Positions 1 through 64,000 of a DNA stretch of 64,000 bases are shown here, one piece after another. Source of the stretch: Kaistia soli DSM 19436. Lineage in GTDB: Bacteria; Pseudomonadota; Alphaproteobacteria; Rhizobiales; Kaistiaceae. The position numbers and the translations under genes are program-made. Every line of letters starts with the position of its first letter. Positions within the stretch are counted from its first letter, which is position 1. The stretch spans positions 1,344,615 through 1,408,614 of the forward strand of contig NZ_FQUP01000001.1 of the NCBI RefSeq assembly GCF_900129325.1, given 5' to 3'. Below the pieces are notes generated by a model, which searched no databases, was not told the DNA's origin, and saw only the letters and a list, made by a program, of their open reading frames with translations.

Positions 1-321
1 CTCATCGATCGGATGGACAAGTTCGAAGCCGGGGCCACCGTCCGGCGCGCCGCCACCGACGCCCGTTTCGGCAAGATCGAGGATCGCCTGCAGCCGCTCG
101 ACAATTATCAATACCGCACCACAACGGTCGAGGCACAGGTGAAGGCGATCAATGAGCGGCTCGATCGCGGCTTTGACGTCCAGCGCGATTCCATGGAAGC
201 GTTACGCAAGAGCATCGGCGACGTGTCGCTGCAGATCGGGCTTCTTTCGCAGCGCCTGGATGCGGTCGTGCCGAGGAAGGGCGCCAATGTCGAACTGCCG
301 AGCCGAATTGCCAAGGAATGA
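1..321 (+). CDS. Hypothetical protein, 3' end (partial)
   Basis: The reading frame is open to the left edge, so this is the C-terminal part of a longer gene; an internal ATG lies at 13. The visible 106 or so residues are charged and helix-rich, with regular hydrophobic spacing and repeated motifs such as RLDRGFD and QRLDAVV that suggest a coiled coil. No catalytic motif or membrane segment is seen. The family is not recognised. Short coiled-coil proteins like this occur in rhizobial phage-derived regions, which would fit the accessory character of the next 20 kb, but that link is inference. Confidence 0.5.
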   Translation, partial: LIDRMDKFEAGATVRRAATDARFGKIEDRLQPLDNYQYRTTTVEAQVKAINERLDRGFDVQRDSMEALRKSIGDVSLQIGLLSQRLDAVVPRKGANVELPSRIAKE

Positions 322-484
322 AGTTGATCAGTTTGCCGGCGGCACCGATGGCGTCGATGGCGTGATCCTGATCGAGGTATTGGCCGATCGGCGCTTGCGG
401 CAACTGGGCGCGTGTCTGGCGACCGTCACCGGATGCCCTCGGCCAGCGCGAGCAGGTCTGCTGCTGCGAACTAGGGGATCCGCG

Positions 485-2437
485 CTATAGCGAATTTTCC
501 GGGCTCAGGGATGTCTGCAGCGTCGGGGCCGGCGCAACCTCGCCGGTAGCGATCAGACGCGAAGCCAGCAATCGGGCTCCCGACATGCTTGGATGAGTTT
601 CATTGAAGAACAGGACGCCAACGTCGCGCCTGTAGGCCGGACAGATTGTGTCATTGCAAAAGACTGCCATGGGGTCGAAGTAATCCGACCCGCTACTTGT
701 TCCCGTGTCTTCGATGAAGGCATTCCAGCGCGAAAATCTCGCCCGGACCTCCTCTACGTTTGGTCCGATTGTGGTTGGATCTCTACCAAGCATCAGCTCG
801 AACGCAACTGCACCTGTTGGCTCAAAATCCATGTTCGGGATTTGCTTTATCAGCACAATCCGCTTGCCAGCTTTTCGTAGGCTGTCAACGACCTGCCTGT
901 AACCATCTTCGAGATCCTCTTCGGACTCGAAGTAATAGGCCGATCGGTTCATCAGAAGCAGCACCGTGTCGACATCCGGGTCACTCGCCACCGATTTTAG
1001 CGTGTCCTCATTCGCAGCCCGACAGTTCGGCCTGGCACGAAAATCGACGCTCACCACGGGCGGACAGGATGATGCGGTGATCTGCCGAAGTGCGATCCCG
1101 CTGTCCTTTACGAGCTCAGACAAGGCCGCGGCTAACTCCGCTCCATGGCTATCGGCCCAGACGACCACTTCCGATTTGTCGCCTACCGACAAGAGGCATG
1201 TAGCGTCGTATGCAAGGCGCCTTCCATCGGATTGATGGCATGGCCCCCTCATGGGGCTAATGTCTTGATCTGCAGCGAAGGCTGCGAGAACGCTGGGGCC
1301 AAACCTGCCGGGAATGCCGTTGAGTGCTACGATTGCAAATGCCGCAATGGAGATGGTGACCATGCCCATCGTGCCGAACCGCAGGAACGGGAACGTCGTG
1401 GTTGCCTTCGCTGCGAACGGGCGCTCGATGAGCCAATAGCTCGCAGTCGCGACTGCAAGCGCGGCCATCACGGCCAGGACGAGTTCCGAAGCGGTCGGAC
1501 CTATTGAAGGCGTCCAGATTCTGAGAAATGACAGGATCGGCCAATGCCAAAGATAGAAAGAGTACGACACGGCGCCAAGGGCGACGAAGGGTGCCGACGA
1601 TATCGCTCGCCCGCCCAAGGTCCGGCCACTCCCGCCGGCGAATATAATCATTGCTGCCCCGACCGTTGGGAGGAGGGCAGCAAAACCGGGAAAGGGCGTA
1701 GCAGGTGACAGGACGAACAGACTCGCGGCGATGGAAGTGAGCCCAGCTATCGAGAGGCCATCGCGCGCAGCCCGTGAACCGGCGAGCCAGTTTGGTACAG
1801 CAATCAACGGTATGCTACATCCGATCAGAAGCTCAAAGGCCCGAAACGGCGTCAAGAAATAGGCACCCGTCGGCGAATAGTTTATCGCGACTTGAGACAG
1901 AGCCAGCGATATCGAGCCAACCACTAGGATTGAAAGCAGCATAAGTCGATTCATGTACCTGTGAATCACAAAAACAAACACAGGGAATACAATATAAAAT
2001 TGCTCTTCGACCGAAAGAGACCAAGTATGCAGAAGCGGTCGCAACTCCGCTGCTCTGTCGAAATACCCGCTAGACAGAAAGAAGTCTATATTCGAAAAGA
2101 ACAACGTCGATGATATTGTGTTCCGCGCTATTTCTTGGTAGGCGCTGGGAGACAGAAGAAAATACGAAACAATAATTACAACCATGAGCATCGCGAATAG
2201 AGCTGGAAATATCCTTCTGATGCGACGCCGGTAGAACTCAAGAATACTAAAACGATTGGTAGATACGTCTCTATATATGGTTGACGATATTAGGAATCCC
2301 GAGATAACGAAAAATATATCAACACCAATGAATCCGCCAGGCACCAGTCGGGGAAAAGCGTGAAAGACAACTACCGAAACAACGGCGACTGCTCGGAGCC
2401 CCTGAATGTCCAAACGGTAATTATTCAGATGTGCCAC
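485..2437 (-). CDS. Membrane acyltransferase (acyltransferase-3) with C-terminal SGNH-like domain
   Basis: A 650-residue protein with a GTG start. The N-terminal half (about residues 7-345) is a multi-pass acyltransferase-3 (OafA/YrhL-type) domain. It begins with YRLDIQGLRAVAV, the usual first helix of the family with the conserved arginine, and continues with FHAF and GVDIFFVISGFL. After the last membrane helix, a soluble domain (about 400-630) carries VVVWADSHGAEL and a late NETHPS, fitting an SGNH/GDSL-type transferase. Such two-domain enzymes usually O-acetylate surface polysaccharide or peptidoglycan, moving acetyl groups across the inner membrane. The 5' third (roughly 1900-2440) is AT-richer than the core genes, consistent with transfer. 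The substrate cannot be read from the sequence. Confidence 0.88.
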   Translation of the reverse strand: MAHLNNYRLDIQGLRAVAVVSVVVFHAFPRLVPGGFIGVDIFFVISGFLISSTIYRDVSTNRFSILEFYRRRIRRIFPALFAMLMVVIIVSYFLLSPSAYQEIARNTISSTLFFSNIDFFLSSGYFDRAAELRPLLHTWSLSVEEQFYIVFPVFVFVIHRYMNRLMLLSILVVGSISLALSQVAINYSPTGAYFLTPFRAFELLIGCSIPLIAVPNWLAGSRAARDGLSIAGLTSIAASLFVLSPATPFPGFAALLPTVGAAMIIFAGGSGRTLGGRAISSAPFVALGAVSYSFYLWHWPILSFLRIWTPSIGPTASELVLAVMAALAVATASYWLIERPFAAKATTTFPFLRFGTMGMVTISIAAFAIVALNGIPGRFGPSVLAAFAADQDISPMRGPCHQSDGRRLAYDATCLLSVGDKSEVVVWADSHGAELAAALSELVKDSGIALRQITASSCPPVVSVDFRARPNCRAANEDTLKSVASDPDVDTVLLLMNRSAYYFESEEDLEDGYRQVVDSLRKAGKRIVLIKQIPNMDFEPTGAVAFELMLGRDPTTIGPNVEEVRARFSRWNAFIEDTGTSSGSDYFDPMAVFCNDTICPAYRRDVGVLFFNETHPSMSGARLLASRLIATGEVAPAPTLQTSLSPENSL

Positions 2438-2602
2438 GCAATGTCCCCGTGCTCAGCCATATCGCAGTGCAGCAATGATCCTTCGTGAATTTCGATCTGT
2501 GAGTCAATCTAGTTAACCTGAGTGCTCACCGCTGGATGCCGGTAACCGTGGCGGCGGCCGTCACCGTCCGTTGGGAGGCTTCGAAGCCGGCTCGACTTCT
2601 AG

Positions 2603-2857
2603 CTATCGGTCGGCAAAGAACGTCTCGATCGCTTCTCCGGTCGCATCGAGAACACGAGCGATGCTCTCGGTCGACGGCCAGCGCGGGCGGCCGTTTCTTG
2701 CGAACCGCTTGGACGGATTGAAGATTGTTGGGTCAAGGCCTGCCCGGCGGGCCAGTCCTGACGGGCTGAGCCCATTGCGGTGAGAGAGATCGTCGATGGC
2801 ACGCCATATGCGCTCGTGAGTAAGCGAGCCAGTTGCTGTTCCTTCAGAACGGTCCAT
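2603..2857 (-). CDS. Short HTH protein resembling the N-terminus of S24-type phage repressors
   Basis: 84 residues. The helical DNA-binding part is clear: RIWRAIDDLSHRNGLSPSGL, then ARRAGLDPTIFNPSKR and WPSTESIARVLDATGE. From family knowledge this segment is the N-terminal HTH of rhizobial S24/LexA-like regulators, which are normally well over 200 residues with a C-terminal autoprotease. Here the frame stops after FFADR, and I see no peptidase sequence in any frame immediately downstream. The gene is either a 3'-truncated repressor that can still bind DNA or a natural stand-alone HTH. It lies downstream of 690 bases without a clear gene, upstream of the acyltransferase on the same strand. Confidence 0.65.
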   Translation of the reverse strand: MDRSEGTATGSLTHERIWRAIDDLSHRNGLSPSGLARRAGLDPTIFNPSKRFARNGRPRWPSTESIARVLDATGEAIETFFADR

Positions 2858-3551
2858 TATCCATCGTCTTCCGATGCGGTTGGTCCCCCATTATACCAAC
2901 CTCTGCGAGAAGCCTCCAACCCGAGCTGGCGGCGTGGGAGGCTGCCACGAAGGTTGCAGCAGGCGATCGCAGCGCCACGAGCCGCCCGCCGCGCTCGAAA
3001 CTTTAGGGATGTCCGATCGCGTGTTGCGCGGATCAAAGCACCCGTTGATGCGAACATCCTCGACAGGACGTGACATTGCCGGACCCCGGCATCAGCCGAA
3101 ACTGCGCGTGATAACCTTGGCTAGGCCGTAAGGAACCCAGATCGGCGCTATTCGATGGGGGTGTCCATGGCAGGCGATAGCCGTGTCGCCGCGCCTGGCG
3201 TTCTTCGAAGCGGGCGCGCCGCTGCGACGGGGAGACCTGATGATTTGGCATCACCTGACGGCATAACAGCTTGGCCTTCCCCGCTGCTGATGCCGTGGGC
3301 CGGCCTCAGGGTCGGCGGAAGGGCACAGGTCGCAATCAGGGATGCGACCTCTTGGCGGTCAAAGTCGGCCGCCGCCCGCAATTCGATATTGTGATGCACT
3401 CTGCGTATTGCAAAGCACGCGGATAAGTTCGAGCGATAGTTCAGTCCGGCTAGCCGGATCGAGGCAGTCCCGCCTGTTTTTGAGTGGGGACAAACTCAGG
3501 GGTTGCGGTATTGCCGCCGCCAGCATGCTCAGAGGGCGGGGAGCCGACATA
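2858..3551. other. Gene-poor stretch
   Basis: About 690 bases between the HTH gene and the diguanylate cyclase. Short open frames exist on both strands (for example minus-strand 3033-3254 and 3148-3399), but none shows a convincing ribosome-binding site or a recognisable domain. No tRNA, repeat array or strong terminator was recognised. It should contain the divergent promoters of its two flanking genes. Confidence 0.4.
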
Positions 3552-5081
3552 ATGCCGGACGTTTCTGTCCCTTCGCGCTTCAAGTCGTCATCGATTGGGC
3601 TCCGTCGCAAGCTGTCCGGGACAGGACTGGTCGCCGCGAGCGTGATTGCGGCCATGCTGGTGCTGCTGGCCATCGCGGTTTCGCTAAGACAGTATCGCGA
3701 GGAGGTCGGAGCACGTGGGCTTTTGACCGCCCAAGCACTCGACGCCAGCGTCGAAGCGCAATTGCACCGCCAGTTAGAGAGCTATGATGCGGCGCTGCAA
3801 CTGGTCATTGCCAACTTCTCCGATCCGACCCTTCGGATGATGAACGACGATATCTGGCAGCTTCTCCTCAGCAATATTCAGAACAGCGCCCCATCGATCC
3901 TCTCGATTACGATAGCGAATGCTGGGGGGCGGGTTCTATCCCGCCAGGGCGCAGCGATCGCGGAGGATTTTGCTAACCTCCCATTCTTCAAGGCACAGCA
4001 GGCGCGCGCAGGCCTCGGCTTGCTGATCAGCGATCTTGCTATAGGGCAGCAGAGCAGCCGCGAGACCGTAATTCTCAGCCGGCGCATCGTGAGGAGCGAC
4101 GGAAGGTTTGGCGGTGTCGTCGCGGCCGTCGTTGATCTCGCTGTCGTCCATCGCATTCTTCAACCGATGCCGCTCGGGCCACAGGATCTGATTACGGTGG
4201 TGTCGGAATCTGGCCGCGTGATTAGCCGCATGCCGGCCATCGATGGTGGCGACGCCGGAATGGATGTCTCGAAAAGTCCGAACTTCTTGCGCATGCAGCG
4301 TTTGGGGCAAGGCAGCTTCACATCGCTGTCATCCTTGGACGGTGTCGAACGCCTATTCCGCTTCTCGAGGGTAGAAGGCACCGACATGCTCGTGGTCGTC
4401 GGATTGGGAACCGAGGCGCTCTACAGCAACTGGCGCCGGCAGTCCGCCCTTATCGGGGGACTGGCGCTCGTTGTCAGCGTTGCCCTCGTTCTCGCGGCCC
4501 TGTTGCTCGCCCGAGAGGCTCGGTTGAGGACGGCCGCACAGGACGAGCTGGAAAAGCAGGCCATGACCGACTTTCTGACTGGTCTACCCAACCGGCGGCA
4601 GTTTGAAATGAGCCTTGACAGGGAGTGGCGCCGCGCGGCGCGAACCGGCGCCGACCTGGCAGTGATCCTGTTCGATGCCGATCATTTCAAGCAGTTGAAC
4701 GATCGGCACGGACATGCTGTCGGTGACGAGATGCTGAAGCTGATAGCGGAGGTCCTGGTCAGTGCCACTCACAGGCCGGGCGACCTTCCCGCGCGCATCG
4801 GCGGCGAGGAATTCGCCATAATCCTTGCCGACACTTCAGAGGAGGGCGCGTTGTGCGTCGCCGAGCGCATCCGGTCGACGCTTGGAGAGAAGACGCTTTC
4901 GGTGCATGGGGGAATTCCCGCGGTTACCCTCAGCGCCGGCATCGCTGCCACGGTCGGAAGATCAACTGGCTCGGCTGCTGAGCTACTCGCGGCCGCCGAC
5001 GCTGCGCTCTACGTTGCGAAGGAAGAGGGCCGAGACCGGATCCGAGTGCGGTCGGTGCCGGAGACGAACGCGCCGGCATGA
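3552..5081 (+). CDS. Membrane-bound diguanylate cyclase with periplasmic CACHE-like sensor
   Basis: 509 residues from the ATG at 3552; the frame opens 70 codons earlier, but that part reads as non-coding. A first membrane helix (about 27-48) and a second (about 298-318) bracket a roughly 240-residue periplasmic region of double-CACHE type. The C-terminal GGDEF domain (about 340-495) starts at MTDFLTGLPNRRQFE, keeps DADHFKQLNDRHGH for metal and substrate binding, and has the active-site variant GGEEF. RPGD lies five residues before it, matching the RxxD inhibitory I-site. The protein should make cyclic-di-GMP in response to an external ligand and be feedback-inhibited. There is no EAL domain. 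It is transcribed alone. Confidence 0.92.
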   Translation: MPDVSVPSRFKSSSIGLRRKLSGTGLVAASVIAAMLVLLAIAVSLRQYREEVGARGLLTAQALDASVEAQLHRQLESYDAALQLVIANFSDPTLRMMNDDIWQLLLSNIQNSAPSILSITIANAGGRVLSRQGAAIAEDFANLPFFKAQQARAGLGLLISDLAIGQQSSRETVILSRRIVRSDGRFGGVVAAVVDLAVVHRILQPMPLGPQDLITVVSESGRVISRMPAIDGGDAGMDVSKSPNFLRMQRLGQGSFTSLSSLDGVERLFRFSRVEGTDMLVVVGLGTEALYSNWRRQSALIGGLALVVSVALVLAALLLAREARLRTAAQDELEKQAMTDFLTGLPNRRQFEMSLDREWRRAARTGADLAVILFDADHFKQLNDRHGHAVGDEMLKLIAEVLVSATHRPGDLPARIGGEEFAIILADTSEEGALCVAERIRSTLGEKTLSVHGGIPAVTLSAGIAATVGRSTGSAAELLAAADAALYVAKEEGRDRIRVRSVPETNAPA

Positions 5082-5214
5082 TCGTTGGATCGCGCGTAGC
5101 CATGCAGATGCTGATGCCGATGTTCGGGCTGTAGACTATGGGTACGCGTGCTTGCAATGCACCATAAAGACACCGAAGCCATGGGAATGTCGCGGTATGC
5201 CGGTTAAGAGCGGA

Positions 5215-5415
5215 TCATTCTGCGGCGGGCGCTTGTGACCGCAGAGCGGCTCTGCCGCCGTCGGTGAGCCGGAAACAGTTGGCGGCACCGTCCCAGATGA
5301 TCAGATCCCTTGCGACAAGACTCTCGATTGTCGGACCATCATGAATCAGGCATCGGCTCGGATCCGCTACATCTTCGAGCGTCGATCGCTCGCCAATCGA
5401 AAGCGTCTTGGGCAT
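5215..5415 (-). CDS. Small hypothetical protein
   Basis: 66 residues from MPKTLSIGERSTLEDVADP. The start was chosen because AAAGGAG lies about six bases upstream of this ATG; upstream ATGs in frame are less well placed. The product looks like a compact winged-helix-like fold: a helix, then DGPTIESLVARDLIIW and a final FRLTDGGRAALRS, which resembles the wing and last helix of small MarR-like modules. That structural reading is tentative and no family is recognised. Confidence 0.55.
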   Translation of the reverse strand: MPKTLSIGERSTLEDVADPSRCLIHDGPTIESLVARDLIIWDGAANCFRLTDGGRAALRSQAPAAE

Positions 5416-6345
5416 CTGCATCTCCTTTCCGTTCATTTTTCCCCAATGCAGATCCATCAGTCCTGTTCCTGGCAATTCCGCGTGCCAATCGCAGTGCTCT
5501 TTCTGGGCGTCTGGCGCCGGCAATCAGAAGCCGACGCTCGAACAGCGCAGCGGATGGACCGTCGATGGGTCGGAATTCAAGGTGCGGCACGACGCGGCGT
5601 GAAGGCCCTGCATTGGCGGGGGCTCTACAAAAACGCTGGACTGTAGCCCTGGTTTCCCTTCGGGGGGCCGCGACCGGCCTGCTGCAGATGTCGCCGCGAA
5701 GGCGATCGACTGGCGCGGACTCTGGAAAAACCCGGGCGCTTAGTCGCCTGACGAACCGCCGCCGGACCGGTGACCGACGGCGCGAGCGGTGCGGTGCCAC
5801 GCGCCTCTCTGGCGCCGGTTGCCAACGAGTCCACGCATTCTCGTGGCGGCCGGCGCCGATCTCGTACCCGCTGCTGACTGTCGCAGGCGTCCGGGACCTG
5901 TGTCGGGTCAGCGCGTCGGATTTCGCGGGGTTGTCGCGGTCGGCGGGCCCGTTTGGGCAGGCGATACGGCCAAGACTTCCGAAGTACCCGGGCTGCTGAA
6001 TAATCCGCCCCCAATGCCCGAGCTAGCACCAGCACCTCCCTTTCGCGCGATAGAATGGTAGAGTAATGTAGCTCCTCAGATAGAGATGATCTGAATTCGT
6101 GCTTTCGGATTGCTGTCGTCCGCCAGGGTTGCGGCGTTTGCCGGAGCGAAGGAATGCAGCGCCAGGTAGCGCTTTCTCTGTCGGTGAGGCATTGTCTTCG
6201 CAATGATCATTTCGGCGCTTACATCTCGGCGCTTATATCGGCAACCCTCTCTTGGGCCGGGCTGTCCACGGATAACGAGGTACCGCAGCAGGACATCTGC
6301 AATAGCTTCCAATCATGCTGAGATGCTTGAGCAACTGGAAAAACA
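5416..6345. other. Gene-poor stretch with remnants
   Basis: 930 bases with several overlapping open frames on both strands, none credible as a gene. The only structured signal is a pair of related 45-base tails at 5602-5646 and 5699-5743, annotated separately. The minus-strand frame ending at 6076 is open but unrecognised. The stretch looks like decayed coding sequence at the edge of the accessory region. Confidence 0.4.
5602..5743 (+). repeat. Two related gene tails, probable decayed duplicates
   Basis: Positions 5602-5646 encode KALHWRGLYKNAGL then stop; positions 5699-5743 encode KAIDWRGLWKNPGA then stop. The two 45-base segments match at about 30 positions, with several differences at third codon positions (R, G and G codons), so they look like diverged coding tails rather than a recent DNA repeat. 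Neither has a credible start upstream; the second frame has no start codon after the preceding stop at 5600. I read them as 3' remnants of a duplicated small gene whose family I do not recognise. Confidence 0.45.
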
Positions 6346-7047
6346 ATGAGGGAAATCGCCGTGCAGGGTGGACAATTCTATTCTTATTCTGACTTTAAGA
6401 CGCTTACCGGGACGATGCCGAGCGAAGCGTCCAGCGAAATGCTCGGAATTTTGCTCATGCGGAAGGGGCAGGAAATCGCGGACAAAGGCATTGTACCGTC
6501 GTTGAGCTATTTCGACGCGAGGTCAGGGGAGCACATACACTTTATCCTCGCGGGTTGGAGGCGGGACCAAATTGCACCAGGCCCACTTGTATGGAGCTAC
6601 GATGATTCTGCGTTTGTAAGAGCCTGCCAAGTAATATCCGAGCAAACAACTTGGCTGTATAGTGGGGGCGTTGATCTGCTACTCGTCACCGCAAACCGCA
6701 GACCAAATGGCGGTTTTATAGTGGATTTTAAGAATGTTATCTACCTCCCTCTCCACACTCTGAAGGAACGAAAGCTTATTGAGAGCCCAGAGGTACTTTT
6801 CGAGCGCATATTCCGCTTTGCACAGCACTACAAGGGACCGAATCCGCTTGCGGCGTTCTCCGCTCAAGAGGCCCGGGTGTCGCTTGTGCAGGCGGTAATC
6901 GAAAGCGTTTTGGGCTGGCTTCCGAGAGAGGCAAAGGAGAACTTCGACTACGCAAAGAATTTCGTGGTCCGTGACGTGTCAAAATCCTCGCCCAGCAACG
7001 CAGCGTTGGTCCAGCAAGTATCGTGGGCGGGCCCGCCGTTTGTATGA
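6346..7047 (+). CDS. Hypothetical protein in putative defence island
   Basis: 233 residues, not assigned to a known family. The protein looks soluble, without signal peptide or membrane helices. The segment SYFDARSGEHIHFILAGW, followed by a WSYDDSAF stretch and then WLYSGGVDLLLV, resembles a pattern I associate with uncharacterised proteins near bacterial defence genes; this is memory, not a search. The C-terminal 80 residues are helical. The gene is AT-richer than core genes of the window and stands alone, with 500 bases of apparent non-coding DNA downstream. A GGAAAAA stretch just before the ATG could serve as a weak ribosome-binding site. Confidence 0.6.
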   Translation: MREIAVQGGQFYSYSDFKTLTGTMPSEASSEMLGILLMRKGQEIADKGIVPSLSYFDARSGEHIHFILAGWRRDQIAPGPLVWSYDDSAFVRACQVISEQTTWLYSGGVDLLLVTANRRPNGGFIVDFKNVIYLPLHTLKERKLIESPEVLFERIFRFAQHYKGPNPLAAFSAQEARVSLVQAVIESVLGWLPREAKENFDYAKNFVVRDVSKSSPSNAALVQQVSWAGPPFV

Positions 7048-7546
7048 GCGGTGGAGTCTCGATAGGACCGCTTGCTCGCCACGCATCATTTGGCCTTCCA
7101 GGGGTTGTACGGCTCCTTTACGCCTAGAGCAAAATCGGACCTTCCCCTGTGAGCTCCGAAATCAATAGGAGCGGCAATGATATAGCTGCGCCCAATTCCG
7201 CCTCGCTGGGCGCGCCAACTTGCAACTATGTAGCTTGCATTGAGATGCGGGCAGACAGGTTAGATTTGCGGAAGGCTGTTCCGTTCTTCCTTGCCGCGGC
7301 TGAGCAGGTTCAGGCGTCAGAAGCGCCGTTTTCGGCACAGGCTACCGACCGGAGTGGGACCGGAATCCTGCGTGCAGCGATACGCCCCAATACGGTTATC
7401 CGGAGCTTTCGGCGTTTCCTAAGCGCTGCCGTTCCGAGATCGCGACAAAAGGCCAGAATGCGATGGTTTGCAGGCGGTTTTGAGACGACGAGCGCGGCAT
7501 ATTGGAAGGTAGCTAAACGAGACCAGTCGACGCGCATATGCGCTAT
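7048..7546. other. Gene-poor stretch
   Basis: 500 bases separating the 233-aa gene from the end of the DUF5677-like gene. A plus-strand open frame (7149-7580) overlaps the downstream gene antisense and has no recognisable protein character. No repeat, RNA gene or mobile-element end was recognised. Confidence 0.35.
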
Positions 7547-8434
7547 CTATTCCCGTTTAGAGTCATATTCTCCGGCGTAAAGACTGTCGAACGTGCAAAA
7601 CAGGCGCGTATTTACTCGCTCGATCCAGTCCATCGTTCCTCTAATGTTCTCATCGTAGGCGTCGATCCGTTCCAGCCACATCCGAAATGGACGGGTCGTA
7701 AAATTCAGGATCGGTGCCATGAAACGAATGTCCGCCGGATGGTAGTCAGTGAATGCCGAAAAAGTGCCATCGTTATTGCGGACTAGTCCCCAGTCCATTG
7801 ATTCATTCCACGAACCATGGATCGATTCTGACATCACGCCGTAAGTAACTGCGTATAAATCATCGTGTTCGATCTCGGAGAATATTGTCCGGAAGTTTTT
7901 GCCTTGCAACTTCCAGCCGTTCTTTTTTTGCGTGGCGAAGTCGTCTTTCGTCAAACCCTCGAGACGCATTTTTTCGCGCACGGCCGCCAAAAGACGCTTT
8001 CCCGCTTTCGTTTCGAAGAACCGAGATCCGCTTTCCGAATCGCGCAAGATACGTAAACGATCTTTGTAGGAGCATTTCCGATAGTCGGTGACGGCATCGG
8101 GCCCATTGAACATAAGGTATGTTGCGACGATCGAGGCCTCAATCATGGGCCGCTCGAGAGCACTAATGATCTCGGCATTATCGATCTTATAATATTTCAC
8201 TACTTCTTTGACGAGCTTCGATATACGCACGAGCAGGCCGAGGATAGGAGCGTCATCCGTTGAGAAGCCGGTCGGGTTTCGCTCCACGTTCCTCAACCGC
8301 GTCAGGGTACCGTACAGTTCGCCTACGTCCTGATAAAAAGTGACGGAGAACTCATGAAGCCCGGCCATTGAGCTTAAGCAGCGCTCGATATAGGCGGGCT
8401 GGTATTTGGTTGTGATCTCGACCAGATCTTTCAT
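7547..8434 (-). CDS. DUF5677-like protein
   Basis: About 295 residues from MKDLVEITTKYQP; ATG codons at 8464 and further upstream are alternatives, and the ribosome-binding signals do not decide between them (GAGAGG lies about 13 bases before 8434). The protein is helical and soluble. ALERPMIEASIVATYLMF and VMSESIHGSWNES match my memory of the DUF5677 pattern (a conserved R-x-x-x-E helix and a later S-x-x-x-H-G). DUF5677 proteins are uncharacterised and often lie near restriction or abortive-infection genes. This gene is divergent from the 986-aa nuclease-like gene and could be its neighbour functionally, which is inference. Confidence 0.72.
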   Translation of the reverse strand: MKDLVEITTKYQPAYIERCLSSMAGLHEFSVTFYQDVGELYGTLTRLRNVERNPTGFSTDDAPILGLLVRISKLVKEVVKYYKIDNAEIISALERPMIEASIVATYLMFNGPDAVTDYRKCSYKDRLRILRDSESGSRFFETKAGKRLLAAVREKMRLEGLTKDDFATQKKNGWKLQGKNFRTIFSEIEHDDLYAVTYGVMSESIHGSWNESMDWGLVRNNDGTFSAFTDYHPADIRFMAPILNFTTRPFRMWLERIDAYDENIRGTMDWIERVNTRLFCTFDSLYAGEYDSKRE

Positions 8435-8744
8435 CAATCGTGGGCCTCTCTCATCCTGCTTCATATCTATGGCAGGTTCCGTCGAGGCTCTGCAACGACG
8501 TCTGAAATGGGTTGCGAAGCCAGACAGAAACCGCCGCATTCCTGCCGTTCGACGTATCTTGCACGCAGCCCAAAGCGAATATCACCCTGAGCTCTGCTAA
8601 TGGGGGTGAGTACGTCCCCGGGCCCGATATCGCACTTCAGCTGTTGCTGGTGTGATCAGCCGGATGCTTCAAGAGTGCCGGTTGGGGAAGGCGAATGTTG
8701 TTGTGCCTGTGTGTACGATCGACGGAAGAGATTAGGCTGAGGGC

Positions 8745-11705
8745 ATGACACAAAACCGAATCTCACTTCGAAAGTACATTCGCTTCCAGCTTGAGCAGAT
8801 GAGCGCATCCAACGAGCACCACCGCTTCGAGGATCTTGCATACGAGTTGTCGAGGCTGCGGATCGCCTCGAACGTGGTCCGTTCCACCGGGCCTGTGCAA
8901 GCAGGCGGCGATCAGGGGCGGGACTTCGAGACGTTCCGCACCTACCTGGGCAGATCTGCGATCGGCAGCAGTTCTTTCGTCGCCAGGGCATCGAACGAGA
9001 CCATCGCCTTCGCATGCACGCTGAACAAGGCGATAGAGAGCAAGGTGAAATCGGACCTTGCGGCGATCTTCGGTGGGGGTGACCGCCCTGACGCGGTAAC
9101 CTATCTCTGCGTGCCTGACATACCTGTCGCAATGCGTCACAAACTGCTGGACCACTGCAGGGACCAGTACGGTGCGAAGCTGACGCTGCTGGATGGGCAG
9201 ACGATCTCGGACATGCTGAGCGATCCCGATACCTTCTGGATCGCTGAGGAATTCCTGTCGGTGCCAGCCGAGCTCTTCCCTCCGGTCGTGGTGGACGAGG
9301 AATACCAAAAGCTGAAGGAGAAGTGGCTGACCGAGCCGCTGGACGGCGGGCCGTCCAATCTGGCCGAGTTCCTCGAGATCAAACGCGGAATGCGCCGAGC
9401 GACGTTCGAGGAGAACGCTAGACCCGATCTCGACGGTTGGATTAGGCGCATGGAGCCTCTGAAAGCAATTCCCGGGCTTCGGCGCAAGGTTGTCTACGAG
9501 ATTGCAGTCGCCACCCTGCGCGGAAAGGGCTTTCTCGATGCGAAGGACGCAGCGCTAGCCGAGTACTTCTCGACCCTACCGATCGAGGCCCCGCTGGAGG
9601 ACATCGAGGACATCGTCTATCTCGCGTCGTACACCTCGTCGGCACGCGCTCACGGCCACCTAAGTCGGGCGAACCACGAGGTGGAAGGCTGGATCGACGA
9701 GGCGGCAAAAGCGGTCGATCGAGGCTTGCAGCTTCATACCGCGCAGTCCAGCCAGTTCCGCCTCCTAAGCCTTCGCGGCCATGTCGAGATCTTGGCCTTC
9801 TGGCACCAAGGTGCGACCGAAGCCGCCGGAAAGGCCATATCGACATGGAACCTTGCTGCGGACATCGCAAAGGAAGACCCGTTAAGCGATGCGTCGACCC
9901 TGGCCGACATAATCATGATCATTGCTCCGGCATTGGGGTCGCGCGGCGACTTCCAGGACCTCACCGACAAGATTGACATGCTGGTGTCGGAGAGGGAAGG
10001 CAAGGTCGCCGCAGGCGACCTGGCGCGTGGCCGCGCAGTGGCATTTGCGGAGTCGGGGCAGTTACTCCTCGCTATCGACCAATTACAAAGAGCCAAGGAG
10101 AATTGGTTCAGTGCCGAGACCCTAAAGGGGTCTGTGCTCGCCATGCTCTTGCTGTCCCAGTGGTACGCGGAACTGCACCTACCACATGCCGCTAGGTACC
10201 ACGCGTCCATGGCGCTTTATACGATCGTGAGGGCTGACGACGACGGGCTTGGCGAGATGTCGGTCCGCAGCGGGTTTGCACTGGCAGCCACGTTCTTCCT
10301 CGCCGGCGAGATGCTGAGCTACCTTTCTTGCGTCGGTCACGTCCTACCGATGCACTCTAGCTACCGCGTGGACCCAGACGACGCCGAGCTGCATGACGAC
10401 TTCGCGCGTGCGATCGCCCAAGGCGCCGTGATCCTCGCAACCGCGTCGGTCGTGGCGCCAGAGATCGTGCAGCGCGCCAGATCGATCGTCGTCGGCTGGA
10501 ACGTGGACGAGGCCTACAAGGACGCCATGGACACTGCGACCAAGTCGCCACCGTGGTTCGGAATGTCCCATGACGAAGTTATTACTAAGCTTCGGGCAGA
10601 GATCGGTCAGGACATCGTCAACGACGTTTTAGGCGAGGTGCGCATCACCTGGAAGGCGTTGGGCCTGAACTGGACGATACTGGCGCCGCGGCGGCTGCGC
10701 AGGCGTGCTGAGGCGCTTGCTGCCACTCTTCAGATCGTCTTGGCCGATCTGGCCAGCACCGATCTGGTTGTGATCCCCTCGGCGGTCGAGCTGCGCTTGC
10801 AATTAGGCAGCGCGCAGTGGGATACGAGACACGAACCCAATAACGACAAGTTGTCGTGGATACTCTCATTGCCCACCGACGACGATAAGTCCAACGATCC
10901 AAAAGTTTTGGATCGCGAAGCACGATCAAGCCTTGCCTTCGTGATGCAGACCCTTCGCCAAGTCTCTGCACTGCCAAATGAAATGTTGATGAAGGCCTTC
11001 GAGGCGCGCATGGAGCGCGGGCTCTGGAAGAAGGTCGGGTTTGTGCGGCCCCCCGGCCACCTCATGGAGGAAGCACGTGCAATGGCAGATCATGAACGCG
11101 ACGCCGGGCCTCTGACGGTTGCCGAGCCGCGTCCGTCGATCGAACCGCTGGAGCACCAGCTAATGGTTGGACCGCAGGGCGACGCGGTGCTCTACTCGAA
11201 GACCAAGGCTATGGAGATGATCGCCAACCGCTACGCCAAACTTGGGCCGTACGCGGCAAGGGTTATGCCGGGGCTGATGCGTGATCCGAAGATCAGAGCA
11301 ATGCTGCAGGCGGAGCACGATAGAGGGATCAGGGATTGGGAGTTGATCACCATCATCCTCAACATCGCGCTGAACCAGTCCGTCAGGGCCGACCCGGCCA
11401 GGGTCAGAGTAGACGGAATGGACGCCTATCGTTCGCAACTGGCAGCGGAGAGCCAAGTGCTCCTGTCAGGCGGCGGTCCACCGTTCGATCCCGCATGGCT
11501 GAAATCGGAGGACTGGCCGATGCACGTGCGGACTTTCATCATGGCCGTGACCAACTCGTGGGGATTGGTCAGCAATCGCCAAACACCAAATATCGACGCG
11601 TTCAGGACGCTACTTGAGAGGCGCTTCCATCACCTTGACGATGATTTGCCCCACGATAACTGGTTCGGGTGGTTCAGTCCTGCCCAGGCCGATCGGGAAC
11701 CGTAG
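8745..11705 (+). CDS. Large protein with Mrr/PD-(D/E)XK-like N-terminus and helical body
   Basis: 986 residues. The N-terminal region (about 1-190) looks like a restriction-endonuclease fold: E29 in HHRFEDLAYEL, then GPVQAGGDQGRDFETF (D56, D60), then strand TIAFACTLNK where Mrr-like enzymes have Q-x-K. The Q-x-K itself is not kept (A-C-T, with K95 three residues later). The next part, through TLLDGQTISDML and FWIAEEFL, may be a helper alpha-beta domain. The remaining 750 or so residues are alpha-helical and repeat-like. No Walker A motif is visible, so it does not look like a STAND NTPase. The start has GAGGG just upstream. The next gene, 145 bases on, is a nucleotidyltransferase fusion; together they look like a two-gene defence module. 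Confidence 0.75.
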   Translation: MTQNRISLRKYIRFQLEQMSASNEHHRFEDLAYELSRLRIASNVVRSTGPVQAGGDQGRDFETFRTYLGRSAIGSSSFVARASNETIAFACTLNKAIESKVKSDLAAIFGGGDRPDAVTYLCVPDIPVAMRHKLLDHCRDQYGAKLTLLDGQTISDMLSDPDTFWIAEEFLSVPAELFPPVVVDEEYQKLKEKWLTEPLDGGPSNLAEFLEIKRGMRRATFEENARPDLDGWIRRMEPLKAIPGLRRKVVYEIAVATLRGKGFLDAKDAALAEYFSTLPIEAPLEDIEDIVYLASYTSSARAHGHLSRANHEVEGWIDEAAKAVDRGLQLHTAQSSQFRLLSLRGHVEILAFWHQGATEAAGKAISTWNLAADIAKEDPLSDASTLADIIMIIAPALGSRGDFQDLTDKIDMLVSEREGKVAAGDLARGRAVAFAESGQLLLAIDQLQRAKENWFSAETLKGSVLAMLLLSQWYAELHLPHAARYHASMALYTIVRADDDGLGEMSVRSGFALAATFFLAGEMLSYLSCVGHVLPMHSSYRVDPDDAELHDDFARAIAQGAVILATASVVAPEIVQRARSIVVGWNVDEAYKDAMDTATKSPPWFGMSHDEVITKLRAEIGQDIVNDVLGEVRITWKALGLNWTILAPRRLRRRAEALAATLQIVLADLASTDLVVIPSAVELRLQLGSAQWDTRHEPNNDKLSWILSLPTDDDKSNDPKVLDREARSSLAFVMQTLRQVSALPNEMLMKAFEARMERGLWKKVGFVRPPGHLMEEARAMADHERDAGPLTVAEPRPSIEPLEHQLMVGPQGDAVLYSKTKAMEMIANRYAKLGPYAARVMPGLMRDPKIRAMLQAEHDRGIRDWELITIILNIALNQSVRADPARVRVDGMDAYRSQLAAESQVLLSGGGPPFDPAWLKSEDWPMHVRTFIMAVTNSWGLVSNRQTPNIDAFRTLLERRFHHLDDDLPHDNWFGWFSPAQADREP

Positions 11706-11850
11706 CGGTCACTCGGCTGCTCTCTTTCTTACGCCGCTTACGATCCGTTCTCGGACATTCCAGCTCGAAGTCACGAACCCCTAAAGCTGCCATTCATCGC
11801 GTTCTAGTCACAGCGACCCCAATGACGGCATTTCCTTCTCGCCCGATGAT

Positions 11851-13398
11851 ATGTATTTCTCGCCTATACGACGGGGGGGCAAATTGGGGGATTGGACGCC
11901 AGAAGCGGCGGAGGCGATTGATCTCTGCGCACAATGGGCACGCGAGGTTAGCGCTGCTATCCCATGCGATATCTATCTGTTTGGAAGCGCGATCTACCAG
12001 GACGGTGATCAGTTCGACGCCCAACTGAGTGATCTTGATATCGTCGTCAAGTTTCATTGTGATTTGGAAGCGACCGAGCGTGTCGAGAGGATGATGGAAC
12101 TTCGCACGCATAAAATGATGCTTGAGCTTCGAATGGTCCCTTGCCTTCACCGCACGAATTGTGCGGATCCGGGGGTCAGTGTCCTTCCGATCACTTCCCT
12201 CGAGCTTCTGGCGAATGTCCACAAGGGCAAATCGCGGCACTTCTTCACCAGGAATATTTTTCTCGATCTGCTTTCGGACGTGGAAACAATCAGCATCCCA
12301 ACTGCAGGGACCAGTTCGTTATCGGATGAAGCACGACAAGCACTCGAGTTCGCCCAGGAGGTGCGGAACCACTTCTTGGCTGTCAGCGCAAATGGGACCG
12401 GTGGCTTGGCGCCGTTCGACGGGCCAGATCCGCTGCCAAAAGCGCTTGCCCGAACGGCTGCTCAACTTGTGCCGGAAGTCGAAGCCGGTAGCTGGTATGA
12501 CACGCGATACGGTCTTGAATATCTCTGGGACGAACTGTCTCGGCGCCGAAGTGAGTCGCCGGAACTCCTCCAGTTGCATCGAAAAATTTCAATTAGGCGG
12601 GGCGGACGCGGTCATCGCCAAAAGCTCTCCGATGTCGACCAATTACTGCTCGCCGAGATCCTTTACGACCGTGCCGCGGCGTCCCCCGTGGTTCCCTTGG
12701 TCACATGGGAAATCCGCTTCGGCGGCATCTCGCCGAGTCGTAGCGAACGCGACCGGCTAGTCGAAGCGTTGCGGAGCCTAGTTCCGGATGCGGAGATTTT
12801 GGGCGTGTTTGATGGCAGCATCGTCATCAGACTGCGGAGTTCGAAGCGCAGCTTCTTGACGATGCGTCGGCTTCACGAACTCCAAGCTTTGCCGGAGTTT
12901 TTTACGGTCGAAGATGTTGATCTTGTCGATCTGGAAAGCGGAGAGGGAATCGCTGGGTTCAGCACGCATGGAGTCATTGATCGCATCGCCGAACGCATTT
13001 CAGAATGGCGTCCTCAATCCGGCGATCATGCAGCAGAGTCGGAGGCCAGTCTCGCGCGTTGGCTGAGTGATTGGCTGAGTGAGGATGACCAGCTTTCCAC
13101 GGCCAAATTGGTTCGCGAAGCACTGATTGGCGACTTTGAACGCCCGCTGCGCGCGGACATTCTTCTGCAGTTTGCTCAGCCGGGCGGTGAACAGCGCGTG
13201 GTGATCGAGCTAGTGCGCGTAAGGCATCGGAGAGATTTCTTCTCCCAGCTTGGACGCGCGCAGGGACTTGGCGTCCCGACAATTCTCGTGTTGGTGGGTG
13301 AGCCCGGCAAGCTCTCCAGTCTTGCGCCTGACATCCGCGCTCTTACGGCCCTCGACGCCAAAATTAGGGTCGTGCCGGTCGCTCTAGATAATGGCTAG
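11851..13398 (+). CDS. Nucleotidyltransferase fused to a middle alpha-beta domain and a nuclease-like C-terminus
   Basis: 515 residues. The N-terminal Pol-beta-type nucleotidyltransferase has LFGSA (43-47) and SDLDIVV with D61 and D63, the usual two metal aspartates after the GS motif; LELRMV (E92) may give the third acid. Residues about 150-240 are helical. Residues about 290-365 form a small alpha-beta domain (SIVIRLRSSKRSF and FFTVEDVDLVDL) like the adaptor domains of conflict proteins. The end (about 430-515) has the order of a PD-(D/E)XK nuclease: ADILLQF (D436) then VVIELVRV (E453), but the expected lysine two residues after the acid is replaced by V455. There is no clear ribosome-binding site and no alternative start. 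It may modify a target or make a signal acting with the 986-aa protein. Confidence 0.78.
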   Translation: MYFSPIRRGGKLGDWTPEAAEAIDLCAQWAREVSAAIPCDIYLFGSAIYQDGDQFDAQLSDLDIVVKFHCDLEATERVERMMELRTHKMMLELRMVPCLHRTNCADPGVSVLPITSLELLANVHKGKSRHFFTRNIFLDLLSDVETISIPTAGTSSLSDEARQALEFAQEVRNHFLAVSANGTGGLAPFDGPDPLPKALARTAAQLVPEVEAGSWYDTRYGLEYLWDELSRRRSESPELLQLHRKISIRRGGRGHRQKLSDVDQLLLAEILYDRAAASPVVPLVTWEIRFGGISPSRSERDRLVEALRSLVPDAEILGVFDGSIVIRLRSSKRSFLTMRRLHELQALPEFFTVEDVDLVDLESGEGIAGFSTHGVIDRIAERISEWRPQSGDHAAESEASLARWLSDWLSEDDQLSTAKLVREALIGDFERPLRADILLQFAQPGGEQRVVIELVRVRHRRDFFSQLGRAQGLGVPTILVLVGEPGKLSSLAPDIRALTALDAKIRVVPVALDNG

Positions 13399-13968
13399 AG
13401 GCATGCTATTGCTATGCGTCCGCTTCTTCGTGAGTGCTCTAAAGGGCTGCCAGTCAGCTTTGCACCCGAACGCGGACATCGGCAGCCGCTTTGACTCCGG
13501 CAGGCAATGATGACTGCTACCGCCGCACCACCTTTCGACGCGATCCCCGCTCTCGCGCTTATTCCCATCTATCTGTGCCGATTGTTCCCAAGCAGCCGTC
13601 CGCCGGCCGCGGCCGTGGTTCGCGGGCGTCCCGCTCGGGTTGCGGTAGGGCTATCGTCTGCGGGCTGTCGAGCACGCCGAGGGGTGGCGATCGGCCCGCG
13701 ATGACGCGCAAGCGGAGGCCCCCCGAAGGGGCTCGCTTGAATTGTTCGGGATTCGAGAGCAACCTGTCCGTGGGTGTGAGAACCCGGACCGAAGACCGCA
13801 CTTCCTTTGACGAGGAACATCGCCATCCCCTTGCAGGGATAGCGGCGGTCGAAGAGCATCCGCTTTTTGGCGGAGGTGCTGCCAGCGCTTTGGCGAGCGC
13901 GCCGACCTGGCTATATGGCCGGGAGCGGTGCGCTATATCCAGGGGGCACCTTAAAAGCGTTCGGCCTG
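13399..13968. other. Gene-poor stretch
   Basis: 570 bases after the nucleotidyltransferase fusion. Several overlapping open frames exist on both strands but none carries a recognisable domain or a good ribosome-binding site. A short hairpin (CCCC-GAA-GGGG, near 13722-13732) is the only local structure noticed. It probably marks the boundary between the defence genes and the following block of small phage-type genes. Confidence 0.35.
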
Positions 13969-14235
13969 TCACTTCGGCAGTAAGCCGCTGCCCCTCGAGG
14001 TAGATGGGGAGATGCGGAAAGACGTCCTGTAGCTGCGACAGCCTGCGACGCTGCAACGCAGCGCCCGCGCGGCGATCGTCGCGGACTTGCCTTCAATCGC
14101 GCCGAGCACTGGAGCGTCAGGGCCGAAACGCTTTGCCATGGCATTGAGGTCGATCTCGCGGCGGTGATCGCAGGCATGGCAATAGGCGGTCAGTTCGTAG
14201 CGTCCGTCGATGAGCTTTTGCAACGTTCCGGTCAT
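13969..14235 (-). CDS. Small cysteine-containing hypothetical protein
   Basis: 88 residues. ELTAYCHACDHRREIDLNAM supplies a C-x-x-C pair and LRCSVAGC a second pair further on, a layout typical of small zinc-ribbon proteins seen widely in rhizobial genomes. The second knuckle looks irregular and the C-terminus (SPSTSRGSGLLPK) reads oddly, so a small frameshift near the end is possible. Function unknown; proteins of this kind are often near phage-derived genes. Confidence 0.55.
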   Translation of the reverse strand: MTGTLQKLIDGRYELTAYCHACDHRREIDLNAMAKRFGPDAPVLGAIEGKSATIAARALRCSVAGCRSYRTSFRISPSTSRGSGLLPK

Positions 14236-14304
14236 GTTGGTACGGCAGCGAGCGAGTGAAGATGGCGCTGAACTTCAGCGGCTTCGCTGTGGCCCCTTGT
14301 GTCA

Positions 14305-14499
14305 TCAAATGTCCGGAACGATCGACGGCGGCGCGCCATTGTTTGGCCGGGCTGCTTCCCGCGCGGCACAGCGAAGGCGTACCGCGACCACATCGAGGCC
14401 TTCGCGGTCAGCTATGACAATGAGATCAGCGAGCCGCCGGCGGATTTGCGCGAGCGCTTCCGTTGATGACGGCTCCGGATTCTCGTCGGAGCGCTTCAT
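14305..14499 (-). CDS. Small hypothetical protein
   Basis: 64 residues starting MKRSDENPEP, with GAGG about seven bases upstream of the ATG. The start lies inside the end of the preceding gene (stop at 14426), an overlap of about 74 bases in another frame, so the two are probably translated from one message. The centre is a single amphipathic helix (ALAQIRRRLADLIVIADREG). Function unknown. Confidence 0.45.
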   Translation of the reverse strand: MKRSDENPEPSSTEALAQIRRRLADLIVIADREGLDVVAVRLRCAAREAARPNNGAPPSIVPDI

Positions 14500-14617
14500 T
14501 CGTCGCCTCTTCTGCCGCCATCTCCAGGAGGTAACGCAGGAACGACATTCCTGCGCCCTCAGCTTCCCGTGCCAAGCGGCGTGTCTCTTTCTCGATGTAG
14601 AGCGCGTTTGCTGTCAT
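14426..14617 (-). CDS. Small hypothetical protein, antitoxin-like length
   Basis: 63 residues from MTANALYIEKETRRLAREAE; the frame extends 25 codons upstream but that part looks non-coding. It is rich in Arg, Glu and Ala and predicted helical. The opening (ALYIEKETRRLARE) vaguely recalls VapB-type antitoxins of the Rv0623 type, but there is no adjacent PIN-domain toxin, so that assignment is not supported. It overlaps the 64-aa gene downstream. Confidence 0.45.
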   Translation of the reverse strand: MTANALYIEKETRRLAREAEGAGMSFLRYLLEMAAEEATNEALRRESGAVINGSARANPPAAR

Positions 14618-14760
14618 GGCCGACCAATCCCCCGATTTGTCAGTACAGTTAACATGGGTTGTATACACTATAAATTCTACTTCTGCGCACAATGTTCGCT
14701 CGGCGACTGGAACAATGTGTATTGGCTTAAAGTTATTGCAACGAGCCTGTACAGTTGCCC

Positions 14761-15093
14761 CTATCGTTTCTTGTCGTGCAAACGATGCCCGCCGTCATAC
14801 CAGCCACGATCCCCAAACTGGTCCGGCTCGCCGCGCATCATGCATTTGAGTTCGTAGCCGAGATCGACGCAGCGTCGGCAAAGCGGCTCACATGGTGTCC
14901 GCTTGGCATTGGTCCGCATGCAGATGACGCGGGCGAGCGCCTCGCGCTTCGGATTGGCGACGTAGGCCCGGAGGGCCTCCAGCACGACGAAGCTGGTCTC
15001 CCAGGTGAGCCGGGCCCCGCGCTTCGCAGCGACCCGCTCCTCCAGGCGCTGAATGACCGCCCATGGTGTCAGCGGCGTCCGATCATCGGCCAT
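14761..15093 (-). CDS. Hypothetical protein
   Basis: 110 residues from MADDRTPLTPWAVIQRLEER. The first 60 residues are helical; the second half has several cysteines (VICMRTNAKRTPCEPLC, then C-V-D-L-G-Y-E-L-K-C), possibly a metal site. The start overlaps the stop of the upstream gene by 11 bases, indicating co-transcription and perhaps translational coupling. The family is not recognised. Confidence 0.5.
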   Translation of the reverse strand: MADDRTPLTPWAVIQRLEERVAAKRGARLTWETSFVVLEALRAYVANPKREALARVICMRTNAKRTPCEPLCRRCVDLGYELKCMMRGEPDQFGDRGWYDGGHRLHDKKR

Positions 15094-15286
15094 GGTCGAG
15101 AAGCGCGGCACCCACTGCTCGGCCGCGAACATAGCCGTAGGACGTCGCTGCCGCGCGTGCATCGTTGACCAGCAACAGCGTCTCGATGACAGCACGCGGA
15201 TCGCCGCCATGCGCTGCGACTAGATCATCAACGCGCCGCTGGAGGCCGTCCTCGACATCGTCACTCTGTTCTGCCGCCGCGCCCAT
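15083..15286 (-). CDS. Small hypothetical protein
   Basis: 67 residues from MGAAAEQSDDVEDGLQ. This start was chosen because GGAGG lies five bases upstream of it; a longer version would start at 15316 or 15364. The centre, VDDLVAAHGGDPRAVIETLL, followed by YGYVRGR near the end, is a combination I know from short uncharacterised rhizobial proteins. It overlaps the next gene in the same direction. Confidence 0.5.
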   Translation of the reverse strand: MGAAAEQSDDVEDGLQRRVDDLVAAHGGDPRAVIETLLLVNDARAAATSYGYVRGRAVGAALLDHGR

Positions 15287-15354
15287 CGCCGCCTCCGTTT
15301 GGGAATTCGTTCCCATTTTGTTCACGGTTTCGAAAGAGTCAAGCGAGGGCGGCG

Positions 15355-15873
15355 CTATCCACACCAGTGCGCCGCGCGGGCGGCATAGGCCTCGGCGCCT
15401 GGCTTGTATGAAAGAGCAAAGCCTTGGCGCAAAAGAGCCGCGCCAACATCGCCGTCAGGAGTCACGACCCGAACCAGCGGTCGGCTGTAGCGGTCTGTCT
15501 TGCCGGAATAGCGGATCGTCACCTGCTGCCCGGCAATCAGGGATCGGAGAGCTGCGGTCGCAGCCGCGCCGGCGCTCGCCTCGGCGGTGCAGCGCGGCTT
15601 GGAGGTTTCTGGCGTGTCGATGTCGAGGAGGCGCAGCCGCTCGCCCTTGTAACGCAGAGTGTCGCCGTCGACGACGACAAGCGCCGATCCGCTGACGACG
15701 ACTGCCTGACCCGTGCCGAGGTCTGGAAGTGTTGGGAGGTCCTTGATGATCGCTGGCAACCAGCCCGCGGGCAGCTCAACGCCGAGAACAGCGCCGACGG
15801 CCAGCGCCGCCAAGACGATCGGCACAGCGGTGCGGCGCGGTCTGCGTCTTTTTGGAAATCGTGTGACGGACAT
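15355..15873 (-). CDS. Thermonuclease-like (SNase) protein, membrane-anchored or secreted
   Basis: 172 residues from MSVTRFPKRRRPRR. A positively charged N-terminus and one hydrophobic helix (about 15-35) form a signal anchor or signal peptide. The SNase (staphylococcal-nuclease-like) domain spans about 70-165, with VVDGDTLRYKGERLRLLDID, then TPET, and later GKTDRYSRPLVRV. These hold the family's metal-binding and catalytic Asp/Arg/Glu positions. The enzyme should cut nucleic acid outside the cytoplasm. Homologues of this size are common in rhizobia, often near small accessory genes. It is divergent from the SRAP gene. Confidence 0.85.
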   Translation of the reverse strand: MSVTRFPKRRRPRRTAVPIVLAALAVGAVLGVELPAGWLPAIIKDLPTLPDLGTGQAVVVSGSALVVVDGDTLRYKGERLRLLDIDTPETSKPRCTAEASAGAAATAALRSLIAGQQVTIRYSGKTDRYSRPLVRVVTPDGDVGAALLRQGFALSYKPGAEAYAARAAHWCG

Positions 15874-15976
15874 CAGGAGGGTCTGCCGCTTGGGAACGCG
15901 GCCGCAGCATCTCAGCGTTCCGTTACCGATCCGGTCATAGTGGAGCTTCGTGCATGACCGTGGCATGCTGGCGGCC

Positions 15977-16690
15977 ATGTGCAATCTCTACAGCATGATG
16001 TCGAACCCCGAGGCGATCCGCGCTTTTGCGAGCGCCATGCTCGATTCGACCGGCAACCTCGAGCCGCAGCCGGGGATCTTCCCCGACTATCTCGCTCCGA
16101 TCGTCCGGAACACACCGGACGGCCGCGAGCTCGCCCGCGCGCGCTGGGGCATGCCGTCGTCGTCGCAGGCGCTGTTCAAGGCCGCGACGACCCGCGCCGA
16201 CAAGCTGCGCGCCAAGGGCAAGGATGTCGACTTCCCGGCGCTACTGAAGGCCGAGCCGGACAGTGGCACGACCAATATCCGCAATACGGCAAGCCGGCAC
16301 TGGACGCGCTGGCTTGGGCGAGAGAACCGCTGCGTCGTGCCGTTCACTTCGTTCAGCGAGTTCAATCGCGACGCCGGGGGCGATATCTGGTTCGCGCTCG
16401 ATGAGAGCCGACCGCTCGCCTTCTTCGCTGGGATCTGGGTGCCGCAATGGACGTCGGTGCGGAAGATCAGGACCGGCGTCGAAACGTCCGACCTCTACGG
16501 CTTCCTCACGACCGAACCGAATGCGGAGGTGGATGCCATCCACCCTAAGGCCATGCCGGTGATTCTGCGCACGCCGGAAGCGGTCGAGGCTTGGATGACG
16601 CTGCCCACGGCGGATGCTCTCGTGCTGCAACGGCCGTTGCCGGATGGTTCGCTCAAGATTGTGGCGCGGGGGGCGAAGCAGGACGGATGA
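15977..16690 (+). CDS. SOS-response-associated peptidase (SRAP; YedK/HMCES-like)
   Basis: 237 residues starting MCNLYSM. The cysteine directly after the initiator Met is the catalytic residue; once exposed it cross-links covalently to abasic sites in single-stranded DNA. Other family positions are visible: NTASRHWTRW (Asn and Arg contacts), RCVVPFTSFSEF (with the conserved Glu in SEF) and HPKAMPVIL (the His). The reading frame extends nine codons upstream, but only the start immediately before Cys2 gives a functional enzyme. It is divergent from the thermonuclease gene. No SOS box was noticed. Confidence 0.93.
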   Translation: MCNLYSMMSNPEAIRAFASAMLDSTGNLEPQPGIFPDYLAPIVRNTPDGRELARARWGMPSSSQALFKAATTRADKLRAKGKDVDFPALLKAEPDSGTTNIRNTASRHWTRWLGRENRCVVPFTSFSEFNRDAGGDIWFALDESRPLAFFAGIWVPQWTSVRKIRTGVETSDLYGFLTTEPNAEVDAIHPKAMPVILRTPEAVEAWMTLPTADALVLQRPLPDGSLKIVARGAKQDG

Positions 16691-16700
16691 GTCTGGCGTC

Positions 16701-16880
16701 TTAGTGGATCGTCGGTCGGCGTACCAACTGAAGCCGGATCGTTGACCCGCTAGGCTGATCAATATGTGCGCAGCCGATCATGACGGTTCCGCCCGGCGTC
16801 ATGTCGACTGAGCACACGGCCATGAGCCGCCTTCCGGAGACTAAGCGAACGAGGTCACCGACCTTTAGTATGTCTGCCAT
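16701..16880 (-). CDS. DUF2158/YodC-like small protein
   Basis: 59 residues: MADILKVGDLVRLVSGRRLM, then AVCSVDMTPGGTVMIGC. The opening MADxLKVGDxVRLxSGG-type pattern is characteristic of the small DUF2158 (YodC-like) proteins, which are short beta-barrel-like proteins of unknown function common in proteobacteria. It ends ten bases after the convergent SRAP gene. Confidence 0.7.
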   Translation of the reverse strand: MADILKVGDLVRLVSGRRLMAVCSVDMTPGGTVMIGCAHIDQPSGSTIRLQLVRRPTIH

Positions 16881-17015
16881 TGCGATTGACCTCCAGAGCA
16901 GGAAATATCTTGCGTCCAGCCGGGGGGCTCGATCGCGACGGCTACCAAAGTAACGGTCGGTGGACTTTCCAGGTGCCCTGCCGAAATCATATCATGGATC
17001 GACGAGGCAAGACGG

Positions 17016-17165
17016 ATGAATACGGTCTGGCAGTGGTTGCTGGTGTTCGGCGGGGTTTGGGCCGCCTGGCTGCTGTATGTGGAGCCGCATCTGTCGCACT
17101 ACGTCATCAATCGTTGGGACGACGAGCAGCTGCGCAGAATACCTGCAAGCAAGACGCGGCATTAG
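17016..17165 (+). CDS. Possible 49-aa single-pass membrane peptide
   Basis: The frame reads MNTVWQWLLVFGGVWAAWLL then YVEPHLSHYVINRWDDEQLR to the end. It has one strong hydrophobic helix near the N-terminus followed by a charged tail, a credible small inner-membrane peptide. The ribosome-binding site is weak (GAGGCAAGACGG). A longer overlapping frame (16880-17287) is judged a shadow. Function unknown. Confidence 0.4.
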   Translation: MNTVWQWLLVFGGVWAAWLLYVEPHLSHYVINRWDDEQLRRIPASKTRH

Positions 17166-17211
17166 GTTCGGGGGCTATAGACTTGACGCACCGAATCCGG
17201 TGGACGGCGCG

Positions 17212-17287
17212 CGGCAAGACTAGCGGCGAGTTCATCGGTCGAGAACGGCGGCGCGGCGGGGCGCGATTGAGGCGCGGGCAGGGCTGA
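17212..17287 (+). pseudogene. Degenerate tail resembling an XRE-type regulator C-terminus
   Basis: The sequence from about 17220 aligns by eye with the tail at 17555-17610: both contain a GAGTTCATCG block and a GAGAACGGCGGCG block followed by GCGGG. In the intact rhizobial XRE regulators I remember, this encodes GVEFI-x-ENGGG-x-GVRL at the end of the protein. Here a one-base shift breaks the frame. It seems to be a second decayed copy of the same gene end. Confidence 0.4.
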
Positions 17288-17289
17288 TA

Positions 17290-17535
17290 ATGTGCAACAG
17301 CGTGACCTATGAGGGCAGGATCTACAATACGCCCGGCGAGCTTGCCGAGCTTGTCGGCGGCGTCGATCGGCTCGTCTGGCAGAGCTTCAATCCGTTTACC
17401 CCTTGGCCCGCAGGCAAGGATTGGCATGCGCTCGACCTCTGTCTGTGCCCGGTTAATGTGGAGGCGACACTCACGAGCGCCGGCTTCACGGCGACGAACG
17501 ATGGCGATCCGATGGAGTGGCAGGTCCAACGATGA
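17290..17535 (+). CDS. Small hypothetical protein
   Basis: 81 residues starting MCNSVTYEGRIYNTPGELAE. It is acidic, Trp-rich (LVWQSFNPFTPW and MEWQVQR) and without membrane segments. It sits exactly between two decayed XRE-type tails, which suggests it either inserted with them or is itself part of a rearranged block. The family is not recognised. Confidence 0.45.
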   Translation: MCNSVTYEGRIYNTPGELAELVGGVDRLVWQSFNPFTPWPAGKDWHALDLCLCPVNVEATLTSAGFTATNDGDPMEWQVQR

Positions 17536-17623
17536 CCGAGCCATGCGGCGGGCGATCGAGGAAGCCGGCGTCGAGTTCATCGCTGAGAACGGCGGCGGGG
17601 CGGGAGTAAGATTAAGTAAATGA
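17536..17623 (+). pseudogene. C-terminal remnant of an XRE-type transcriptional regulator
   Basis: The frame encodes RAMRRAIEEAGVEFIAENGG then GAGVRLSK and a stop. From family knowledge this is the last 28 residues of small rhizobial XRE regulators (about 80-100 residues), whose HTH part is missing here: upstream in this frame there is no helix-turn-helix. The stop codon overlaps the ATG of the AbiV-like gene (ATGA), so the intact regulator was probably translationally coupled to it. Confidence 0.65.
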
Positions 17624-18396
17624 ATGGACACGCCCGCGACCCTCTACATGAGATAACGATAAATGTTGAGAGCCTTCTTCGTAGCTCAAGAACAATACAT
17701 GACAGTGGTAATTATGCCCTTTCTACGCACGTTTCTATATTGTGTATCGAAGAGAGCGCTAAATATTTATTAGTGTATTGCAAAGCGCATTTGCCGCATG
17801 ATGTCTTCAGAAAACGATTTCAGCACGTCCACAAGCATGCGGTGTCAAATGCCCCGTGGTTTCTTGCCGGCCAATTCTCCGTGGCATATATGCTTCATAT
17901 AACCGGAGAAATGGTCGACAAGAGTGAAAGTATCCGCGACCAAATGAGAGGATTGTCTCAGGCTGTTACCGAATACATTTTTCAGAACGACCCACAGATC
18001 GTTGCTGAGGCTATTGCTAGCGTTCTTGCGCCGAAAGATGCCGAAACCGATCGACAGTACAGACAATTTCATGACGAACGTGAGAAGGATCGCGTTAATT
18101 CTATATACGTTGACGTATCTGACGATCTAGTTGTCACGGCATCACCCAGAAGCTTCGGTCGCGCAAAATCGAAAGAATACGTCGAGCGCGCAGAACTGTG
18201 TGCGGCGCTCATTCAGTTCCTCGCCAACCCTACAGCAGACATAGTGGAGTTCGTCGATAGATTACCTCCGAAAGAGCGACTAAGAATCAAAAGAGAAGGA
18301 CTGAGGAATGCAAGAACGCTAATCGCACGGCTACGGGCTGCGGGAGCAACGCCTGGGACCGAAGGCAGCGCAGCGAACGAAGGGAACAAGTCGTGA
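17620..18396 (+). CDS. AbiV-like abortive infection protein (HEPN-type)
   Basis: 258 residues. SGNYALSTHVSILCIEESAK then YLLVYCKAHLPHDVF and a His-rich FQHVHKHAVSNA match the AbiV family pattern (HEPN superfamily: helical, with an acidic residue followed by a lysine in the E-E-S-A-K helix). AbiV of Lactococcus blocks phage protein synthesis; whether this homologue acts alike is unknown. The gene is visibly AT-richer than the core genome here, implying recent transfer. It starts on the stop of a decayed XRE regulator and its own stop overlaps the GTG start of the AbiTii-like gene, so the two form a coupled operon. Confidence 0.75.
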   Translation: MNGHARDPLHEITINVESLLRSSRTIHDSGNYALSTHVSILCIEESAKYLLVYCKAHLPHDVFRKRFQHVHKHAVSNAPWFLAGQFSVAYMLHITGEMVDKSESIRDQMRGLSQAVTEYIFQNDPQIVAEAIASVLAPKDAETDRQYRQFHDEREKDRVNSIYVDVSDDLVVTASPRSFGRAKSKEYVERAELCAALIQFLANPTADIVEFVDRLPPKERLRIKREGLRNARTLIARLRAAGATPGTEGSAANEGNKS

Positions 18397-19271
18397 CGGG
18401 GCTAATTGAAGAACTTCAACGTCAAGCACTTGATCCCGCTGTAGCGGTGAGCACGCTCTTGAGGAGGGTTAAGCTGATCGCTCTAAAGCTTGGCTTGCCG
18501 GATTTGCAAGAATGGGTCGAACTGGAGTTGAACGGCTATGATGGCCGGCCAGTGCCCAAATACCGAGTGCTAAACGGACAACCTAAAGCGCTCAATCCTT
18601 ACAATGGCTGGATACCAATAATGGGCCCGCCAGACCTAATTCGAAAGCTCTCTGAACGCGACGTGGGACAGTCGCTGAGCTCTTTGGAAGCCATTGCAAG
18701 CTCAAACTCCGGAGAGCGGGTCACGATTCCGTTCTCACCCGAGACGATTGCTTGGCTGAACGAGCGTATGGATGTTCCCTTTGCAAGAATATCGCTCCAC
18801 TGTCCCGCGTCCTCCGTCGTGGGGATCATAGACTGTGTTAGGAATCTTGTTCTGGATTGGTCTATCGAAATGGAAAAGGCGGGCATAACGGGAGAGGGTC
18901 TGTCCTTTTCTCCGGAGGAGAAGAAGGCTGCACACTCTCAATCGACGACCGTACACATTGGCACGATCGGGTCTTTTGCGGGGAACATCGGATCAGGAAA
19001 CAAATCGGGTGACATTTCGATGTCGTCTGTCAATGTCGAGGCAATCAAGAGCCTCATCGGGCAGACAAGATCAAATATGGCGTCGTTGGATGGCGTTGAC
19101 CATTCTGCCGTTATCGCGCATCTGGCCGAGCTTGAGGATGAGGTGGCCAAGCCCAGTCCCAGCGCCAGCCGTGTTCGAGCGACGCTTTCGGCGCTTCAAG
19201 GACTACTCACTGAAGTCTCAGGCAATCTCATTGCGGCTGGCATCATCGCCCTCATACAGCAGATTTCTTGA
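18393..19271 (+). CDS. AbiTii-domain protein
   Basis: 292 residues with a GTG start. The N-terminal part (about 1-185) matches the AbiTii domain: LIEELQRQALDPAVAVSTLL, LKLGLPDLQEWVELELNGY and NPYNGWIP. A Gly/Ser-rich link (TIGSFAGNIGSGNKSGD, about 195-215) leads to a C-terminal helical segment ending in a hydrophobic stretch (LIAAGIIALIQQ). AbiTii is known as a domain of abortive-infection proteins, but its action is poorly understood. Coupling to an AbiV-like gene suggests the two act as one system. Confidence 0.8.
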   Translation: MTGLIEELQRQALDPAVAVSTLLRRVKLIALKLGLPDLQEWVELELNGYDGRPVPKYRVLNGQPKALNPYNGWIPIMGPPDLIRKLSERDVGQSLSSLEAIASSNSGERVTIPFSPETIAWLNERMDVPFARISLHCPASSVVGIIDCVRNLVLDWSIEMEKAGITGEGLSFSPEEKKAAHSQSTTVHIGTIGSFAGNIGSGNKSGDISMSSVNVEAIKSLIGQTRSNMASLDGVDHSAVIAHLAELEDEVAKPSPSASRVRATLSALQGLLTEVSGNLIAAGIIALIQQIS

Positions 19272-19613
19272 GCCCTATTGGGGGTCACAGCCGAGCCAAG
19301 ACGACGCCTACCCTCACCCCCTATTCCCCTTGCATATCCCCGGGATCACTGCGAGCACAGTCGAGCACCGAAGCACACGATCACATCGAGCACCGCCCTC
19401 GATAGCGAAACGCTTGATATATCTCATTTATTCAAATTTTCATGCGCGATATCGCGCAACTGAACTGGATATATACGCCAATAACGCGCGAAGTGCTCCT
19501 TCACTAAAGACGTTTCGAGGCTGCCTGAAGCGCGGGCTAGTAGCTCGCATCCAATCATTGTACCGGAGCTGCCGACTGGCGAGAATGGCTTCGACGATGT
19601 GAAGGAAATAGCA
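19272..19613. other. Intergenic stretch
   Basis: About 340 bases between the AbiTii-like gene and the next gene. No gene, repeat or terminator with a T-run was recognised. It is AT-rich in the middle (19400-19500) and may hold the promoter of the following gene. Confidence 0.35.
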
Positions 19614-20240
19614 ATGGCGAATGGTCGGCAGGCAACAACAAAACGCATGAAAATGGCGGAACGCGCCGAACAGGCGATGAACGTTCATTTTCCCAATATG
19701 CCATCCTGGTGGCTTTGGCATCGCAAAACGAATGATGGCTTCGCAACAATCCCTCGTACGCTACCGATTGTGATGCAAGCGGCGGATGCTCAGTCTAAGG
19801 GACAGCCCGCGGGTCATGTTCTCTTCAGTCTTTGGATACGCGCGCCAGATCATCCCGTCTTGACGATCGAACATCCGGCGACCTTTGCAGCGGAAGCGGG
19901 CTTTGTAGGTGAGCGCGCGATCGATACCTGGCGAAAACGCATGAAGCGCTTGCGAGAGTTGAATTTGATTATGACCAAGCCCGGCGCGTCTGGGGAATTT
20001 CACTATGTTCTGCTTCTCAATCCCAACGCTTCTCTGGAATGGATGCGAAGCGCGGGATTGGTGCAGGACGGGCTTTATGGCCGTTTCGTCGATCGTTTAA
20101 TCGAGGTGGGCGCCTACGGCGAACTCGAAGCTGTCCACGAGGGATGGGCGGCTGCAGCAAAGGCAGCAGCGCAAGCTCCGAGTATTGAACAGGCAATCCC
20201 AGCCCAGACAATCCCAGCCGCCGAAGTGCCGCCGGTCTGA
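19614..20240 (+). CDS. Hypothetical protein, possible plasmid/phage replication-type
   Basis: 208 residues from MANGRQATTKRMKMAERAEQ; GAAGGAAA seven bases upstream supports this ATG over the one five codons earlier. WWLWHRKTNDGFATIPRTLP, ERAIDTWRKRMKRLREL and ASGEFHYVLLLNPN give a winged-helix-like layout reminiscent of replication-initiation or helix-turn-helix accessory proteins that I associate with rhizobial mobile elements. The C-terminus is Ala/Pro-rich and low complexity. No function is claimed. Confidence 0.6.
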   Translation: MANGRQATTKRMKMAERAEQAMNVHFPNMPSWWLWHRKTNDGFATIPRTLPIVMQAADAQSKGQPAGHVLFSLWIRAPDHPVLTIEHPATFAAEAGFVGERAIDTWRKRMKRLRELNLIMTKPGASGEFHYVLLLNPNASLEWMRSAGLVQDGLYGRFVDRLIEVGAYGELEAVHEGWAAAAKAAAQAPSIEQAIPAQTIPAAEVPPV

Positions 20241-20274
20241 TGGGCCCACACGACTTAGAGGATAAGGAGCAGCT

Positions 20275-20331
20275 ATGAATAAAAGAAGATCGCATGGCCT
20301 CGGACGCCAGCTTGCCCGTCCGAGGCCATGA
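20275..20331 (+). CDS. Possible 18-aa leader peptide
   Basis: MNKRRSHGLGRQLARPRP follows a very good ribosome-binding site (ATAAGGAGC about six bases upstream). Its codons contain the 13-base-pair stem at 20293-20330, so translation would open that hairpin. This is the layout of a leader peptide/attenuator, although no gene follows on the same strand within several hundred bases. It may instead be a relic. Confidence 0.3.
   Translation: MNKRRSHGLGRQLARPRP
20293..20330. terminator. Strong hairpin, terminator-like without T-run
   Basis: Perfect 13-base arms, CATGGCCTCGGAC at 20293-20305 and its complement at 20318-20330, with a 12-base loop. Two further hairpins follow: CGGTCTGA/TCAGACCG (20338-20367) and AGCATC/GATGCT near 20375-20390. 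It lies just after the 208-aa gene and could end its transcript, but no U-tract follows. Confidence 0.5.
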
Positions 20332-20525
20332 AACGAACGGTCTGACCGAAGTTTTCCGCTCAGACCGATGGCGAGCATCCGAGATGCTGCTGAGCCTGGC
20401 ACCAACCGAAGCTCCGATAGCAGTCTACAAAAATCAGGGAGTTCGCGCTACGGGCGCGATCTCCTTGTTATAGCGCGAGACGCGTGATCACCCAACCGGC
20501 CCTGGCTGACGCCACTTGGGATGGC

Positions 20526-20770
20526 TCACGCCAACGCCATGTCGTCCGACCAATCCGCCGGACTGTCATAGATCGACTGGCCGGTAGACCCGGCCGGGCA
20601 GCGCGCGACGACAATGGCGGCGGGGACCGCGCCATCGATGCGATCCCGGCTCTTGCCCTTATGGGAGGTCCGGATTGCCGGCCTTGTGCGCTTCGACAGC
20701 GATGTTGCCGAAGTTCCAGCGCAGCATGGGTTGGCAGCCATGAATGAAGCGGCCACCTAAGCCGTAAGCC
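20526..20770 (-). pseudogene. Frameshifted C-terminal fragment of a phage terminase large subunit
   Basis: One minus-strand frame reads GLGGRFIHGCQPMLRWNFGN then IAVEAHKAGNPDLP and a stop; a shifted frame continues with SHKGKSRDRIDGAVPAAIVV and ends SIYDSPADWSDDMALA. Joined, this is the end of an HK97-type TerL (the conserved RWNFGN and K-G-K-S-R-D-R-I-D-G-A motifs of the nuclease domain). The frameshift falls between AGNP and SHKG. No ATPase half remains. It is a prophage relic. Confidence 0.75.
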
Positions 20771-20823
20771 TCAAGCAAAACGGCGGCTTCCCTTGGGGGG
20801 GTAGCGGCCGCAACGGGCTCCCG

Positions 20824-20913
20824 CTACCACCATTCCACTGATGATTTGCCGGCGGATTTGAGGCTGGCGAAATGTCCGGCGACGGATAGTTCGATGTCGC
20901 TAGTGTCGGCCAT
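20824..20913 (-). CDS. 29-aa frame upstream of the terminase remnant
   Basis: The frame MADTSDIELSVAGHFASLKS then AGKSSVEWW and stop lies about 55 bases upstream of the terminase fragment on the same strand. Its amino-acid composition looks protein-like, but the ribosome-binding site is poor. It could be the decayed start of a phage gene. Low confidence. Confidence 0.2.
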   Translation of the reverse strand: MADTSDIELSVAGHFASLKSAGKSSVEWW

Positions 20914-21032
20914 GAGGGGACTATGACTGTCTCAATTCCGATTCTGCCGGCCGCAACCCATGTGAAAGCGCGCGACGCACCACGAGAATGCGTCGGGCTA
21001 TATCGTCGAGCGGCGCTTTCTGCTCAGTCAGC

Positions 21033-22120
21033 CTAGTCGGTCGGTTTGACTGCGTCAGGGAGCATGGGGAACGCCTGTCGCAGCGCGCGCTCGGCGCGGA
21101 TCACCTTCATTTTGTCCTGCATCACATTGGCCGGATTGAAGGATGGAGGGAATGAACGCGGCGGGAAGTCATCGAAAGTCGCCACGAACTGGAAGACGTC
21201 ATCCATCATTCCGTAGGCAGGGCCGACGTGATTGAGGTTCCAGTCCCAATAGGTGTTGGACGTGATGTCGGCACGCTCATAGGGGTCCTGCATCAGATTG
21301 AAGATCTTCTGGAGGCGCAGGGTCGTGAAAGGCTCGGCCCAGAGGCCGAGCGTGCCTTCCTTGCGCTGCTCGGAGAAGACGTATTTGTAATCGCCCTGCC
21401 GCATGGCAACGAGCAGGCCGTCGTCATCAGCATAGAAGAAATCGTTGCGCGCGCTTTTGGCGCCGTTGTTCTTGCCGACCGTCCCTGAGACCGTCTCCAG
21501 GAACGTGGCTTGGTCGAGCCCATCGAGATGAACCTTGTAGGCTTTGCCGTTCAGGGTCGTGCCGGCCTTCAGCTCGTCCACAAGCTTCGGATCGCCCGCG
21601 ATATCGGCGAGCGTCGGCATCCAGTCATTGTGGCTCATCAGTTCGTTGGTGACCGTCCCAGCCGCGATATGGCCGGGCCAGCGGACCATCATGGGCACGC
21701 GGAATGCGCCCTCCCAATTGGTGTCCTTTTCTGAGCGGAACGGAGTCATCGCTCCGTCCGGCCAGCTGTTCATGTGAGGGCCGTTGTCCGAGGTGTAGAC
21801 GACGATCGTATTGTCGGCGATGCCCATTTCATCGAGGGCATTGAGGATCGTCTCGATCGTGTCGTCGTGTTCGATCATGCCGTCGATATATTCGCTGTCG
21901 CCGTGGGTGTAGCGGCCGCGATGCTCCGAGCGAACATGCGTTCGAAGATGCATGCGCGTCGCATTGAACCAGACGAAGAATGGCTTCTCGGCGGTGTGCT
22001 GGCGCTTCATGAAGTCGATCGCTGCCGCCGAGGTTTCATCGTCGATCGCCTCCATCCGCTTCTTTGTCAGCGGGCCGGTATCGACGATCATCTGCTTGCC
22101 GATCTTGCCGAAGCGCGGGT
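21033..22120 (-). pseudogene. Arylsulfatase, C-terminal part (gene broken by inversion)
   Basis: About 360 residues from [20 protein letters not shown] to the stop. They include [32 protein letters not shown] (the metal-binding D-N-G-P-H of sulfatases) and the long C-terminal domain. The catalytic Cys/Ser motif is absent because the N-terminal part lies on the other strand, head-to-head, at 22121-22555. The frame can start at an ATG at 22163, but its first codons are antisense to the other fragment. A non-functional half enzyme is expected. Confidence 0.85.
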
Positions 22121-22555
22121 CGAATATCGTTGTCATCTTCGGCGACGATATCGGCATCGCCAATGTCAGCGCCTATAGCGACGGCCTGATGGGCTATACG
22201 ACCCCCAACATCGACCGCATTGCAGAGCAGGGTGCGCGGTTCCTGCAATATTACGGCGAGCAAAGTTGCACGGCGGGACGGGCGGCCTTCCTCATCGGCC
22301 AGCATGGCCTCCCTACCGGTCTCACCAAGGTGGGATATCCCGGCGCGCCGATGGGTCTCAGCCAGCTCGATCCGACCATCGGTGTCGTTCTCAAGAATCT
22401 GGGCTACGCGACCGGCCATTTCGGCAAGAACCATGTCGGCGACCGGAACGACACGCTGCCGACGGTCAACGGCTTCGACGAGTTCTTCGGTAATCTCTAC
22501 CACCTGAATGCCGAGGAAGAGCCGCAGCTGCCGGATTATCCCAAGGGAGTGAGCA
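22121..22555 (+). pseudogene. Arylsulfatase, N-terminal part (inverted fragment)
   Basis: About 145 residues from [18 protein letters not shown] through [10 protein letters not shown] (the C-x-A-x-R sulfatase signature whose Cys becomes formylglycine) to [18 protein letters not shown]. In intact relatives PDYPK is followed by DP, exactly where the minus-strand fragment begins (DPRFGK). Turning this roughly 435-base piece around would rejoin the two halves in frame. No start codon is visible for the fragment either as it stands or after virtual re-inversion. Confidence 0.85.
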
Positions 22556-22567
22556 GCTTCGATTGCG

Positions 22568-23437
22568 TCAGATCGTGCCAAGCAGGCGGGAAGGGTCGGC
22601 GTCTGTCGGTAGCAGGCGGACGATTTCGACCGGCTTTTGCGGGTTGAGGCCGTCTTCCAGGCGTTGGCGTGCGGCATCGGGCCAGAAGCGCTGGACGGCG
22701 CCGGCCTTGCCGCGCTCGGCCCAGAATCGGCAGAGCAGGACGAGGCCCGACTGGGTCGTCTTCTCGACGGTGATGTCGGGTGCCGGATGCTCCTTGACGT
22801 CTGCCGTCGAGCGGGTGACCTCGCCGAGGACCGCTCGGGCGGCGTCGACATCCGTGCCGGACGGAAGATTGATCTGATAGGCGATGAGCCGGGATCGCGA
22901 CTGGCTGTGATTGCGCAAGGCAACGTTCCAGATCGTCGAGTTCGGCGCGAAGATGACGACGCCGTCATAGCTGACGAGGCGGCAGGCGAAGAGGCCCATT
23001 TCCTCGATCGTGCCGGCGATGCTGCCCGACACGAGTTCGATATAGTCGCCGGCGCGAAACGGCCGCAGCCATAAGAGCATGATGCCCGCCGCGATATTGG
23101 TCAGCGTTCCCTGCAGGGCCAGGCCGATGGCGAGGCCGGCGGCGCCGAGGACGGCCAGAAGCGAGGCCGTCTGCACGCCAAGCTGACCGAGCGCCGCAAT
23201 GAATGTCAGCACCAGGATTCCGTAACGGACGACGGCGCCGAGGACCGGCCGAACCGTTCTGTCGATATGGGCGACCGACGCGCCCATGCCGGCTACGAAA
23301 CGGCCCGCAGCGCGCGCGATGAAAATGCCTGCGACGACGATGAGAGCGGCCGTCAGGATCCGCGGCAGGAAGGCGACGGACCAGGTCCAGGCCATGGCGG
23401 GGAGGGCGCCAAGATCGTTGGGAGCGATGCTGTCCAC
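22568..23437 (-). CDS. MscS-family mechanosensitive channel
   Basis: 289 residues. Three membrane helices at about 18-40, 62-85 and 90-110, then the pore-lining helix and beta domain typical of small MscS channels: [19 protein letters not shown] and [13 protein letters not shown]. The cytoplasmic part contains [20 protein letters not shown] and IFAPNSTIW. The channel opens under membrane tension to release solutes during hypo-osmotic shock. Its stop lies 12 bases from the breakpoint of the inverted sulfatase piece, so the sulfatase may once have been downstream in the same direction. Confidence 0.92.
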
Positions 23438-23532
23438 CGGCAGTCTCCTTTTTTCATGTTGCGATGCGCAACGCGTGGCGCCGCCAATCGATCCGGACGG
23501 GAAGGCGCGATTGCCCCAGGAAATCTGTCGGG

Positions 23533-24912
23533 TCAGCGCCCGGGCCCGCTGACGCTGTCCGCGCTCGGGAGGATGAGGCGTGCCTCGAAGCCGTCGATGC
23601 GGCCGGATGCCGGGGAGACGAGTTGCAGCTGTCCGCCGGCATTGCCGATGATCTGGTCGACGATGGCGAGTCCGAGGCCGGAGCCTTCGGCGCGGGTGTC
23701 GCCGCGCTCGAAGCGCCGGGTGAGGAGCGCCAGGCGCTCCGGCGCGACGGCCGGGCCTCCATTGGTGACGGCGACGACGCGATCTTCGGGCACGGCGACG
23801 GTCACCGGCGCCGCGACATCGCCGTGTAGGAGGGCATTTTCGAGCAGGTTTCGCATCGCAATGCCGAAGGCATCGACATCGAGCGGCGTCAGCAGCGACG
23901 CGCCCTCGACGATGTCGAGCCTCAGTCGACGGGCATCGGCCATGGCGCGCCGCGTATCATCGACCACCAGGCGGAGCGCCGGCATCAGATCGCGCGGCTT
24001 TGCTGTGCCGCTCATGCCAGAATCGGCGCGGGCAAGCTCCAGCAGCTTTTCGGACAGACGGCGCAGTCGCCGCAGGCTGTCCTCGACCTGACGCGCGCGA
24101 GCCTCCGCGGGCTGGCCTTTGAGTTCCGCCAGCAGACGCTGCGTCTGCGCCAGGCTGCCGGCGATGGGCGTCCGCAATTCATGCGCGCTGTTGGCAGCGA
24201 GCGATCGCTCCGCCTCGAAGGCCGCGGCAAGGCGCGCGATCAGCGCCTGGACGGCCGCCCCCATCGGCGCGAGTTCGACCGGCAAGGTGCCGGTCTCGAT
24301 CGGGGCGAGGTTGCGGGCGTCGCGGCGGCTGATCTCCGCGCTGAACGCGCCGAGCGGCCTCAGGGCGGCACGGACGATGAGAAAGATCCCGATCGCAGAC
24401 AGTGGAATCAGCGCTGCGATCGGCAGGACGAGGGTCGCGATGCTGCCGACGAGGGTCTCCGAGCGATGGCTGAGCTGCTCGGCGACATGGATGAAGAACC
24501 GCCCGTCCTGCGTGCCGATTGTCAGGATGCGCCAGCCATCGTCCTCGCTGAAGCCATTGGCCAGCGGCGCCTTGAAGGGCTCCATCGGGGCGTCGAAGGA
24601 GCGGACGAGGATCTGCCCTTTGGCGTTGCGGACCTGATAGACGATGTATTCGCCGTCGGCGGCGTCGAAGACGGGAATTTCGAGGCTCTCATCGCCGTCG
24701 TGCGCGCCGCCGTCCATGCCCTCCACCGCGAGCGGGAGCAGCCGTTCGGCGGTTTCGCGAAGGCCGCCATCGAAGGCAGCCTGAAGCTGGTGCTGCAGGA
24801 CCGCTGCCGCAAAGAGCGCGCCGCAGAGCCAAAGCACGGTGGCGCCAAGCGTCAGCCAGAGGATGAGGCGCCGGGTCAGGCTTGAAGGACGTCGTCTCGC
24901 CGATTGCGTCAT
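23533..24912 (-). CDS. Sensor histidine kinase (QseC/TctE type)
   Basis: 459 residues with two membrane helices (about 18-38 and 160-185) around a periplasmic sensor. HAMP-like linker, then the dimerisation/phosphoacceptor site SAHELRTPIAGSLAQTQRLL and the ATP-binding region with N-box RNLLENALLHGD and G-box RAEGSGLGLAIVDQIIGN. Its start overlaps the stop of the response-regulator gene by 4 bases. With that regulator it should respond to an envelope signal; the divergent PepSY and cytochrome b genes are the likely targets. Confidence 0.93.
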   Translation of the reverse strand: MTQSARRRPSSLTRRLILWLTLGATVLWLCGALFAAAVLQHQLQAAFDGGLRETAERLLPLAVEGMDGGAHDGDESLEIPVFDAADGEYIVYQVRNAKGQILVRSFDAPMEPFKAPLANGFSEDDGWRILTIGTQDGRFFIHVAEQLSHRSETLVGSIATLVLPIAALIPLSAIGIFLIVRAALRPLGAFSAEISRRDARNLAPIETGTLPVELAPMGAAVQALIARLAAAFEAERSLAANSAHELRTPIAGSLAQTQRLLAELKGQPAEARARQVEDSLRRLRRLSEKLLELARADSGMSGTAKPRDLMPALRLVVDDTRRAMADARRLRLDIVEGASLLTPLDVDAFGIAMRNLLENALLHGDVAAPVTVAVPEDRVVAVTNGGPAVAPERLALLTRRFERGDTRAEGSGLGLAIVDQIIGNAGGQLQLVSPASGRIDGFEARLILPSADSVSGPGR

Positions 24913-25568
24913 TCAGCGGCAAGCCGGTAGCCGAGGCCGCGCGCCGTCTGGATCAGGTTGGCCCCGAGTTTCTTGCGAAGGCGGCTCACATAGACCTCGA
25001 CGGCATTCGACTCGATCTCCGCGCCGAAGGCATAGAGCGTGTCCTCGAGTTGCGGACGCGAGATGAGCATTCCGGGGCGCTGCGCGAGACGCTCGAGGAT
25101 CGCCCATTCGCGCGCGGTGAGGTCGAGCCGACGGCCCTCGATGCTGGCGGTCCGGTTTCCCTGGTCGATTTCGAGCGGTCCGATGGTGATGAGCGGGTTG
25201 GGGTTGCCGGCATAGCGGCGGGCGACGGCACCGAGGCGGGCCATGAGTTCCGAAAGGTCGAACGGCTTGACCAGATAGTCGTCGGCGCCGGCATTCAATC
25301 CGTCGATGCGCATCGAGAGCTGATCCATGGCGGTCAGGATGATCACGGGCGTCGTGTCGCCCCGGCGCCGAAGGCGCTTCAGAAAGTCGAGGCCGCGGCC
25401 GTCCGGCAGGCTGAGATCGAGCAGAGCGAGATCGTAGACGACCGTCGCATGCGCGTCCTCGGCCTTGTCGATCCGGCGCACCCAGTCGATGGCATGGCCT
25501 TCCGCGGCGATGTGATCGCGCAGGGCGCCGCCCAGCATCTCGTCGTCCTCGATCAGCAATATCCGCAT
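24909..25568 (-). CDS. OmpR-family response regulator
   Basis: 219 residues. Receiver domain (1-115) with acidic pocket EDDE, phosphoacceptor Asp in YDLALLDLSLPDG and conserved Lys in YLVKPFDLSEL. A winged-helix DNA-binding domain follows (about 125-217), with LTAREWAILERLAQRPG and VSRLRKKLGANLIQTARGLG. It is first in a two-gene operon with the histidine kinase and divergent from the PepSY gene; a tandem CGTCAG repeat in the shared region is a possible binding site. Confidence 0.95.
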   Translation of the reverse strand: MRILLIEDDEMLGGALRDHIAAEGHAIDWVRRIDKAEDAHATVVYDLALLDLSLPDGRGLDFLKRLRRRGDTTPVIILTAMDQLSMRIDGLNAGADDYLVKPFDLSELMARLGAVARRYAGNPNPLITIGPLEIDQGNRTASIEGRRLDLTAREWAILERLAQRPGMLISRPQLEDTLYAFGAEIESNAVEVYVSRLRKKLGANLIQTARGLGYRLAAE

Positions 25569-25638
25569 GTCGCTCCCCGTCCAATCGCTGAACGGAACAG
25601 TCCCGGCTGACGTGGAGCTTACGGCGTTGTCCCGGCCG

Positions 25639-25655
25639 CGTCAGCTTCGCGTCAG
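25639..25655 (+). promoter_or_regulatory. Tandem CGTCAG repeat, candidate operator
   Basis: CGTCAG occurs at 25639-25644 and again at 25650-25655, an 11-base period as expected for tandem sites of an OmpR-family dimer. The inverse (CTGACG) also occurs at 25607-25612. They lie between the response regulator and the PepSY gene. Confidence 0.45.
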
Positions 25656-25712
25656 GGCGATGGGGGAGAACGGGTCGTCGAGCCAATCGACTGCAACAAT
25701 GAGGTTACCCTG

Positions 25713-25991
25713 ATGAAATCGACCCCTTCGATATTGCTCCTGGCGACGGCGGCGATGATCGCGATCGGCACCGCCGGTCCGGCGCTGGCGGCCGACGTCT
25801 GCAATGTTCCCGCCGCAAAGGCCCAGAGCACGGACGCCCTGAAGGCCCAGCTCGAGAAGGACGGCTGGACCATTCGCAAGATCAAGCATCAGAAGGGCTG
25901 CTACGAGGCCTATGCCGTGAAAGGCAGCGCCAGGATGGAGAAACTCTTCGATCCGGCGACGCTGAAGATGCTCGACGTGGCGGCTGACTGA
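25713..25991 (+). CDS. PepSY-domain periplasmic protein
   Basis: 92 residues. A signal peptide (cleavage after PALAAD, about residue 26) is followed by a single PepSY domain: ALKAQLEKDGWTIRKIKHQK, GCYEAYAVKG and FDPATLKMLD. Single PepSY proteins of this size are periplasmic, often regulated by an adjacent two-component system and found next to a cytochrome b561-like gene, as here. The next gene starts 10 bases downstream. Confidence 0.88.
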   Translation: MKSTPSILLLATAAMIAIGTAGPALAADVCNVPAAKAQSTDALKAQLEKDGWTIRKIKHQKGCYEAYAVKGSARMEKLFDPATLKMLDVAAD

Positions 25992-26001
25992 GGAGGCCGC
26001 G

Positions 26002-26541
26002 ATGTCGGGCGAGGTCAAGGTCTGGGATCCGGTCGTACGCCTGTTCCACTGGGCGCTGGCGATTTCGATCGCCATCGCCTGGCTGACGGCGGAGGACATG
26101 CAATCGGTGCATCATGTCGCGGGCTATGTCGCCGCCGGGCTGCTTGCGGTGCGCATCGTCTGGGGCGTGATCGGGCCGCGTACCGCGCGCTTCTCGTCCT
26201 TCGTGCGGCATCCCTCGACGGTGATCGGCTATCTCTGTGATATCGCCGCAGGGCGGGAACGTCGGTTCCTCGGCCACAATCCGGCCGGCGGGGCGATGAT
26301 CGTCGCCTTGATGCTGGCGATCGCGGCCCAAGCGACCATGGGCTACCTGCTCACCACCGATGCGTTCTTTGGCGTCGATTGGCTGGCCGAACTGCATGGC
26401 GCCTTCGCCTATGTGATCCTCGGATTGATCGGGCTGCATGTCGCCGGGGTCCTGATCGCCAGCGTTCGCCACCGCGAAAACCTGCCACTTGCCATGATCA
26501 CCGGGCGGAAGCGCGGGCTCGCGGCCGACGAAATGGGCTGA
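26002..26541 (+). CDS. Cytochrome b561-type membrane protein
   Basis: 179 residues, four membrane helices. VWDPVVRLFHWALAI, VHHVAGYVA and a later ELHGAFAYVILGLIGLH hold the His residues that usually ligate two b-type hemes in hydrogenase-type cytochrome b561 proteins. It likely moves electrons between the quinone pool and a periplasmic partner. It follows PepSY in an operon opposite the two-component system, a frequent arrangement. Confidence 0.88.
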   Translation: MSGEVKVWDPVVRLFHWALAISIAIAWLTAEDMQSVHHVAGYVAAGLLAVRIVWGVIGPRTARFSSFVRHPSTVIGYLCDIAAGRERRFLGHNPAGGAMIVALMLAIAAQATMGYLLTTDAFFGVDWLAELHGAFAYVILGLIGLHVAGVLIASVRHRENLPLAMITGRKRGLAADEMG

Positions 26542-26599
26542 CGTCGCCAAGGAATCCCCTGCCAAATCTCGCCCACGGAGAAGCAGCAAGGGGGTCGTG

Positions 26600-26634
26600 G
26601 AGCGGCCGCCGGCACCCACGCCGGTTGGCCGCTC
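26600..26634 (+). terminator. Hairpin after the cytochrome b gene
   Basis: Near-complementary GAGCGGCCGCCGGC and GCCGGTTGGCCGCTC arms are followed by a T-containing stretch (ATTTTGG). Probable factor-independent terminator of the PepSY-cytochrome transcript. Confidence 0.5.
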
Positions 26635-26704
26635 TCGTCCATTTTGGAAGACCCAAATTGCGTTCCGCGTTCCGCTCACGACAACGCAACTTCACCAACG
26701 CAAT

Positions 26705-26735
26705 AAAAAAGGGGCGGCCGAAGCCGCCCCTGATC
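26705..26735 (-). terminator. Rho-independent terminator
   Basis: GGGGCGGC and GCCGCCCC arms (26711-26730) with a CGAA loop (TTCG when read on the minus strand), followed on the minus strand by six T residues. Ends the transcript of the 299-aa membrane protein. Confidence 0.85.
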
Positions 26736-26753
26736 CTACCCCGCCGACAACGG

Positions 26754-27653
26754 TCAAGTTGTCGAGGGAACGTCCTCGTCACGGAGCTTGCCAGCAAGAG
26801 CGGCCGAGACCGCTGCGATGAACGCGCCGATCAGCAGGGCTACGAAGCCGAGCAGCATTGTCGTCGTCGCGGCCTTGCGGGCCGCATCGGCTGCTTCCTT
26901 GGCCTTCGTCTTGGCAGCCTCGACCTGAGCGAGCATGTCGTTGACCCGTTTCTCGGCGTCAGCTGCAGGTATTCCGGTCCGAGCAGCGATGAGCTGGGCC
27001 AGATAAGCCTTGTCCGCATCCGTCATCTCGCCATTGGCGATACTGGTCGCAACGATGCGTCCTGCCTCGGTGCGGACGTCGCCCTGATTGGTGGCCGGCG
27101 TGGTCGGCGGCAACTGATCGGAGACCGGGCGAAACAGCGTATCGACCAGATAGCCCGATGGATCGCTGATATTGCCAGCTGCCTGGGCCGCGCCCTGCGA
27201 AGCACCCTGCGCCGCGCCTGACAACACGGACGTGGTGGCCTGAACGCCGGTTGAAACCGTTCCGACGACTGCCGAGCCGACCAGAAGAGCAGCAATCAGC
27301 GTCGAGACGCACCAGGCAAGGAAGCCATGCGCCGTGTCGCGGAAAAACACCTCATCGGTGTGAACGCCAACCCAGCGCGTCCGCAGACGGCCGGTGACGT
27401 AACCGCCGAGCGCCGAGGCGAGCCACTGGACAATGACGAGCCAGATCGCTGCCGAGACGGCGAAGGTGCCAGCTGCGACACCCGCGTTCGACCAGGGTGA
27501 GACTGCGGCGAAGCCGAGGCCGGATCCGAGAACGAAGAGGCAAAGCGAAGCCGCCGAGGCCGCTGCCGCGCCGGCGAGAATAGCGCCCCATGATATCGCC
27601 GATTGCGACGATTCCGGCGCCGCTACGGGCGCCGATGTTGCAACGATGGTCAT
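26754..27653 (-). CDS. Membrane protein with glycine/alanine-rich core (PhnA-like annotation)
   Basis: 299 residues. Membrane helices near 22-50, 60-85, 110-135 and 272-292, with the motif DEVFFRDTAHGFLAWCVST between helices two and three. The loop of about 130 residues between the third and fourth helices is acidic and helical (IVATSIANGEMTDADKAYLA). Proteins of this pattern are widespread in rhizobia and sometimes named PhnA-like, although no phosphonate role is shown. It is followed by a clear terminator and preceded by a 25-aa hydrophobic peptide gene. Confidence 0.7.
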   Translation of the reverse strand: MTIVATSAPVAAPESSQSAISWGAILAGAAAASAASLCLFVLGSGLGFAAVSPWSNAGVAAGTFAVSAAIWLVIVQWLASALGGYVTGRLRTRWVGVHTDEVFFRDTAHGFLAWCVSTLIAALLVGSAVVGTVSTGVQATTSVLSGAAQGASQGAAQAAGNISDPSGYLVDTLFRPVSDQLPPTTPATNQGDVRTEAGRIVATSIANGEMTDADKAYLAQLIAARTGIPAADAEKRVNDMLAQVEAAKTKAKEAADAARKAATTTMLLGFVALLIGAFIAAVSAALAGKLRDEDVPSTT

Positions 27654-27662
27654 CGTATTCCC

Positions 27663-27740
27663 CTAGTGCCAGAAGAGGGCAAGGAGGATGATGATCGGAA
27701 TCGGGATACCGAGCAGCCAGAGAAGAATTGAGCGACCCAT
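27663..27740 (-). CDS. 25-aa hydrophobic peptide
   Basis: MGRSILLWLLGIPIPIIILL then ALFWH and a stop. An almost wholly hydrophobic single helix with a Pro-rich centre. I remember near-identical peptides from many alphaproteobacteria, encoded with no function assigned. Position: just upstream of the 299-aa membrane protein on the same strand, so they are probably co-transcribed. Confidence 0.7.
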   Translation of the reverse strand: MGRSILLWLLGIPIPIIILLALFWH

Positions 27741-27810
27741 TTGTCAGCCTCCACTAGTGAACCAGATGATCACTAAACGGCGGCGTCGCGGTTTTGGTTC
27801 CGACAAATGA

Positions 27811-27836
27811 AAAAGGGGCGCGACAACGCGCCCCCT
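27811..27836 (-). terminator. Rho-independent terminator of dctA
   Basis: GGGGCGCG and CGCGCCCC arms with a short loop, followed on the minus strand by TTTT. Lies 22 bases after the dctA stop. Confidence 0.85.
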
Positions 27837-27857
27837 CTCAAGCAACGGTCGCTGGCG

Positions 27858-29204
27858 CTATTCGGCCGCGACAAGACCGGGGACGGGAGCCTCGATCAGG
27901 ACGGTCTCGTCGTCGAGATCGCCGTCGAGTGCGGCTTTCATCTGTGCCACGTCCAGCTCGCCTTCCCAGCGGGCGACGACCAGCGTGGCGACGGCGTTGC
28001 CGATGAAATTGGTCAGTGCGCGGCATTCCGACATGAAGCGATCGACGCCGAGGATTAGCGCCATGCCGGCGACCGGCACGGTCGGCACCACCGAGAGTGT
28101 CGCAGCGAGGGTGATGAAGCCAGCGCCGGTGATGCCGGCGGCGCCCTTTGACGACAGCATCGCGACGAGGAGCAGCAGCACCTGCTGTTCGAGCGAGAGA
28201 TGCGTATTGGTGGCCTGTGCGATGAACAGCGCCGCCAACGTCATGTAGATGTTGGTGCCGTCGAGATTGAACGAATAGCCGGTCGGGACCACAAGGCCGA
28301 CGACCGAGCGCTTGGCGCCGGCCTTCTCCATCTTCTCCATCAGCGAGGGCAGGGCGGCTTCGGACGACGAGGTGCCAAGCACCAGCAGCAATTCCTCCTT
28401 CAGGTAGCGGATCAGCTTCAGGATTGAGAAGCCGTTGTAGCGCGCCACAGCGCCAAGCACGATCAGGACGAACAGGATCGAGGTCAGGTAGAAGGTGCCG
28501 ACCAGGAAGGCGAGGTTGACCACCGAGCCGATGCCGTATTTGCCGATGGTGAAGGCCATTGCGCCGAATGCACCGATGGGGGCAGCCTTCATCAGGATGG
28601 CGACGAGGCGGAAGATCGGAACGGTGAGCGCAGTCAGGAAGCGCGTCACCGGCTCGCCGGCCTCGCCGACCATGGCGAGCGCGATGCCGAACAGGACCGC
28701 GACGAACAGCACCTGCAGGATATCGCCCGAAGCCAGCGCATCGGCCATGGTGGTGGGGATGATGTTCATCAGGAAGCCGACGATCGTCTGGTCATGCGCC
28801 TTCTCGGCGAAGCTCTGGACGGCGGCGGGATCAAGGCTCGCCGGGTCGACATTGAAGCCGGCGCCGGGCTGCACGACATTCGCGACGATGAGGCCGATGG
28901 CGAGCGCGAGCGTCGAGAAGGTGAGGAAATAGGCCATCGCCTTGCCGACGACGCGGCCGACCTTGCGAAGGTCGTGCATCGCCGCGATGCCTGTCGTGAC
29001 CGTGAGGAAGATGACCGGCGCGATGATCATCTTGACCAGCTTGATGAACGCATCGCCCAGCGGCTTCAGATCGGTGCCGAGTTGCGGATAGAAGTGACCG
29101 ACGGCGATGCCGAGCGCGATCGCAGTCAGAACCTGCACATAGAGCTGGGCATAGAAGGGCTTGCGACGATGAACGTGCGCAGCTGATGGGATGCTGATGG
29201 CCAT
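27858..29204 (-). CDS. dctA: C4-dicarboxylate:cation symporter DctA
   Basis: 448 residues from [20 protein letters not shown]; the start is supported by GGAGGA about nine bases upstream. It carries the DAACS-family signatures: about eight membrane helices, a serine-rich [20 protein letters not shown] re-entrant loop and the substrate-binding [19 protein letters not shown]. It imports succinate, fumarate and malate with protons or sodium. The gene is divergent from dctBD, and a sigma-54 promoter and two DctD-type palindromes lie in between, so it should be induced by dicarboxylates through DctB/DctD. Confidence 0.95.
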
Positions 29205-29309
29205 GGAAAGGTCCTCCTCCTCGTCCGGGTGAGACGGCGGCCCCGGACTGGTTCCTCCCGCAGCGGCGGCACTTTCTTCGCACACGCGCTTCGTCCCGTG
29301 GTCATAGCC

Positions 29310-29324
29310 GCAAGCGCTGTGCCA
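29310..29324 (-). promoter_or_regulatory. Sigma-54 (-24/-12) promoter of dctA
   Basis: On the minus strand TGGCACAGCGCTTGC matches the consensus TGGCAC-N5-TTGC exactly. It lies about 105 bases upstream of the dctA ATG. Confidence 0.9.
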
Positions 29325-29377
29325 TCCGTTTGAAACGGCAGAAATCCGCGATTTTGACGCCGACATCGTCGCGAGTT

Positions 29378-29393
29378 GTGCGAATTTCCGCAC
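29378..29393. promoter_or_regulatory. DctD-type upstream activator site 1
   Basis: Palindrome GTGCG-N6-CGCAC (29378-29382 and 29389-29393), some 55 bases upstream of the dctA sigma-54 promoter. Matches the layout known for Rhizobium DctD sites. Confidence 0.75.
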
Positions 29394-29404
29394 GAGGCGG
29401 ATTT

Positions 29405-29428
29405 CCTAGTGCGGGATTTCGCACTAGG
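29405..29428. promoter_or_regulatory. DctD-type upstream activator site 2
   Basis: Perfect 9-base arms CCTAGTGCG and CGCACTAGG around GGATTT. It ends eight bases before the dctB ATG, so bound DctD might also hinder dctB expression (inference). Confidence 0.75.
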
Positions 29429-29436
29429 CTGCAGCG

Positions 29437-31266
29437 ATGACCGTCTCAGGCATCCCGATCGCTGCCGCGCGGGGCTCGGCCCGGCTCTGGACCGCCGCCG
29501 GGCTGCTGTTCGCCGTGCCCGTTGTGAGCGCTGCGGTCATCGGTGCCGATCGCTACGGTCGCTCTCTCGCTATGGCCGACCTCGATGGGCGCGCCGCCTC
29601 GACCTTGCCGCTCGCCGCCACTGTGCTGTCGGGCGAGATTTCCAAGCAGCAGCTTCTCCCTGCCGTCCTCGCGGTCGACAGCGATGTGGTCGCCCTGCTT
29701 CGGTCCCCGGACGATCAGCGCGCGAGGGCGATGAGCGCCAAGCTCAAGGCGCTCGCAGCGGAGGCCGGCGCCAGCGTGCTCTATCTGGTCGGCCGCGACG
29801 GCATCACGCTCGCCGCATCGAATTTTGACGCGCCCGACAGCTTCGTCGGCAGCGACTATGATTTCCGCACCTATTTCACCGCGGCCATGGCCTCTGGGCG
29901 CGGGCTGCAATACGCGCTCGGCACGGTCAGCCGGCGGCCCGGCCTCTATCTCTCGCATCGCGTCGACGGCCCTCCGGGAGCGCTTGGCGTCGTCGTGGTC
30001 AAGGTCGAGCTCGACCGGGTCGAGGCCAATTGGCGCGAGAGCGGCTATACCGTCTACGCATTCGATCCGCAGGGGATCGTCCTCGCGACGAGCCGGCCGG
30101 ATTGGCGCTTTGGTCTCCTCGCGCCGCTTGCCGACGAAGATGCGGCACGGCGGGCGTTGCAGCTTGGCGATACGCCGTTGACGCCCGTGCCGCTTAAGAC
30201 CGACAGCGACGGATTTGTGCTGATCGGACCCGGTGATGCCCGCGCGCATTTCGCCGTCGCGACGGGCCCCGTCGGCGCGGTCGCGCCGGAATGGCGGATG
30301 ACGGTTCTCGTGCCGGCGGACGCGGCGGTCGCTTCGACATCTCGCACGGCGATATCGATCGCGCTCGCCGCACTCCTTGCCGTGATCGCGGTTGGCGTCG
30401 CCGTTCAGCGGCGTCGCTTGTCGATCCGTCGGCGGCAGGCGGCGCTGAGCGCGATGAATACCGAGCTTGAGCGGCGCGTTCTGGAACGCACCGGCGAACT
30501 CAGCCACGCCAATACGGCACTCGCCGGTGAGATCGAGGTGCGCGAGGCGGCGGAGCAACGTGTGCGGCGGCTGCGCGACGAGCTCGCGCAGGCCAACCGG
30601 CTCTCGATTCTCGGGCAGATCGCGGCCGGCGTCGCGCATGAGATCAATCAGCCGGTCGCCGCCATTCGCGCCTATGCCGACAATGCCGGCCGGATGATCG
30701 AAACCGGTCGCACCGATCAGGCACGCGAAAACATGGGCGCGATCGCGCGGATGGCCGACCGGATCGGCGAGATCACCGGCACGCTGCGCGGCTTTGCGCG
30801 GCGCGCCACCAGCCCGATGGGACCGGTGCGTCTCGACGACGCGATCGAAGGCGCGCTGTCGCTGCTGGCCGGCCGCATCCGCGATAGCGGGGTCGCACTG
30901 GAGCGCCGGCGGGCAGCGCCGGATCTGATCGTGCTGGCGAGCCGCATCCGGCTGGAGCAGATCCTGGTCAACCTGCTTCAGAACGCCCTCGACGCCGTGA
31001 AGGGCCAAGCGGAGGGGCGGATTCTGATCAGTGTCGAGAGCGATGATGCGGCTGTCTTGGTTCGTGTCGCGGACAATGGGCCGGGCATCCCGGCCGATGT
31101 CGCCGAAACGCTGTTCATGCCCTTCGTCACCACCAAGGAAGCCGGCCTCGGCCTCGGCCTCGTCATCTCGAGCGAGATCGCGCGCGAATTCGGCGGCGCT
31201 TTGCGTTTTGAGCCGGGCGACGCGGAGGGCGCCGTTTTTGTCCTCGAACTGAGGCTCGCGCCATGA
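29437..31266 (+). CDS. dctB: Sensor histidine kinase DctB
   Basis: 609 residues. A helix at about 15-35 and a second at about 305-325 enclose a long PDC/CACHE periplasmic sensor, which in known DctB binds C4-dicarboxylates. Then a coiled linker ([20 protein letters not shown]) and the kinase: [20 protein letters not shown] (phospho-His in H-E-I-N-Q), N-box [14 protein letters not shown] and G-box [12 protein letters not shown]. Its stop overlaps the dctD start by four bases. It activates DctD. Confidence 0.95.
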
Positions 31267-32621
31267 GCGACGCTGCGCCCGTTATCCTCGTCGACGATGA
31301 TCCAGACATGCGCGCCGCGACGGCTCAAACGCTGGAACTCGCCGGCTATCGCCCGCAGGTTTTTGCGGCCGCAGCGCCGGCTCTCACTGCTGTCGATGCG
31401 GATTTCCCGGGCGTCGTCGTCAGCGATATCCGCATGCCCGGCCTTTCGGGCCTGCAGCTTTTCGAGCGCGTCCGATCGCTCGATCCGGATTTGCCGGTGA
31501 TCCTCGTGACCGGCCATGGCGATGTCGAACTTGCGGTGGCCGCGTTGAAGGACGGCGCCTACGATTTCATCTCAAAGCCCTTCGCCAGCGACCGTCTGGT
31601 CGAGGCCGTGCACCGGGCGCTGGAGAAGCGCGCGCTGGTTCTGGAGAACCGGCGCCTGCGCGCGGCGGCAACAGGCGATGCGGACGACATCACCTTTCTC
31701 GGCGATGCGCCGGCGATGCGGCGGCTGCGCGCCACGATCCGCCAGATCGCCGACGCAGATGTCGATGTCCTCGTCGAAGGGGAGACAGGGTCGGGCAAGG
31801 AGGTCGTTGCCGAGCATCTTCATCGCTGGAGCCGGCGGGCCACGCGGCCGTTCGTGGCCCTCAACTGTGGCGGCATGCCGGAGAGCATCATCGAGAGCGA
31901 ACTGTTCGGCCATGAAGCCGGCGCCTTCACCGGCGCTCAGAAGCGACGCATCGGGCGCATTGAGCACTCGGACGGCGGCACGCTGTTTCTCGACGAGATC
32001 GAATCCATGCCGCCGGGCCTGCAGGTGAAGCTGCTGCGCGTGCTTGAGACGCGGCGGATCGCACCGCTCGGGACGAACGAGGACCGCGCCGTGGATCTCC
32101 GTGTCGTCGCGGCCGCGAAAGTCGATCTGTCCGATCCCAATGCGCGCGGCGATTTTCGCAGTGATCTCTATTACCGTTTAAACGTCGTAACCCTCCGCGT
32201 CCCGCCGCTGCGCGAAAGGCGAGAGGATATCCCGCTGCTCTTCGGCTTCTTCCTCCGCCGCGCCGCGCAACGCTTCGGAAGACCGCAGCCCGATCTGACG
32301 GCCGCGGCGCGCACGCATCTCGAAACGCATGACTGGCCCGGGAATGTGCGCGAGTTGCTGCATTTCGCCGAACGCTACGCGTTGGGTCTCGATGACGAGG
32401 CGTCGCCTGTCATGCAGGATGTCGCGACGGCGGGCGAGGGCGGGTTGACCGAGCGCGTCGACCGTTTCGAGGCAGACCTCCTCCGTGCCGCGCTTCGCGA
32501 GAGCGGCGGCGATGTACGGACGACGATCGAGAGGCTGCGCCTGCCGCGCAAGACGTTCTACGACAAGCTGAAGCGGCACGGGATCACCCGCGCTGCGTTC
32601 GAGCCGGGAGATCCCGGCTGA
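31263..32621 (+). CDS. dctD: Sigma-54-dependent response regulator DctD
   Basis: 452 residues. Receiver (1-120) with VDDDPDMRA and phospho-Asp in [13 protein letters not shown]+ activator domain (about 145-370) with Walker A GETGSGKE, the sigma-54 contact loop GAFTGA, Walker B-like [10 protein letters not shown], and a C-terminal Fis-type HTH ([20 protein letters not shown]). It should bind the palindromes upstream of dctA and open the sigma-54 promoter after phosphorylation by DctB. Confidence 0.96.
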
Positions 32622-32645
32622 TCGCAGGGCGACTTGAGCCAAAGC

Positions 32646-32681
32646 CAAGTGCCACCGAGCCCAATGGGCGGGTGGCACTTG
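32646..32681. terminator. Long hairpin between dctD and the DUF2934 gene
   Basis: Arms CAAGTGCCACC (32646-32656) and GGTGGCACTTG (32671-32681) with an inner GCCC/GGGC pair. It serves two convergent genes; no T-run follows on either side. Confidence 0.6.
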
Positions 32682-32711
32682 CCTTGGCCGAGATGTGAAC
32701 GGGAGGCGGTG

Positions 32712-33152
32712 TCAGACCGCTGTCTTTGCCTTCGGCGCGCGTGTCTTCTTCGCTGTGGAGGTTGTGCCCTCCGGCGCTGCTTCAGCGGCGGCCGTGGCTT
32801 CGGGCGCGCTGCTGCCGGCTTCCGTTACGGTTGCTGGCGCCTCGCTATCGACTTTCTGCGTCTTCGACTTGGACGAAGCCTTGGCCTTCGGGGCAGCCTT
32901 TGCTGCGGCGGTCTTGGGCGCTTCTTCCTTCACGGCCTTGGCGCTCGCTGCCTTGCCAGGGGCCTTAGCCGCCTTGCCAGTTGCCGGTTTGTCGGCAGCA
33001 GCTTTCTTGACCTTCTTGGCCGGCTTGTCGCCGCCCTCGACTTCGGCGACCGCCATCAACCAGTGATCCCAGTCCCGCCCATGCGGTTGGCCTTCGGCCA
33101 CCCAAATCTCATAGGCCCTGATACGGATCGCTTCGTCGCTCTTCCCTGGCAT
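32712..33152 (-). CDS. DUF2934-domain protein with Ala/Lys-rich tail
   Basis: 146 residues from MPGKSDEAIRIRAYEIWVAE; an ATG six codons earlier is possible. The first 40 residues form the DUF2934 domain (IRAYEIWVAEGQPHGRDWDH). The rest is low-complexity Ala, Lys, Pro and Glu, a disordered basic-acidic tail like those of nucleoid or stress proteins. Function unknown. It is convergent with dctD across a hairpin. Confidence 0.75.
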   Translation of the reverse strand: MPGKSDEAIRIRAYEIWVAEGQPHGRDWDHWLMAVAEVEGGDKPAKKVKKAAADKPATGKAAKAPGKAASAKAVKEEAPKTAAAKAAPKAKASSKSKTQKVDSEAPATVTEAGSSAPEATAAAEAAPEGTTSTAKKTRAPKAKTAV

Positions 33153-33284
33153 GGCATGCTCCTGTTCCATCGGCGCGGCTGTGACCACCTGCAACGCGCG
33201 GCAGTCGATCGAAGTTCCTCGACCTTATTGCGCGCGCAGAGTGTGCCACTGCTTCGTTACAGATTCGACGCCGAAATTTGTGCG

Positions 33285-34040
33285 TCATGCTGAGGCCACG
33301 ACATCGTCGCGCTTCCAGCGGTCCAGCATGCTGCCAAGGCGGTCGAACGCGAGATCCGTGACCACCGCGAGCAGCCCGACGACAAGCGCCCCCTGAACGA
33401 CATAGGCCGTGTTGAAGCCGCTGAGCCCGATGATGATCGGCAGCCCGAGCGTCTTGGCGCCGACCGTCGAGGCGATGGCCGCCGTGCCGATATTGATGAT
33501 CACCGAGGTGCGGATGCCGGCGAGGATCACCGGCGCGGCCAGTGGCAATTCGATCTGTCGAAGGCGGCCGGCCGGGGTCATGCCGATGCCACGCGCCGCC
33601 TCGCGTGCGCCGGCTGGAACCTGCTCGATGGCAGCGACAGTCGCCTCCGTCACCGGCAGCAGCCCGTAGAGCGCCAGCGCGATCAGAGCCGGCATCGCGC
33701 CGAAACCGATGAGCGGCACGGCGATGGCGAGCACGGCGACCGGCGGGAAGGTCTGCCCGGTCGCCACCACGGTCTCCACCAGTGGCCGGAACTCGCGACC
33801 CGAGGGCCGCGTGACGAAGAGCGCGAGCGAAACGCCCACTAGAACAGAGATCGCGCTCGAAGCCGCAACGAGGCCGATATGTGAGAGAGTCAGGTTTATG
33901 AAGCTGTCCTGCTCGAACAGCGGTCGATCCTGATCCGGAAACAGCAGGGCAAAGACCGGCTTCAGCGCCGGCATGAAGACGACAAGCGCCACCAGCGCAA
34001 TGCCGGTCCAGATCAGCGGATCTCGGAGCCAGCGCCTCAC
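33285..34040 (-). CDS. yehW: Osmoprotectant-type ABC permease (YehW-like)
   Basis: 251 residues, about six membrane helices. [20 protein letters not shown] is the EAA loop that contacts the ATPase, and [18 protein letters not shown] matches the OpuBB/YehW group. Last gene of the minus-strand operon osmF-yehY-yehX-yehW; its ATG overlaps the stop of the ATPase gene. Together they import glycine betaine-like solutes or, as for E. coli Yeh, with low affinity. Confidence 0.9.
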
Positions 34041-34969
34041 GTCGGCCCACCCGTGAGATCGGCAAGGCGGATCGCGCCTGCGAGCGTTCCGGACGGGCCG
34101 ATGACTGGCAGGCGATCGATCCCGCGGGCGACGAAAAGGGACAGGGCATGGCGAAGGCTGGCGTCAGCGGCGATCGGCTCGCCTTCGGCCGTCTCGCCAG
34201 GGCGCATGCGGTCGCTGACGCGCTCGATCGAGAGAAGCTTGATGCCGATATCCTCGCGGCCGACGAAATCGGCGACGAAATCATTGGCCGGTTTTGTCAG
34301 GATCGCGCGTGGCGTGCCGGACTGCACGATACGGCCGCCGTCGAGAATGACGATGCGTGAGCCGAGGCGGATCGCCTCGTCGATGTCATGCGTCACGAGG
34401 ACGATCGTCGTGCCGGAAGCCTTGTGGATGCGCAGCATCTCGGCTTGCAACGTGTCGCGCGTCACCGGGTCGAGCGCGCCGAAGGGTTCGTCCATCAGCA
34501 GGACGGATGGATCGGCCGCAAGCGCGCGCGCGACGCCGACACGCTGCTGCTGCCCGCCGGAGAGATGGCGTGGATAGCGGTCGCGAAAGCGCTCGGGCTC
34601 CAGAGCAAGCAGGCCGAGCAGCTCGGTCACGCGGTCGCGGATGCGGCTCTTCGGCCAACCGAGCAGGCGCGGCACGGCGCCGATGTTCTCTTCCACTGTC
34701 CAATGGGGAAAGAGCCCGATCGACTGGATCGCATAGCCCATGCGCCGGCGCAGTTGCTCGGGCGCGAAGGAGCGGATTTCCGCGCCTTCGAACAGGATGC
34801 GGCCGCGATCGTGCTCGATCAGGCGGTTGATCATCTTGAGCGTCGTCGTCTTGCCGGAGCCAGACGGGCCGATCAGCACGCAGAACTCGCCCTCGGCGAC
34901 ATGCAGCGACAGATCGTCGATCGCCGTCCAGTCGCCATAGGTCTTGCCGACATGTTCGAAGGTGATCAT
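34037..34969 (-). CDS. yehX: Osmoprotectant-type ABC ATPase (YehX-like)
   Basis: 310 residues starting [20 protein letters not shown]. Walker A GPSGSGKT, signature [15 protein letters not shown], Walker [14 protein letters not shown] and switch His in VTHDIDEA. After residue 240 comes a CBS-like regulatory part ([20 protein letters not shown]) as in OpuCA/ProV. A much longer open frame in the same frame runs upstream, but its extra part is antisense-like; the ATG at 34969 overlaps the stop of the preceding permease (ATGA). Confidence 0.94.
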
Positions 34970-36117
34970 CCGGACCTCATCTTGAGCATGGTGACGGCAA
35001 GCTTCAGCGCGATGTCGGCGGTGATGGCGATGGCGACGAGCGGCACGACGCCCAGCAAGACGAGGTCGATTGCGCTGCCGTTCAATCCCTGAAAGATGAT
35101 CGCGCCGAGGCCGCCCGCACCGATGAGCGCGGCAACGGCCGTGAGGCCGACAGCCTGCACGACGGTGACACGAAGACCCGCGACGACGACGGGCAGGGCG
35201 AGCGGCACCTCGACGCGTCGGAAGATCTGGGCCGGCGTCATGCCCATGCCGGTCGCCGCGTCGACCACGGAACCCGGCACCTGTTCGAGCCCCGCCGTGG
35301 TGCTTCTGACGATGGGCAGAAGCGAATAGAGCGTCAGGGCAATGATCGCCGGCGTTGCGCCGATGCCGGAGATGCCGATCCGTCCGAGGAGGGGCGCGAA
35401 TGCCACGAGGCCGGCGAGCGGCGCGATCAGGAGGCCGAACAGCGCGATCGACGGGATCGTCTGGATGATGTTGAGCACGGCGAAGACCGGTCTCCGCAAC
35501 CGCGCGCGGCGATCGAGCAGGACGCCGAGCGGCAGGCCGATGCCAAGCGTCGGCAGAAGCGTTGCGCCGACGATGGCGAGATGCGTCGCCACCGCGGTAG
35601 CGAAGACACTTCGCCGGTTGGCATATTCCTTCATGATTGAAAGCTGGTCGATCGCGCCGCCACCAATCACCGCCAGGATCGGCAGGATCAGCACGGCGCC
35701 GATCGTGATGCGCGCCGCCGGATTTGAAATGCCGCGCTGGAGCGCGTCGGCCGCCGCGAGCGCAGCCATTGCCTCGATGAGCCAGAAGGCACCACCGAAG
35801 GACGTGCGCGCCGATGGCGTTGCCGTGTCGGCAAGACGGATCGCCACGTCGCCGGCCAGCCAGAGCAAGGAGGCGGCGAGCGCAGCGGCCGAGACGGCGA
35901 GAACCAGATGCACCGCACGGCTCTGCGGCAAGAACGGGCCAACGACGAGCGGGAGCGCAGGCAAAAGCGCCATCCACCGGCCCGCGCCGAGCACGATAGC
36001 CCAGCTGACGGCCTGGCCCGAAAGCAGCCGGTTGGGCGCATGCGTCACGAAGGCAAGGCCGGCCGCCGCGGCCAAGCCGACAGCGACCAGCAGCAGGAGC
36101 ACGCGGTTCTTCAACAT
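34966..36117 (-). CDS. yehY: Osmoprotectant-type ABC permease with long N-terminus (YehY-like)
   Basis: 383 residues, about nine membrane helices. The first 180 residues are an extra membrane region, and the C-terminal 200 carry the transporter permease fold with EAA loop AATGMGMTPAQIFRRVEVPL. This two-part layout is typical of YehY. It follows osmF by 19 bases and overlaps the ATPase gene. Confidence 0.92.
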   Translation of the reverse strand: MLKNRVLLLLVAVGLAAAAGLAFVTHAPNRLLSGQAVSWAIVLGAGRWMALLPALPLVVGPFLPQSRAVHLVLAVSAAALAASLLWLAGDVAIRLADTATPSARTSFGGAFWLIEAMAALAAADALQRGISNPAARITIGAVLILPILAVIGGGAIDQLSIMKEYANRRSVFATAVATHLAIVGATLLPTLGIGLPLGVLLDRRARLRRPVFAVLNIIQTIPSIALFGLLIAPLAGLVAFAPLLGRIGISGIGATPAIIALTLYSLLPIVRSTTAGLEQVPGSVVDAATGMGMTPAQIFRRVEVPLALPVVVAGLRVTVVQAVGLTAVAALIGAGGLGAIIFQGLNGSAIDLVLLGVVPLVAIAITADIALKLAVTMLKMRSG

Positions 36118-36136
36118 CCGCGTTTCCGCGCTTTCG

Positions 36137-37063
36137 TTATTTCAGGAAGCCCTTTGACTTCAGGTAGTCCGAAGCAACCTGGCCGGCATCCTGGCCATCG
36201 ACGGCGATCTTCGCATTGAGGCCCTGCAGGGTCGGCGCGTCGAGGGACTGGAAGACAGGAGCGAGCAGATCCTTGATCTGCGGATAGTCCTTCAAGACTG
36301 CCTCGCGGATGATCGGAGTCGGCGCATAAACCGGCTGTACACCCTTGTCGTCGGCCAGCGCGACGAGGCCGAGCGCGGCCAGGGCGCCGTCCGTGCCATA
36401 GGCGAGGGAGCCGTTGACGCCGGATGTCTGTTCCGCCGCAGCGCGGATGAATGTCGTCGTATCGCCGCCGGCGAGGGTCACGATCTGGTCCGGCCCGAGC
36501 TTGAAGCCATAGGCAGTCTGGAACGCCGGCAGAGCCGCCGGGCTCTCGACGAATTCAGCCGACGCGGCGATCTTGAACGTGCCGCCGCCGTTCAGCCATT
36601 TGGCAAAATCCTCAAGCGTCTTCAGATTGTTGGCATCGGCGACATCCTTGCGGACCGCGATCACCCATGTGTTGTCGGCCGGGGCGGGCGTCAGCCAGAC
36701 GATCTTGTTGGCGTCGTAATCGAGAGCTTTGACCTTCTCATAGCCTTCCTTGGCGTTCTTCCAGACCGGATCGCTGTCGATCGAGAAGAAGAACGCGCCG
36801 TTGCCCGTATATTCCGGATAGAGATCGACCTCGCCGGCAGTGATGGCGCCCCGGACGATCTTGGTATTGCCGAGCGAGACCTTGTTGACGGTAGGAATGC
36901 CGTTGGCCTCAAGGACATCGATAATGATGTTGCCGAGGAGCGCGCCCTCGGTATCGATCTTGGAGCCAACGCGGACGGGGTCGGCCGCTTGGGCAAGCGT
37001 CGCGCCCATCAGCGTTGCCATGGTTGCCGCGATCAAGGCGCGGCGATTGAGGATGGCGATCAT
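36137..37063 (-). CDS. osmF: Osmoprotectant-type ABC substrate-binding protein (OsmF/YehZ-like)
   Basis: 308 residues. Signal peptide MIAILNRRALIAATMATLMG with cleavage after AQAA. VRVGSKIDTEGALLGNIIID and GEVDLYPEYTGNGAFFF match the OpuAC/YehZ substrate-binding fold. It is the first gene of the importer operon and is divergent from the hybrid kinase gene, with about 330 bases in between. Confidence 0.93.
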   Translation of the reverse strand: MIAILNRRALIAATMATLMGATLAQAADPVRVGSKIDTEGALLGNIIIDVLEANGIPTVNKVSLGNTKIVRGAITAGEVDLYPEYTGNGAFFFSIDSDPVWKNAKEGYEKVKALDYDANKIVWLTPAPADNTWVIAVRKDVADANNLKTLEDFAKWLNGGGTFKIAASAEFVESPAALPAFQTAYGFKLGPDQIVTLAGGDTTTFIRAAAEQTSGVNGSLAYGTDGALAALGLVALADDKGVQPVYAPTPIIREAVLKDYPQIKDLLAPVFQSLDAPTLQGLNAKIAVDGQDAGQVASDYLKSKGFLK

Positions 37064-37390
37064 GCTTCGTCTCCTTCAAGGGCCGCTCTGGAGCGGCGAT
37101 TGATGCGATGGGTATGAATGACGCGCTCGGCCCAGCCCCCCAGGGTTGGGCAAAAAAACCGAATTTCAGGAACTGTACCCTATTCGTTCTTCGTGGTCAT
37201 CGGCAATTGGAGCTCGATTTATTGCGTTCTTTCTCGGTGCGGTGGTTCGGCGTTGCCCCAATTGCGTCGAATTGCGAACGCTGTTGCCGAGCCCTCATTT
37301 CGTTCGCCCTCGCGGCTCAGCGCGCATTGGCGTTAGGAACCCGTCGCGTATAGGCTTTGAACGGTATCACTCAACTGCCGCGAGCCCCAC
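37064..37390. promoter_or_regulatory. Divergent intergenic region osmF / hybrid kinase
   Basis: About 330 bases that must hold two outward promoters. I see no clear sigma-70 pair, sigma-54 motif or strong palindrome. Short open frames across it are not credible genes. Confidence 0.4.
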
Positions 37391-39565
37391 TTGCCTTTCT
37401 CGACCGCGAAACAGCTGCGTCTCAATCTCGATGTCACCCGTCTCGTCGCATTGATGGGCATGCTGGGCATCCTGCTGACGCTGGCGACGACGGCATATCT
37501 GGCGCAACGCGAATATCAGCAGCGCTTCCGGGACGCCAAAAACGAGCTGGTGACGGAAGCCTTTTTTCTCTCGGACCATGCCAATCGGCTGTTCGAAGTT
37601 GCGATGATCGCGCTCTCCAGCGCTCGCTCGCTCGCCGCGGGCCGGAGTTGGGACGATATCGCCAACAATCCGCAACTGGCGCGACAGTTCCGCGATCTTG
37701 CGAGTGCGATTCCCTATATCGAGGATGTCTGGCTGAACGATTCGACCGGTCAGCTCCGCGCGACATCCTTTGCCTTTCCCGCCCCGAAGTCGGACGCCTC
37801 GGATCGCGAGAATTTCAAGGCATCGCAACTTCCGGTCGACGAACTGTTTGTCGGGCCGCTGATCCGCGGCAAGGTCACGCGGCGGCCGACATTCCTGCTC
37901 TCCAACCGCATGCAGACCGCGGATGGCGGGTTCAACGGCATGGTCTCGGTTACGGCGGACCTCGCTTATTTCAGCGACTATTGGCAGGGCGTGGCGCTCC
38001 CCTATGATGCGCGAGTCACGATTACCCGTGTGCCGACGCTGGAGGTGCTGGCCGAATTCCCCGAGCGTAGCGAGCGGCCGGCAACGCCCGAAGGGCTTGG
38101 CAAGAGCGTCGCCTACGCGCCGGGCGATGGCGAATATGCCTCCGAAGGCCCGAATGGCCGCTTTGGCGCTTTCCGCAAGGTCGGCGACCATCCGATCTAT
38201 CTGACGGTCGATATCTCTGATGCTGCTGTTGTCGCCGGGTGGAAGTCGTGGCTCGCCAACATCCTCCCGGTGCCGGCCATCGCGATCGCGCTGTTCGGCG
38301 TCCTGAGCTGGCTGGCGATCCGGGATTCCCGGATGCGGCACGCTTCGCAACTGTCGCTGGCTGCCGCCAACGAGGGTTTGCTGGTTGAGATGAAGCGCCG
38401 CGAATCCGCCGAGGACCAGCTTCGCCAACTGCAGAAGATCGAGGCGATCGGTCAATTGACGGGCGGAATCGCACATGACTTCAACAACATGCTGGCGATC
38501 ATCGTCGGCAGCCTCGGGCTGATGGAGAAGCGTCTGAAGCGCGGCGAACGCGACATCGAGAAATATTTGACGTCAGCTCAGGAAGGCGCCAGCCGGGCCG
38601 CCGCGCTGACGCAGCGGCTGCTCGCCTTCGCGCGCAAGCAGCCCCTTGCGCCTCAGACGATCGACCCGAACCGCTTCGTCGCCGGCATGTCGGATCTGCT
38701 GCAGCGGACGCTGACCGAGTCGATTCGCATCGAAACGGTACTCGCCGCCGGGCTCTGGAAGGTTCGTGTCGATCCGGCCCAGCTTGAGAACGCGCTCCTC
38801 AACCTTTCGGTCAATGCGCGGGATGCCATGCCGCAGGGTGGACGGCTCACGATCGAGACGGCGAATGCGAGCATCGATCCGGCTTATTCGGCGGCAAACG
38901 GCGATGTTCCCGCCGGACAATATGCGATGATCGCGGTGACCGACACGGGCACGGGCATGCCGCCCGAAATCATCAAGCGTGTCTTCGAACCCTTTTTCAC
39001 GACCAAGGGAATCGGCAAGGGCAGCGGCCTCGGCCTGTCGCAGGTCTATGGCTTCGTTCGCCAGTCCGGCGGGCAGGTCACGATCTATTCCGAGCTTGGC
39101 CAGGGCTCGACGGTAAAGATCTACCTGCCGCGCCATTACGGGGTCGATGCCGAATTCGACAAGGATCAGCCGGCAGTCGATGGCCGGCCGACGGGCTCGC
39201 CCGACGAGGTGATCCTTGTGGTGGAGGACGAGGCCGGCGTGCGGCAGCTCAGCGTCGAGGCGTTGCGCGATCTTGGCTATACGGTCATCGATGCCAGCGG
39301 AGCCGGCCGTGCGCTGGAGCTGATCGAAACCAACTCGCGCATCGATCTCCTGTTCACCGACATCATCATGCCGGACATCAACGGAAGAGAACTCGCCGAT
39401 CGGGCGCGGGCGCTGCGGCCGCTGATGAAGGTGCTGTATACCACCGGCTACACGCGCAACGCAGTGGTGCATAACGGCCTCCTCGATCCGGGTGTCCGCC
39501 TGCTTGGCAAACCCTTCTCGATCGATCAGCTTGCGGCCAGCGTCCGGGCCGCGCTCGATTCCTGA
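37391..39565 (+). CDS. CACHE-type hybrid histidine kinase
   Basis: 724 residues with a TTG start. Membrane helices at about 16-38 and 290-310 enclose a periplasmic CACHE-type sensor (with YFSDYWQGVALPYDARV). A short coiled linker precedes GGIAHDFNNMLAIIVGSLGL (phospho-His), N-box ALLNLSVNARDAMP, G-box GSGLGLSQVYGF, then a C-terminal receiver: ILVVEDEAGVRQ and LLFTDIIMPDINGREL. No HPt domain or separate regulator is adjacent, so its output partner is elsewhere. Confidence 0.93.
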   Translation: MPFSTAKQLRLNLDVTRLVALMGMLGILLTLATTAYLAQREYQQRFRDAKNELVTEAFFLSDHANRLFEVAMIALSSARSLAAGRSWDDIANNPQLARQFRDLASAIPYIEDVWLNDSTGQLRATSFAFPAPKSDASDRENFKASQLPVDELFVGPLIRGKVTRRPTFLLSNRMQTADGGFNGMVSVTADLAYFSDYWQGVALPYDARVTITRVPTLEVLAEFPERSERPATPEGLGKSVAYAPGDGEYASEGPNGRFGAFRKVGDHPIYLTVDISDAAVVAGWKSWLANILPVPAIAIALFGVLSWLAIRDSRMRHASQLSLAAANEGLLVEMKRRESAEDQLRQLQKIEAIGQLTGGIAHDFNNMLAIIVGSLGLMEKRLKRGERDIEKYLTSAQEGASRAAALTQRLLAFARKQPLAPQTIDPNRFVAGMSDLLQRTLTESIRIETVLAAGLWKVRVDPAQLENALLNLSVNARDAMPQGGRLTIETANASIDPAYSAANGDVPAGQYAMIAVTDTGTGMPPEIIKRVFEPFFTTKGIGKGSGLGLSQVYGFVRQSGGQVTIYSELGQGSTVKIYLPRHYGVDAEFDKDQPAVDGRPTGSPDEVILVVEDEAGVRQLSVEALRDLGYTVIDASGAGRALELIETNSRIDLLFTDIIMPDINGRELADRARALRPLMKVLYTTGYTRNAVVHNGLLDPGVRLLGKPFSIDQLAASVRAALDS

Positions 39566-39612
39566 CGGCGGCGCGCGCCGCCGCAGGCGACGCCTCGGGG
39601 AGGGGCGCCGTG

Positions 39613-41244
39613 ATGGCAGACAAGACCTTCGCCATGCCTTCCATTCTCAATCGCTATTTCATCTTTGCCGCCTGCCTCCTGCTCGCGCTCGTCTTTCTGA
39701 CGCTGGTGATCGCAACCGGGCGCGGCTTCCTGCCACTCGCGATCTTCGCCGCGCTCGGTCTTATCGGCATTCGCGACCTCATCCAGACGCGCCACGCCAT
39801 CCTGCGCAATTATCCGGTGATCGGACATATGCGCTACCTCTTCGAGGAGGTGCGGCCGGAGCTCAGGCAATATCTCTTCGAGGATGATCGCGACGAAGTG
39901 CCCTTCTCGCGCACGCAGCGATCGCTCGTCTATCAGCGGGCCAAGAACGAGCCGGACCAAAGGCCATTCGGCACGCTGCTCGATGTCTATGGCGAGCGCT
40001 ACGAATTCATGGGGCATTCGGTGCGCCCTGTCCCGGTGCCAGATCCGGCGAGCTTTCGCGTGCCGATCGGCAACGAACAGTGTGACCAGCCCTACGACGC
40101 GTCGGTTCTCAACATTTCGGCGATGAGCTTCGGCGCCCTGTCAGCCGCCGCGATACGAGCGCTCAACAAGGGCGCGCGCGAGGGCGGCTTCGCGCATGAT
40201 ACCGGCGAGGGCAGCATCAGCCCCTATCACGAGGAGTTCGGCGGCGATCTCGTCTGGCAGGTGGCGAGCGGCTATTTCGGCTGCCGCAAGGACGATGGCA
40301 GCTTCGATCCGGACAAGTTCGCGGCCCGTGCCGCAAGCCCGCAGGTCAAGATGATCGAGCTGAAGCTCAGCCAGGGCGCGAAACCAGGCCATGGCGGCAT
40401 CTTGCCGGGCCACAAGGTCTCGGCCGAGATTGCCCGCGTCCGGGGCATTCCCGAGGGCCGCGACTGCATCTCGCCGGCGCGCCATTCGAGCTTCGATACG
40501 CCGCTCGGCATGATGCGGTTTCTCGCGGAGCTTCGCCGTCTTTCAGGCGGCAAGCCGGTTGGCTTCAAGCTCGCCCTCGGCCATCCATGGGAATTCATGA
40601 GCATCGTCAAGGCGATGCTGGCGACGGGGATCGTGCCGGATTTCATCGTGGTCGACGGTGCCGAGGGCGGCACGGGCGCCGCACCGGTCGAGTTCACCGA
40701 TCACATCGGCATTCCGATGCATGAGGGCCTGCTGCTGGTCCACAACACGCTGGTCGGCGCGGGTCTCAGGCCTCAGGTCAAGATCGGCGTCGCCGGCAAG
40801 GTGATCTCGGCCTTCGATATCGCATCCTGCCTCGCGACCGGAGCCGACTGGGTCAATATGGCCCGCGGTTTCATGTTCGCGATCGGCTGCGTCCAGTCGC
40901 TGTCCTGCCATACCAACACCTGCCCGACAGGCGTTGCGACGCAGGATCCGCTGCGTCAGCGCTCGCTCGTCGTTGCCGACAAGGCCGAGCGGGTTGCGGC
41001 CTTCCATCGCCATACGCTCGCGGCGCTCGCCGAGATGCTCGCCGCCGCGGGTCTCAGCCACCCCGCGCAACTCGCGCCGCATCATCTTGCGCGCCGCGTC
41101 ACGCCAACGGAAATCCGCCTGCTGTCGCAGCTGCACGTTTTCCTGAAGCCGGGCGAACTGTTAGAGCCCGCCGCGAAGGAGGGCTTCTATCAGACCGTCT
41201 GGGCGCGGGCGCAGGCCGAAAGTTTCGACGCGCTGCCCGTATAG
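39613..41244 (+). CDS. FMN-binding glutamate-synthase-like protein
   Basis: 543 residues; GTG at 39610 directly before the ATG is an alternative, with GGGAGGGG upstream. Two hydrophobic helices lie at the N-terminus (about 12-55). The rest is the glutamate synthase FMN barrel: LNISAMSFGALSAAAIRAL, ISPARHSSFDT, DGAEGGTGAAPVEFTDH and an iron-sulfur motif CVQSLSCHTNTCPTGVATQD (three cysteines, 3Fe-4S type). The glutaminase domain is missing, as usual in this stand-alone family. It likely transfers electrons in a redox reaction of unknown substrate. It is convergent with the cystathionine lyase gene, leaving five bases. Confidence 0.92.
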   Translation: MADKTFAMPSILNRYFIFAACLLLALVFLTLVIATGRGFLPLAIFAALGLIGIRDLIQTRHAILRNYPVIGHMRYLFEEVRPELRQYLFEDDRDEVPFSRTQRSLVYQRAKNEPDQRPFGTLLDVYGERYEFMGHSVRPVPVPDPASFRVPIGNEQCDQPYDASVLNISAMSFGALSAAAIRALNKGAREGGFAHDTGEGSISPYHEEFGGDLVWQVASGYFGCRKDDGSFDPDKFAARAASPQVKMIELKLSQGAKPGHGGILPGHKVSAEIARVRGIPEGRDCISPARHSSFDTPLGMMRFLAELRRLSGGKPVGFKLALGHPWEFMSIVKAMLATGIVPDFIVVDGAEGGTGAAPVEFTDHIGIPMHEGLLLVHNTLVGAGLRPQVKIGVAGKVISAFDIASCLATGADWVNMARGFMFAIGCVQSLSCHTNTCPTGVATQDPLRQRSLVVADKAERVAAFHRHTLAALAEMLAAAGLSHPAQLAPHHLARRVTPTEIRLLSQLHVFLKPGELLEPAAKEGFYQTVWARAQAESFDALPV

Positions 41245-41249
41245 TGTCG

Positions 41250-42419
41250 TCAGCGAAGCGCTTGCACGATGTCGGCGATGAGGTCGTCGGCCTCCTCGAT
41301 GCCGGCGGAGATGCGGACGAGCGAATCCGAGATGCCGATCGCGGCACGTTGGTCGGCCGGGATCGAAGCATGCGTCATGGTGGCCGGATGCTCGATCAGG
41401 CTTTCGACGCCGCCGAGGCTTTCGGCGAGGGCGAACAGCTGCACCCGCTCCAGGAAGCGCTTCGTCGCGGCGAGATCGCGGTCGAATTCGACGGTGATCA
41501 TGCCGCCGAAGGCATGCATCTGCCGCCGGGCGAGATCATGCTGCGGATGGCTTTCGAGACCCGGATAGCGGACGCTCTTCACATCGGGCCGCGCTTCCAG
41601 GAAGCGGGCGATCGCCATGCCGTTTTCCGAGTGCCGCTGCATCCGGAGCGCCAGGGTCTTCAGGCCACGCAACGCGAGAAAACTGTCGAACGGGCCCGAG
41701 ATCGCGCCGACGGCATTCTGCAGGAATTTGATCTTCTCGGCGAGGTCGGCACGCGAGCCCACAACGACCGAACCGCCGACCATGTCAGAATGGCCGTTCA
41801 GATACTTGGTCGTCGAATGCACGACGATGTCGATGCCGAGTTCCAGCGGGCGCTGGATATAAGGGCTGGCGAAGGTGTTGTCCGCGACCGCGATGACATT
41901 GTGTCGGCGCGCGATGGCGGCGACGCCCTCGAGATCGACGATGCGCAGCATCGGGTTGGTCGGCGTCTCGACCCAAAGCATCTTTGTTTCCGGACGGATC
42001 GCCGCTTCGACTGCGGCGAGGTCCGTGAAGTCGACAAAGGAGACGTCGAGACCGGCGGAGCGCTTGCGCACGCGCTCCAGCAGGCGAAACGTGCCGCCAT
42101 AGATGTCGTCGGTCGCGACGATGTGGTCGCCGCTGTCGAGCAGCTCGAGCGTCGTGGAGATCGCAGCGAGGCCTGACGCGAAGGCAAATCCGGCACTGCC
42201 GCTTTCGAGATCCGCGATCGCCCGCTCGAAAGCGAAGCGAGTCGGGTTCTGCGAGCGGGCATATTCGAAGCCCTTGTGGACGCCCGGGCTTTCCTGCGCA
42301 TAGGTCGAGGTGGCGTAGATCGGCACCATCACCGCGCCCGTCAGCGGATCGTGACTCTGGCCGCCATGGATAGTGCGGGTGGCGAAGGCGAGGCGGTTCG
42401 AGCGTTCAGATGCGGTCAA
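41250..42419 (-). CDS. Cystathionine gamma-lyase/synthase-type PLP enzyme
   Basis: 389 residues of the Cys/Met-metabolism PLP family. ATRTIHGGQSHDPLTGAVMV, YARSQNPTRFAFERAIADLE and HSTTKYLNGHSDMVGG (PLP lysine in T-T-K-Y) are characteristic. The start overlaps the stop of the beta-synthase gene by four bases. The pair forms the reverse trans-sulfuration route, converting homocysteine via cystathionine to cysteine. On sequence alone, gamma-lyase is favoured over gamma-synthase by this context. Confidence 0.9.
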   Translation of the reverse strand: MTASERSNRLAFATRTIHGGQSHDPLTGAVMVPIYATSTYAQESPGVHKGFEYARSQNPTRFAFERAIADLESGSAGFAFASGLAAISTTLELLDSGDHIVATDDIYGGTFRLLERVRKRSAGLDVSFVDFTDLAAVEAAIRPETKMLWVETPTNPMLRIVDLEGVAAIARRHNVIAVADNTFASPYIQRPLELGIDIVVHSTTKYLNGHSDMVGGSVVVGSRADLAEKIKFLQNAVGAISGPFDSFLALRGLKTLALRMQRHSENGMAIARFLEARPDVKSVRYPGLESHPQHDLARRQMHAFGGMITVEFDRDLAATKRFLERVQLFALAESLGGVESLIEHPATMTHASIPADQRAAIGISDSLVRISAGIEEADDLIADIVQALR

Positions 42420-43828
42420 GGCGAGAGCCTCAGATGGTTGATGAGATCGACGCGGGTGATGAGGCCGACGAATTCGTCGTCGTCCATGACGATCGCGACT
42501 TCGTTTCGCTCGAAGATCGGCAGCAACGCGTCGACGGGCGCTGTCGAGGGAACGGTGTGGAGATGGGTGACCATCGAATCCGCGACAGCCGCACTGAATT
42601 TGCCGGGCTCGCCCTGGCGCAACCGTCCAAGGCCCGCGAGAACGTCGCTCTCATCGAGGATGCCGACGAGACGGCCATCCTCGATGACTGGCAATTGCGA
42701 GACATCGGCACCGCGCATCCGGCCATAGGCGGTCGACAGTGTATCGGCCGGCGACACGGTGACCGTGCCGCCTTCGGCGTGCGAGCGCGCGACGAGATCG
42801 CGGAGATTGCCGTGTTTCAGCCGCTCGGCGAGCCCCTGCTCAGCGACCCAGACATCGTTGAAGACCTTGGAAAGGTATTTGTTGCCGCTGTCGCAGACGA
42901 AGGTGACGACGTTCTTTGGTTCGGTCTGCTCCCGGCAATAGCGCAGCGCCGCCGCGAGCAGAGTGCCTGATGACGAGCCGGCCAGGATGCCTTCCTGGGC
43001 CAGAAGCGCGCGTGCGGTCGCGATGCTTTCGCGGTCGGTAATCGTGAAGGCGCGCGCGACCAGCGAGAGATCGGCATTCGGCGGTACGAAATCCTCGCCA
43101 ATACCTTCTACCGCCCAGGAGCCCGCCTCGATCATCTGGCCGGTCTCGATCAGCGGCGCCAGCACCGAGCCCTTCGGATCGGCGAGCACCATCCTGGTCT
43201 TCGGCGACGCGCGGCGGAAGAAGCGTCCGAGACCCGACAGCGTGCCGCCCGAGCCGACGCCGACCACGACTGCATCGACGTCGCCTCCAAGCTGTTCCAG
43301 GATTTCGGGGCCGGTCGTCGTCTCGTGCGCCAGAGGGTTGGCGGGATTGCCGAACTGGTTCACGTAAAAACCGCCGGTCTCGGCAGCAATGCGCTCGGCC
43401 ATGTCCTGGTAATATTCGGGATGACCTTTGCCGACGTCGGATCGCGTCGTGCGCACATCGGCGCCGAGGGCACGCAAATGCTGCACTTTCTCGCGCGACA
43501 TCTTGTCGGGAACGACCAAGATGAGATGATAGCCTTTTGGCAGGCCGACCTGGGCGAGCCCAAGGCCGGTATTGCCGGCCGTTGCTTCGACGATCGTCCC
43601 GCCTGGCTTCAGGCGGCCATCGCGCTCGGCGGCGGCGATCATCGAAAGGGCGATGCGATCCTTGATTGATCCGCCGGGGTTCTGGCTCTCGAGCTTGACG
43701 AAAAGGCGGCAGAGTCCGGTGTCGAAGGTCGTCAGCTCGACGATCGGCGTGCGGCCGATCAGATCGAGGCTGGAGCGCACAGGCGGCGGCAAAGGCAGCG
43801 CGACATCGCTCCGGGAGTTTGTCATCAT
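42416..43828 (-). CDS. Cystathionine beta-synthase (with CBS pair)
   Basis: 470 residues. The catalytic part (about 20-340) has NPGGSIKDRIALSMI (PLP lysine), ATAGNTGLGLA and VGSGGTLSGLG. Two CBS repeats follow (about 350-470: SLSTAYGRMRGADVSQLPVI and ERNEVAIVMDDDEFVGLITR), a typical regulatory module. The enzyme joins homocysteine and serine to cystathionine. It is first in the operon with the lyase. No SAM riboswitch was recognised in the 200 bases upstream. Confidence 0.92.
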   Translation of the reverse strand: MMTNSRSDVALPLPPPVRSSLDLIGRTPIVELTTFDTGLCRLFVKLESQNPGGSIKDRIALSMIAAAERDGRLKPGGTIVEATAGNTGLGLAQVGLPKGYHLILVVPDKMSREKVQHLRALGADVRTTRSDVGKGHPEYYQDMAERIAAETGGFYVNQFGNPANPLAHETTTGPEILEQLGGDVDAVVVGVGSGGTLSGLGRFFRRASPKTRMVLADPKGSVLAPLIETGQMIEAGSWAVEGIGEDFVPPNADLSLVARAFTITDRESIATARALLAQEGILAGSSSGTLLAAALRYCREQTEPKNVVTFVCDSGNKYLSKVFNDVWVAEQGLAERLKHGNLRDLVARSHAEGGTVTVSPADTLSTAYGRMRGADVSQLPVIEDGRLVGILDESDVLAGLGRLRQGEPGKFSAAVADSMVTHLHTVPSTAPVDALLPIFERNEVAIVMDDDEFVGLITRVDLINHLRLSP

Positions 43829-44032
43829 CCTGCCTCCGGCACGGGAAACCTTGCCTTCATCTAGTGGGAAGGCCGAGCCCGCTCAAGGGCAGGATATCTC
43901 CATCGGACGCAAGCGCGCGGAATGATTTTCCGCTGCACGGCATATAGGGCACGCCCCCGGCAATCGATCAGCCTATAGGGCGGCTGCACGCGCAATTCCA
44001 TTTCAGCGCTAAGCCTACGGCCAAAGCTGGCG

Positions 44033-44239
44033 TCAGGACACGCGCCGCTCGAGCTGCTCGATCTGCGGAACGATGATCTGGTCGTAGACGCGCCGCTGCG
44101 TGTCGTCCAGCACCGCCGCGCCGTCGCTGATCACCATCTGCATGATACGGAAGGCCTTGGAGCGACGCTTGATCTTGCCCTCATCAACCAGTCGTTCAAG
44201 GGCAGCCGTCAGGAATATTCGACGCAACATCGATCTCAT
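44033..44239 (-). CDS. Small hypothetical protein
   Basis: 68 residues from MRSMLRRIFLTAALERLVDE; a longer reading frame upstream is not credible. It is a predominantly helical, basic protein (KIKRRSKAFRIMQMVISDGA) with a C-terminal hydrophilic helix. No domain is recognised. Single gene; short intergenic DNA on both sides. Confidence 0.5.
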   Translation of the reverse strand: MRSMLRRIFLTAALERLVDEGKIKRRSKAFRIMQMVISDGAAVLDDTQRRVYDQIIVPQIEQLERRVS

Positions 44240-44483
44240 CCCGCCGTTATGATTCTCTTCGTGAAGAATCCGTTTATTCGGCAGCGAAATCAAGGCATCA
44301 AAGCGGCTGAGCCTCTGATCACCTGTTTGTCCAACGGTTTCCTGGCGGAGGTGCCCATGGCGACGGCCCATGGCGGTGGCGTTGCAGGCCCGCCGGACGC
44401 GAGAACAAATTCAGTTGCAGTGAAACTCGTTGCCGCTGGCAGCACGCGGCCTATAATGGCAGCGGTTCAGGAGTTCATCACTT

Positions 44484-44693
44484 ATGCAGAAGAAACTGGT
44501 TGCCCTCCGGGGGCGCCTTGTCGAAGAGCAGCAGAAGCTTATCTCGCAGGCGGCGTTGTCCGGCGTTTTGCCCACCGATAGTGCCATCCGCAAGATTTCC
44601 GATATCGAGAATTCGATCATGGCCGTCGAACACATGATCGAAGAACTGGGAAGCTCGAAGGCTCCCGCGAAGGGCGCCGCCAGCAAGGCATGA
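44484..44693 (+). CDS. Small helical hypothetical protein
   Basis: 69 residues: MQKKLVALRGRLVEEQQKLI then a helix ending in VEHMIEELGSSKAP and an Ala/Lys tail. The regular heptad spacing suggests a two-helix coiled coil. It is followed 90 bases later by another helical hypothetical gene in the same direction. Function unknown. Confidence 0.6.
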   Translation: MQKKLVALRGRLVEEQQKLISQAALSGVLPTDSAIRKISDIENSIMAVEHMIEELGSSKAPAKGAASKA

Positions 44694-44782
44694 CATGCCG
44701 GCGCTGGACTGTAGCGCGAACAGGCATTCTATCGGTGGTGGATACCGCCTTGGCGAATCCACTGGGGGAATAGTATAGTTCC

Positions 44783-45193
44783 GTGACGGATCGCATTGAT
44801 TGCGATGCGGCATCGTTCGATAAGGAACGCCACGTGCTTTTCCCCCGGTTTCGCTCGAAGGAGCGTGATCTTCGCAGTGACATAGACCGACTGTCATCCA
44901 TTCAACAGGTCGTCATGCGCGCGCTTTCCGATACGGAGAGCGAGGCCAGCGGTCTTGCTGCGCGCCTTGAAGATGCGCGCTCGCGTGCCGCATTTCTCTA
45001 TGGCGATGTCATCGAGGGCGATGAGGGCGAGGACGGCAAGAGTTCGATCCTCATCCAGGAAGCAGAACGTTTTCTCGTGCGCGGCGAAAGGCGGCGCGAC
45101 GAACTCGACACTCATGCCGCGTTTCTGCGCCAGCTCGACGAGCAATTGACTCGCGGAATCGATTCGCTCCGCCAACAGCCGACCGAGGACTGA
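44783..45193 (+). CDS. Hypothetical coiled-coil-like protein
   Basis: 136 residues with a GTG start. It is highly charged and helical throughout (KERDLRSDIDRLSSIQQVVM; later LRQLDEQLTRGIDSLRQ), with an acidic hinge (GDVIEGDEGEDGK). No family recognised. It ends 17 bases before the stop of the convergent D-threonine-aldolase-like gene. Confidence 0.55.
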   Translation: MTDRIDCDAASFDKERHVLFPRFRSKERDLRSDIDRLSSIQQVVMRALSDTESEASGLAARLEDARSRAAFLYGDVIEGDEGEDGKSSILIQEAERFLVRGERRRDELDTHAAFLRQLDEQLTRGIDSLRQQPTED

Positions 45194-45210
45194 CCGCCGG
45201 CTGACGCCGC

Positions 45211-46275
45211 TCAGTCGACCCGGCCGCGCGCCGCGACTGTCTCCGTCGCGCTGACATGCTCGCCCGAAACGAGATGGACGCGATCGAATAGGTTCGAGAC
45301 CGGACAGGCGTGGTTCGGCACGATGCGCAGCCGTTCGCCGATGGCGGGCTTCCGCTCCGACGCCGACAAATCGATCGTGCCATGTTCCTCGCTGAGGCCG
45401 GTGATCACCGCATCGGGATAGCCCATCACGAGGCCATGGCCTGAGAGCCCGAGCAGGTCGCTGGTCAGCGCCTTGGAGCCGGCATCGATCACAGCGCGAT
45501 CCGGCGTCGGGCGGCTCACCACCGTCGTCAGCACCGTGAGCGCACAATCGTCAAGCGTGCCGACGCCCTTTGCGACCTGATACCTGTCGAGATAGATATA
45601 GGTGCCGGGCCGATATTCAGTGGCGATCCGTGTCTCATGCGCCGCCCAGAGATCGGGCGTGCCGCCTGTCGAGATCATCGTCGGCGGCAGGCCGGCATCG
45701 CGCAGCGCGCCGGCCATTGCCGCGAGGACGGCGCGCGCCGCGGCCGGCGCTCCGGCGGGCGGATAGGTCATCAGGCCCTCGAAGACGAGCCCGGGGCTGG
45801 CATCGATCGCCTGCGCAAGCGCCAGTGCTTCATCGGGCGTCTGCACGCCGCAGCGTCCCATGCCGGTGTCGCACTCGACAAGGACGCGCAGCGGCGCCGT
45901 GGCGTTGGCGAAGGCGCGCGCATAGCCCTCGATGGTGGCGAGGCTGTCGGCGGTGACGGCGAGCGTGACCCGGTCGGCGAGGCGGCGCAGTCGATGCAGC
46001 TTCTCTGCCCCCATGATGTTGTAGGGCAGCAGGATATCTTCGATGCCTGCATCGGCCATGACCTCGGCTTCACCCAGCTTCTGGCAGGTGATGCCGATGG
46101 CGCCGAGCTCGACCTGGCGATGCGCGAAGCGCGGCAGCTTGTGGGTCTTGATGTGCGGGCGGAGCTTCAATCCATGCGCATCGGCATAGGTCTGCGTGCG
46201 AGTGAGATTGGCCTCGACGCGGTCGACGTCGATCAGGACCGTTGGCGTTTCCAGCTGGTCGATATGAGCGGGCAT
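45211..46275 (-). CDS. D-threonine aldolase / D-serine dehydratase-like PLP enzyme
   Basis: 354 residues from MPAHIDQLETPTVLIDVDRV. The N-terminal alanine-racemase barrel has RPHIKTHKLP (the PLP lysine) and the phosphate-binding TGMGRCGV; the C-terminal beta domain has PNHACPVSNLFD, whose His and Cys are the metal ligands of this family. These enzymes cleave D-threonine-like beta-hydroxy D-amino acids or dehydrate D-serine. It is on the minus strand downstream of the SDR gene, probably in one operon, and supports a role for D-amino acids in the neighbouring pathway. Confidence 0.9.
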   Translation of the reverse strand: MPAHIDQLETPTVLIDVDRVEANLTRTQTYADAHGLKLRPHIKTHKLPRFAHRQVELGAIGITCQKLGEAEVMADAGIEDILLPYNIMGAEKLHRLRRLADRVTLAVTADSLATIEGYARAFANATAPLRVLVECDTGMGRCGVQTPDEALALAQAIDASPGLVFEGLMTYPPAGAPAAARAVLAAMAGALRDAGLPPTMISTGGTPDLWAAHETRIATEYRPGTYIYLDRYQVAKGVGTLDDCALTVLTTVVSRPTPDRAVIDAGSKALTSDLLGLSGHGLVMGYPDAVITGLSEEHGTIDLSASERKPAIGERLRIVPNHACPVSNLFDRVHLVSGEHVSATETVAARGRVD

Positions 46276-46346
46276 GCAATGTCCTTTTCGGGTCCTGGCG
46301 ACAATCCGAGGCTTCGCGAACGGATCGGCGACGGTCAAGCGCCTTG

Positions 46347-47108
46347 TCAGCCGCCGAGCACTTCGCTGACGAAACGGCGATTGCCGGCCGTCAGTCCGGC
46401 ATCGACGGCGATAGCTGTCCCGGTGATGCCCGAGGAAAGCGGCGAGGCGAGGAAGAGCGCGGTCTGGGCAACTTCTTCCGGCGTTACGAGGCGACCGAGC
46501 GGATAATACCGCACGACGTCGTCGAGCAGTTGCGGCTGCTTCTCGATGCGATGATCCCAGGCGGGCGTGCGTACCGATCCCGGGCAGATGCAATTGGCGC
46601 GGATGCCGTGCTGTCCATGCTCGACGGCAAGCGCGCGCGCATAGGCGTTGAGCGCGGCCTTGGCGGCGGAGTAGGCGGGATTGCCGAAATGGGCGATGGC
46701 GTTGACGGAGGAGACCAGGACGATCGATCCGCCGCCCGCGGCGATCATGGCGGGAAGGGCGGGGGCGATGAGATTATAGGTGCCCGTGAGGTTGATTGCG
46801 ATTTCGCTGTCCCAGACATCGGGGTCGATATCGGCCATGCGCTCGGCGCGCGTGAATCCGGCATTGCCAATGATCGCATCGGGCGCCCCCGATCGGCCGA
46901 TGATCCGCTCCATGGCGGCGGTCGTCGCGGCGCGGTCCGTCAGTTCGAAGGTCTCGGTCGTCACATCGGGAAGCGCCGCGAGCAGGCCCGCATCGCGGTC
47001 GCAGGCCGTGACGCGCGCGCCGCTTTCAAGGAACAGGGCGACGAGCGCGCGGCCGATGCCGCCTCCAGCGCCGCTGATCACGACATGCTTTCCCGCCATT
47101 CCGAACAT
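46347..47108 (-). CDS. SDR-family oxidoreductase
   Basis: 253 residues from MFGMAGKHVVISGAGGGIGR, with the NAD(P) motif G-A-G-G-G-I-G and catalytic YSAAK (PAYSAAKAALNAYARAL) plus the upstream Ser in IVLVSSVNAIAHF. The N-A-G motif is GNAGFT. The start is supported by GAGGGG upstream. The substrate is unknown; position between the aldolase and the divergent RidA gene suggests oxidation of a hydroxyl in the same catabolic route. Confidence 0.9.
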   Translation of the reverse strand: MFGMAGKHVVISGAGGGIGRALVALFLESGARVTACDRDAGLLAALPDVTTETFELTDRAATTAAMERIIGRSGAPDAIIGNAGFTRAERMADIDPDVWDSEIAINLTGTYNLIAPALPAMIAAGGGSIVLVSSVNAIAHFGNPAYSAAKAALNAYARALAVEHGQHGIRANCICPGSVRTPAWDHRIEKQPQLLDDVVRYYPLGRLVTPEEVAQTALFLASPLSSGITGTAIAVDAGLTAGNRRFVSEVLGG

Positions 47109-47245
47109 CGCGCGTCCCCTCGTCAGACGCACCAGCTTCGCGCCAAAATGAAAAAAAGCAACATGATTTGGCGCTTGACGGGCCCTCGGCACAGGAATTT
47201 ACATAGCAATGCGGGCATCGCGGTGCTTCAGAGCGGGAGAGATCG

Positions 47246-47620
47246 GTGGCGAAGTTGAAAACGGTTTACGGAGCCTCGCATGTTCCGCTGTCGCCAGCCG
47301 TCCGGGCGGGCGACTTCGTCTACATCTCGGGCCAGGTGCCGACCGATAGCGATCGCAATGTCGTCCCGGGCGGCATCGAGGCACAGACCCGACAGGTGAT
47401 GGAGAATGTGAAGGCGGCGCTGGCGCTGGCCGGCTGCACGCTCGACCAGGTGGTGAAGACGTTTGTGATCCTCACCGACGCCAACGACTTTGCCGCCTTC
47501 AACGCCGTCTATGCCACCTATTTCCCGATGGAGCCGCCAGCCCGCACCACTGTCGAGGCGCAGCTGATGATCGACATCAAGGTCGAGATCGAAGCCATCG
47601 CCTACGCGCCGCTCGGCTGA
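47246..47620 (+). CDS. RidA/YjgF-family protein
   Basis: 124 residues with a GTG start. VYISGQVPTDSDRNVVPGGI, QTRQVMENVKAALALAGCTL and PARTTVEAQLMIDIKVEIEA match the RidA fold with the conserved arginine in P-A-R-T-T. RidA proteins deaminate reactive enamines formed by PLP enzymes such as serine or threonine dehydratases, which fits the PLP aldolase nearby. The M81 peptidase gene starts six bases downstream. Confidence 0.9.
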   Translation: MAKLKTVYGASHVPLSPAVRAGDFVYISGQVPTDSDRNVVPGGIEAQTRQVMENVKAALALAGCTLDQVVKTFVILTDANDFAAFNAVYATYFPMEPPARTTVEAQLMIDIKVEIEAIAYAPLG

Positions 47621-47626
47621 CCCGTC

Positions 47627-49126
47627 ATGCGGATCTTCACAGCGTCGCTCGCGACCGAGACCAATACCTTCTCGCCGGTCCCGACCGACCGGGCGAGCTT
47701 CGAGATGGCCTTCTATGCTGCTCCCGGCGAGCATCCGGCGACGCCGACGCTCTGCTCCTCTCCGATCGTCGCGCTACGCCGCCGGGCCGAGGCCGAAGGG
47801 ATCGATCTCGTCGAGGGCACGGCGACATGGGCCGAACCGGGTGGCCTCATCCAGCGCGCCGCCTATGAAGGACTGCGCGACGAGATTCTCGACCAGCTCC
47901 GTGCAGCGCTGCCCGTCGACGGTGTCGTGCTTGGCCTGCATGGCGCCATGGTGGCGCAGGGCTATGACGACTGCGAGGGCGATCTGCTCGAACGGATCCG
48001 CGCGATCGTCGGTCCAGATGTCGTCATCGCCGCCGAGCTCGATCCTCACAGCCATCTGACGGCGAAGCGGGTTGCGAACAGCAATATCCTCGCGGCATTC
48101 CTCGAATTTCCGCACACCGATTTCTATGAGCGCGGCGAGCATGTCGTCGATCTCGCCATCCGCGCCGTCCGCGGCGCGATCAAGCCGGTGATTTCGACCT
48201 TCGATTGCCGGATGATCGAGGTGTTTCCGACGAGCCGTGAGCCGATGCGCTCGTTCGTCGATCGGGTAAAGGCGCTGGAAGGGCATGATGGCGTGCTGTC
48301 GATCTCCCTCATTCACGGCTTCATGGCCGGTGACGTGCCCGAGCTCGGCACGCGCATGATGGTGGTAACTGATGGCGATCAGGCCGGCGGCGACGCGCTG
48401 GCGAAGCGGCTCGGCCTCGAGATCTTTGCGCTGCGCGGCCAAACGATGATGCCGCAATTCGGCATCGATGAGGGGCTCGACCGCGCCGCGGCGCTCGCCG
48501 CGACCGATCCCGGCAAGCCGGTCGTCATCGCCGATACCTGGGACAATCCCGGCGGCGGCGTCGCGGGCGACGGGACATTGATCCTCCGGCGCATGATCGA
48601 GCGGCGGATGGACAGCATCGCGGTCGCGACGATCTGGGATCCGATTGCCGTCACCTTCTGTCTCGCGGCAGGAGAGGGCGCGCGCATCCAGCTTCGTTTC
48701 GGCGGCAAGGCCGGGCCTGACGGCGGCGCGCCTGTCGATGCGGAAGTCGACGTGCTCCGCGCCACCGAGGAGGGCTGGCAGAGCTTTGGCCGCAGCCGCG
48801 TGACGCTCGGGCCGGCGGCGGTGGTCCGCATCGTCGGCACCACCATCGACGTGATCCTCAACACCAACCGCACGCAGACCTTCGAGCCCGACATCCTCAG
48901 CAATCTCGGCATCGATCCTTCTGAAAAGGCGATGCTGCTGGTGAAGTCGACCAACCACTTCTATGCCGGCTTCGCGCCGATCGCGGCGGAGATCGTCTAT
49001 ATCGATGCGGGCGCGCCTTATCCCTCCAATCCCCGCCTGACGGATTATCGCAAGCTCGACCGGCCGATCTGGCCGCGCGTCGAGAATCCGCATGCCGATC
49101 TCGATCAGGCTTTGACCCAACAGTGA
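47627..49126 (+). CDS. M81-family metallopeptidase (MlrC/microcystinase-C-like), copy 1
   Basis: 499 residues. N-terminal DUF1485-type region (IFTASLATETNTFSPVPTDR, then GLHGAMVAQGYDDCEGDLLE and AELDPHSHLTAKR) and the C-terminal MlrC region with VIADTWDNPGGGVAGDGT. Asp/His/Glu metal ligands expected in M81 are present in those segments. M81 enzymes cleave linear peptides or amide conjugates; the best known degrades microcystin and its Adda-peptide products, but most have unknown substrates. It is downstream of RidA in one transcript. A paralogue lies at 57727. Confidence 0.88.
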   Translation: MRIFTASLATETNTFSPVPTDRASFEMAFYAAPGEHPATPTLCSSPIVALRRRAEAEGIDLVEGTATWAEPGGLIQRAAYEGLRDEILDQLRAALPVDGVVLGLHGAMVAQGYDDCEGDLLERIRAIVGPDVVIAAELDPHSHLTAKRVANSNILAAFLEFPHTDFYERGEHVVDLAIRAVRGAIKPVISTFDCRMIEVFPTSREPMRSFVDRVKALEGHDGVLSISLIHGFMAGDVPELGTRMMVVTDGDQAGGDALAKRLGLEIFALRGQTMMPQFGIDEGLDRAAALAATDPGKPVVIADTWDNPGGGVAGDGTLILRRMIERRMDSIAVATIWDPIAVTFCLAAGEGARIQLRFGGKAGPDGGAPVDAEVDVLRATEEGWQSFGRSRVTLGPAAVVRIVGTTIDVILNTNRTQTFEPDILSNLGIDPSEKAMLLVKSTNHFYAGFAPIAAEIVYIDAGAPYPSNPRLTDYRKLDRPIWPRVENPHADLDQALTQQ

Positions 49127-49293
49127 AAACGCCTTTCAGGTTGCGCGCATAATCAGCGTGATCTTGCGGAAAACCTGCAAAATGATGCTTGACAGGTGTG
49201 TGTCTTGCGGCATGATTGTGGAAAGAATTTACAAAGCTGCTGGTCGGCGCTGAAGCCCGATCAAGCCGCTGTCTTGACGAAGCAGGGGATTCT

Positions 49294-50451
49294 ATGAAGG
49301 TCGGCATTGTCGGGCTCGGCTATCGGCTGGGCTATCTGGCGCGCATTTTTTCCGCCTCGCTCCCGGATTTCGATGTGGTCGGCTATGTCGACCCCGAGCC
49401 GGCCGGGCTGTCCTATACGAAGCAGTTCGATGTTCCGGTCGGCAAGGCGTATGGCTCGCTCGAGGAACTGCTTGCTGGCGAGACGCTCGACCTTTTGATG
49501 GTCGGCTCGCCCAACCACCTCCATCTCGGCCATATCCGCACCGGCCTCGACAGCGGCGTAAAGGTCTTCTCGGAAAAGCCCGTCGTGACGACGGTCGAGG
49601 AGACGATGGAGCTGGCGCGCCTCATCGCCGAATTTGGCTCCGACAATGTGATGGTCGGGCTCGTGCTGCGCTATGCGCCGCTCTATGTCGACCTCCGCAA
49701 GGCGCAGAAGGACGGTTTGCTCGGCGACATCGTGTCGATCGAAGCCTCGGAGCATATCGCGCCGTATCATGGCGCGTTCTTCATGCGTGATTGGCGGCGC
49801 TACGAGAAGTATTCGGGCTCGTTCATGCTCGAGAAGTGCTGCCACGATCTCGATCTCTACAATGGCGTCGTGGGCGCTCGTCCGGCGCGGGTCGCCAGCT
49901 TCGGCGGCAAGCGCAGCTTCGTGCCGAAGAATGCGCCGGAAGGACTCGGCATCAACGATACCGAGGTCTATCATCGCAAGCCAAGCGGCTGGATGGGAAC
50001 CGAAAAGGTGTTCGACAGCGATGCGGACATCATCGATTTCCAGACGGCCATCGTGGAATATGCGAATGGCGCCTCGATGACCTTCCACACCAACTTGAAC
50101 GTGCCCGACGAATACCGCCGCTTTTGCGTGATCGGTGCCAAGGGCATGGCCGAGGGTGATTTCGTCCGCAATTTCTTCAAGGTCCACGACGCGCGCACGT
50201 CGGCGAAGCTGATCGACACGGCCTATTCCGGGTCCGAGCTTTCGGTCCACTATGGCGCCGACGAGCAGATGGCCCGCGATATCGGCGCCCATATGCTGGA
50301 CGGCGCGCCGCTCCCCGTTTCGGTCATCAATGCGCTTGAAGCCGGCCTTCTGGCGCTTGCCATGGACGAGGCCCGCCGCACCAAGACCGTCGTCGACATG
50401 AGCGAGACCTGGAAGCGCTTCGATGCGGCGCTTTCCGGCCACGGCAGCTGA
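49294..50451 (+). CDS. Gfo/Idh/MocA-family oxidoreductase
   Basis: 385 residues from MKVGIVGLGYRLGYLARIFS; a longer frame upstream is unlikely. The Rossmann fold with G-x-G-x-x-x occupies 1-120, with SEKPVVTTVEETMELARLIA (conserved E-K-P) and a C-terminal alpha-beta domain containing the D-x-x-x-H-like CCHDLDLYNGV. Family members oxidise or epimerise sugars with NAD(P). Its end is followed 13 bases later by the first permease, so it heads the transport operon and probably acts on the imported sugar. Confidence 0.92.
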   Translation: MKVGIVGLGYRLGYLARIFSASLPDFDVVGYVDPEPAGLSYTKQFDVPVGKAYGSLEELLAGETLDLLMVGSPNHLHLGHIRTGLDSGVKVFSEKPVVTTVEETMELARLIAEFGSDNVMVGLVLRYAPLYVDLRKAQKDGLLGDIVSIEASEHIAPYHGAFFMRDWRRYEKYSGSFMLEKCCHDLDLYNGVVGARPARVASFGGKRSFVPKNAPEGLGINDTEVYHRKPSGWMGTEKVFDSDADIIDFQTAIVEYANGASMTFHTNLNVPDEYRRFCVIGAKGMAEGDFVRNFFKVHDARTSAKLIDTAYSGSELSVHYGADEQMARDIGAHMLDGAPLPVSVINALEAGLLALAMDEARRTKTVVDMSETWKRFDAALSGHGS

Positions 50452-50464
50452 GAGGAGTGGGCGG

Positions 50465-51349
50465 ATGACGCGGTCCAGAAGTGCCACGCTTTTCGCCCTC
50501 GCTCTCCTGCTTCCGGCCACGATCTACATTCTCGTCATCGTCGCGTATCCTCTGGTCGACACCTTCTCGCTCTCCTTCACCGACGCCTCGCTGCGCAAGA
50601 CGGTGAACTGGGTTGGCTGGGCCAACTACCAGAAGATCTTCGGCGGCGATTTCGGGACGATCATTGTCCGAACCTTCGTGTGGACGTTCTTTTCCGTCAG
50701 CATCAAGATGATCATCGGCACGTGCGGCGCTGTCTTGCTCAACGCGCTGGTCCCGGGCCGCGCGCTGTTCCGAATGCTGACGCTCCCGCCCTGGATCATC
50801 CCGATGGCCATCGGCATCTTCATGTGGGGCTGGATGTATAATGGCCAGTTCGGCATGATTTCCGGCGTTCTGCAGAATATCGGCGTGCTCGACCGGCCGC
50901 TTGCCTGGCTCGCGTATGGCAATACCGCGTTCGCAGCAACTGTTCTGACAGATGTATGGATCGGCGTGCCGCTGGTGACGCTCTATCTGCTGGCCGCGAT
51001 CCAGTCGATCCCGAAGGATCTCTATGAGGCGGCGTGGACCGACGGGGCGGAGCGCTTCTATCGCTTTCGCCGTATCACGCTTCCGCTGATCGTGCCGGCG
51101 CTGCTGACGATGTCGATGATTTCGCTGATCTCGACGTTCAATTCCTTCGACATCATCTGGATCCTGACACAGGGCGGTCCGAACGGCCAGACGACGACGA
51201 TGATCATCGACACCTACAGGACGGCGATCGGCTCGTACAAATATGGCGAAGGCGCTGCACGGGCCGTGATGATCTGCATCTTCGTCTCCATTTTCTGCTT
51301 CTTCTATTTCCGTGTCGTCAACAAGCTCTCGGCAGGAGAGGCAAAATGA
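50465..51349 (+). CDS. Sugar ABC permease 1 (MalF/UgpA-like)
   Basis: 294 residues from MTRSRSATLFALALLLPATI. Six membrane helices with EAAWTDGAERFYRFRRITLP as the EAA loop. Carbohydrate-uptake CUT1 type. Its stop overlaps the ATG of the second permease (ATGA), so translation is coupled. Confidence 0.93.
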   Translation: MTRSRSATLFALALLLPATIYILVIVAYPLVDTFSLSFTDASLRKTVNWVGWANYQKIFGGDFGTIIVRTFVWTFFSVSIKMIIGTCGAVLLNALVPGRALFRMLTLPPWIIPMAIGIFMWGWMYNGQFGMISGVLQNIGVLDRPLAWLAYGNTAFAATVLTDVWIGVPLVTLYLLAAIQSIPKDLYEAAWTDGAERFYRFRRITLPLIVPALLTMSMISLISTFNSFDIIWILTQGGPNGQTTTMIIDTYRTAIGSYKYGEGAARAVMICIFVSIFCFFYFRVVNKLSAGEAK

Positions 51350-52206
51350 GCAGCGGCCGCCCGATGATCGATCGGTATCGCTGGTATGAATATGCGGTGA
51401 TCTATGCCGGCATGTTCCTGTTCCTGGCCTTCGTCCTGTCGCCCTTTGTCGAAGGATTCCTCGTCTCGCTGAAGCCGCTGACGCATCTCTTTTCCTCGCC
51501 CTACCGCTTTTGGCCGGATGACGGATCGTTCGATGCGTATTTCACCATCTGGGAACATGTGCCGCTGCTCGGGCGCTATATCTTCAATTCGCTACTGATC
51601 TCGACTGTGGCGACAGTTGTCGTGCTGATTCTCGTGGTTCCTGCGGCATATGCCTTCGCGCGGTTCGAGTTTCCCGGCCGCGGTCCGCTGCTCGGCGCCT
51701 TTCTTGGCGTCAACATGTTTGCGGGCGCGGTGCTCCTCATCCCGCTCTATCGGCTGATGCGTTCGATGGGGTTGCTCAACACCTATTTCGCCATGATCGT
51801 ACCGGGCGTCGCGTTCCTGATCCCGACCGCGATCTGGCTGCTCAGGACCTATCTCCTGCGGATTCCGCGCGAACTGGAGGAGGCTGCCTGGGTCGATGGC
51901 GCCGGCCGGCTCTATATCCTGCGCCGGATCGTGCTGCCGATCGCCGCGCCGGGCATTCTTGTGGTCGCGCTGGCCACCTTCATCGGTGCCTATGCACAGC
52001 AGTTCATCTTCGCGCTGACCTTCAATTCGAAATCCGAGCTGATGCCGCTCGCCGTTGGGCTTTTCGCGTTTTTCGGCAAGGAGCGCGTGGTCTGGAACGA
52101 ATTGATGGCAGCGAGCTTCGTCGGCATCGCTCCGGTGATGATCGGCTTCATCTTCCTGCAGCGTTACCTCGTCGCCGGGCTCACCGCCGGCGCGGTCAAG
52201 CAGTAG
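51346..52206 (+). CDS. Sugar ABC permease 2 (MalG/UgpE-like)
   Basis: 286 residues from MSSGRPMIDRYRWYEYAVIY; the open frame extends far upstream but overlaps the first permease. Six membrane helices, EAA loop EAAWVDGAGRLYILRRIVLP. Forms the channel of the importer with permease 1 and the ATPase at 53623. Confidence 0.93.
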   Translation: MSSGRPMIDRYRWYEYAVIYAGMFLFLAFVLSPFVEGFLVSLKPLTHLFSSPYRFWPDDGSFDAYFTIWEHVPLLGRYIFNSLLISTVATVVVLILVVPAAYAFARFEFPGRGPLLGAFLGVNMFAGAVLLIPLYRLMRSMGLLNTYFAMIVPGVAFLIPTAIWLLRTYLLRIPRELEEAAWVDGAGRLYILRRIVLPIAAPGILVVALATFIGAYAQQFIFALTFNSKSELMPLAVGLFAFFGKERVVWNELMAASFVGIAPVMIGFIFLQRYLVAGLTAGAVKQ

Positions 52207-52222
52207 CGTTCAGGCTTCCGAA

Positions 52223-52243
52223 CCGTCCCGAGGGAAGGGACGG
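52223..52243 (+). other. Small hairpin before the binding-protein gene
   Basis: Arms CCGTCCC and GGGACGG, loop of seven. It lies between the second permease and the substrate-binding protein, where RNA structures often adjust transcript stability or relative expression. Confidence 0.4.
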
Positions 52244-52266
52244 CAACAACAAGTGAGGGAAATCGC

Positions 52267-53481
52267 ATGAGATATTACGGGACACTTCTGGCGGGCGCCG
52301 CCGTCGTCCTCTCGACGATGGCGGGTTCTGCCTTCGCTGAGGACAAGGCGGTCAGCATGATCCAGTGCGGCGACGCGATCGCCGAGACCTATCCTGACCT
52401 GATCAAGGCCTGGGAGGCCAAGAATCCGGGCTTCAAGGTCAATGTCGAGATCGTCGGCTGGGCGCAGTGCCAGGACAAGATCACGACGCTCGCCGCCGCG
52501 GGCACGCCGGTGGCGCTCGCCTATGTCGGCTCGCGCACGCTGAAGCAGTTCGCCGACAGTGACCTTATCGTGCCGATCCCCATGACGGATGCCGAGAAGG
52601 CCGCCTACTACCCGCACATCGTCGATACGGTCACCTTCAAGGGCGAGGCCTGGGGCATCCCGGTCGCCTTCTCCACGAAGGCGCTGTTCTGGAACAAGGC
52701 GCTGTTCGAGAAGGCCGGCCTCGATCCGGCCAAGCCGCCGACCACCTGGGACGAGCTCTATAACGACGCGAAGACCGTCAAGGACAAGACCGGCATCGCC
52801 GGCTATGGCCTGCCGGCCAAGACGATGGACAACACGATGCACCAGTTCCTGCATTTCGTGTACACCAATGACGGCACGGTCATCGACGCCGATGGCAAGA
52901 TCACGCTCGACAGCCCGCAGAACCTGCAGGCACTCGAATTCATCAAGAAGCTCGTCCCCGTGTCCGAAGATGGTCCTTCGGCCTATGACCAGGACGACAT
53001 GATCAAGCTGTTCTCGGACGGCAAGGTCGCGATGATCGAAGGCGGCCCTTGGGTCCGCAACCAGGTCTCGAAGGACATCCAGTGGGGAGTCGCGCCGCTG
53101 CCGGTCGGCCCGCAGGCCAAAGGCGCCGGCACGCTGCTCATCACCGACAGCATGGCTGTCTTCAAGGGCACGGGCGTCGAGGATCAGGCGGTCGACCTCG
53201 CCAAGCTCCTCACCAACCCCGAGAACCAGTTCGTCTATGAAAAGACGCATGGCCTGACCCCGCTGCGTCCCGTCGCCGGCGTCGAGACGCTGGTCTCGGA
53301 AGATCCGAGCTGGAAGCCGTTCCTCGATGGCATCGCCTTCGGTGGTCCGGAGCCGCTGTTCCTTGACTACAAGGGCTTCCAGAATGCCCTGATCGACATG
53401 GTCCAGTCGGTCGTGACCGGCAATGCCGAACCCGCCGCAGCCCTGACCAAGGCGGCCGGGTCGATCGACCAGTACAAGTAA
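52267..53481 (+). CDS. Sugar ABC substrate-binding protein
   Basis: 404 residues. Signal peptide MRYYGTLLAGAAVVLSTMAG with cleavage after SAFA. It then has the family-1 solute-binding fold: VNVEIVGWAQCQDKITTLAA, AYVGSRTLKQFADSDLIVPI and WGIPVAFSTKALFWNKALFE. It delivers a sugar or glycoconjugate to the two permeases. The next gene is the ATPase 140 bases on, with a strong hairpin between. Confidence 0.93.
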   Translation: MRYYGTLLAGAAVVLSTMAGSAFAEDKAVSMIQCGDAIAETYPDLIKAWEAKNPGFKVNVEIVGWAQCQDKITTLAAAGTPVALAYVGSRTLKQFADSDLIVPIPMTDAEKAAYYPHIVDTVTFKGEAWGIPVAFSTKALFWNKALFEKAGLDPAKPPTTWDELYNDAKTVKDKTGIAGYGLPAKTMDNTMHQFLHFVYTNDGTVIDADGKITLDSPQNLQALEFIKKLVPVSEDGPSAYDQDDMIKLFSDGKVAMIEGGPWVRNQVSKDIQWGVAPLPVGPQAKGAGTLLITDSMAVFKGTGVEDQAVDLAKLLTNPENQFVYEKTHGLTPLRPVAGVETLVSEDPSWKPFLDGIAFGGPEPLFLDYKGFQNALIDMVQSVVTGNAEPAAALTKAAGSIDQYK

Positions 53482-53498
53482 GCACCTGAGCCTCGACT

Positions 53499-53528
53499 CT
53501 CCCCCATCGCGTTCGCGCGGTGGGGGAG
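53499..53528 (+). other. Strong hairpin between binding protein and ATPase genes
   Basis: Arms CTCCCCCATCGCG and CGCGGTGGGGGAG around a TTCG loop. In many ABC operons such a stem protects the binding-protein message or attenuates the following ATPase. No T-run follows. Confidence 0.65.
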
Positions 53529-53622
53529 GGTCTGAAGTGCATGGCTTTCGTCTCCTTGCCCTCTCCAGGGCGAGGCGGATGGAAGCTCTTCATTCTCGCC
53601 TCCACGAGCGGAGACCGAAGCC

Positions 53623-54717
53623 TTGAGCGAACTCACGCTGTCCAGCCTGAAGAAGTCCTTCGCGGGCACAGACGTCATCAAGGGCGTCGATCTCGACGTC
53701 ACGCAGGGCGAATTCGTGGTCTTCGTCGGACCGTCGGGTTGCGGCAAGTCCACGCTGCTTCGCATGATCGCCGGGCTGGAGGAGGTCACGTCGGGCGAAA
53801 TCGTCATCGCCGGCAAGACCGTCAACGATCTGCCGCCGGTCAAGCGCGGCATCGCCATGGTGTTCCAGTCCTATGCGCTCTATCCGCATATGAGCGTCTA
53901 CGAGAACATCGCCTTCCCGCTTCGCGTCGAGAAGCTGCCCGAAGATCAGGTCCGCACCCGCGTTTCCGAGGCAGCCCGCGTGCTGCAGCTCGAAAGCCGG
54001 CTGCAGCAGCGGCCGGGCACCTTGTCCGGCGGCCAGCGCCAGCGTGTCGCGATCGGCCGGGCCATCGTGCGGGAGCCGAGGATCTTCCTGTTCGACGAGC
54101 CGCTCTCAAATCTCGATGCGGCGCTGCGCGCCGATATGCGCATCGAGCTGACACGCCTGCACAAGAAGCTCGGCGCGACCATGATCTATGTGACGCACGA
54201 CCAAGTCGAGGCGCTCACCATGGCCGACAAGATCGTCGTGCTGAATGCCGGTCGCATCGAACAAGTCGGGTCGCCGCTCGATCTCTATCACCGGCCTGCC
54301 AACCGCTTCGTGGCCGGCTTCATCGGCAATCCCAAGATGAATTTTCTCGCAGGAACCTGCACGGCAGCGAGCGGGGAGGGCATCACGGTTGATCTCGGCC
54401 CGCTGGGTTCGATTACGCTGCCGCGTCCGGGCAGCGCCGCGCTGGTCGGCCAGACGCTGGAGATCGGCATACGTCCTGAGCACCTCAGCCTCGATGACGA
54501 AGGCGGCTTCAGCCTGACGATCCGGCCGGGCATCATCGAGCGGCTCGGCATTCACACCGTCGCCTATGCACCGCTGCCGAACGGCGACACCTTCGTCGCG
54601 CTGTTCGAAGGCGATCCGCCGGTCGCCGACGAAACCGACATCGTGGTCAGTGTCGATCCCGCCCTGTGCCATCTGTTCGACGAGGCGGGCCTCGCGGTTG
54701 GCCTTGCTACGCATTAA
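53623..54717 (+). CDS. Sugar ABC ATPase (UgpC/MsmK-like)
   Basis: 364 residues with a TTG start placed by GGAG eight bases upstream. Walker [10 protein letters not shown], signature [15 protein letters not shown], Walker [16 protein letters not shown] and switch His in [10 protein letters not shown]. The C-terminal 120 residues form the TOBE/MDB regulatory part ([17 protein letters not shown]). It powers the importer encoded just upstream. The TTG start and the upstream hairpin together predict lower expression than the binding protein. Confidence 0.93.
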
Positions 54718-54792
54718 TGGCGGGGTGCTGCTTTCGGTCTCGACCGCGCGGAAGCTTCTAGAGCCGGCACCTTGGGAGGCGTTTCGGACATC

Positions 54793-55659
54793 ATGCTCGA
54801 TCTTGTCGGGCTCTTGCAGGCGGACATGGAGAGCTTCAGCCGCTCTGAGCGGCGGCTGGCGGATCTTGTCCTGTCCGACGTCCAGTCGGCGGTCAACGCC
54901 TCGATCGTGGAGCTTGCCGCGCGCGCCGATACCTCGCCGCCGACGGTGACGCGCTTCTGCCGGCGGCTGGGCTGCCAGAGCTTCGCAGACTTCAAGGTGC
55001 GCCTTGCGCAGAGTCGCTTCATCGCGCGGCGCTATCTGGTGCCGCCGAGCGGGCCGGAAACCGCGACGGAGATCACCCGCCACATCGTCAACTGCGCCCA
55101 GACGACGCTCTATTCGTTCTTCGAGCAGATCGACCCTCTGGCGATCGAAGCGGCGGCCGACAAGATCGTCGGCTCCAGCTACATCCTTTCATTCGGGTCC
55201 GGCGGAGCCTCGTCGATGATCGCGAACGAGTTGGAGACGCGGCTGTTCCGGCTTGGCCTGCGCGTAACAGCCTCGATCGACCATCAGGCGCAGATGATGC
55301 GCACGGCCGGCGCGCCGAAGGGGACGGTGATCATCGCCTCCTCGACGAGCGGCCGGAATCTTCCGCTCGCCAACACGCTGGCGATCGCCGGCGAATATCA
55401 TCTCGATCGCATCGTCCTGACGCGGCCGGGCTCGCCTGTCGCTGAGCATGCCGACGTGCTGCTTGCCATCGACGTTCCCGAACAGGATGACATCCTCCGG
55501 CCGTCGTCGGCACGCTATGCCTTTCTCGCGATGATCGACGCCGTTGCACAGACCGTCGCGACCCGCATGCAGGGCCGCGCCGTCGAGAGCATGCGACGCA
55601 TCAAGCACCAGCTCATGATCAATCGCGACGGCGACGATACGCAGCCGCTCGGCGATTGA
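54793..55659 (+). CDS. RpiR/MurR-type transcriptional regulator
   Basis: 288 residues from MLDLVGLLQADMESFSRSER. N-terminal HTH (about 15-75; NASIVELAARADTSPPTVTR) and a C-terminal SIS phosphosugar-binding domain (about 110-250; ILSFGSGGASSMIANELETR and IIASSTSGRNLPLANTLAIA). RpiR proteins repress or activate sugar catabolic genes in response to phosphorylated hexose or amino sugar. Encoded inside the transport cluster, so it is its likely regulator. Confidence 0.92.
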   Translation: MLDLVGLLQADMESFSRSERRLADLVLSDVQSAVNASIVELAARADTSPPTVTRFCRRLGCQSFADFKVRLAQSRFIARRYLVPPSGPETATEITRHIVNCAQTTLYSFFEQIDPLAIEAAADKIVGSSYILSFGSGGASSMIANELETRLFRLGLRVTASIDHQAQMMRTAGAPKGTVIIASSTSGRNLPLANTLAIAGEYHLDRIVLTRPGSPVAEHADVLLAIDVPEQDDILRPSSARYAFLAMIDAVAQTVATRMQGRAVESMRRIKHQLMINRDGDDTQPLGD

Positions 55660-55696
55660 AGCTCCCTTTGCAGACATTCACGACAGGCAGATCAGC

Positions 55697-57730
55697 ATGA
55701 CCGTTTCCTCGCGCGCCTTCCGTCTCGAAACCGAATGGACGCCGCCCGCCGAAGGGGTGCCGCTCGCCTACGCGCTGAAGCTCAGCAATCGGTCGAGCGA
55801 ACCGGTCAGCGGGTTCCGTCTCTGCGTCAGCGGGCCGGCGCGGATTGATCCGGCGGCGAAGATCGAGGGCGGCTCGCTGGTCGAGCGGCTCTCCAACCAT
55901 TCCGAATTCGCGCCGCCATCGGGATTTGTGCTGGAGCCCGGCGCCACCTGGACCGTCACGGTACACGGACTGTCCTATCCGCTGCGCCATTGGAGCGACG
56001 GGGCGGCGTCCGCCTATCTCGCTTTTGCTGATGGCAGCACGGCGCAAGTCGGCGTCGCGGCGACGCTAGCGCGCGGCGACAACGCGCCGCTGAAGCGCGG
56101 CTCCGTTGTCTATCCGGTTCCGGCGAGCGCCCCGGTCTCAGTGTCCGTGATTCCGTGGCCGGCCGAGGTAAAGATCGCCGGCCGCGCGCCGACCCCGCCC
56201 GGTCTCGCCCTCGAATCGCAGGAAGGCCCGGCGTCCGCGGCCACCGCCAGCTTCGCGGCGCTTGCCGAGGCGCTGTTCCCGGGTGATGCGCTGGTGCGTC
56301 CGGTTACCGAGGGCGGCCTTCCGGTCGCTTTCGAGCCCGACGAAGCGCTCCCCGGCGAAGCCTATCGCCTTGATTTCGCGCCGAACGGCGTGGTCGTCAC
56401 TGCCCATTCGGAGGCTGGCTATCTCTACGGCCTCATTACGCTCGGCCAGATTCTCCGCGGCGCCCTGCGGCACCCGGCAACCTTCCTGTTCCCGGCTTCG
56501 GGCAGGATCGCCGATGCGCCGGCGCTCGGCTGGCGCGGCACCCATCTCGATGTCTCAAGGCAGTTCTATTCGACCGGCGAGATCAAGGCGCTGATCCGCA
56601 TCCTCGCCTGGAACAAGATGAACCGGTTCCACTGGCATCTGTCCGATGACGAGGCGTGGCGGATCGAGATCGACGCCTATCCGGCGCTGACGGAGGTCGC
56701 CGCCTGGCGCGGCCATGGTTTCGCTCTGCCACCGCTGCTCGGCACGGGTCCGCAGAAGACCGGCGGCTACTACACCAAGGCCGCGATCCGCGAGATCGTC
56801 GCCTATGCCAAGTCGCTCGGCGTCACCGTGGTGCCGGAGATCGATATTCCGGGTCACTGCTATGCGATGCTGAAGGCCATTCCCGAGCTGCGCGACCCCG
56901 GCGAGAGCGGCGAATATTTCTCGGTGCAGGGCTTCCCGAACAATTGCCTCAATCCGGCGCGCGAAGAGACCTATTCCGTCCTTGAAACGATCTTCAACGA
57001 AATCATCGCGCTCTTTCCGGATCGGATCATCCATATCGGCGCCGATGAAGTGCCAATCGGCGCCTGGTCCGGTTCTCCGATCGCGCTGGCGCGGCTGGAA
57101 AGCGTCGCTGGTAAGCCGGCGGCCGAGGCTCATGCGCGGCGGAACAATGTCGTCACCAATCATCACGGCGCCGATGAGATCGAAGGCTCGGGCGCGGCCG
57201 TGCTGCAGGCGGAATTCCTGGCCCGAATCCAGAAGTTCCTCGCCTCGCGCGGCTGCATCACCGGCGGCTGGGAAGAGGCGGCGCATGGCCATGTCATCGA
57301 CAAGGCCAAGGTCTATCTGGTCGGCTGGCGCAACCACGAGATCTCAGCCGCGCTCGCCGGCGAGGGCTATGACATCGTCGTCTCGCCGGGCCAAGCGTAC
57401 TATCTCGACATGTCCCAGGCGACCGACTGGTCCGAGCCCGGCGCCGGCTGGGCCGGGTATTCGAGCCCGGAGAAGACCTATCGCTTCGATCCGACGGCCG
57501 GCTGGAGCGAGGCGCAGCGCGCGCATTTCCTTGGCATCCAGGCTTGCATCTGGTCGGAGCCGATGGCCGATCGCGCCATCTTCGACCGCCTCGTCTTCCC
57601 ACGCCTCTCCGCGATCGCCGAGAGCGGCTGGACGCGCGCGTGCGACAAATCCTGGGAGCGCTTCCGATCCATCGCAGGGCTGATGCCGATCCTCTATGGC
57701 TGGCAGGACGCATCGGGAGAAGGCGCATGA
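55697..57730 (+). CDS. GH20 beta-N-acetylhexosaminidase
   Basis: 677 residues, cytoplasmic by lack of a signal peptide. The N-terminal part (about 1-270) contains a beta-sandwich helper domain; the catalytic barrel (about 270-650) has WRGTHLDVSRQFYS, RFHWHLSDDEAWRIEI and the D-E pair in IIHIGADEVPIGAW (general acid Glu with the stabilising Asp). GH20 enzymes remove terminal GlcNAc or GalNAc. An intracellular enzyme implies that N-acetylhexosamine-containing oligomers or conjugates are imported intact by the neighbouring transporter. The stop overlaps the next start (ATGA). Confidence 0.93.
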   Translation: MTVSSRAFRLETEWTPPAEGVPLAYALKLSNRSSEPVSGFRLCVSGPARIDPAAKIEGGSLVERLSNHSEFAPPSGFVLEPGATWTVTVHGLSYPLRHWSDGAASAYLAFADGSTAQVGVAATLARGDNAPLKRGSVVYPVPASAPVSVSVIPWPAEVKIAGRAPTPPGLALESQEGPASAATASFAALAEALFPGDALVRPVTEGGLPVAFEPDEALPGEAYRLDFAPNGVVVTAHSEAGYLYGLITLGQILRGALRHPATFLFPASGRIADAPALGWRGTHLDVSRQFYSTGEIKALIRILAWNKMNRFHWHLSDDEAWRIEIDAYPALTEVAAWRGHGFALPPLLGTGPQKTGGYYTKAAIREIVAYAKSLGVTVVPEIDIPGHCYAMLKAIPELRDPGESGEYFSVQGFPNNCLNPAREETYSVLETIFNEIIALFPDRIIHIGADEVPIGAWSGSPIALARLESVAGKPAAEAHARRNNVVTNHHGADEIEGSGAAVLQAEFLARIQKFLASRGCITGGWEEAAHGHVIDKAKVYLVGWRNHEISAALAGEGYDIVVSPGQAYYLDMSQATDWSEPGAGWAGYSSPEKTYRFDPTAGWSEAQRAHFLGIQACIWSEPMADRAIFDRLVFPRLSAIAESGWTRACDKSWERFRSIAGLMPILYGWQDASGEGA

Positions 57731-59157
57731 AAATCGCCGTCGGCGGCATTCACACCGAATGCTCGACCTATAATCCGCTCCTCGCCACCACCGCCGACTT
57801 CACGGTCCTCAGAGGCGCCGAACTGACGGCGGCCGCCGATTTCGCCTGCCTCGCCGACTGGGACTGGGAGGTGGCGCCGACGCTGCATGCCCGCACGATT
57901 CCGGGCGGCCCTGTCGAGCGCGGCACCTATGAGGCTTTCCGTGCCGAATTTCTCGATCGGCTCGCAGCCGCCCTGCCGATCGACGGGCTCTATCTCGCCA
58001 TGCATGGCGCGATGAACGTCGACGGCATGGACGATTGCGAGGGCGACTGGATCGCGGCGGCGCGCGATGTCGTCGGTCCCGATTGTCCGATCTCCGTCAG
58101 CTACGATCTGCACGGCAATGTTAGCCAGCGCGTCATCGACGCGATCGACATGTTCTCTGCCTATCGCACGGCGCCGCATATCGATGTCGAGGAGACCAAG
58201 CGGCGTTCTCTGGCGATGCTCTATAGCCGGCTCAATGGCGAAATCGATCCCTTCGTCGTCTGGGCGCAGGTCCCGGTGCTGCTGCCGGGCGAACGGACCA
58301 GCACGGTCGACGAGCCGGCTCGGTCGCTCTATGCCCGGTTGCCAGCCATCGATGCCGTACCCGGCATTTTCGATGCGTCGATCATGGTCGGCTATGTCTG
58401 GGCCGACGAGCCGCGTGCCACCGCCTCGATCATCCTGACCGGCGACGATCGCATCGCGATGGCGACAGAGGCCGAGAAGCTTGCCGCAGCCTATTTTGAG
58501 GCGCGGGAGGCGTTCGCCTTCGGGCCTGTTACGACGTCGATCGACGAATGCCTCGCGCTGGCCAATGCATCGGCGACGCGCCCGGTGATCCTCGCCGATT
58601 CCGGCGACAATCCGACAGGCGGCGGCGTCGGAGACCGGGCGGATGTGCTTGCGGCCTTTCTCGCCAAAGGCAGGGGCAGCGCGCTTTTTGCCGGCATTGC
58701 CGATCGACCAGCGACCGAGGCGGCCTATCGGGCCGGCATCGGCGCGCGGCTATGGCTGCAGGTTGGCGGCACGCTCGATCCGTCGAGCAGGCCGGCCGAA
58801 ATCGAGGCCGAGGTCGTCGCGCTGCTCGAAGCGGACGGCGTCATGCGCGAGGCGGTTGTCCGAAGGGGAACGGCGACGATCATCCTCACCGCGCGGCGGC
58901 GGCCCTTCCATGACATCGAGGATTTCACGCGGTTCGGCTTTCACCCCAGCGATTTCGATCTCGTGGTCGTCAAATCGGGCTATCTCTCGCCTGATCTCGC
59001 GCCGATCGCCAATCCGAACCTGATGGCGCTCTCGGAGGGCGTCGTCGACCAGGATATCCCACGCATCGGGAACATTCGTCGCCAGCGGCCAATGTTTCCG
59101 TTCGATGGCGATTTCACTTTTGCGCCGAAGGCTGTGGCATCTGCCCGCGCGCGATAA
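57727..59157 (+). CDS. M81-family metallopeptidase (MlrC-like), copy 2
   Basis: 476 residues from MKIAVGGIHTECSTYNPLLA; the open frame extends upstream inside the GH20 gene, but the ATG at 57727 overlaps its stop. Domain order matches the copy at 47627: GLYLAMHGAMNVDGMDDCEG, VSYDLHGNVSQRV and VILADSGDNPTGGGVGDRAD. Sequence differs throughout, so it is a diverged paralogue with probably different specificity. Coupling to GH20 suggests it cleaves an amide-linked peptide or amino acid from the same imported conjugate. Confidence 0.9.
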   Translation: MKIAVGGIHTECSTYNPLLATTADFTVLRGAELTAAADFACLADWDWEVAPTLHARTIPGGPVERGTYEAFRAEFLDRLAAALPIDGLYLAMHGAMNVDGMDDCEGDWIAAARDVVGPDCPISVSYDLHGNVSQRVIDAIDMFSAYRTAPHIDVEETKRRSLAMLYSRLNGEIDPFVVWAQVPVLLPGERTSTVDEPARSLYARLPAIDAVPGIFDASIMVGYVWADEPRATASIILTGDDRIAMATEAEKLAAAYFEAREAFAFGPVTTSIDECLALANASATRPVILADSGDNPTGGGVGDRADVLAAFLAKGRGSALFAGIADRPATEAAYRAGIGARLWLQVGGTLDPSSRPAEIEAEVVALLEADGVMREAVVRRGTATIILTARRRPFHDIEDFTRFGFHPSDFDLVVVKSGYLSPDLAPIANPNLMALSEGVVDQDIPRIGNIRRQRPMFPFDGDFTFAPKAVASARAR

Positions 59158-59233
59158 GCCGCGGACGCGTATTCCTGCTTGTGCCCGGCCGACGAACGCG
59201 CGATGAGGGGAGGTCTCCTCTCCGCGCCCGCCA

Positions 59234-60664
59234 ATGCCATCGACCGTCCCCAAATCGTCCCTGATCGCGTTTCTCGTTGCCGGTGCGTTCTTCATGGAGA
59301 ACCTCGACGGCACTGTGATCGCCACCTCGCTGCCCGCGATGGCGCGGTCGTTCGGCGTGCAGCCGGTCGATCTCAATATCGGCATGTCCGCCTATATGCT
59401 GACGCTCGCAATCTTCATCCCAGCTAGCGGCTGGATGGCGGATCGTTTCGGCGCACGCACGATCTTTGCGTCCGCCGTGGCGGTCTTCACGCTCGCCTCG
59501 GTCTTCTGCGCGATCAGCGAGGGCGTTCTTTCCTTCACTTTGGCCCGTGTGCTGCAGGGCATGGGTGGGGCCATGATGGTGCCGGTCGGCCGCCTTGTGG
59601 TTCTGCGCAACACGTCGAAGACCGAGTTGATGCGTGCCATCGCCACGCTGACATGGCCGGCGCTCTCGGCGCCGATCCTCGGCCCCCCGCTCGGCGGCTT
59701 CATCACCACCTATGCCTCGTGGCACTGGATCTTCATTCTCAACGTGCCGATTGGCATCGTCGCGCTGGCGCTGTCATTCTGGTTGATCCCGAACGATCGG
59801 ACCGGCGATCGGCCGAGTTTCGACTGGATCGGCTTTCTCTTTACGAGCCTCGCCTGCGCCGGCTTGATGTATGGGCTGGAACTCATCGGCCAGTCGGCCC
59901 AGCAGGGGATCGTCGGCGCCGCGATCCTGGTCGCCAGCCTCGTCTTCGGCGCGGCCGCCTGGCGTCATGCCGGGCGTCATCCTCATCCCGTGCCAGACCT
60001 TTCCGCCGTGTCGATCCAGACTTTCGCGGTCACGATGAAGGGCGGTTCGCTGTTCCGCACTGCAGTGAGTGCCGTGCCGTTTCTGCTGCCGCTCCTGCTG
60101 CAGCTCGGCTTCGGGCTCGATCCATTCCAGGCGGGCCTCTATGTGCTGGCACTCTTCGCCGGCAATCTCGGCATGAAACCGCTGACCAGCCTGGTGCTGC
60201 GGAGTTTTGGCTTCCGCACGACGCTGATCGGCAACGGCCTTCTGTTCGTCGCGACGATGGTGGCTTGTGCCTTCCTGACGCCGGCGACCCCCGGCTGGAT
60301 CATCGCGGCGCTGTTCGTCGTGAGCGGCGCTGCCCGGTCGATGCAGTTCACGGCGATCAACACGCTCGCTTTCGTCGATGTGCCGCAGCCGAAGATGGCG
60401 GGCGCCAACATGCTGTTCAGCCTCATCCAGCAGATCACTTTCGGTCTCGGCATCGCGGTCGGCGCCGTGGCGCTCCGCTTCGCGGACAGCGTCGCCACGC
60501 CTGGCACCGAGACGCTCGGTCTCGTCGATTTCCGCTACGCATTCCTGATCATCGGCGCGCTCGGATTGATTGGGCTCTATGACAGCCTCGGCCTGCCGCG
60601 CGATGCTGGCGCCGTGGTCAGCCGCCATCGCCACCGTGAAAGCGCCGCGGCGCCGCGCACTTGA
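59234..60664 (+). CDS. MFS transporter (DHA2/EmrB-like)
   Basis: 476 residues with about 14 hydrophobic segments. FFMENLDGTVIATSLPAMAR and SWHWIFILNVPIG, GWMADRFGARTIF and RVLQGMGGAMMVPVGRLVV are typical of DHA2 drug:proton antiporters. It probably exports a toxic compound or a pathway product. The gene follows the M81 gene by 76 bases in the same direction. Confidence 0.9.
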   Translation: MPSTVPKSSLIAFLVAGAFFMENLDGTVIATSLPAMARSFGVQPVDLNIGMSAYMLTLAIFIPASGWMADRFGARTIFASAVAVFTLASVFCAISEGVLSFTLARVLQGMGGAMMVPVGRLVVLRNTSKTELMRAIATLTWPALSAPILGPPLGGFITTYASWHWIFILNVPIGIVALALSFWLIPNDRTGDRPSFDWIGFLFTSLACAGLMYGLELIGQSAQQGIVGAAILVASLVFGAAAWRHAGRHPHPVPDLSAVSIQTFAVTMKGGSLFRTAVSAVPFLLPLLLQLGFGLDPFQAGLYVLALFAGNLGMKPLTSLVLRSFGFRTTLIGNGLLFVATMVACAFLTPATPGWIIAALFVVSGAARSMQFTAINTLAFVDVPQPKMAGANMLFSLIQQITFGLGIAVGAVALRFADSVATPGTETLGLVDFRYAFLIIGALGLIGLYDSLGLPRDAGAVVSRHRHRESAAAPRT

Positions 60665-60772
60665 CGCCGGCCGCGCGCAGGCAATATCTCGCGGCCAAGA
60701 ACCCGCCACCGCTAGGCGCGACACCGGGGCTGATCCCTGCAGTGTCCGTCGCCGCGATCCAAGGAGCCTTTC

Positions 60773-62026
60773 ATGAACGCCATCAATCGCGATCCCTTCC
60801 TCACCCATGATGTGAAGCTCGACCGCCTCGGCGAGGTCGCCGTGCGCGTCGGGCTCGGTTTGCAGCCGGGGCAGGAGCTGGTCATGACGGCGCCGATCGA
60901 CGCGCTGCCGCTCGCTCGCCGCATCACGGAGCACGCCTACAAGGCAGGTGCCTCGCTAGTGACGACGCTGTTCACCGACGAGGACTCGACGCTGATGCGC
61001 TTCCGCTTCGCCGCGGATGGCAGCTTCGACGTCGCCTCGGCCTGGCTCTATGAGGGCATGGCTTCGGCGTTCAAAGGCGGCGCGGCACGGCTCGCGATTG
61101 CCGGCGAGAACCCGTCGCTGCTCTCCGCGCAAGATCCCGACAAGGTCGCGCGGGCCAACCGTGCCCGCTCGCGCGCCTATCAGCCGGCGCTGGAACTGAT
61201 CGCCGGCTTCGACATCAACTGGACCATCGTTTCCTATGCTTCGCCTTCCTGGGCGAAGGCCGTGTTCCCAGACGAGCCAGAGACGGTGGCGGTCGCCAAG
61301 CTCTGGGAAGCGATCTTCGCCGCCTCGCGCGTCGACCGCGTCGACCCTGTCGTCGCCTGGCAGGAGCACAACAAGGCGCTGCACGCGCGCACCAAGCTCT
61401 TGAACGACAAGCGCTATCACGCGCTGCACTTCACCGGCCCCGGCACCGACCTCACCGTGGGCCTCGCCGACGACCATGAATGGGAAGGCGGCGCCTCGAC
61501 CGCCAAGAACGGCGTCATCTGCAACCCGAACATCCCCTCCGAAGAGGTGTTCACGACACCGCACAAGGATCGCGTCTCGGGGACCGTTTCGAGCACCAAG
61601 CCGCTTTCCTATCAGGGCACCCTGATCGATGAGATCCAGGTGCGCTTCGAGGAAGGCCGCATCGTCGAGGCCAAGGCGAAGTCGGGCGAGAACGTGCTGC
61701 GGCAGGTGCTGGAGACGGACGAAGGCGCGGCCCGTCTCGGCGAGGTGGCTCTCGTACCGCATTCCTCGCCGATCTCGGCAAGCGGTCTGCTGTTCTTCAA
61801 CACGCTCTATGACGAAAACGCGGCCTGCCATATCGCGCTCGGCCAAGCCTATGCCAAGTGCATCCGAGGCGGAGACACGATGACGGCCGAGGAACTGGCC
61901 GAAAAGGGCGCCAACCGCAGCCTGATCCATATCGACTGGATGATCGGCTCGGGCGAGGTCGACATCGACGGCCTCTCCGCTTCGGGCGCCTCCGAGCCGA
62001 TCATGCGCAAGGGCGAGTGGGTCTGA
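60773..62026 (+). CDS. M29-family aminopeptidase (AmpS-like)
   Basis: 417 residues. VGLGLQPGQELVMTAPIDAL, PNIPSEEVFTTPHKDRVSGT (Glu and His metal ligands) and a later SLIHIDWMIGS are characteristic of the dimetal M29 aminopeptidases (AmpS, PepS). Removes N-terminal residues from short peptides in the cytoplasm. Next to the M81 and MFS genes, it could finish degradation of peptides released by the cluster, although M29 enzymes also serve general turnover. Confidence 0.92.
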   Translation: MNAINRDPFLTHDVKLDRLGEVAVRVGLGLQPGQELVMTAPIDALPLARRITEHAYKAGASLVTTLFTDEDSTLMRFRFAADGSFDVASAWLYEGMASAFKGGAARLAIAGENPSLLSAQDPDKVARANRARSRAYQPALELIAGFDINWTIVSYASPSWAKAVFPDEPETVAVAKLWEAIFAASRVDRVDPVVAWQEHNKALHARTKLLNDKRYHALHFTGPGTDLTVGLADDHEWEGGASTAKNGVICNPNIPSEEVFTTPHKDRVSGTVSSTKPLSYQGTLIDEIQVRFEEGRIVEAKAKSGENVLRQVLETDEGAARLGEVALVPHSSPISASGLLFFNTLYDENAACHIALGQAYAKCIRGGDTMTAEELAEKGANRSLIHIDWMIGSGEVDIDGLSASGASEPIMRKGEWV

Positions 62027-62232
62027 TCCGCCAGACCAATCGCGCAGCGCGCACTTTTATGTGAGGCCGACGGAAACCGCCGGCCATACCCGCGGCCTCG
62101 TGCCGCCACGCCTCTGCCGGCCTCAATCCGGCCAGATTTGCGGCCTCATCACAGGGGCAACGCAATATCTGGGAAGGGCGCGTCGCCTGGTTGACATCGA
62201 TCGACCGTATAGCGAGGCCCCGCAGGGGTAAC

Positions 62233-64000
62233 ATGTCACAGGCTGCAATGGCGTCACGCCGTTCAGAAGGGGACCTTGCGGTCGCCCAGCCGGCTGCTGC
62301 CGGTGAAACCGCTTCCGGTGCCGGCGAAGTTTCGCCACGCCCGCGTCCGCTCGACCGGATTCTTGGCTTTCTGTCCGCCTGGAAACCCGCCATCGGCGCG
62401 GTCGCGGGGCTGGTCGTCCTCGTCCTCGTCTGGCTCGCGATCAATCACCTGATCGGCGAAGTCGACTATGATGACGTGATCGATGCGCTGCACGCGACGC
62501 CGATCACGGCTATCGCGGCGGCGCTCGGCTTCACCGCGCTCTCGTTCCTGTCGCTCAGCATCTATGACTGGTCGGCACTCCAGCATCTCGGCCGGCGGGT
62601 CTCCTACCCGATGGTGGCGCTGACCTCGTTCTGCGCCTATGCCGTGGGCAATACGGCCGGCTTCGGCCCGCTCACCGGTGGCGCGATCCGCTTCCGCTTC
62701 TATGGCCGCCTCGGCTTCGAGCCGGCCGACGTCGCGCGCATCGTCGCCTTCATCACGGTTGCCTTCGGGCTCGGACTGGCCGGTGTCACCGCGCTCGGAC
62801 TCGTCTTCGACCCGGCTGATGTGGCGGCGCCGGTCGGGCTGCCGCCCGCGGTCCTGACAGTGATCGGCGCTGCGATCCTGACCGGCCTTGCGGCGCTGCT
62901 CGCCTGGTCGACATTCGGTTCCGGGCGGATCGGCTGGCGCGGCATTTCATTCGCGCTGCCGACGCCCCGCATCATGCTGATGCAGTTCGGCGGAACGCTG
63001 ATCGACGTCGTGACGTCCGCAGCCGTGCTGTGGGTTCTGCTGCCGCAGACCGATGTCGGTTTTCCCGCCTTCATCGCAATTTATGCGGTCGCCATCGGCC
63101 TCGGCGTCGCCAGCCATGTGCCGGCCGGCCTTGGCGTATTCGAGGCGGTGATCGTCGCCGTCATCGGTCGCACGGCGCCTGTCGATCAGGTGCTGTCGGC
63201 GCTGTTCCTCTATCGCATCATCTATTACGGCGTGCCGCTCATTGCCGCCTCGGGCCTCGTCACATCGCTGGAACTGCGCCGCGTCGCGGCCGGCACTCAG
63301 GCCTCGCGGGTGCTGAAGGCGGGCGCGCATCTTTCACCGCGCGTTCTGTCGGCGCTGACACTGGCGATGGGTGCCGCTCTGATCTTCTCGGGCGTGACGC
63401 CGGCCGCTGATGAGCGGCTCGACATGCTCTCCAACATCCTGCCGCTGCCGATCCTCGAGGGGGCGCACTTCATCGAAAGCGTGCTGGGCCTCGGGCTGAT
63501 CGCGATCTCGCGCGGCCTTGCGCACCGGCTGGACGGTGCCTGGTGGGCCGCCATCGTCTCGGTCGGGGTCGCGGTGGTGTTGTCGCTGCTGAAGGCGATC
63601 GCCATCACGGAGTCGATCGCGCTGGCGCTGCTGTTCCTCGCCCTGCTGGCGACACGGCGCGAGTTCAGCCGCCCCGCCTCGCTGTTTCATCAGCGGCTGA
63701 CGCCGGGCTGGTTCTTCGCCATCGCCACGGTCATCGTCAGCGCGGTCGTTGTGCTGCTGTTCGTCTATAGCGATGTCGATTATTCGCGCCAGCTCTGGTG
63801 GCAGTTCGAGTTTTCGGAAGAAGCCCCGCGCAGCCTCCGCGCCCTGCTTGGCGTCGTCATCGCCGCCGGCTCGCTCGCCGCCTGGTCGCTGCTGCGGCCT
63901 TCAAAGGGCAAGACCGGGACGCCGACCGACGAGGAGATTGCCGACGCCGTCCATATCCTTGCCGACCAGCCTTATCCGGATGCGAACCTCGTTCGCATGC
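62233..64000 (+). CDS. mprF: MprF: lysyl-phosphatidylglycerol synthase/flippase (5' part)
   Basis: The frame starts at ATG 62233 and is open to the right edge (about 589 codons seen). The N-terminal flippase has many membrane helices, with LTSFCAYAVGNTAGFGPLTG, GAIRFRFYGRLGFEPADVAR and ASHVPAGLGVFEAVI, the standard MprF/YbhN motifs. The visible end (TPTDEEIADAVHILADQPYP) opens the C-terminal soluble lysyltransferase domain. MprF adds lysine from Lys-tRNA to phosphatidylglycerol and flips it outward, raising resistance to cationic peptides. It is not obviously part of the preceding cluster. Confidence 0.93.
   Translation, partial: MSQAAMASRRSEGDLAVAQPAAAGETASGAGEVSPRPRPLDRILGFLSAWKPAIGAVAGLVVLVLVWLAINHLIGEVDYDDVIDALHATPITAIAAALGFTALSFLSLSIYDWSALQHLGRRVSYPMVALTSFCAYAVGNTAGFGPLTGGAIRFRFYGRLGFEPADVARIVAFITVAFGLGLAGVTALGLVFDPADVAAPVGLPPAVLTVIGAAILTGLAALLAWSTFGSGRIGWRGISFALPTPRIMLMQFGGTLIDVVTSAAVLWVLLPQTDVGFPAFIAIYAVAIGLGVASHVPAGLGVFEAVIVAVIGRTAPVDQVLSALFLYRIIYYGVPLIAASGLVTSLELRRVAAGTQASRVLKAGAHLSPRVLSALTLAMGAALIFSGVTPAADERLDMLSNILPLPILEGAHFIESVLGLGLIAISRGLAHRLDGAWWAAIVSVGVAVVLSLLKAIAITESIALALLFLALLATRREFSRPASLFHQRLTPGWFFAIATVIVSAVVVLLFVYSDVDYSRQLWWQFEFSEEAPRSLRALLGVVIAAGSLAAWSLLRPSKGKTGTPTDEEIADAVHILADQPYPDANLVRM

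Follow-up and report, generated by a model that had tools for sequence, protein, structure and literature searches.

A widespread, unnamed family of single-gene proteins with a predicted N-terminal nuclease and an alpha-solenoid body, from a defence island of Kaistia soli

The closest described architecture to the protein considered here is the TPR - GreA/B-C - PIN system, which Kaur and colleagues (2021, PMC8195603) present as stand-alone, with N-terminal effectors that are exchangeable and of 13 kinds. The DefensePredictor report (PMC13092281) gives 13 validated systems with PD-(D/E)XK domains in its E. coli set.

The present analysis concerns a stretch of 64,000 nucleotides (the window) lying inside a 1.9 Mb contig of the 5.2 Mb assembly of K. 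soli DSM 19436, and it follows up a prediction, made from the letters of the sequence, that two adjacent genes form a possibly undescribed two-gene defence module.

The locus and the spread of gene A

The two genes are as follows:

8745..11705, + strand: gene A, an ORF of 986 aa; proposed single-gene defence protein
11851..13398, + strand: gene B, 515 aa; PF20697 nucleotidyltransferase followed by a C-terminal region without assigned family; separate from gene A

ORF positions confirmed the predicted layout, with two ORFs of 986 and 515 aa on one strand and 145 bases between them, and relatives of both were found far above chance level. One hairpin lies between the genes (11704-11721), although the region holds 2 such matches against a shuffle mean of 4.0, so that the finding is uninformative. 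Pattern search of the A/B region gave no promoters, the pattern being one that may not suit the host organism. Profile matches in the window recovered the predicted DUF5677, AbiV and AbiTii neighbours, and SNase and SRAP genes also occur in the A/B stretch beside DUF5677, AbiV-HEPN and AbiTii. From approximately 21 kb onwards, the scanned ORFs of the window look like routine chromosomal genes: 7 of 10 were matched, among them a sulfatase, sensor kinases and a dicarboxylate transporter.

The closest copy of gene A that was found is located on an Agrobacterium plasmid and shares 85.2% protein identity. Third codon positions hold 324 of the 497 base differences between the two copies, and the dN/dS of 0.117 from the same comparison indicates purifying selection; gene A is therefore a real gene. 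On that plasmid, A is followed by an NTase-HEPN gene of another kind than B and on the opposite strand.

At E <= 1, nothing in Pfam, PADLOC or NCBIfam matches gene A. A search with N-terminal patterns (residues 48-66 included), which finds only relatives bearing the N-terminal motif, yielded 118 relatives in the genome collection. The best 80 of these 118 were kept and, judging by record titles, span Proteobacteria, Actinobacteria, Chloroflexi, Bacteroidota, Acidobacteria and archaea. Five of the loci are archaeal (L029, L032, L043, L051 and L092), and Asgard lineages are among the relatives. At close range the distribution is patchy, with A present in 1 of 100 near relatives and in 0 of 298 other genomes of the phylum sample. 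In the sole near relative, the ends of the gene stand ~1.3 kb apart, and the sequence between them is unrelated and holds nine stops, indicating that A is interrupted there. The gene was also found on 11 plasmid records, four of them typed as conjugative; in the plasmid records examined, relatives are mostly annotated as "hypothetical protein".

Viral contigs gave no confirmed relative of A or B and phage records gave none at all, and a viral origin of either gene was rejected on these grounds. Similarly, blastn searches of an E. coli collection (20,395 records) found no A with either the window gene or a Rahnella gene as the query. No published description of A was found by six A accessions or by keywords, in a search that left most subscription papers, and supplements, outside its reach. 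The suggestion that the genes may be undescribed therefore stands for A, which lacks any Pfam, NCBIfam or PADLOC match, and falls for B, which belongs to a known Pfam family.

The surroundings of gene A are rich in defence genes across its relatives. Neighbouring ORFs of 150-700 aa that lay at least in part no more than 3.5 kb from A were collected from up to 74 loci, and 145 of the 289 were scanned. These matched 299 PADLOC models at E <= 1e-5, compared with 24 for 138 control ORFs, where the counts are of models and not of proteins (one system may have several models) and the control is narrow, its 138 ORFs belonging to a pool of 173 that came from only five genomes (29 stretches). On the plasmids, the annotation near A names Shedu, AbiEi/AbiEii, ABC-three-component and restriction genes, and the commonest Pfam family near A, among the matches listed, was phage-integrase (5 of the 145 neighbour ORFs). 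For gene A, at least, PADLOC models and plasmid annotation alike bear out the "defence island" of the original prediction.

The N-terminal domain and the body of gene A

Gene A can be divided into the following parts:

8745..9293, + strand: A aa 1-183, divergent Mrr-like nuclease domain and proposed DNase effector (alpha/beta in the model; Mrr_cat alignment)
8886..8924, + strand: A aa 48-60, motif TGPVQAGGDQGRD, with D60 aligned with the catalytic aspartate of Mrr
9042..9044, + strand: A K100, putative catalytic lysine (40/40; outside the search patterns)
9294..10604, + strand: A aa 184-620, alpha-solenoid, proposed sensor/scaffold (model; TPR proteins are the best PDB matches)
10620..10874, + strand: A aa 626-710, small beta domain, strand-strand-helix-strand-strand-strand (model; elements at aa 631-709)
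10899..11624, + strand: A aa 719-960, helical C-terminal region with the invariant pair D864-W865 (model; family alignment)

The AlphaFold2 model on which these boundaries draw was built from 53 sequences (the window and 52 of the 80 loci, with near-duplicate, short or split ones omitted) and reached a pLDDT of 89.6 and a pTM of 0.81. Helices and strands alternate in it over aa 1-171. When the model was compared with the PDB by Foldseek, TPR proteins were the best matches (LGN, E 3.5e-4), which supports the solenoid and does not address the first domain. Helical-repeat proteins were among the matches listed (50 of 1282 PDB and 50 of 325 viral); no nuclease was among the 50 of 1282 PDB matches listed, and no viral match reached E <= 0.001 among the 50 of 325 listed. 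Profile searches at E <= 1 matched A to no NTPase family and found none across 27 bodies of the family, nor was a DNA-binding domain recognised in A or in the 27 bodies. Five weak body matches from Bacteroidota-type genomes (E 6e-6 to 9.8e-4) covered repeat stretches only and were dropped.

The N-terminus had been predicted to be restriction-nuclease-like, and this claim draws weak support from an alignment with Mrr and none from Pfam, which gave no convincing match for any of 40 A N-terminal domains scanned. NCBIfam models and PDB sequences likewise gave no convincing match. The reference for comparison was an alignment of 21 Mrr_cat segments, taken from 31 places listed, and against it hhalign placed 105 columns of the A N-terminus in register (E 0.0075, probability 5%). 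The aligned span covers nearly the whole Mrr domain, from the FE helix through the GGDxGxD loop and the QxK-strand position to the closing DGxxLAxxL. In Mrr, GGDxGxD is the loop bearing the catalytic aspartate, while QxK is carried on a strand. The motif at aa 48-60 of A sits opposite the SGDGGVD type loop, and the column of D60 is presumably the position of the catalytic aspartate. In a shuffle control, one of 300 column-shuffled alignments was as good, and the reversed alignment scored approximately half. The same Mrr_cat test gave 89% for an Mrr-like domain from another system, and no match for the Cap4-type domain of A's relatives (P 0.44) or for the beta domain of A (P 0.26). When the A N-terminus was compared directly with these two nuclease-type domains, the Mrr-like one of the other system and the Cap4-type one, it aligned with neither.

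Conservation was followed in an alignment of 40 N-termini (the window and 39 of the 80 loci), in which E29, T48, G49, G55, D56, D60, K100 and D150 are invariant; conservation at residues 48-66 is inflated by the search pattern, and E29, K100 and D150 lie outside the patterns. No canonical ExK or QxK was seen in the A N-terminus. K100 is found in 40/40 sequences at a position that is not canonical, and it is preferred as the lysine because K95 occurs in only 24/40. Judged by sequence, then, the A N-terminus may be a divergent Mrr-like nuclease, and K100 may supply the lysine of a putative active site.

Another line of evidence comes from relatives in which this domain has been exchanged. In five of them (L015, L016, L017, L115 and L116), the body is kept and the first ~300 residues are unlike those of A; for L116, the body match covers only 611 of 791 positions. 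L015, L016 and L017 are plasmid loci of Bacteroidota, whereas L115 and L116 come from genomes of the class of the Larkinella genome. The N-termini of the first three are mutually alike, and those of L115 and L116 appear similar by eye. For the Pfam family Cap4_nuclease, L016 (E 4.9e-8) and L116 (E 5.5e-9) score over the cut-off, L017 (E 2.2e-5) and L115 (E 5.5e-5) match but fall short of it, and L015 gives no match. Altogether, the exchanged type accounts for three of the 11 plasmid loci and for two of three strong body matches among the 345 genomes searched, while A's own N-terminal kind is present in other Bacteroidota relatives. A sensor plus an effector would be expected to show just this combination of a constant body and exchangeable nucleases.

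Proposed action, rival readings and the neighbouring gene B

On balance, gene A probably encodes an immune protein that acts as a single-gene unit and in which no NTPase is recognised; its solenoid would sense infection and its N-terminal DNase would cut. The solenoid body would hold the nuclease in check until the region of aa 184-975 (the solenoid and C-terminal body) bound an infection-linked molecule, for which a phage protein or nucleoprotein is the likeliest candidate. Ligand binding, probably together with oligomerisation, would then release the N-terminal Mrr-like domain or bring it into line, and that domain could cut either the invader's DNA alone or all cellular DNA, the latter amounting to abortive infection. 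With no NTPase recognised, activation of A would proceed by binding or oligomerisation alone. It is also conceivable, with the chances a little short of even, that A exemplifies a large family of NTPase-less single-gene receptors, reaching from alphaproteobacteria and actinobacteria to Asgard lineages, in which the solenoid fires either of two dissimilar nucleases.

Were these proposals true, a family found across many bacterial phyla, and among archaea too, would constitute a one-gene defence module, and one-gene systems are easily moved and easily tested. Moreover, the combination of an exchangeable nuclease with a constant sensor would make the solenoid's target approachable by comparing relatives.

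The main rival casts A as a type IV-like restriction enzyme on constant patrol for modified DNA or DNA with particular ends, with the solenoid performing the recognition and with neither a trigger nor cell death. Mrr is a type IV restriction enzyme, it is with Mrr that the A N-terminus aligns best, and the solitary occurrence of A, with no fixed partner, would suit such an enzyme. We nevertheless consider this unlikely, given that exchange with a Cap4-type nuclease is better suited to triggered effectors and that A has no recognised DNA-binding domain. A second rival sees in A an activity against plasmids or mobile elements, or an addiction or interference gene of a mobile element, as opposed to an anti-phage gene. 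Its presence on 11 plasmid records, four typed conjugative, and its movement as a single gene would both fit; the loci, however, share no antitoxin-like partner, and models of phage defence abound near A, making this second account distinctly improbable.

The pairing of A with B, as originally predicted, can be judged from the loci of each gene. A profile of B-type proteins found a B-type NTase in 0 of 92 A loci, even at E <= 1, where the 92 comprise 80 from the collection, 11 plasmids and one further genome, with near-duplicates included; at least 3 kb of flank was available on both sides in 70 of them, on one side in 16 and on neither in 6, and 8 contain N. The same profile recovers L108 and L109, which were not used in building it and which both resemble one protein that was. 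Conversely, A was present in 0 of 7 B loci (L018, L019, L020, L022, L023, L108 and L109), a set from which the B-bearing plasmid record H3 was left out. The window shares with the Agrobacterium plasmid a single block of DNA, 83% identical and running from 8691 to 11672, which corresponds to gene A minus its final 33 bases, plus 54 bases upstream. No nucleotidyltransferase family appeared among the 25 Pfam families listed, of 111 matched, for the 145 of 289 neighbour ORFs scanned. Gene A has no fixed partner of any other kind, the commonest neighbour family being an ORF of 335-393 aa just downstream in 6 of the 92 loci. The two-gene module is thus rejected, by the very outcome that the original prediction had named as its refutation: the genes are paired in none of the 92 and none of the 7 loci, and the shared DNA is A only. 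A and B lie side by side by chance, the two being independent cargo of one defence island, and a false lead has been removed in that the nucleotidyltransferase B forms no part of A's system. That A and B nonetheless work as a local two-gene system in this strain, with an NTase signal or mark controlling A, is very improbable, since their same-strand adjacency across 145 bases, and the NTase-HEPN gene (of another kind, on the other strand) that the closest A copy likewise precedes, are set against the 0/92 and 0/7 counts and shared DNA that ends at gene A.

Gene B can be divided in two:

11923..12678, + strand: B aa 25-276, NTase-conflict domain with GS and DxD residues (Pfam; alignment)
12679..13395, + strand: B aa 277-515, C-terminal region without assigned family

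The Pol-beta-superfamily nucleotidyltransferase predicted for B was found, as PF20697 "NTase-conflict", at aa 25-276 (E 2.9e-115; 384.6 bits against a cut-off of 24), and its GS and DxD are kept in 5/5 aligned proteins. From its sequence, B is a separate, predicted PF20697 nucleotidyltransferase. The family is rare, occurring in 2 of 384 other genomes of the class sample and 2 of 396 of the order sample, and neither its name nor its accession was met in any paper found, in a search that most subscription papers fell outside. The region after the NTase varies among relatives of B, and the C-terminus of B aligns poorly with theirs. In L018, this region looks HNH-like by eye, with no Pfam match, and in L023 a short B-type NTase gene lies directly downstream of a TIR-AAA-TPR gene. 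The PD-(D/E)XK end once proposed for B went unsupported, with no convincing family match and no similarity to Mrr, 131 of 150 shuffles scoring equally high. A possible D...ExK place exists at D436 and E453-x-V455, where valine replaces the lysine. Outside its own genome, the sole match to the C-terminus covers 59 residues (E 9.6e-4) and contains an internal stop. A single-sequence model of B had a pLDDT of 42.7 and was unusable.

Comparison with known systems

Several described systems touch on B or on the parts of A. Type VII toxin-antitoxin MntA/HepT (PMC7641770) also involves a Pol-beta-superfamily nucleotidyltransferase. B was nevertheless rejected as an MntA, with 15.1 bits against a cut-off of 60 and no HEPN gene adjacent; the recognised HEPN gene of the island is AbiV, starting ~4.2 kb after B. 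CBASS was rejected as well, as neither A nor B has a SMODS or SAVED match and the pair is not conserved, and A was set aside as a STAND/Avs-type immune receptor with no NTPase family at E <= 1. Since blastn found no A in E. coli, no link could be drawn between A and the E. coli systems that DefensePredictor reports (PMC13092281).

The Cap4 nuclease of CBASS (PF14130) has a closer bearing on the family, for a Cap4-type domain fills A's N-terminal place in L016, L017, L115 and L116; in A itself Cap4 gave no match, and neither a SAVED nor a CD-NTase partner was recognised. With the Mrr-type nucleases (PF04471), A shares an N-terminus that aligns over 105 columns in register, yet it differs from them in lying below Pfam detection, in having no canonical QxK and in carrying an attached solenoid body of 800 aa.

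Sequence comparison also leads us to reject A as a member of the TPR - GreA/B-C - PIN system. A has no PIN (PF20698) or GreA match at E <= 1, and neither is one of the 14 families to which 27 A-family bodies gave matches. By hhalign, the probability was 0.1 for the A body against four members of the system and 0.05 for the A beta domain against GreA, whereas in a positive control GreA finds the system at E 0.0015. The C-terminus of A is helical in the model, unlike the C-terminal PIN of that system. A similarity in structure between the small beta domain of A and the GreA fold is nonetheless possible. What A has in common with TPR - GreA/B-C - PIN, as described in PMC8195603, is a stand-alone nature, exchangeable effectors (a REase included), a constant helical-repeat body and an occurrence in both bacteria and archaea. 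Gene A represents a new, widespread and unnamed family of the single-gene effector-sensor kind, in a style that is already known.

Split, tandem and adjoining ORFs at gene A loci

The homologue of gene A, which encodes the proposed single-gene defence protein, is broken into at least two ORFs in ten of the 92 A loci examined (L010, L021, L054, L067, L075, L088, L091, L092, L097, and L100), as a result of a frameshift, an insertion, or an assembly error, and these split homologues were kept unrepaired. Beyond these ten, L033 carries a tandem, partial second A-like ORF.

An ORF of 335–393 aa adjoins the 3′ end of A in six actinobacterial loci (L055, L068, L069, L073, L079, and L099), with a start that falls between 75 bases ahead of that end and 46 bases past it. 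This ORF is perhaps a translationally coupled accessory gene. The L055 copy possesses CxC and CxxC motifs and had no Pfam match at E ≤ 0.1; the sole Pfam match of the L069 copy was a sub-threshold zinc-finger.

Relatives of the gene B nucleotidyltransferase

The B relatives of L108, L109, and L020 have a C-terminal region in common that is unlike that of B and for which no Pfam match was found. In L023 (positions 1361–4926 of that locus), the gene for a TIR-AAA-TPR protein is directly followed by a stand-alone PF20697 nucleotidyltransferase gene, and the two could possibly constitute a two-gene system of another kind.

AbiV and AbiTii genes of the window

17620–18396, + strand, AbiV-type HEPN gene
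18393–19271, + strand, AbiTii gene

These two genes overlap by four bases, which suggests an AbiV-AbiTii operon.
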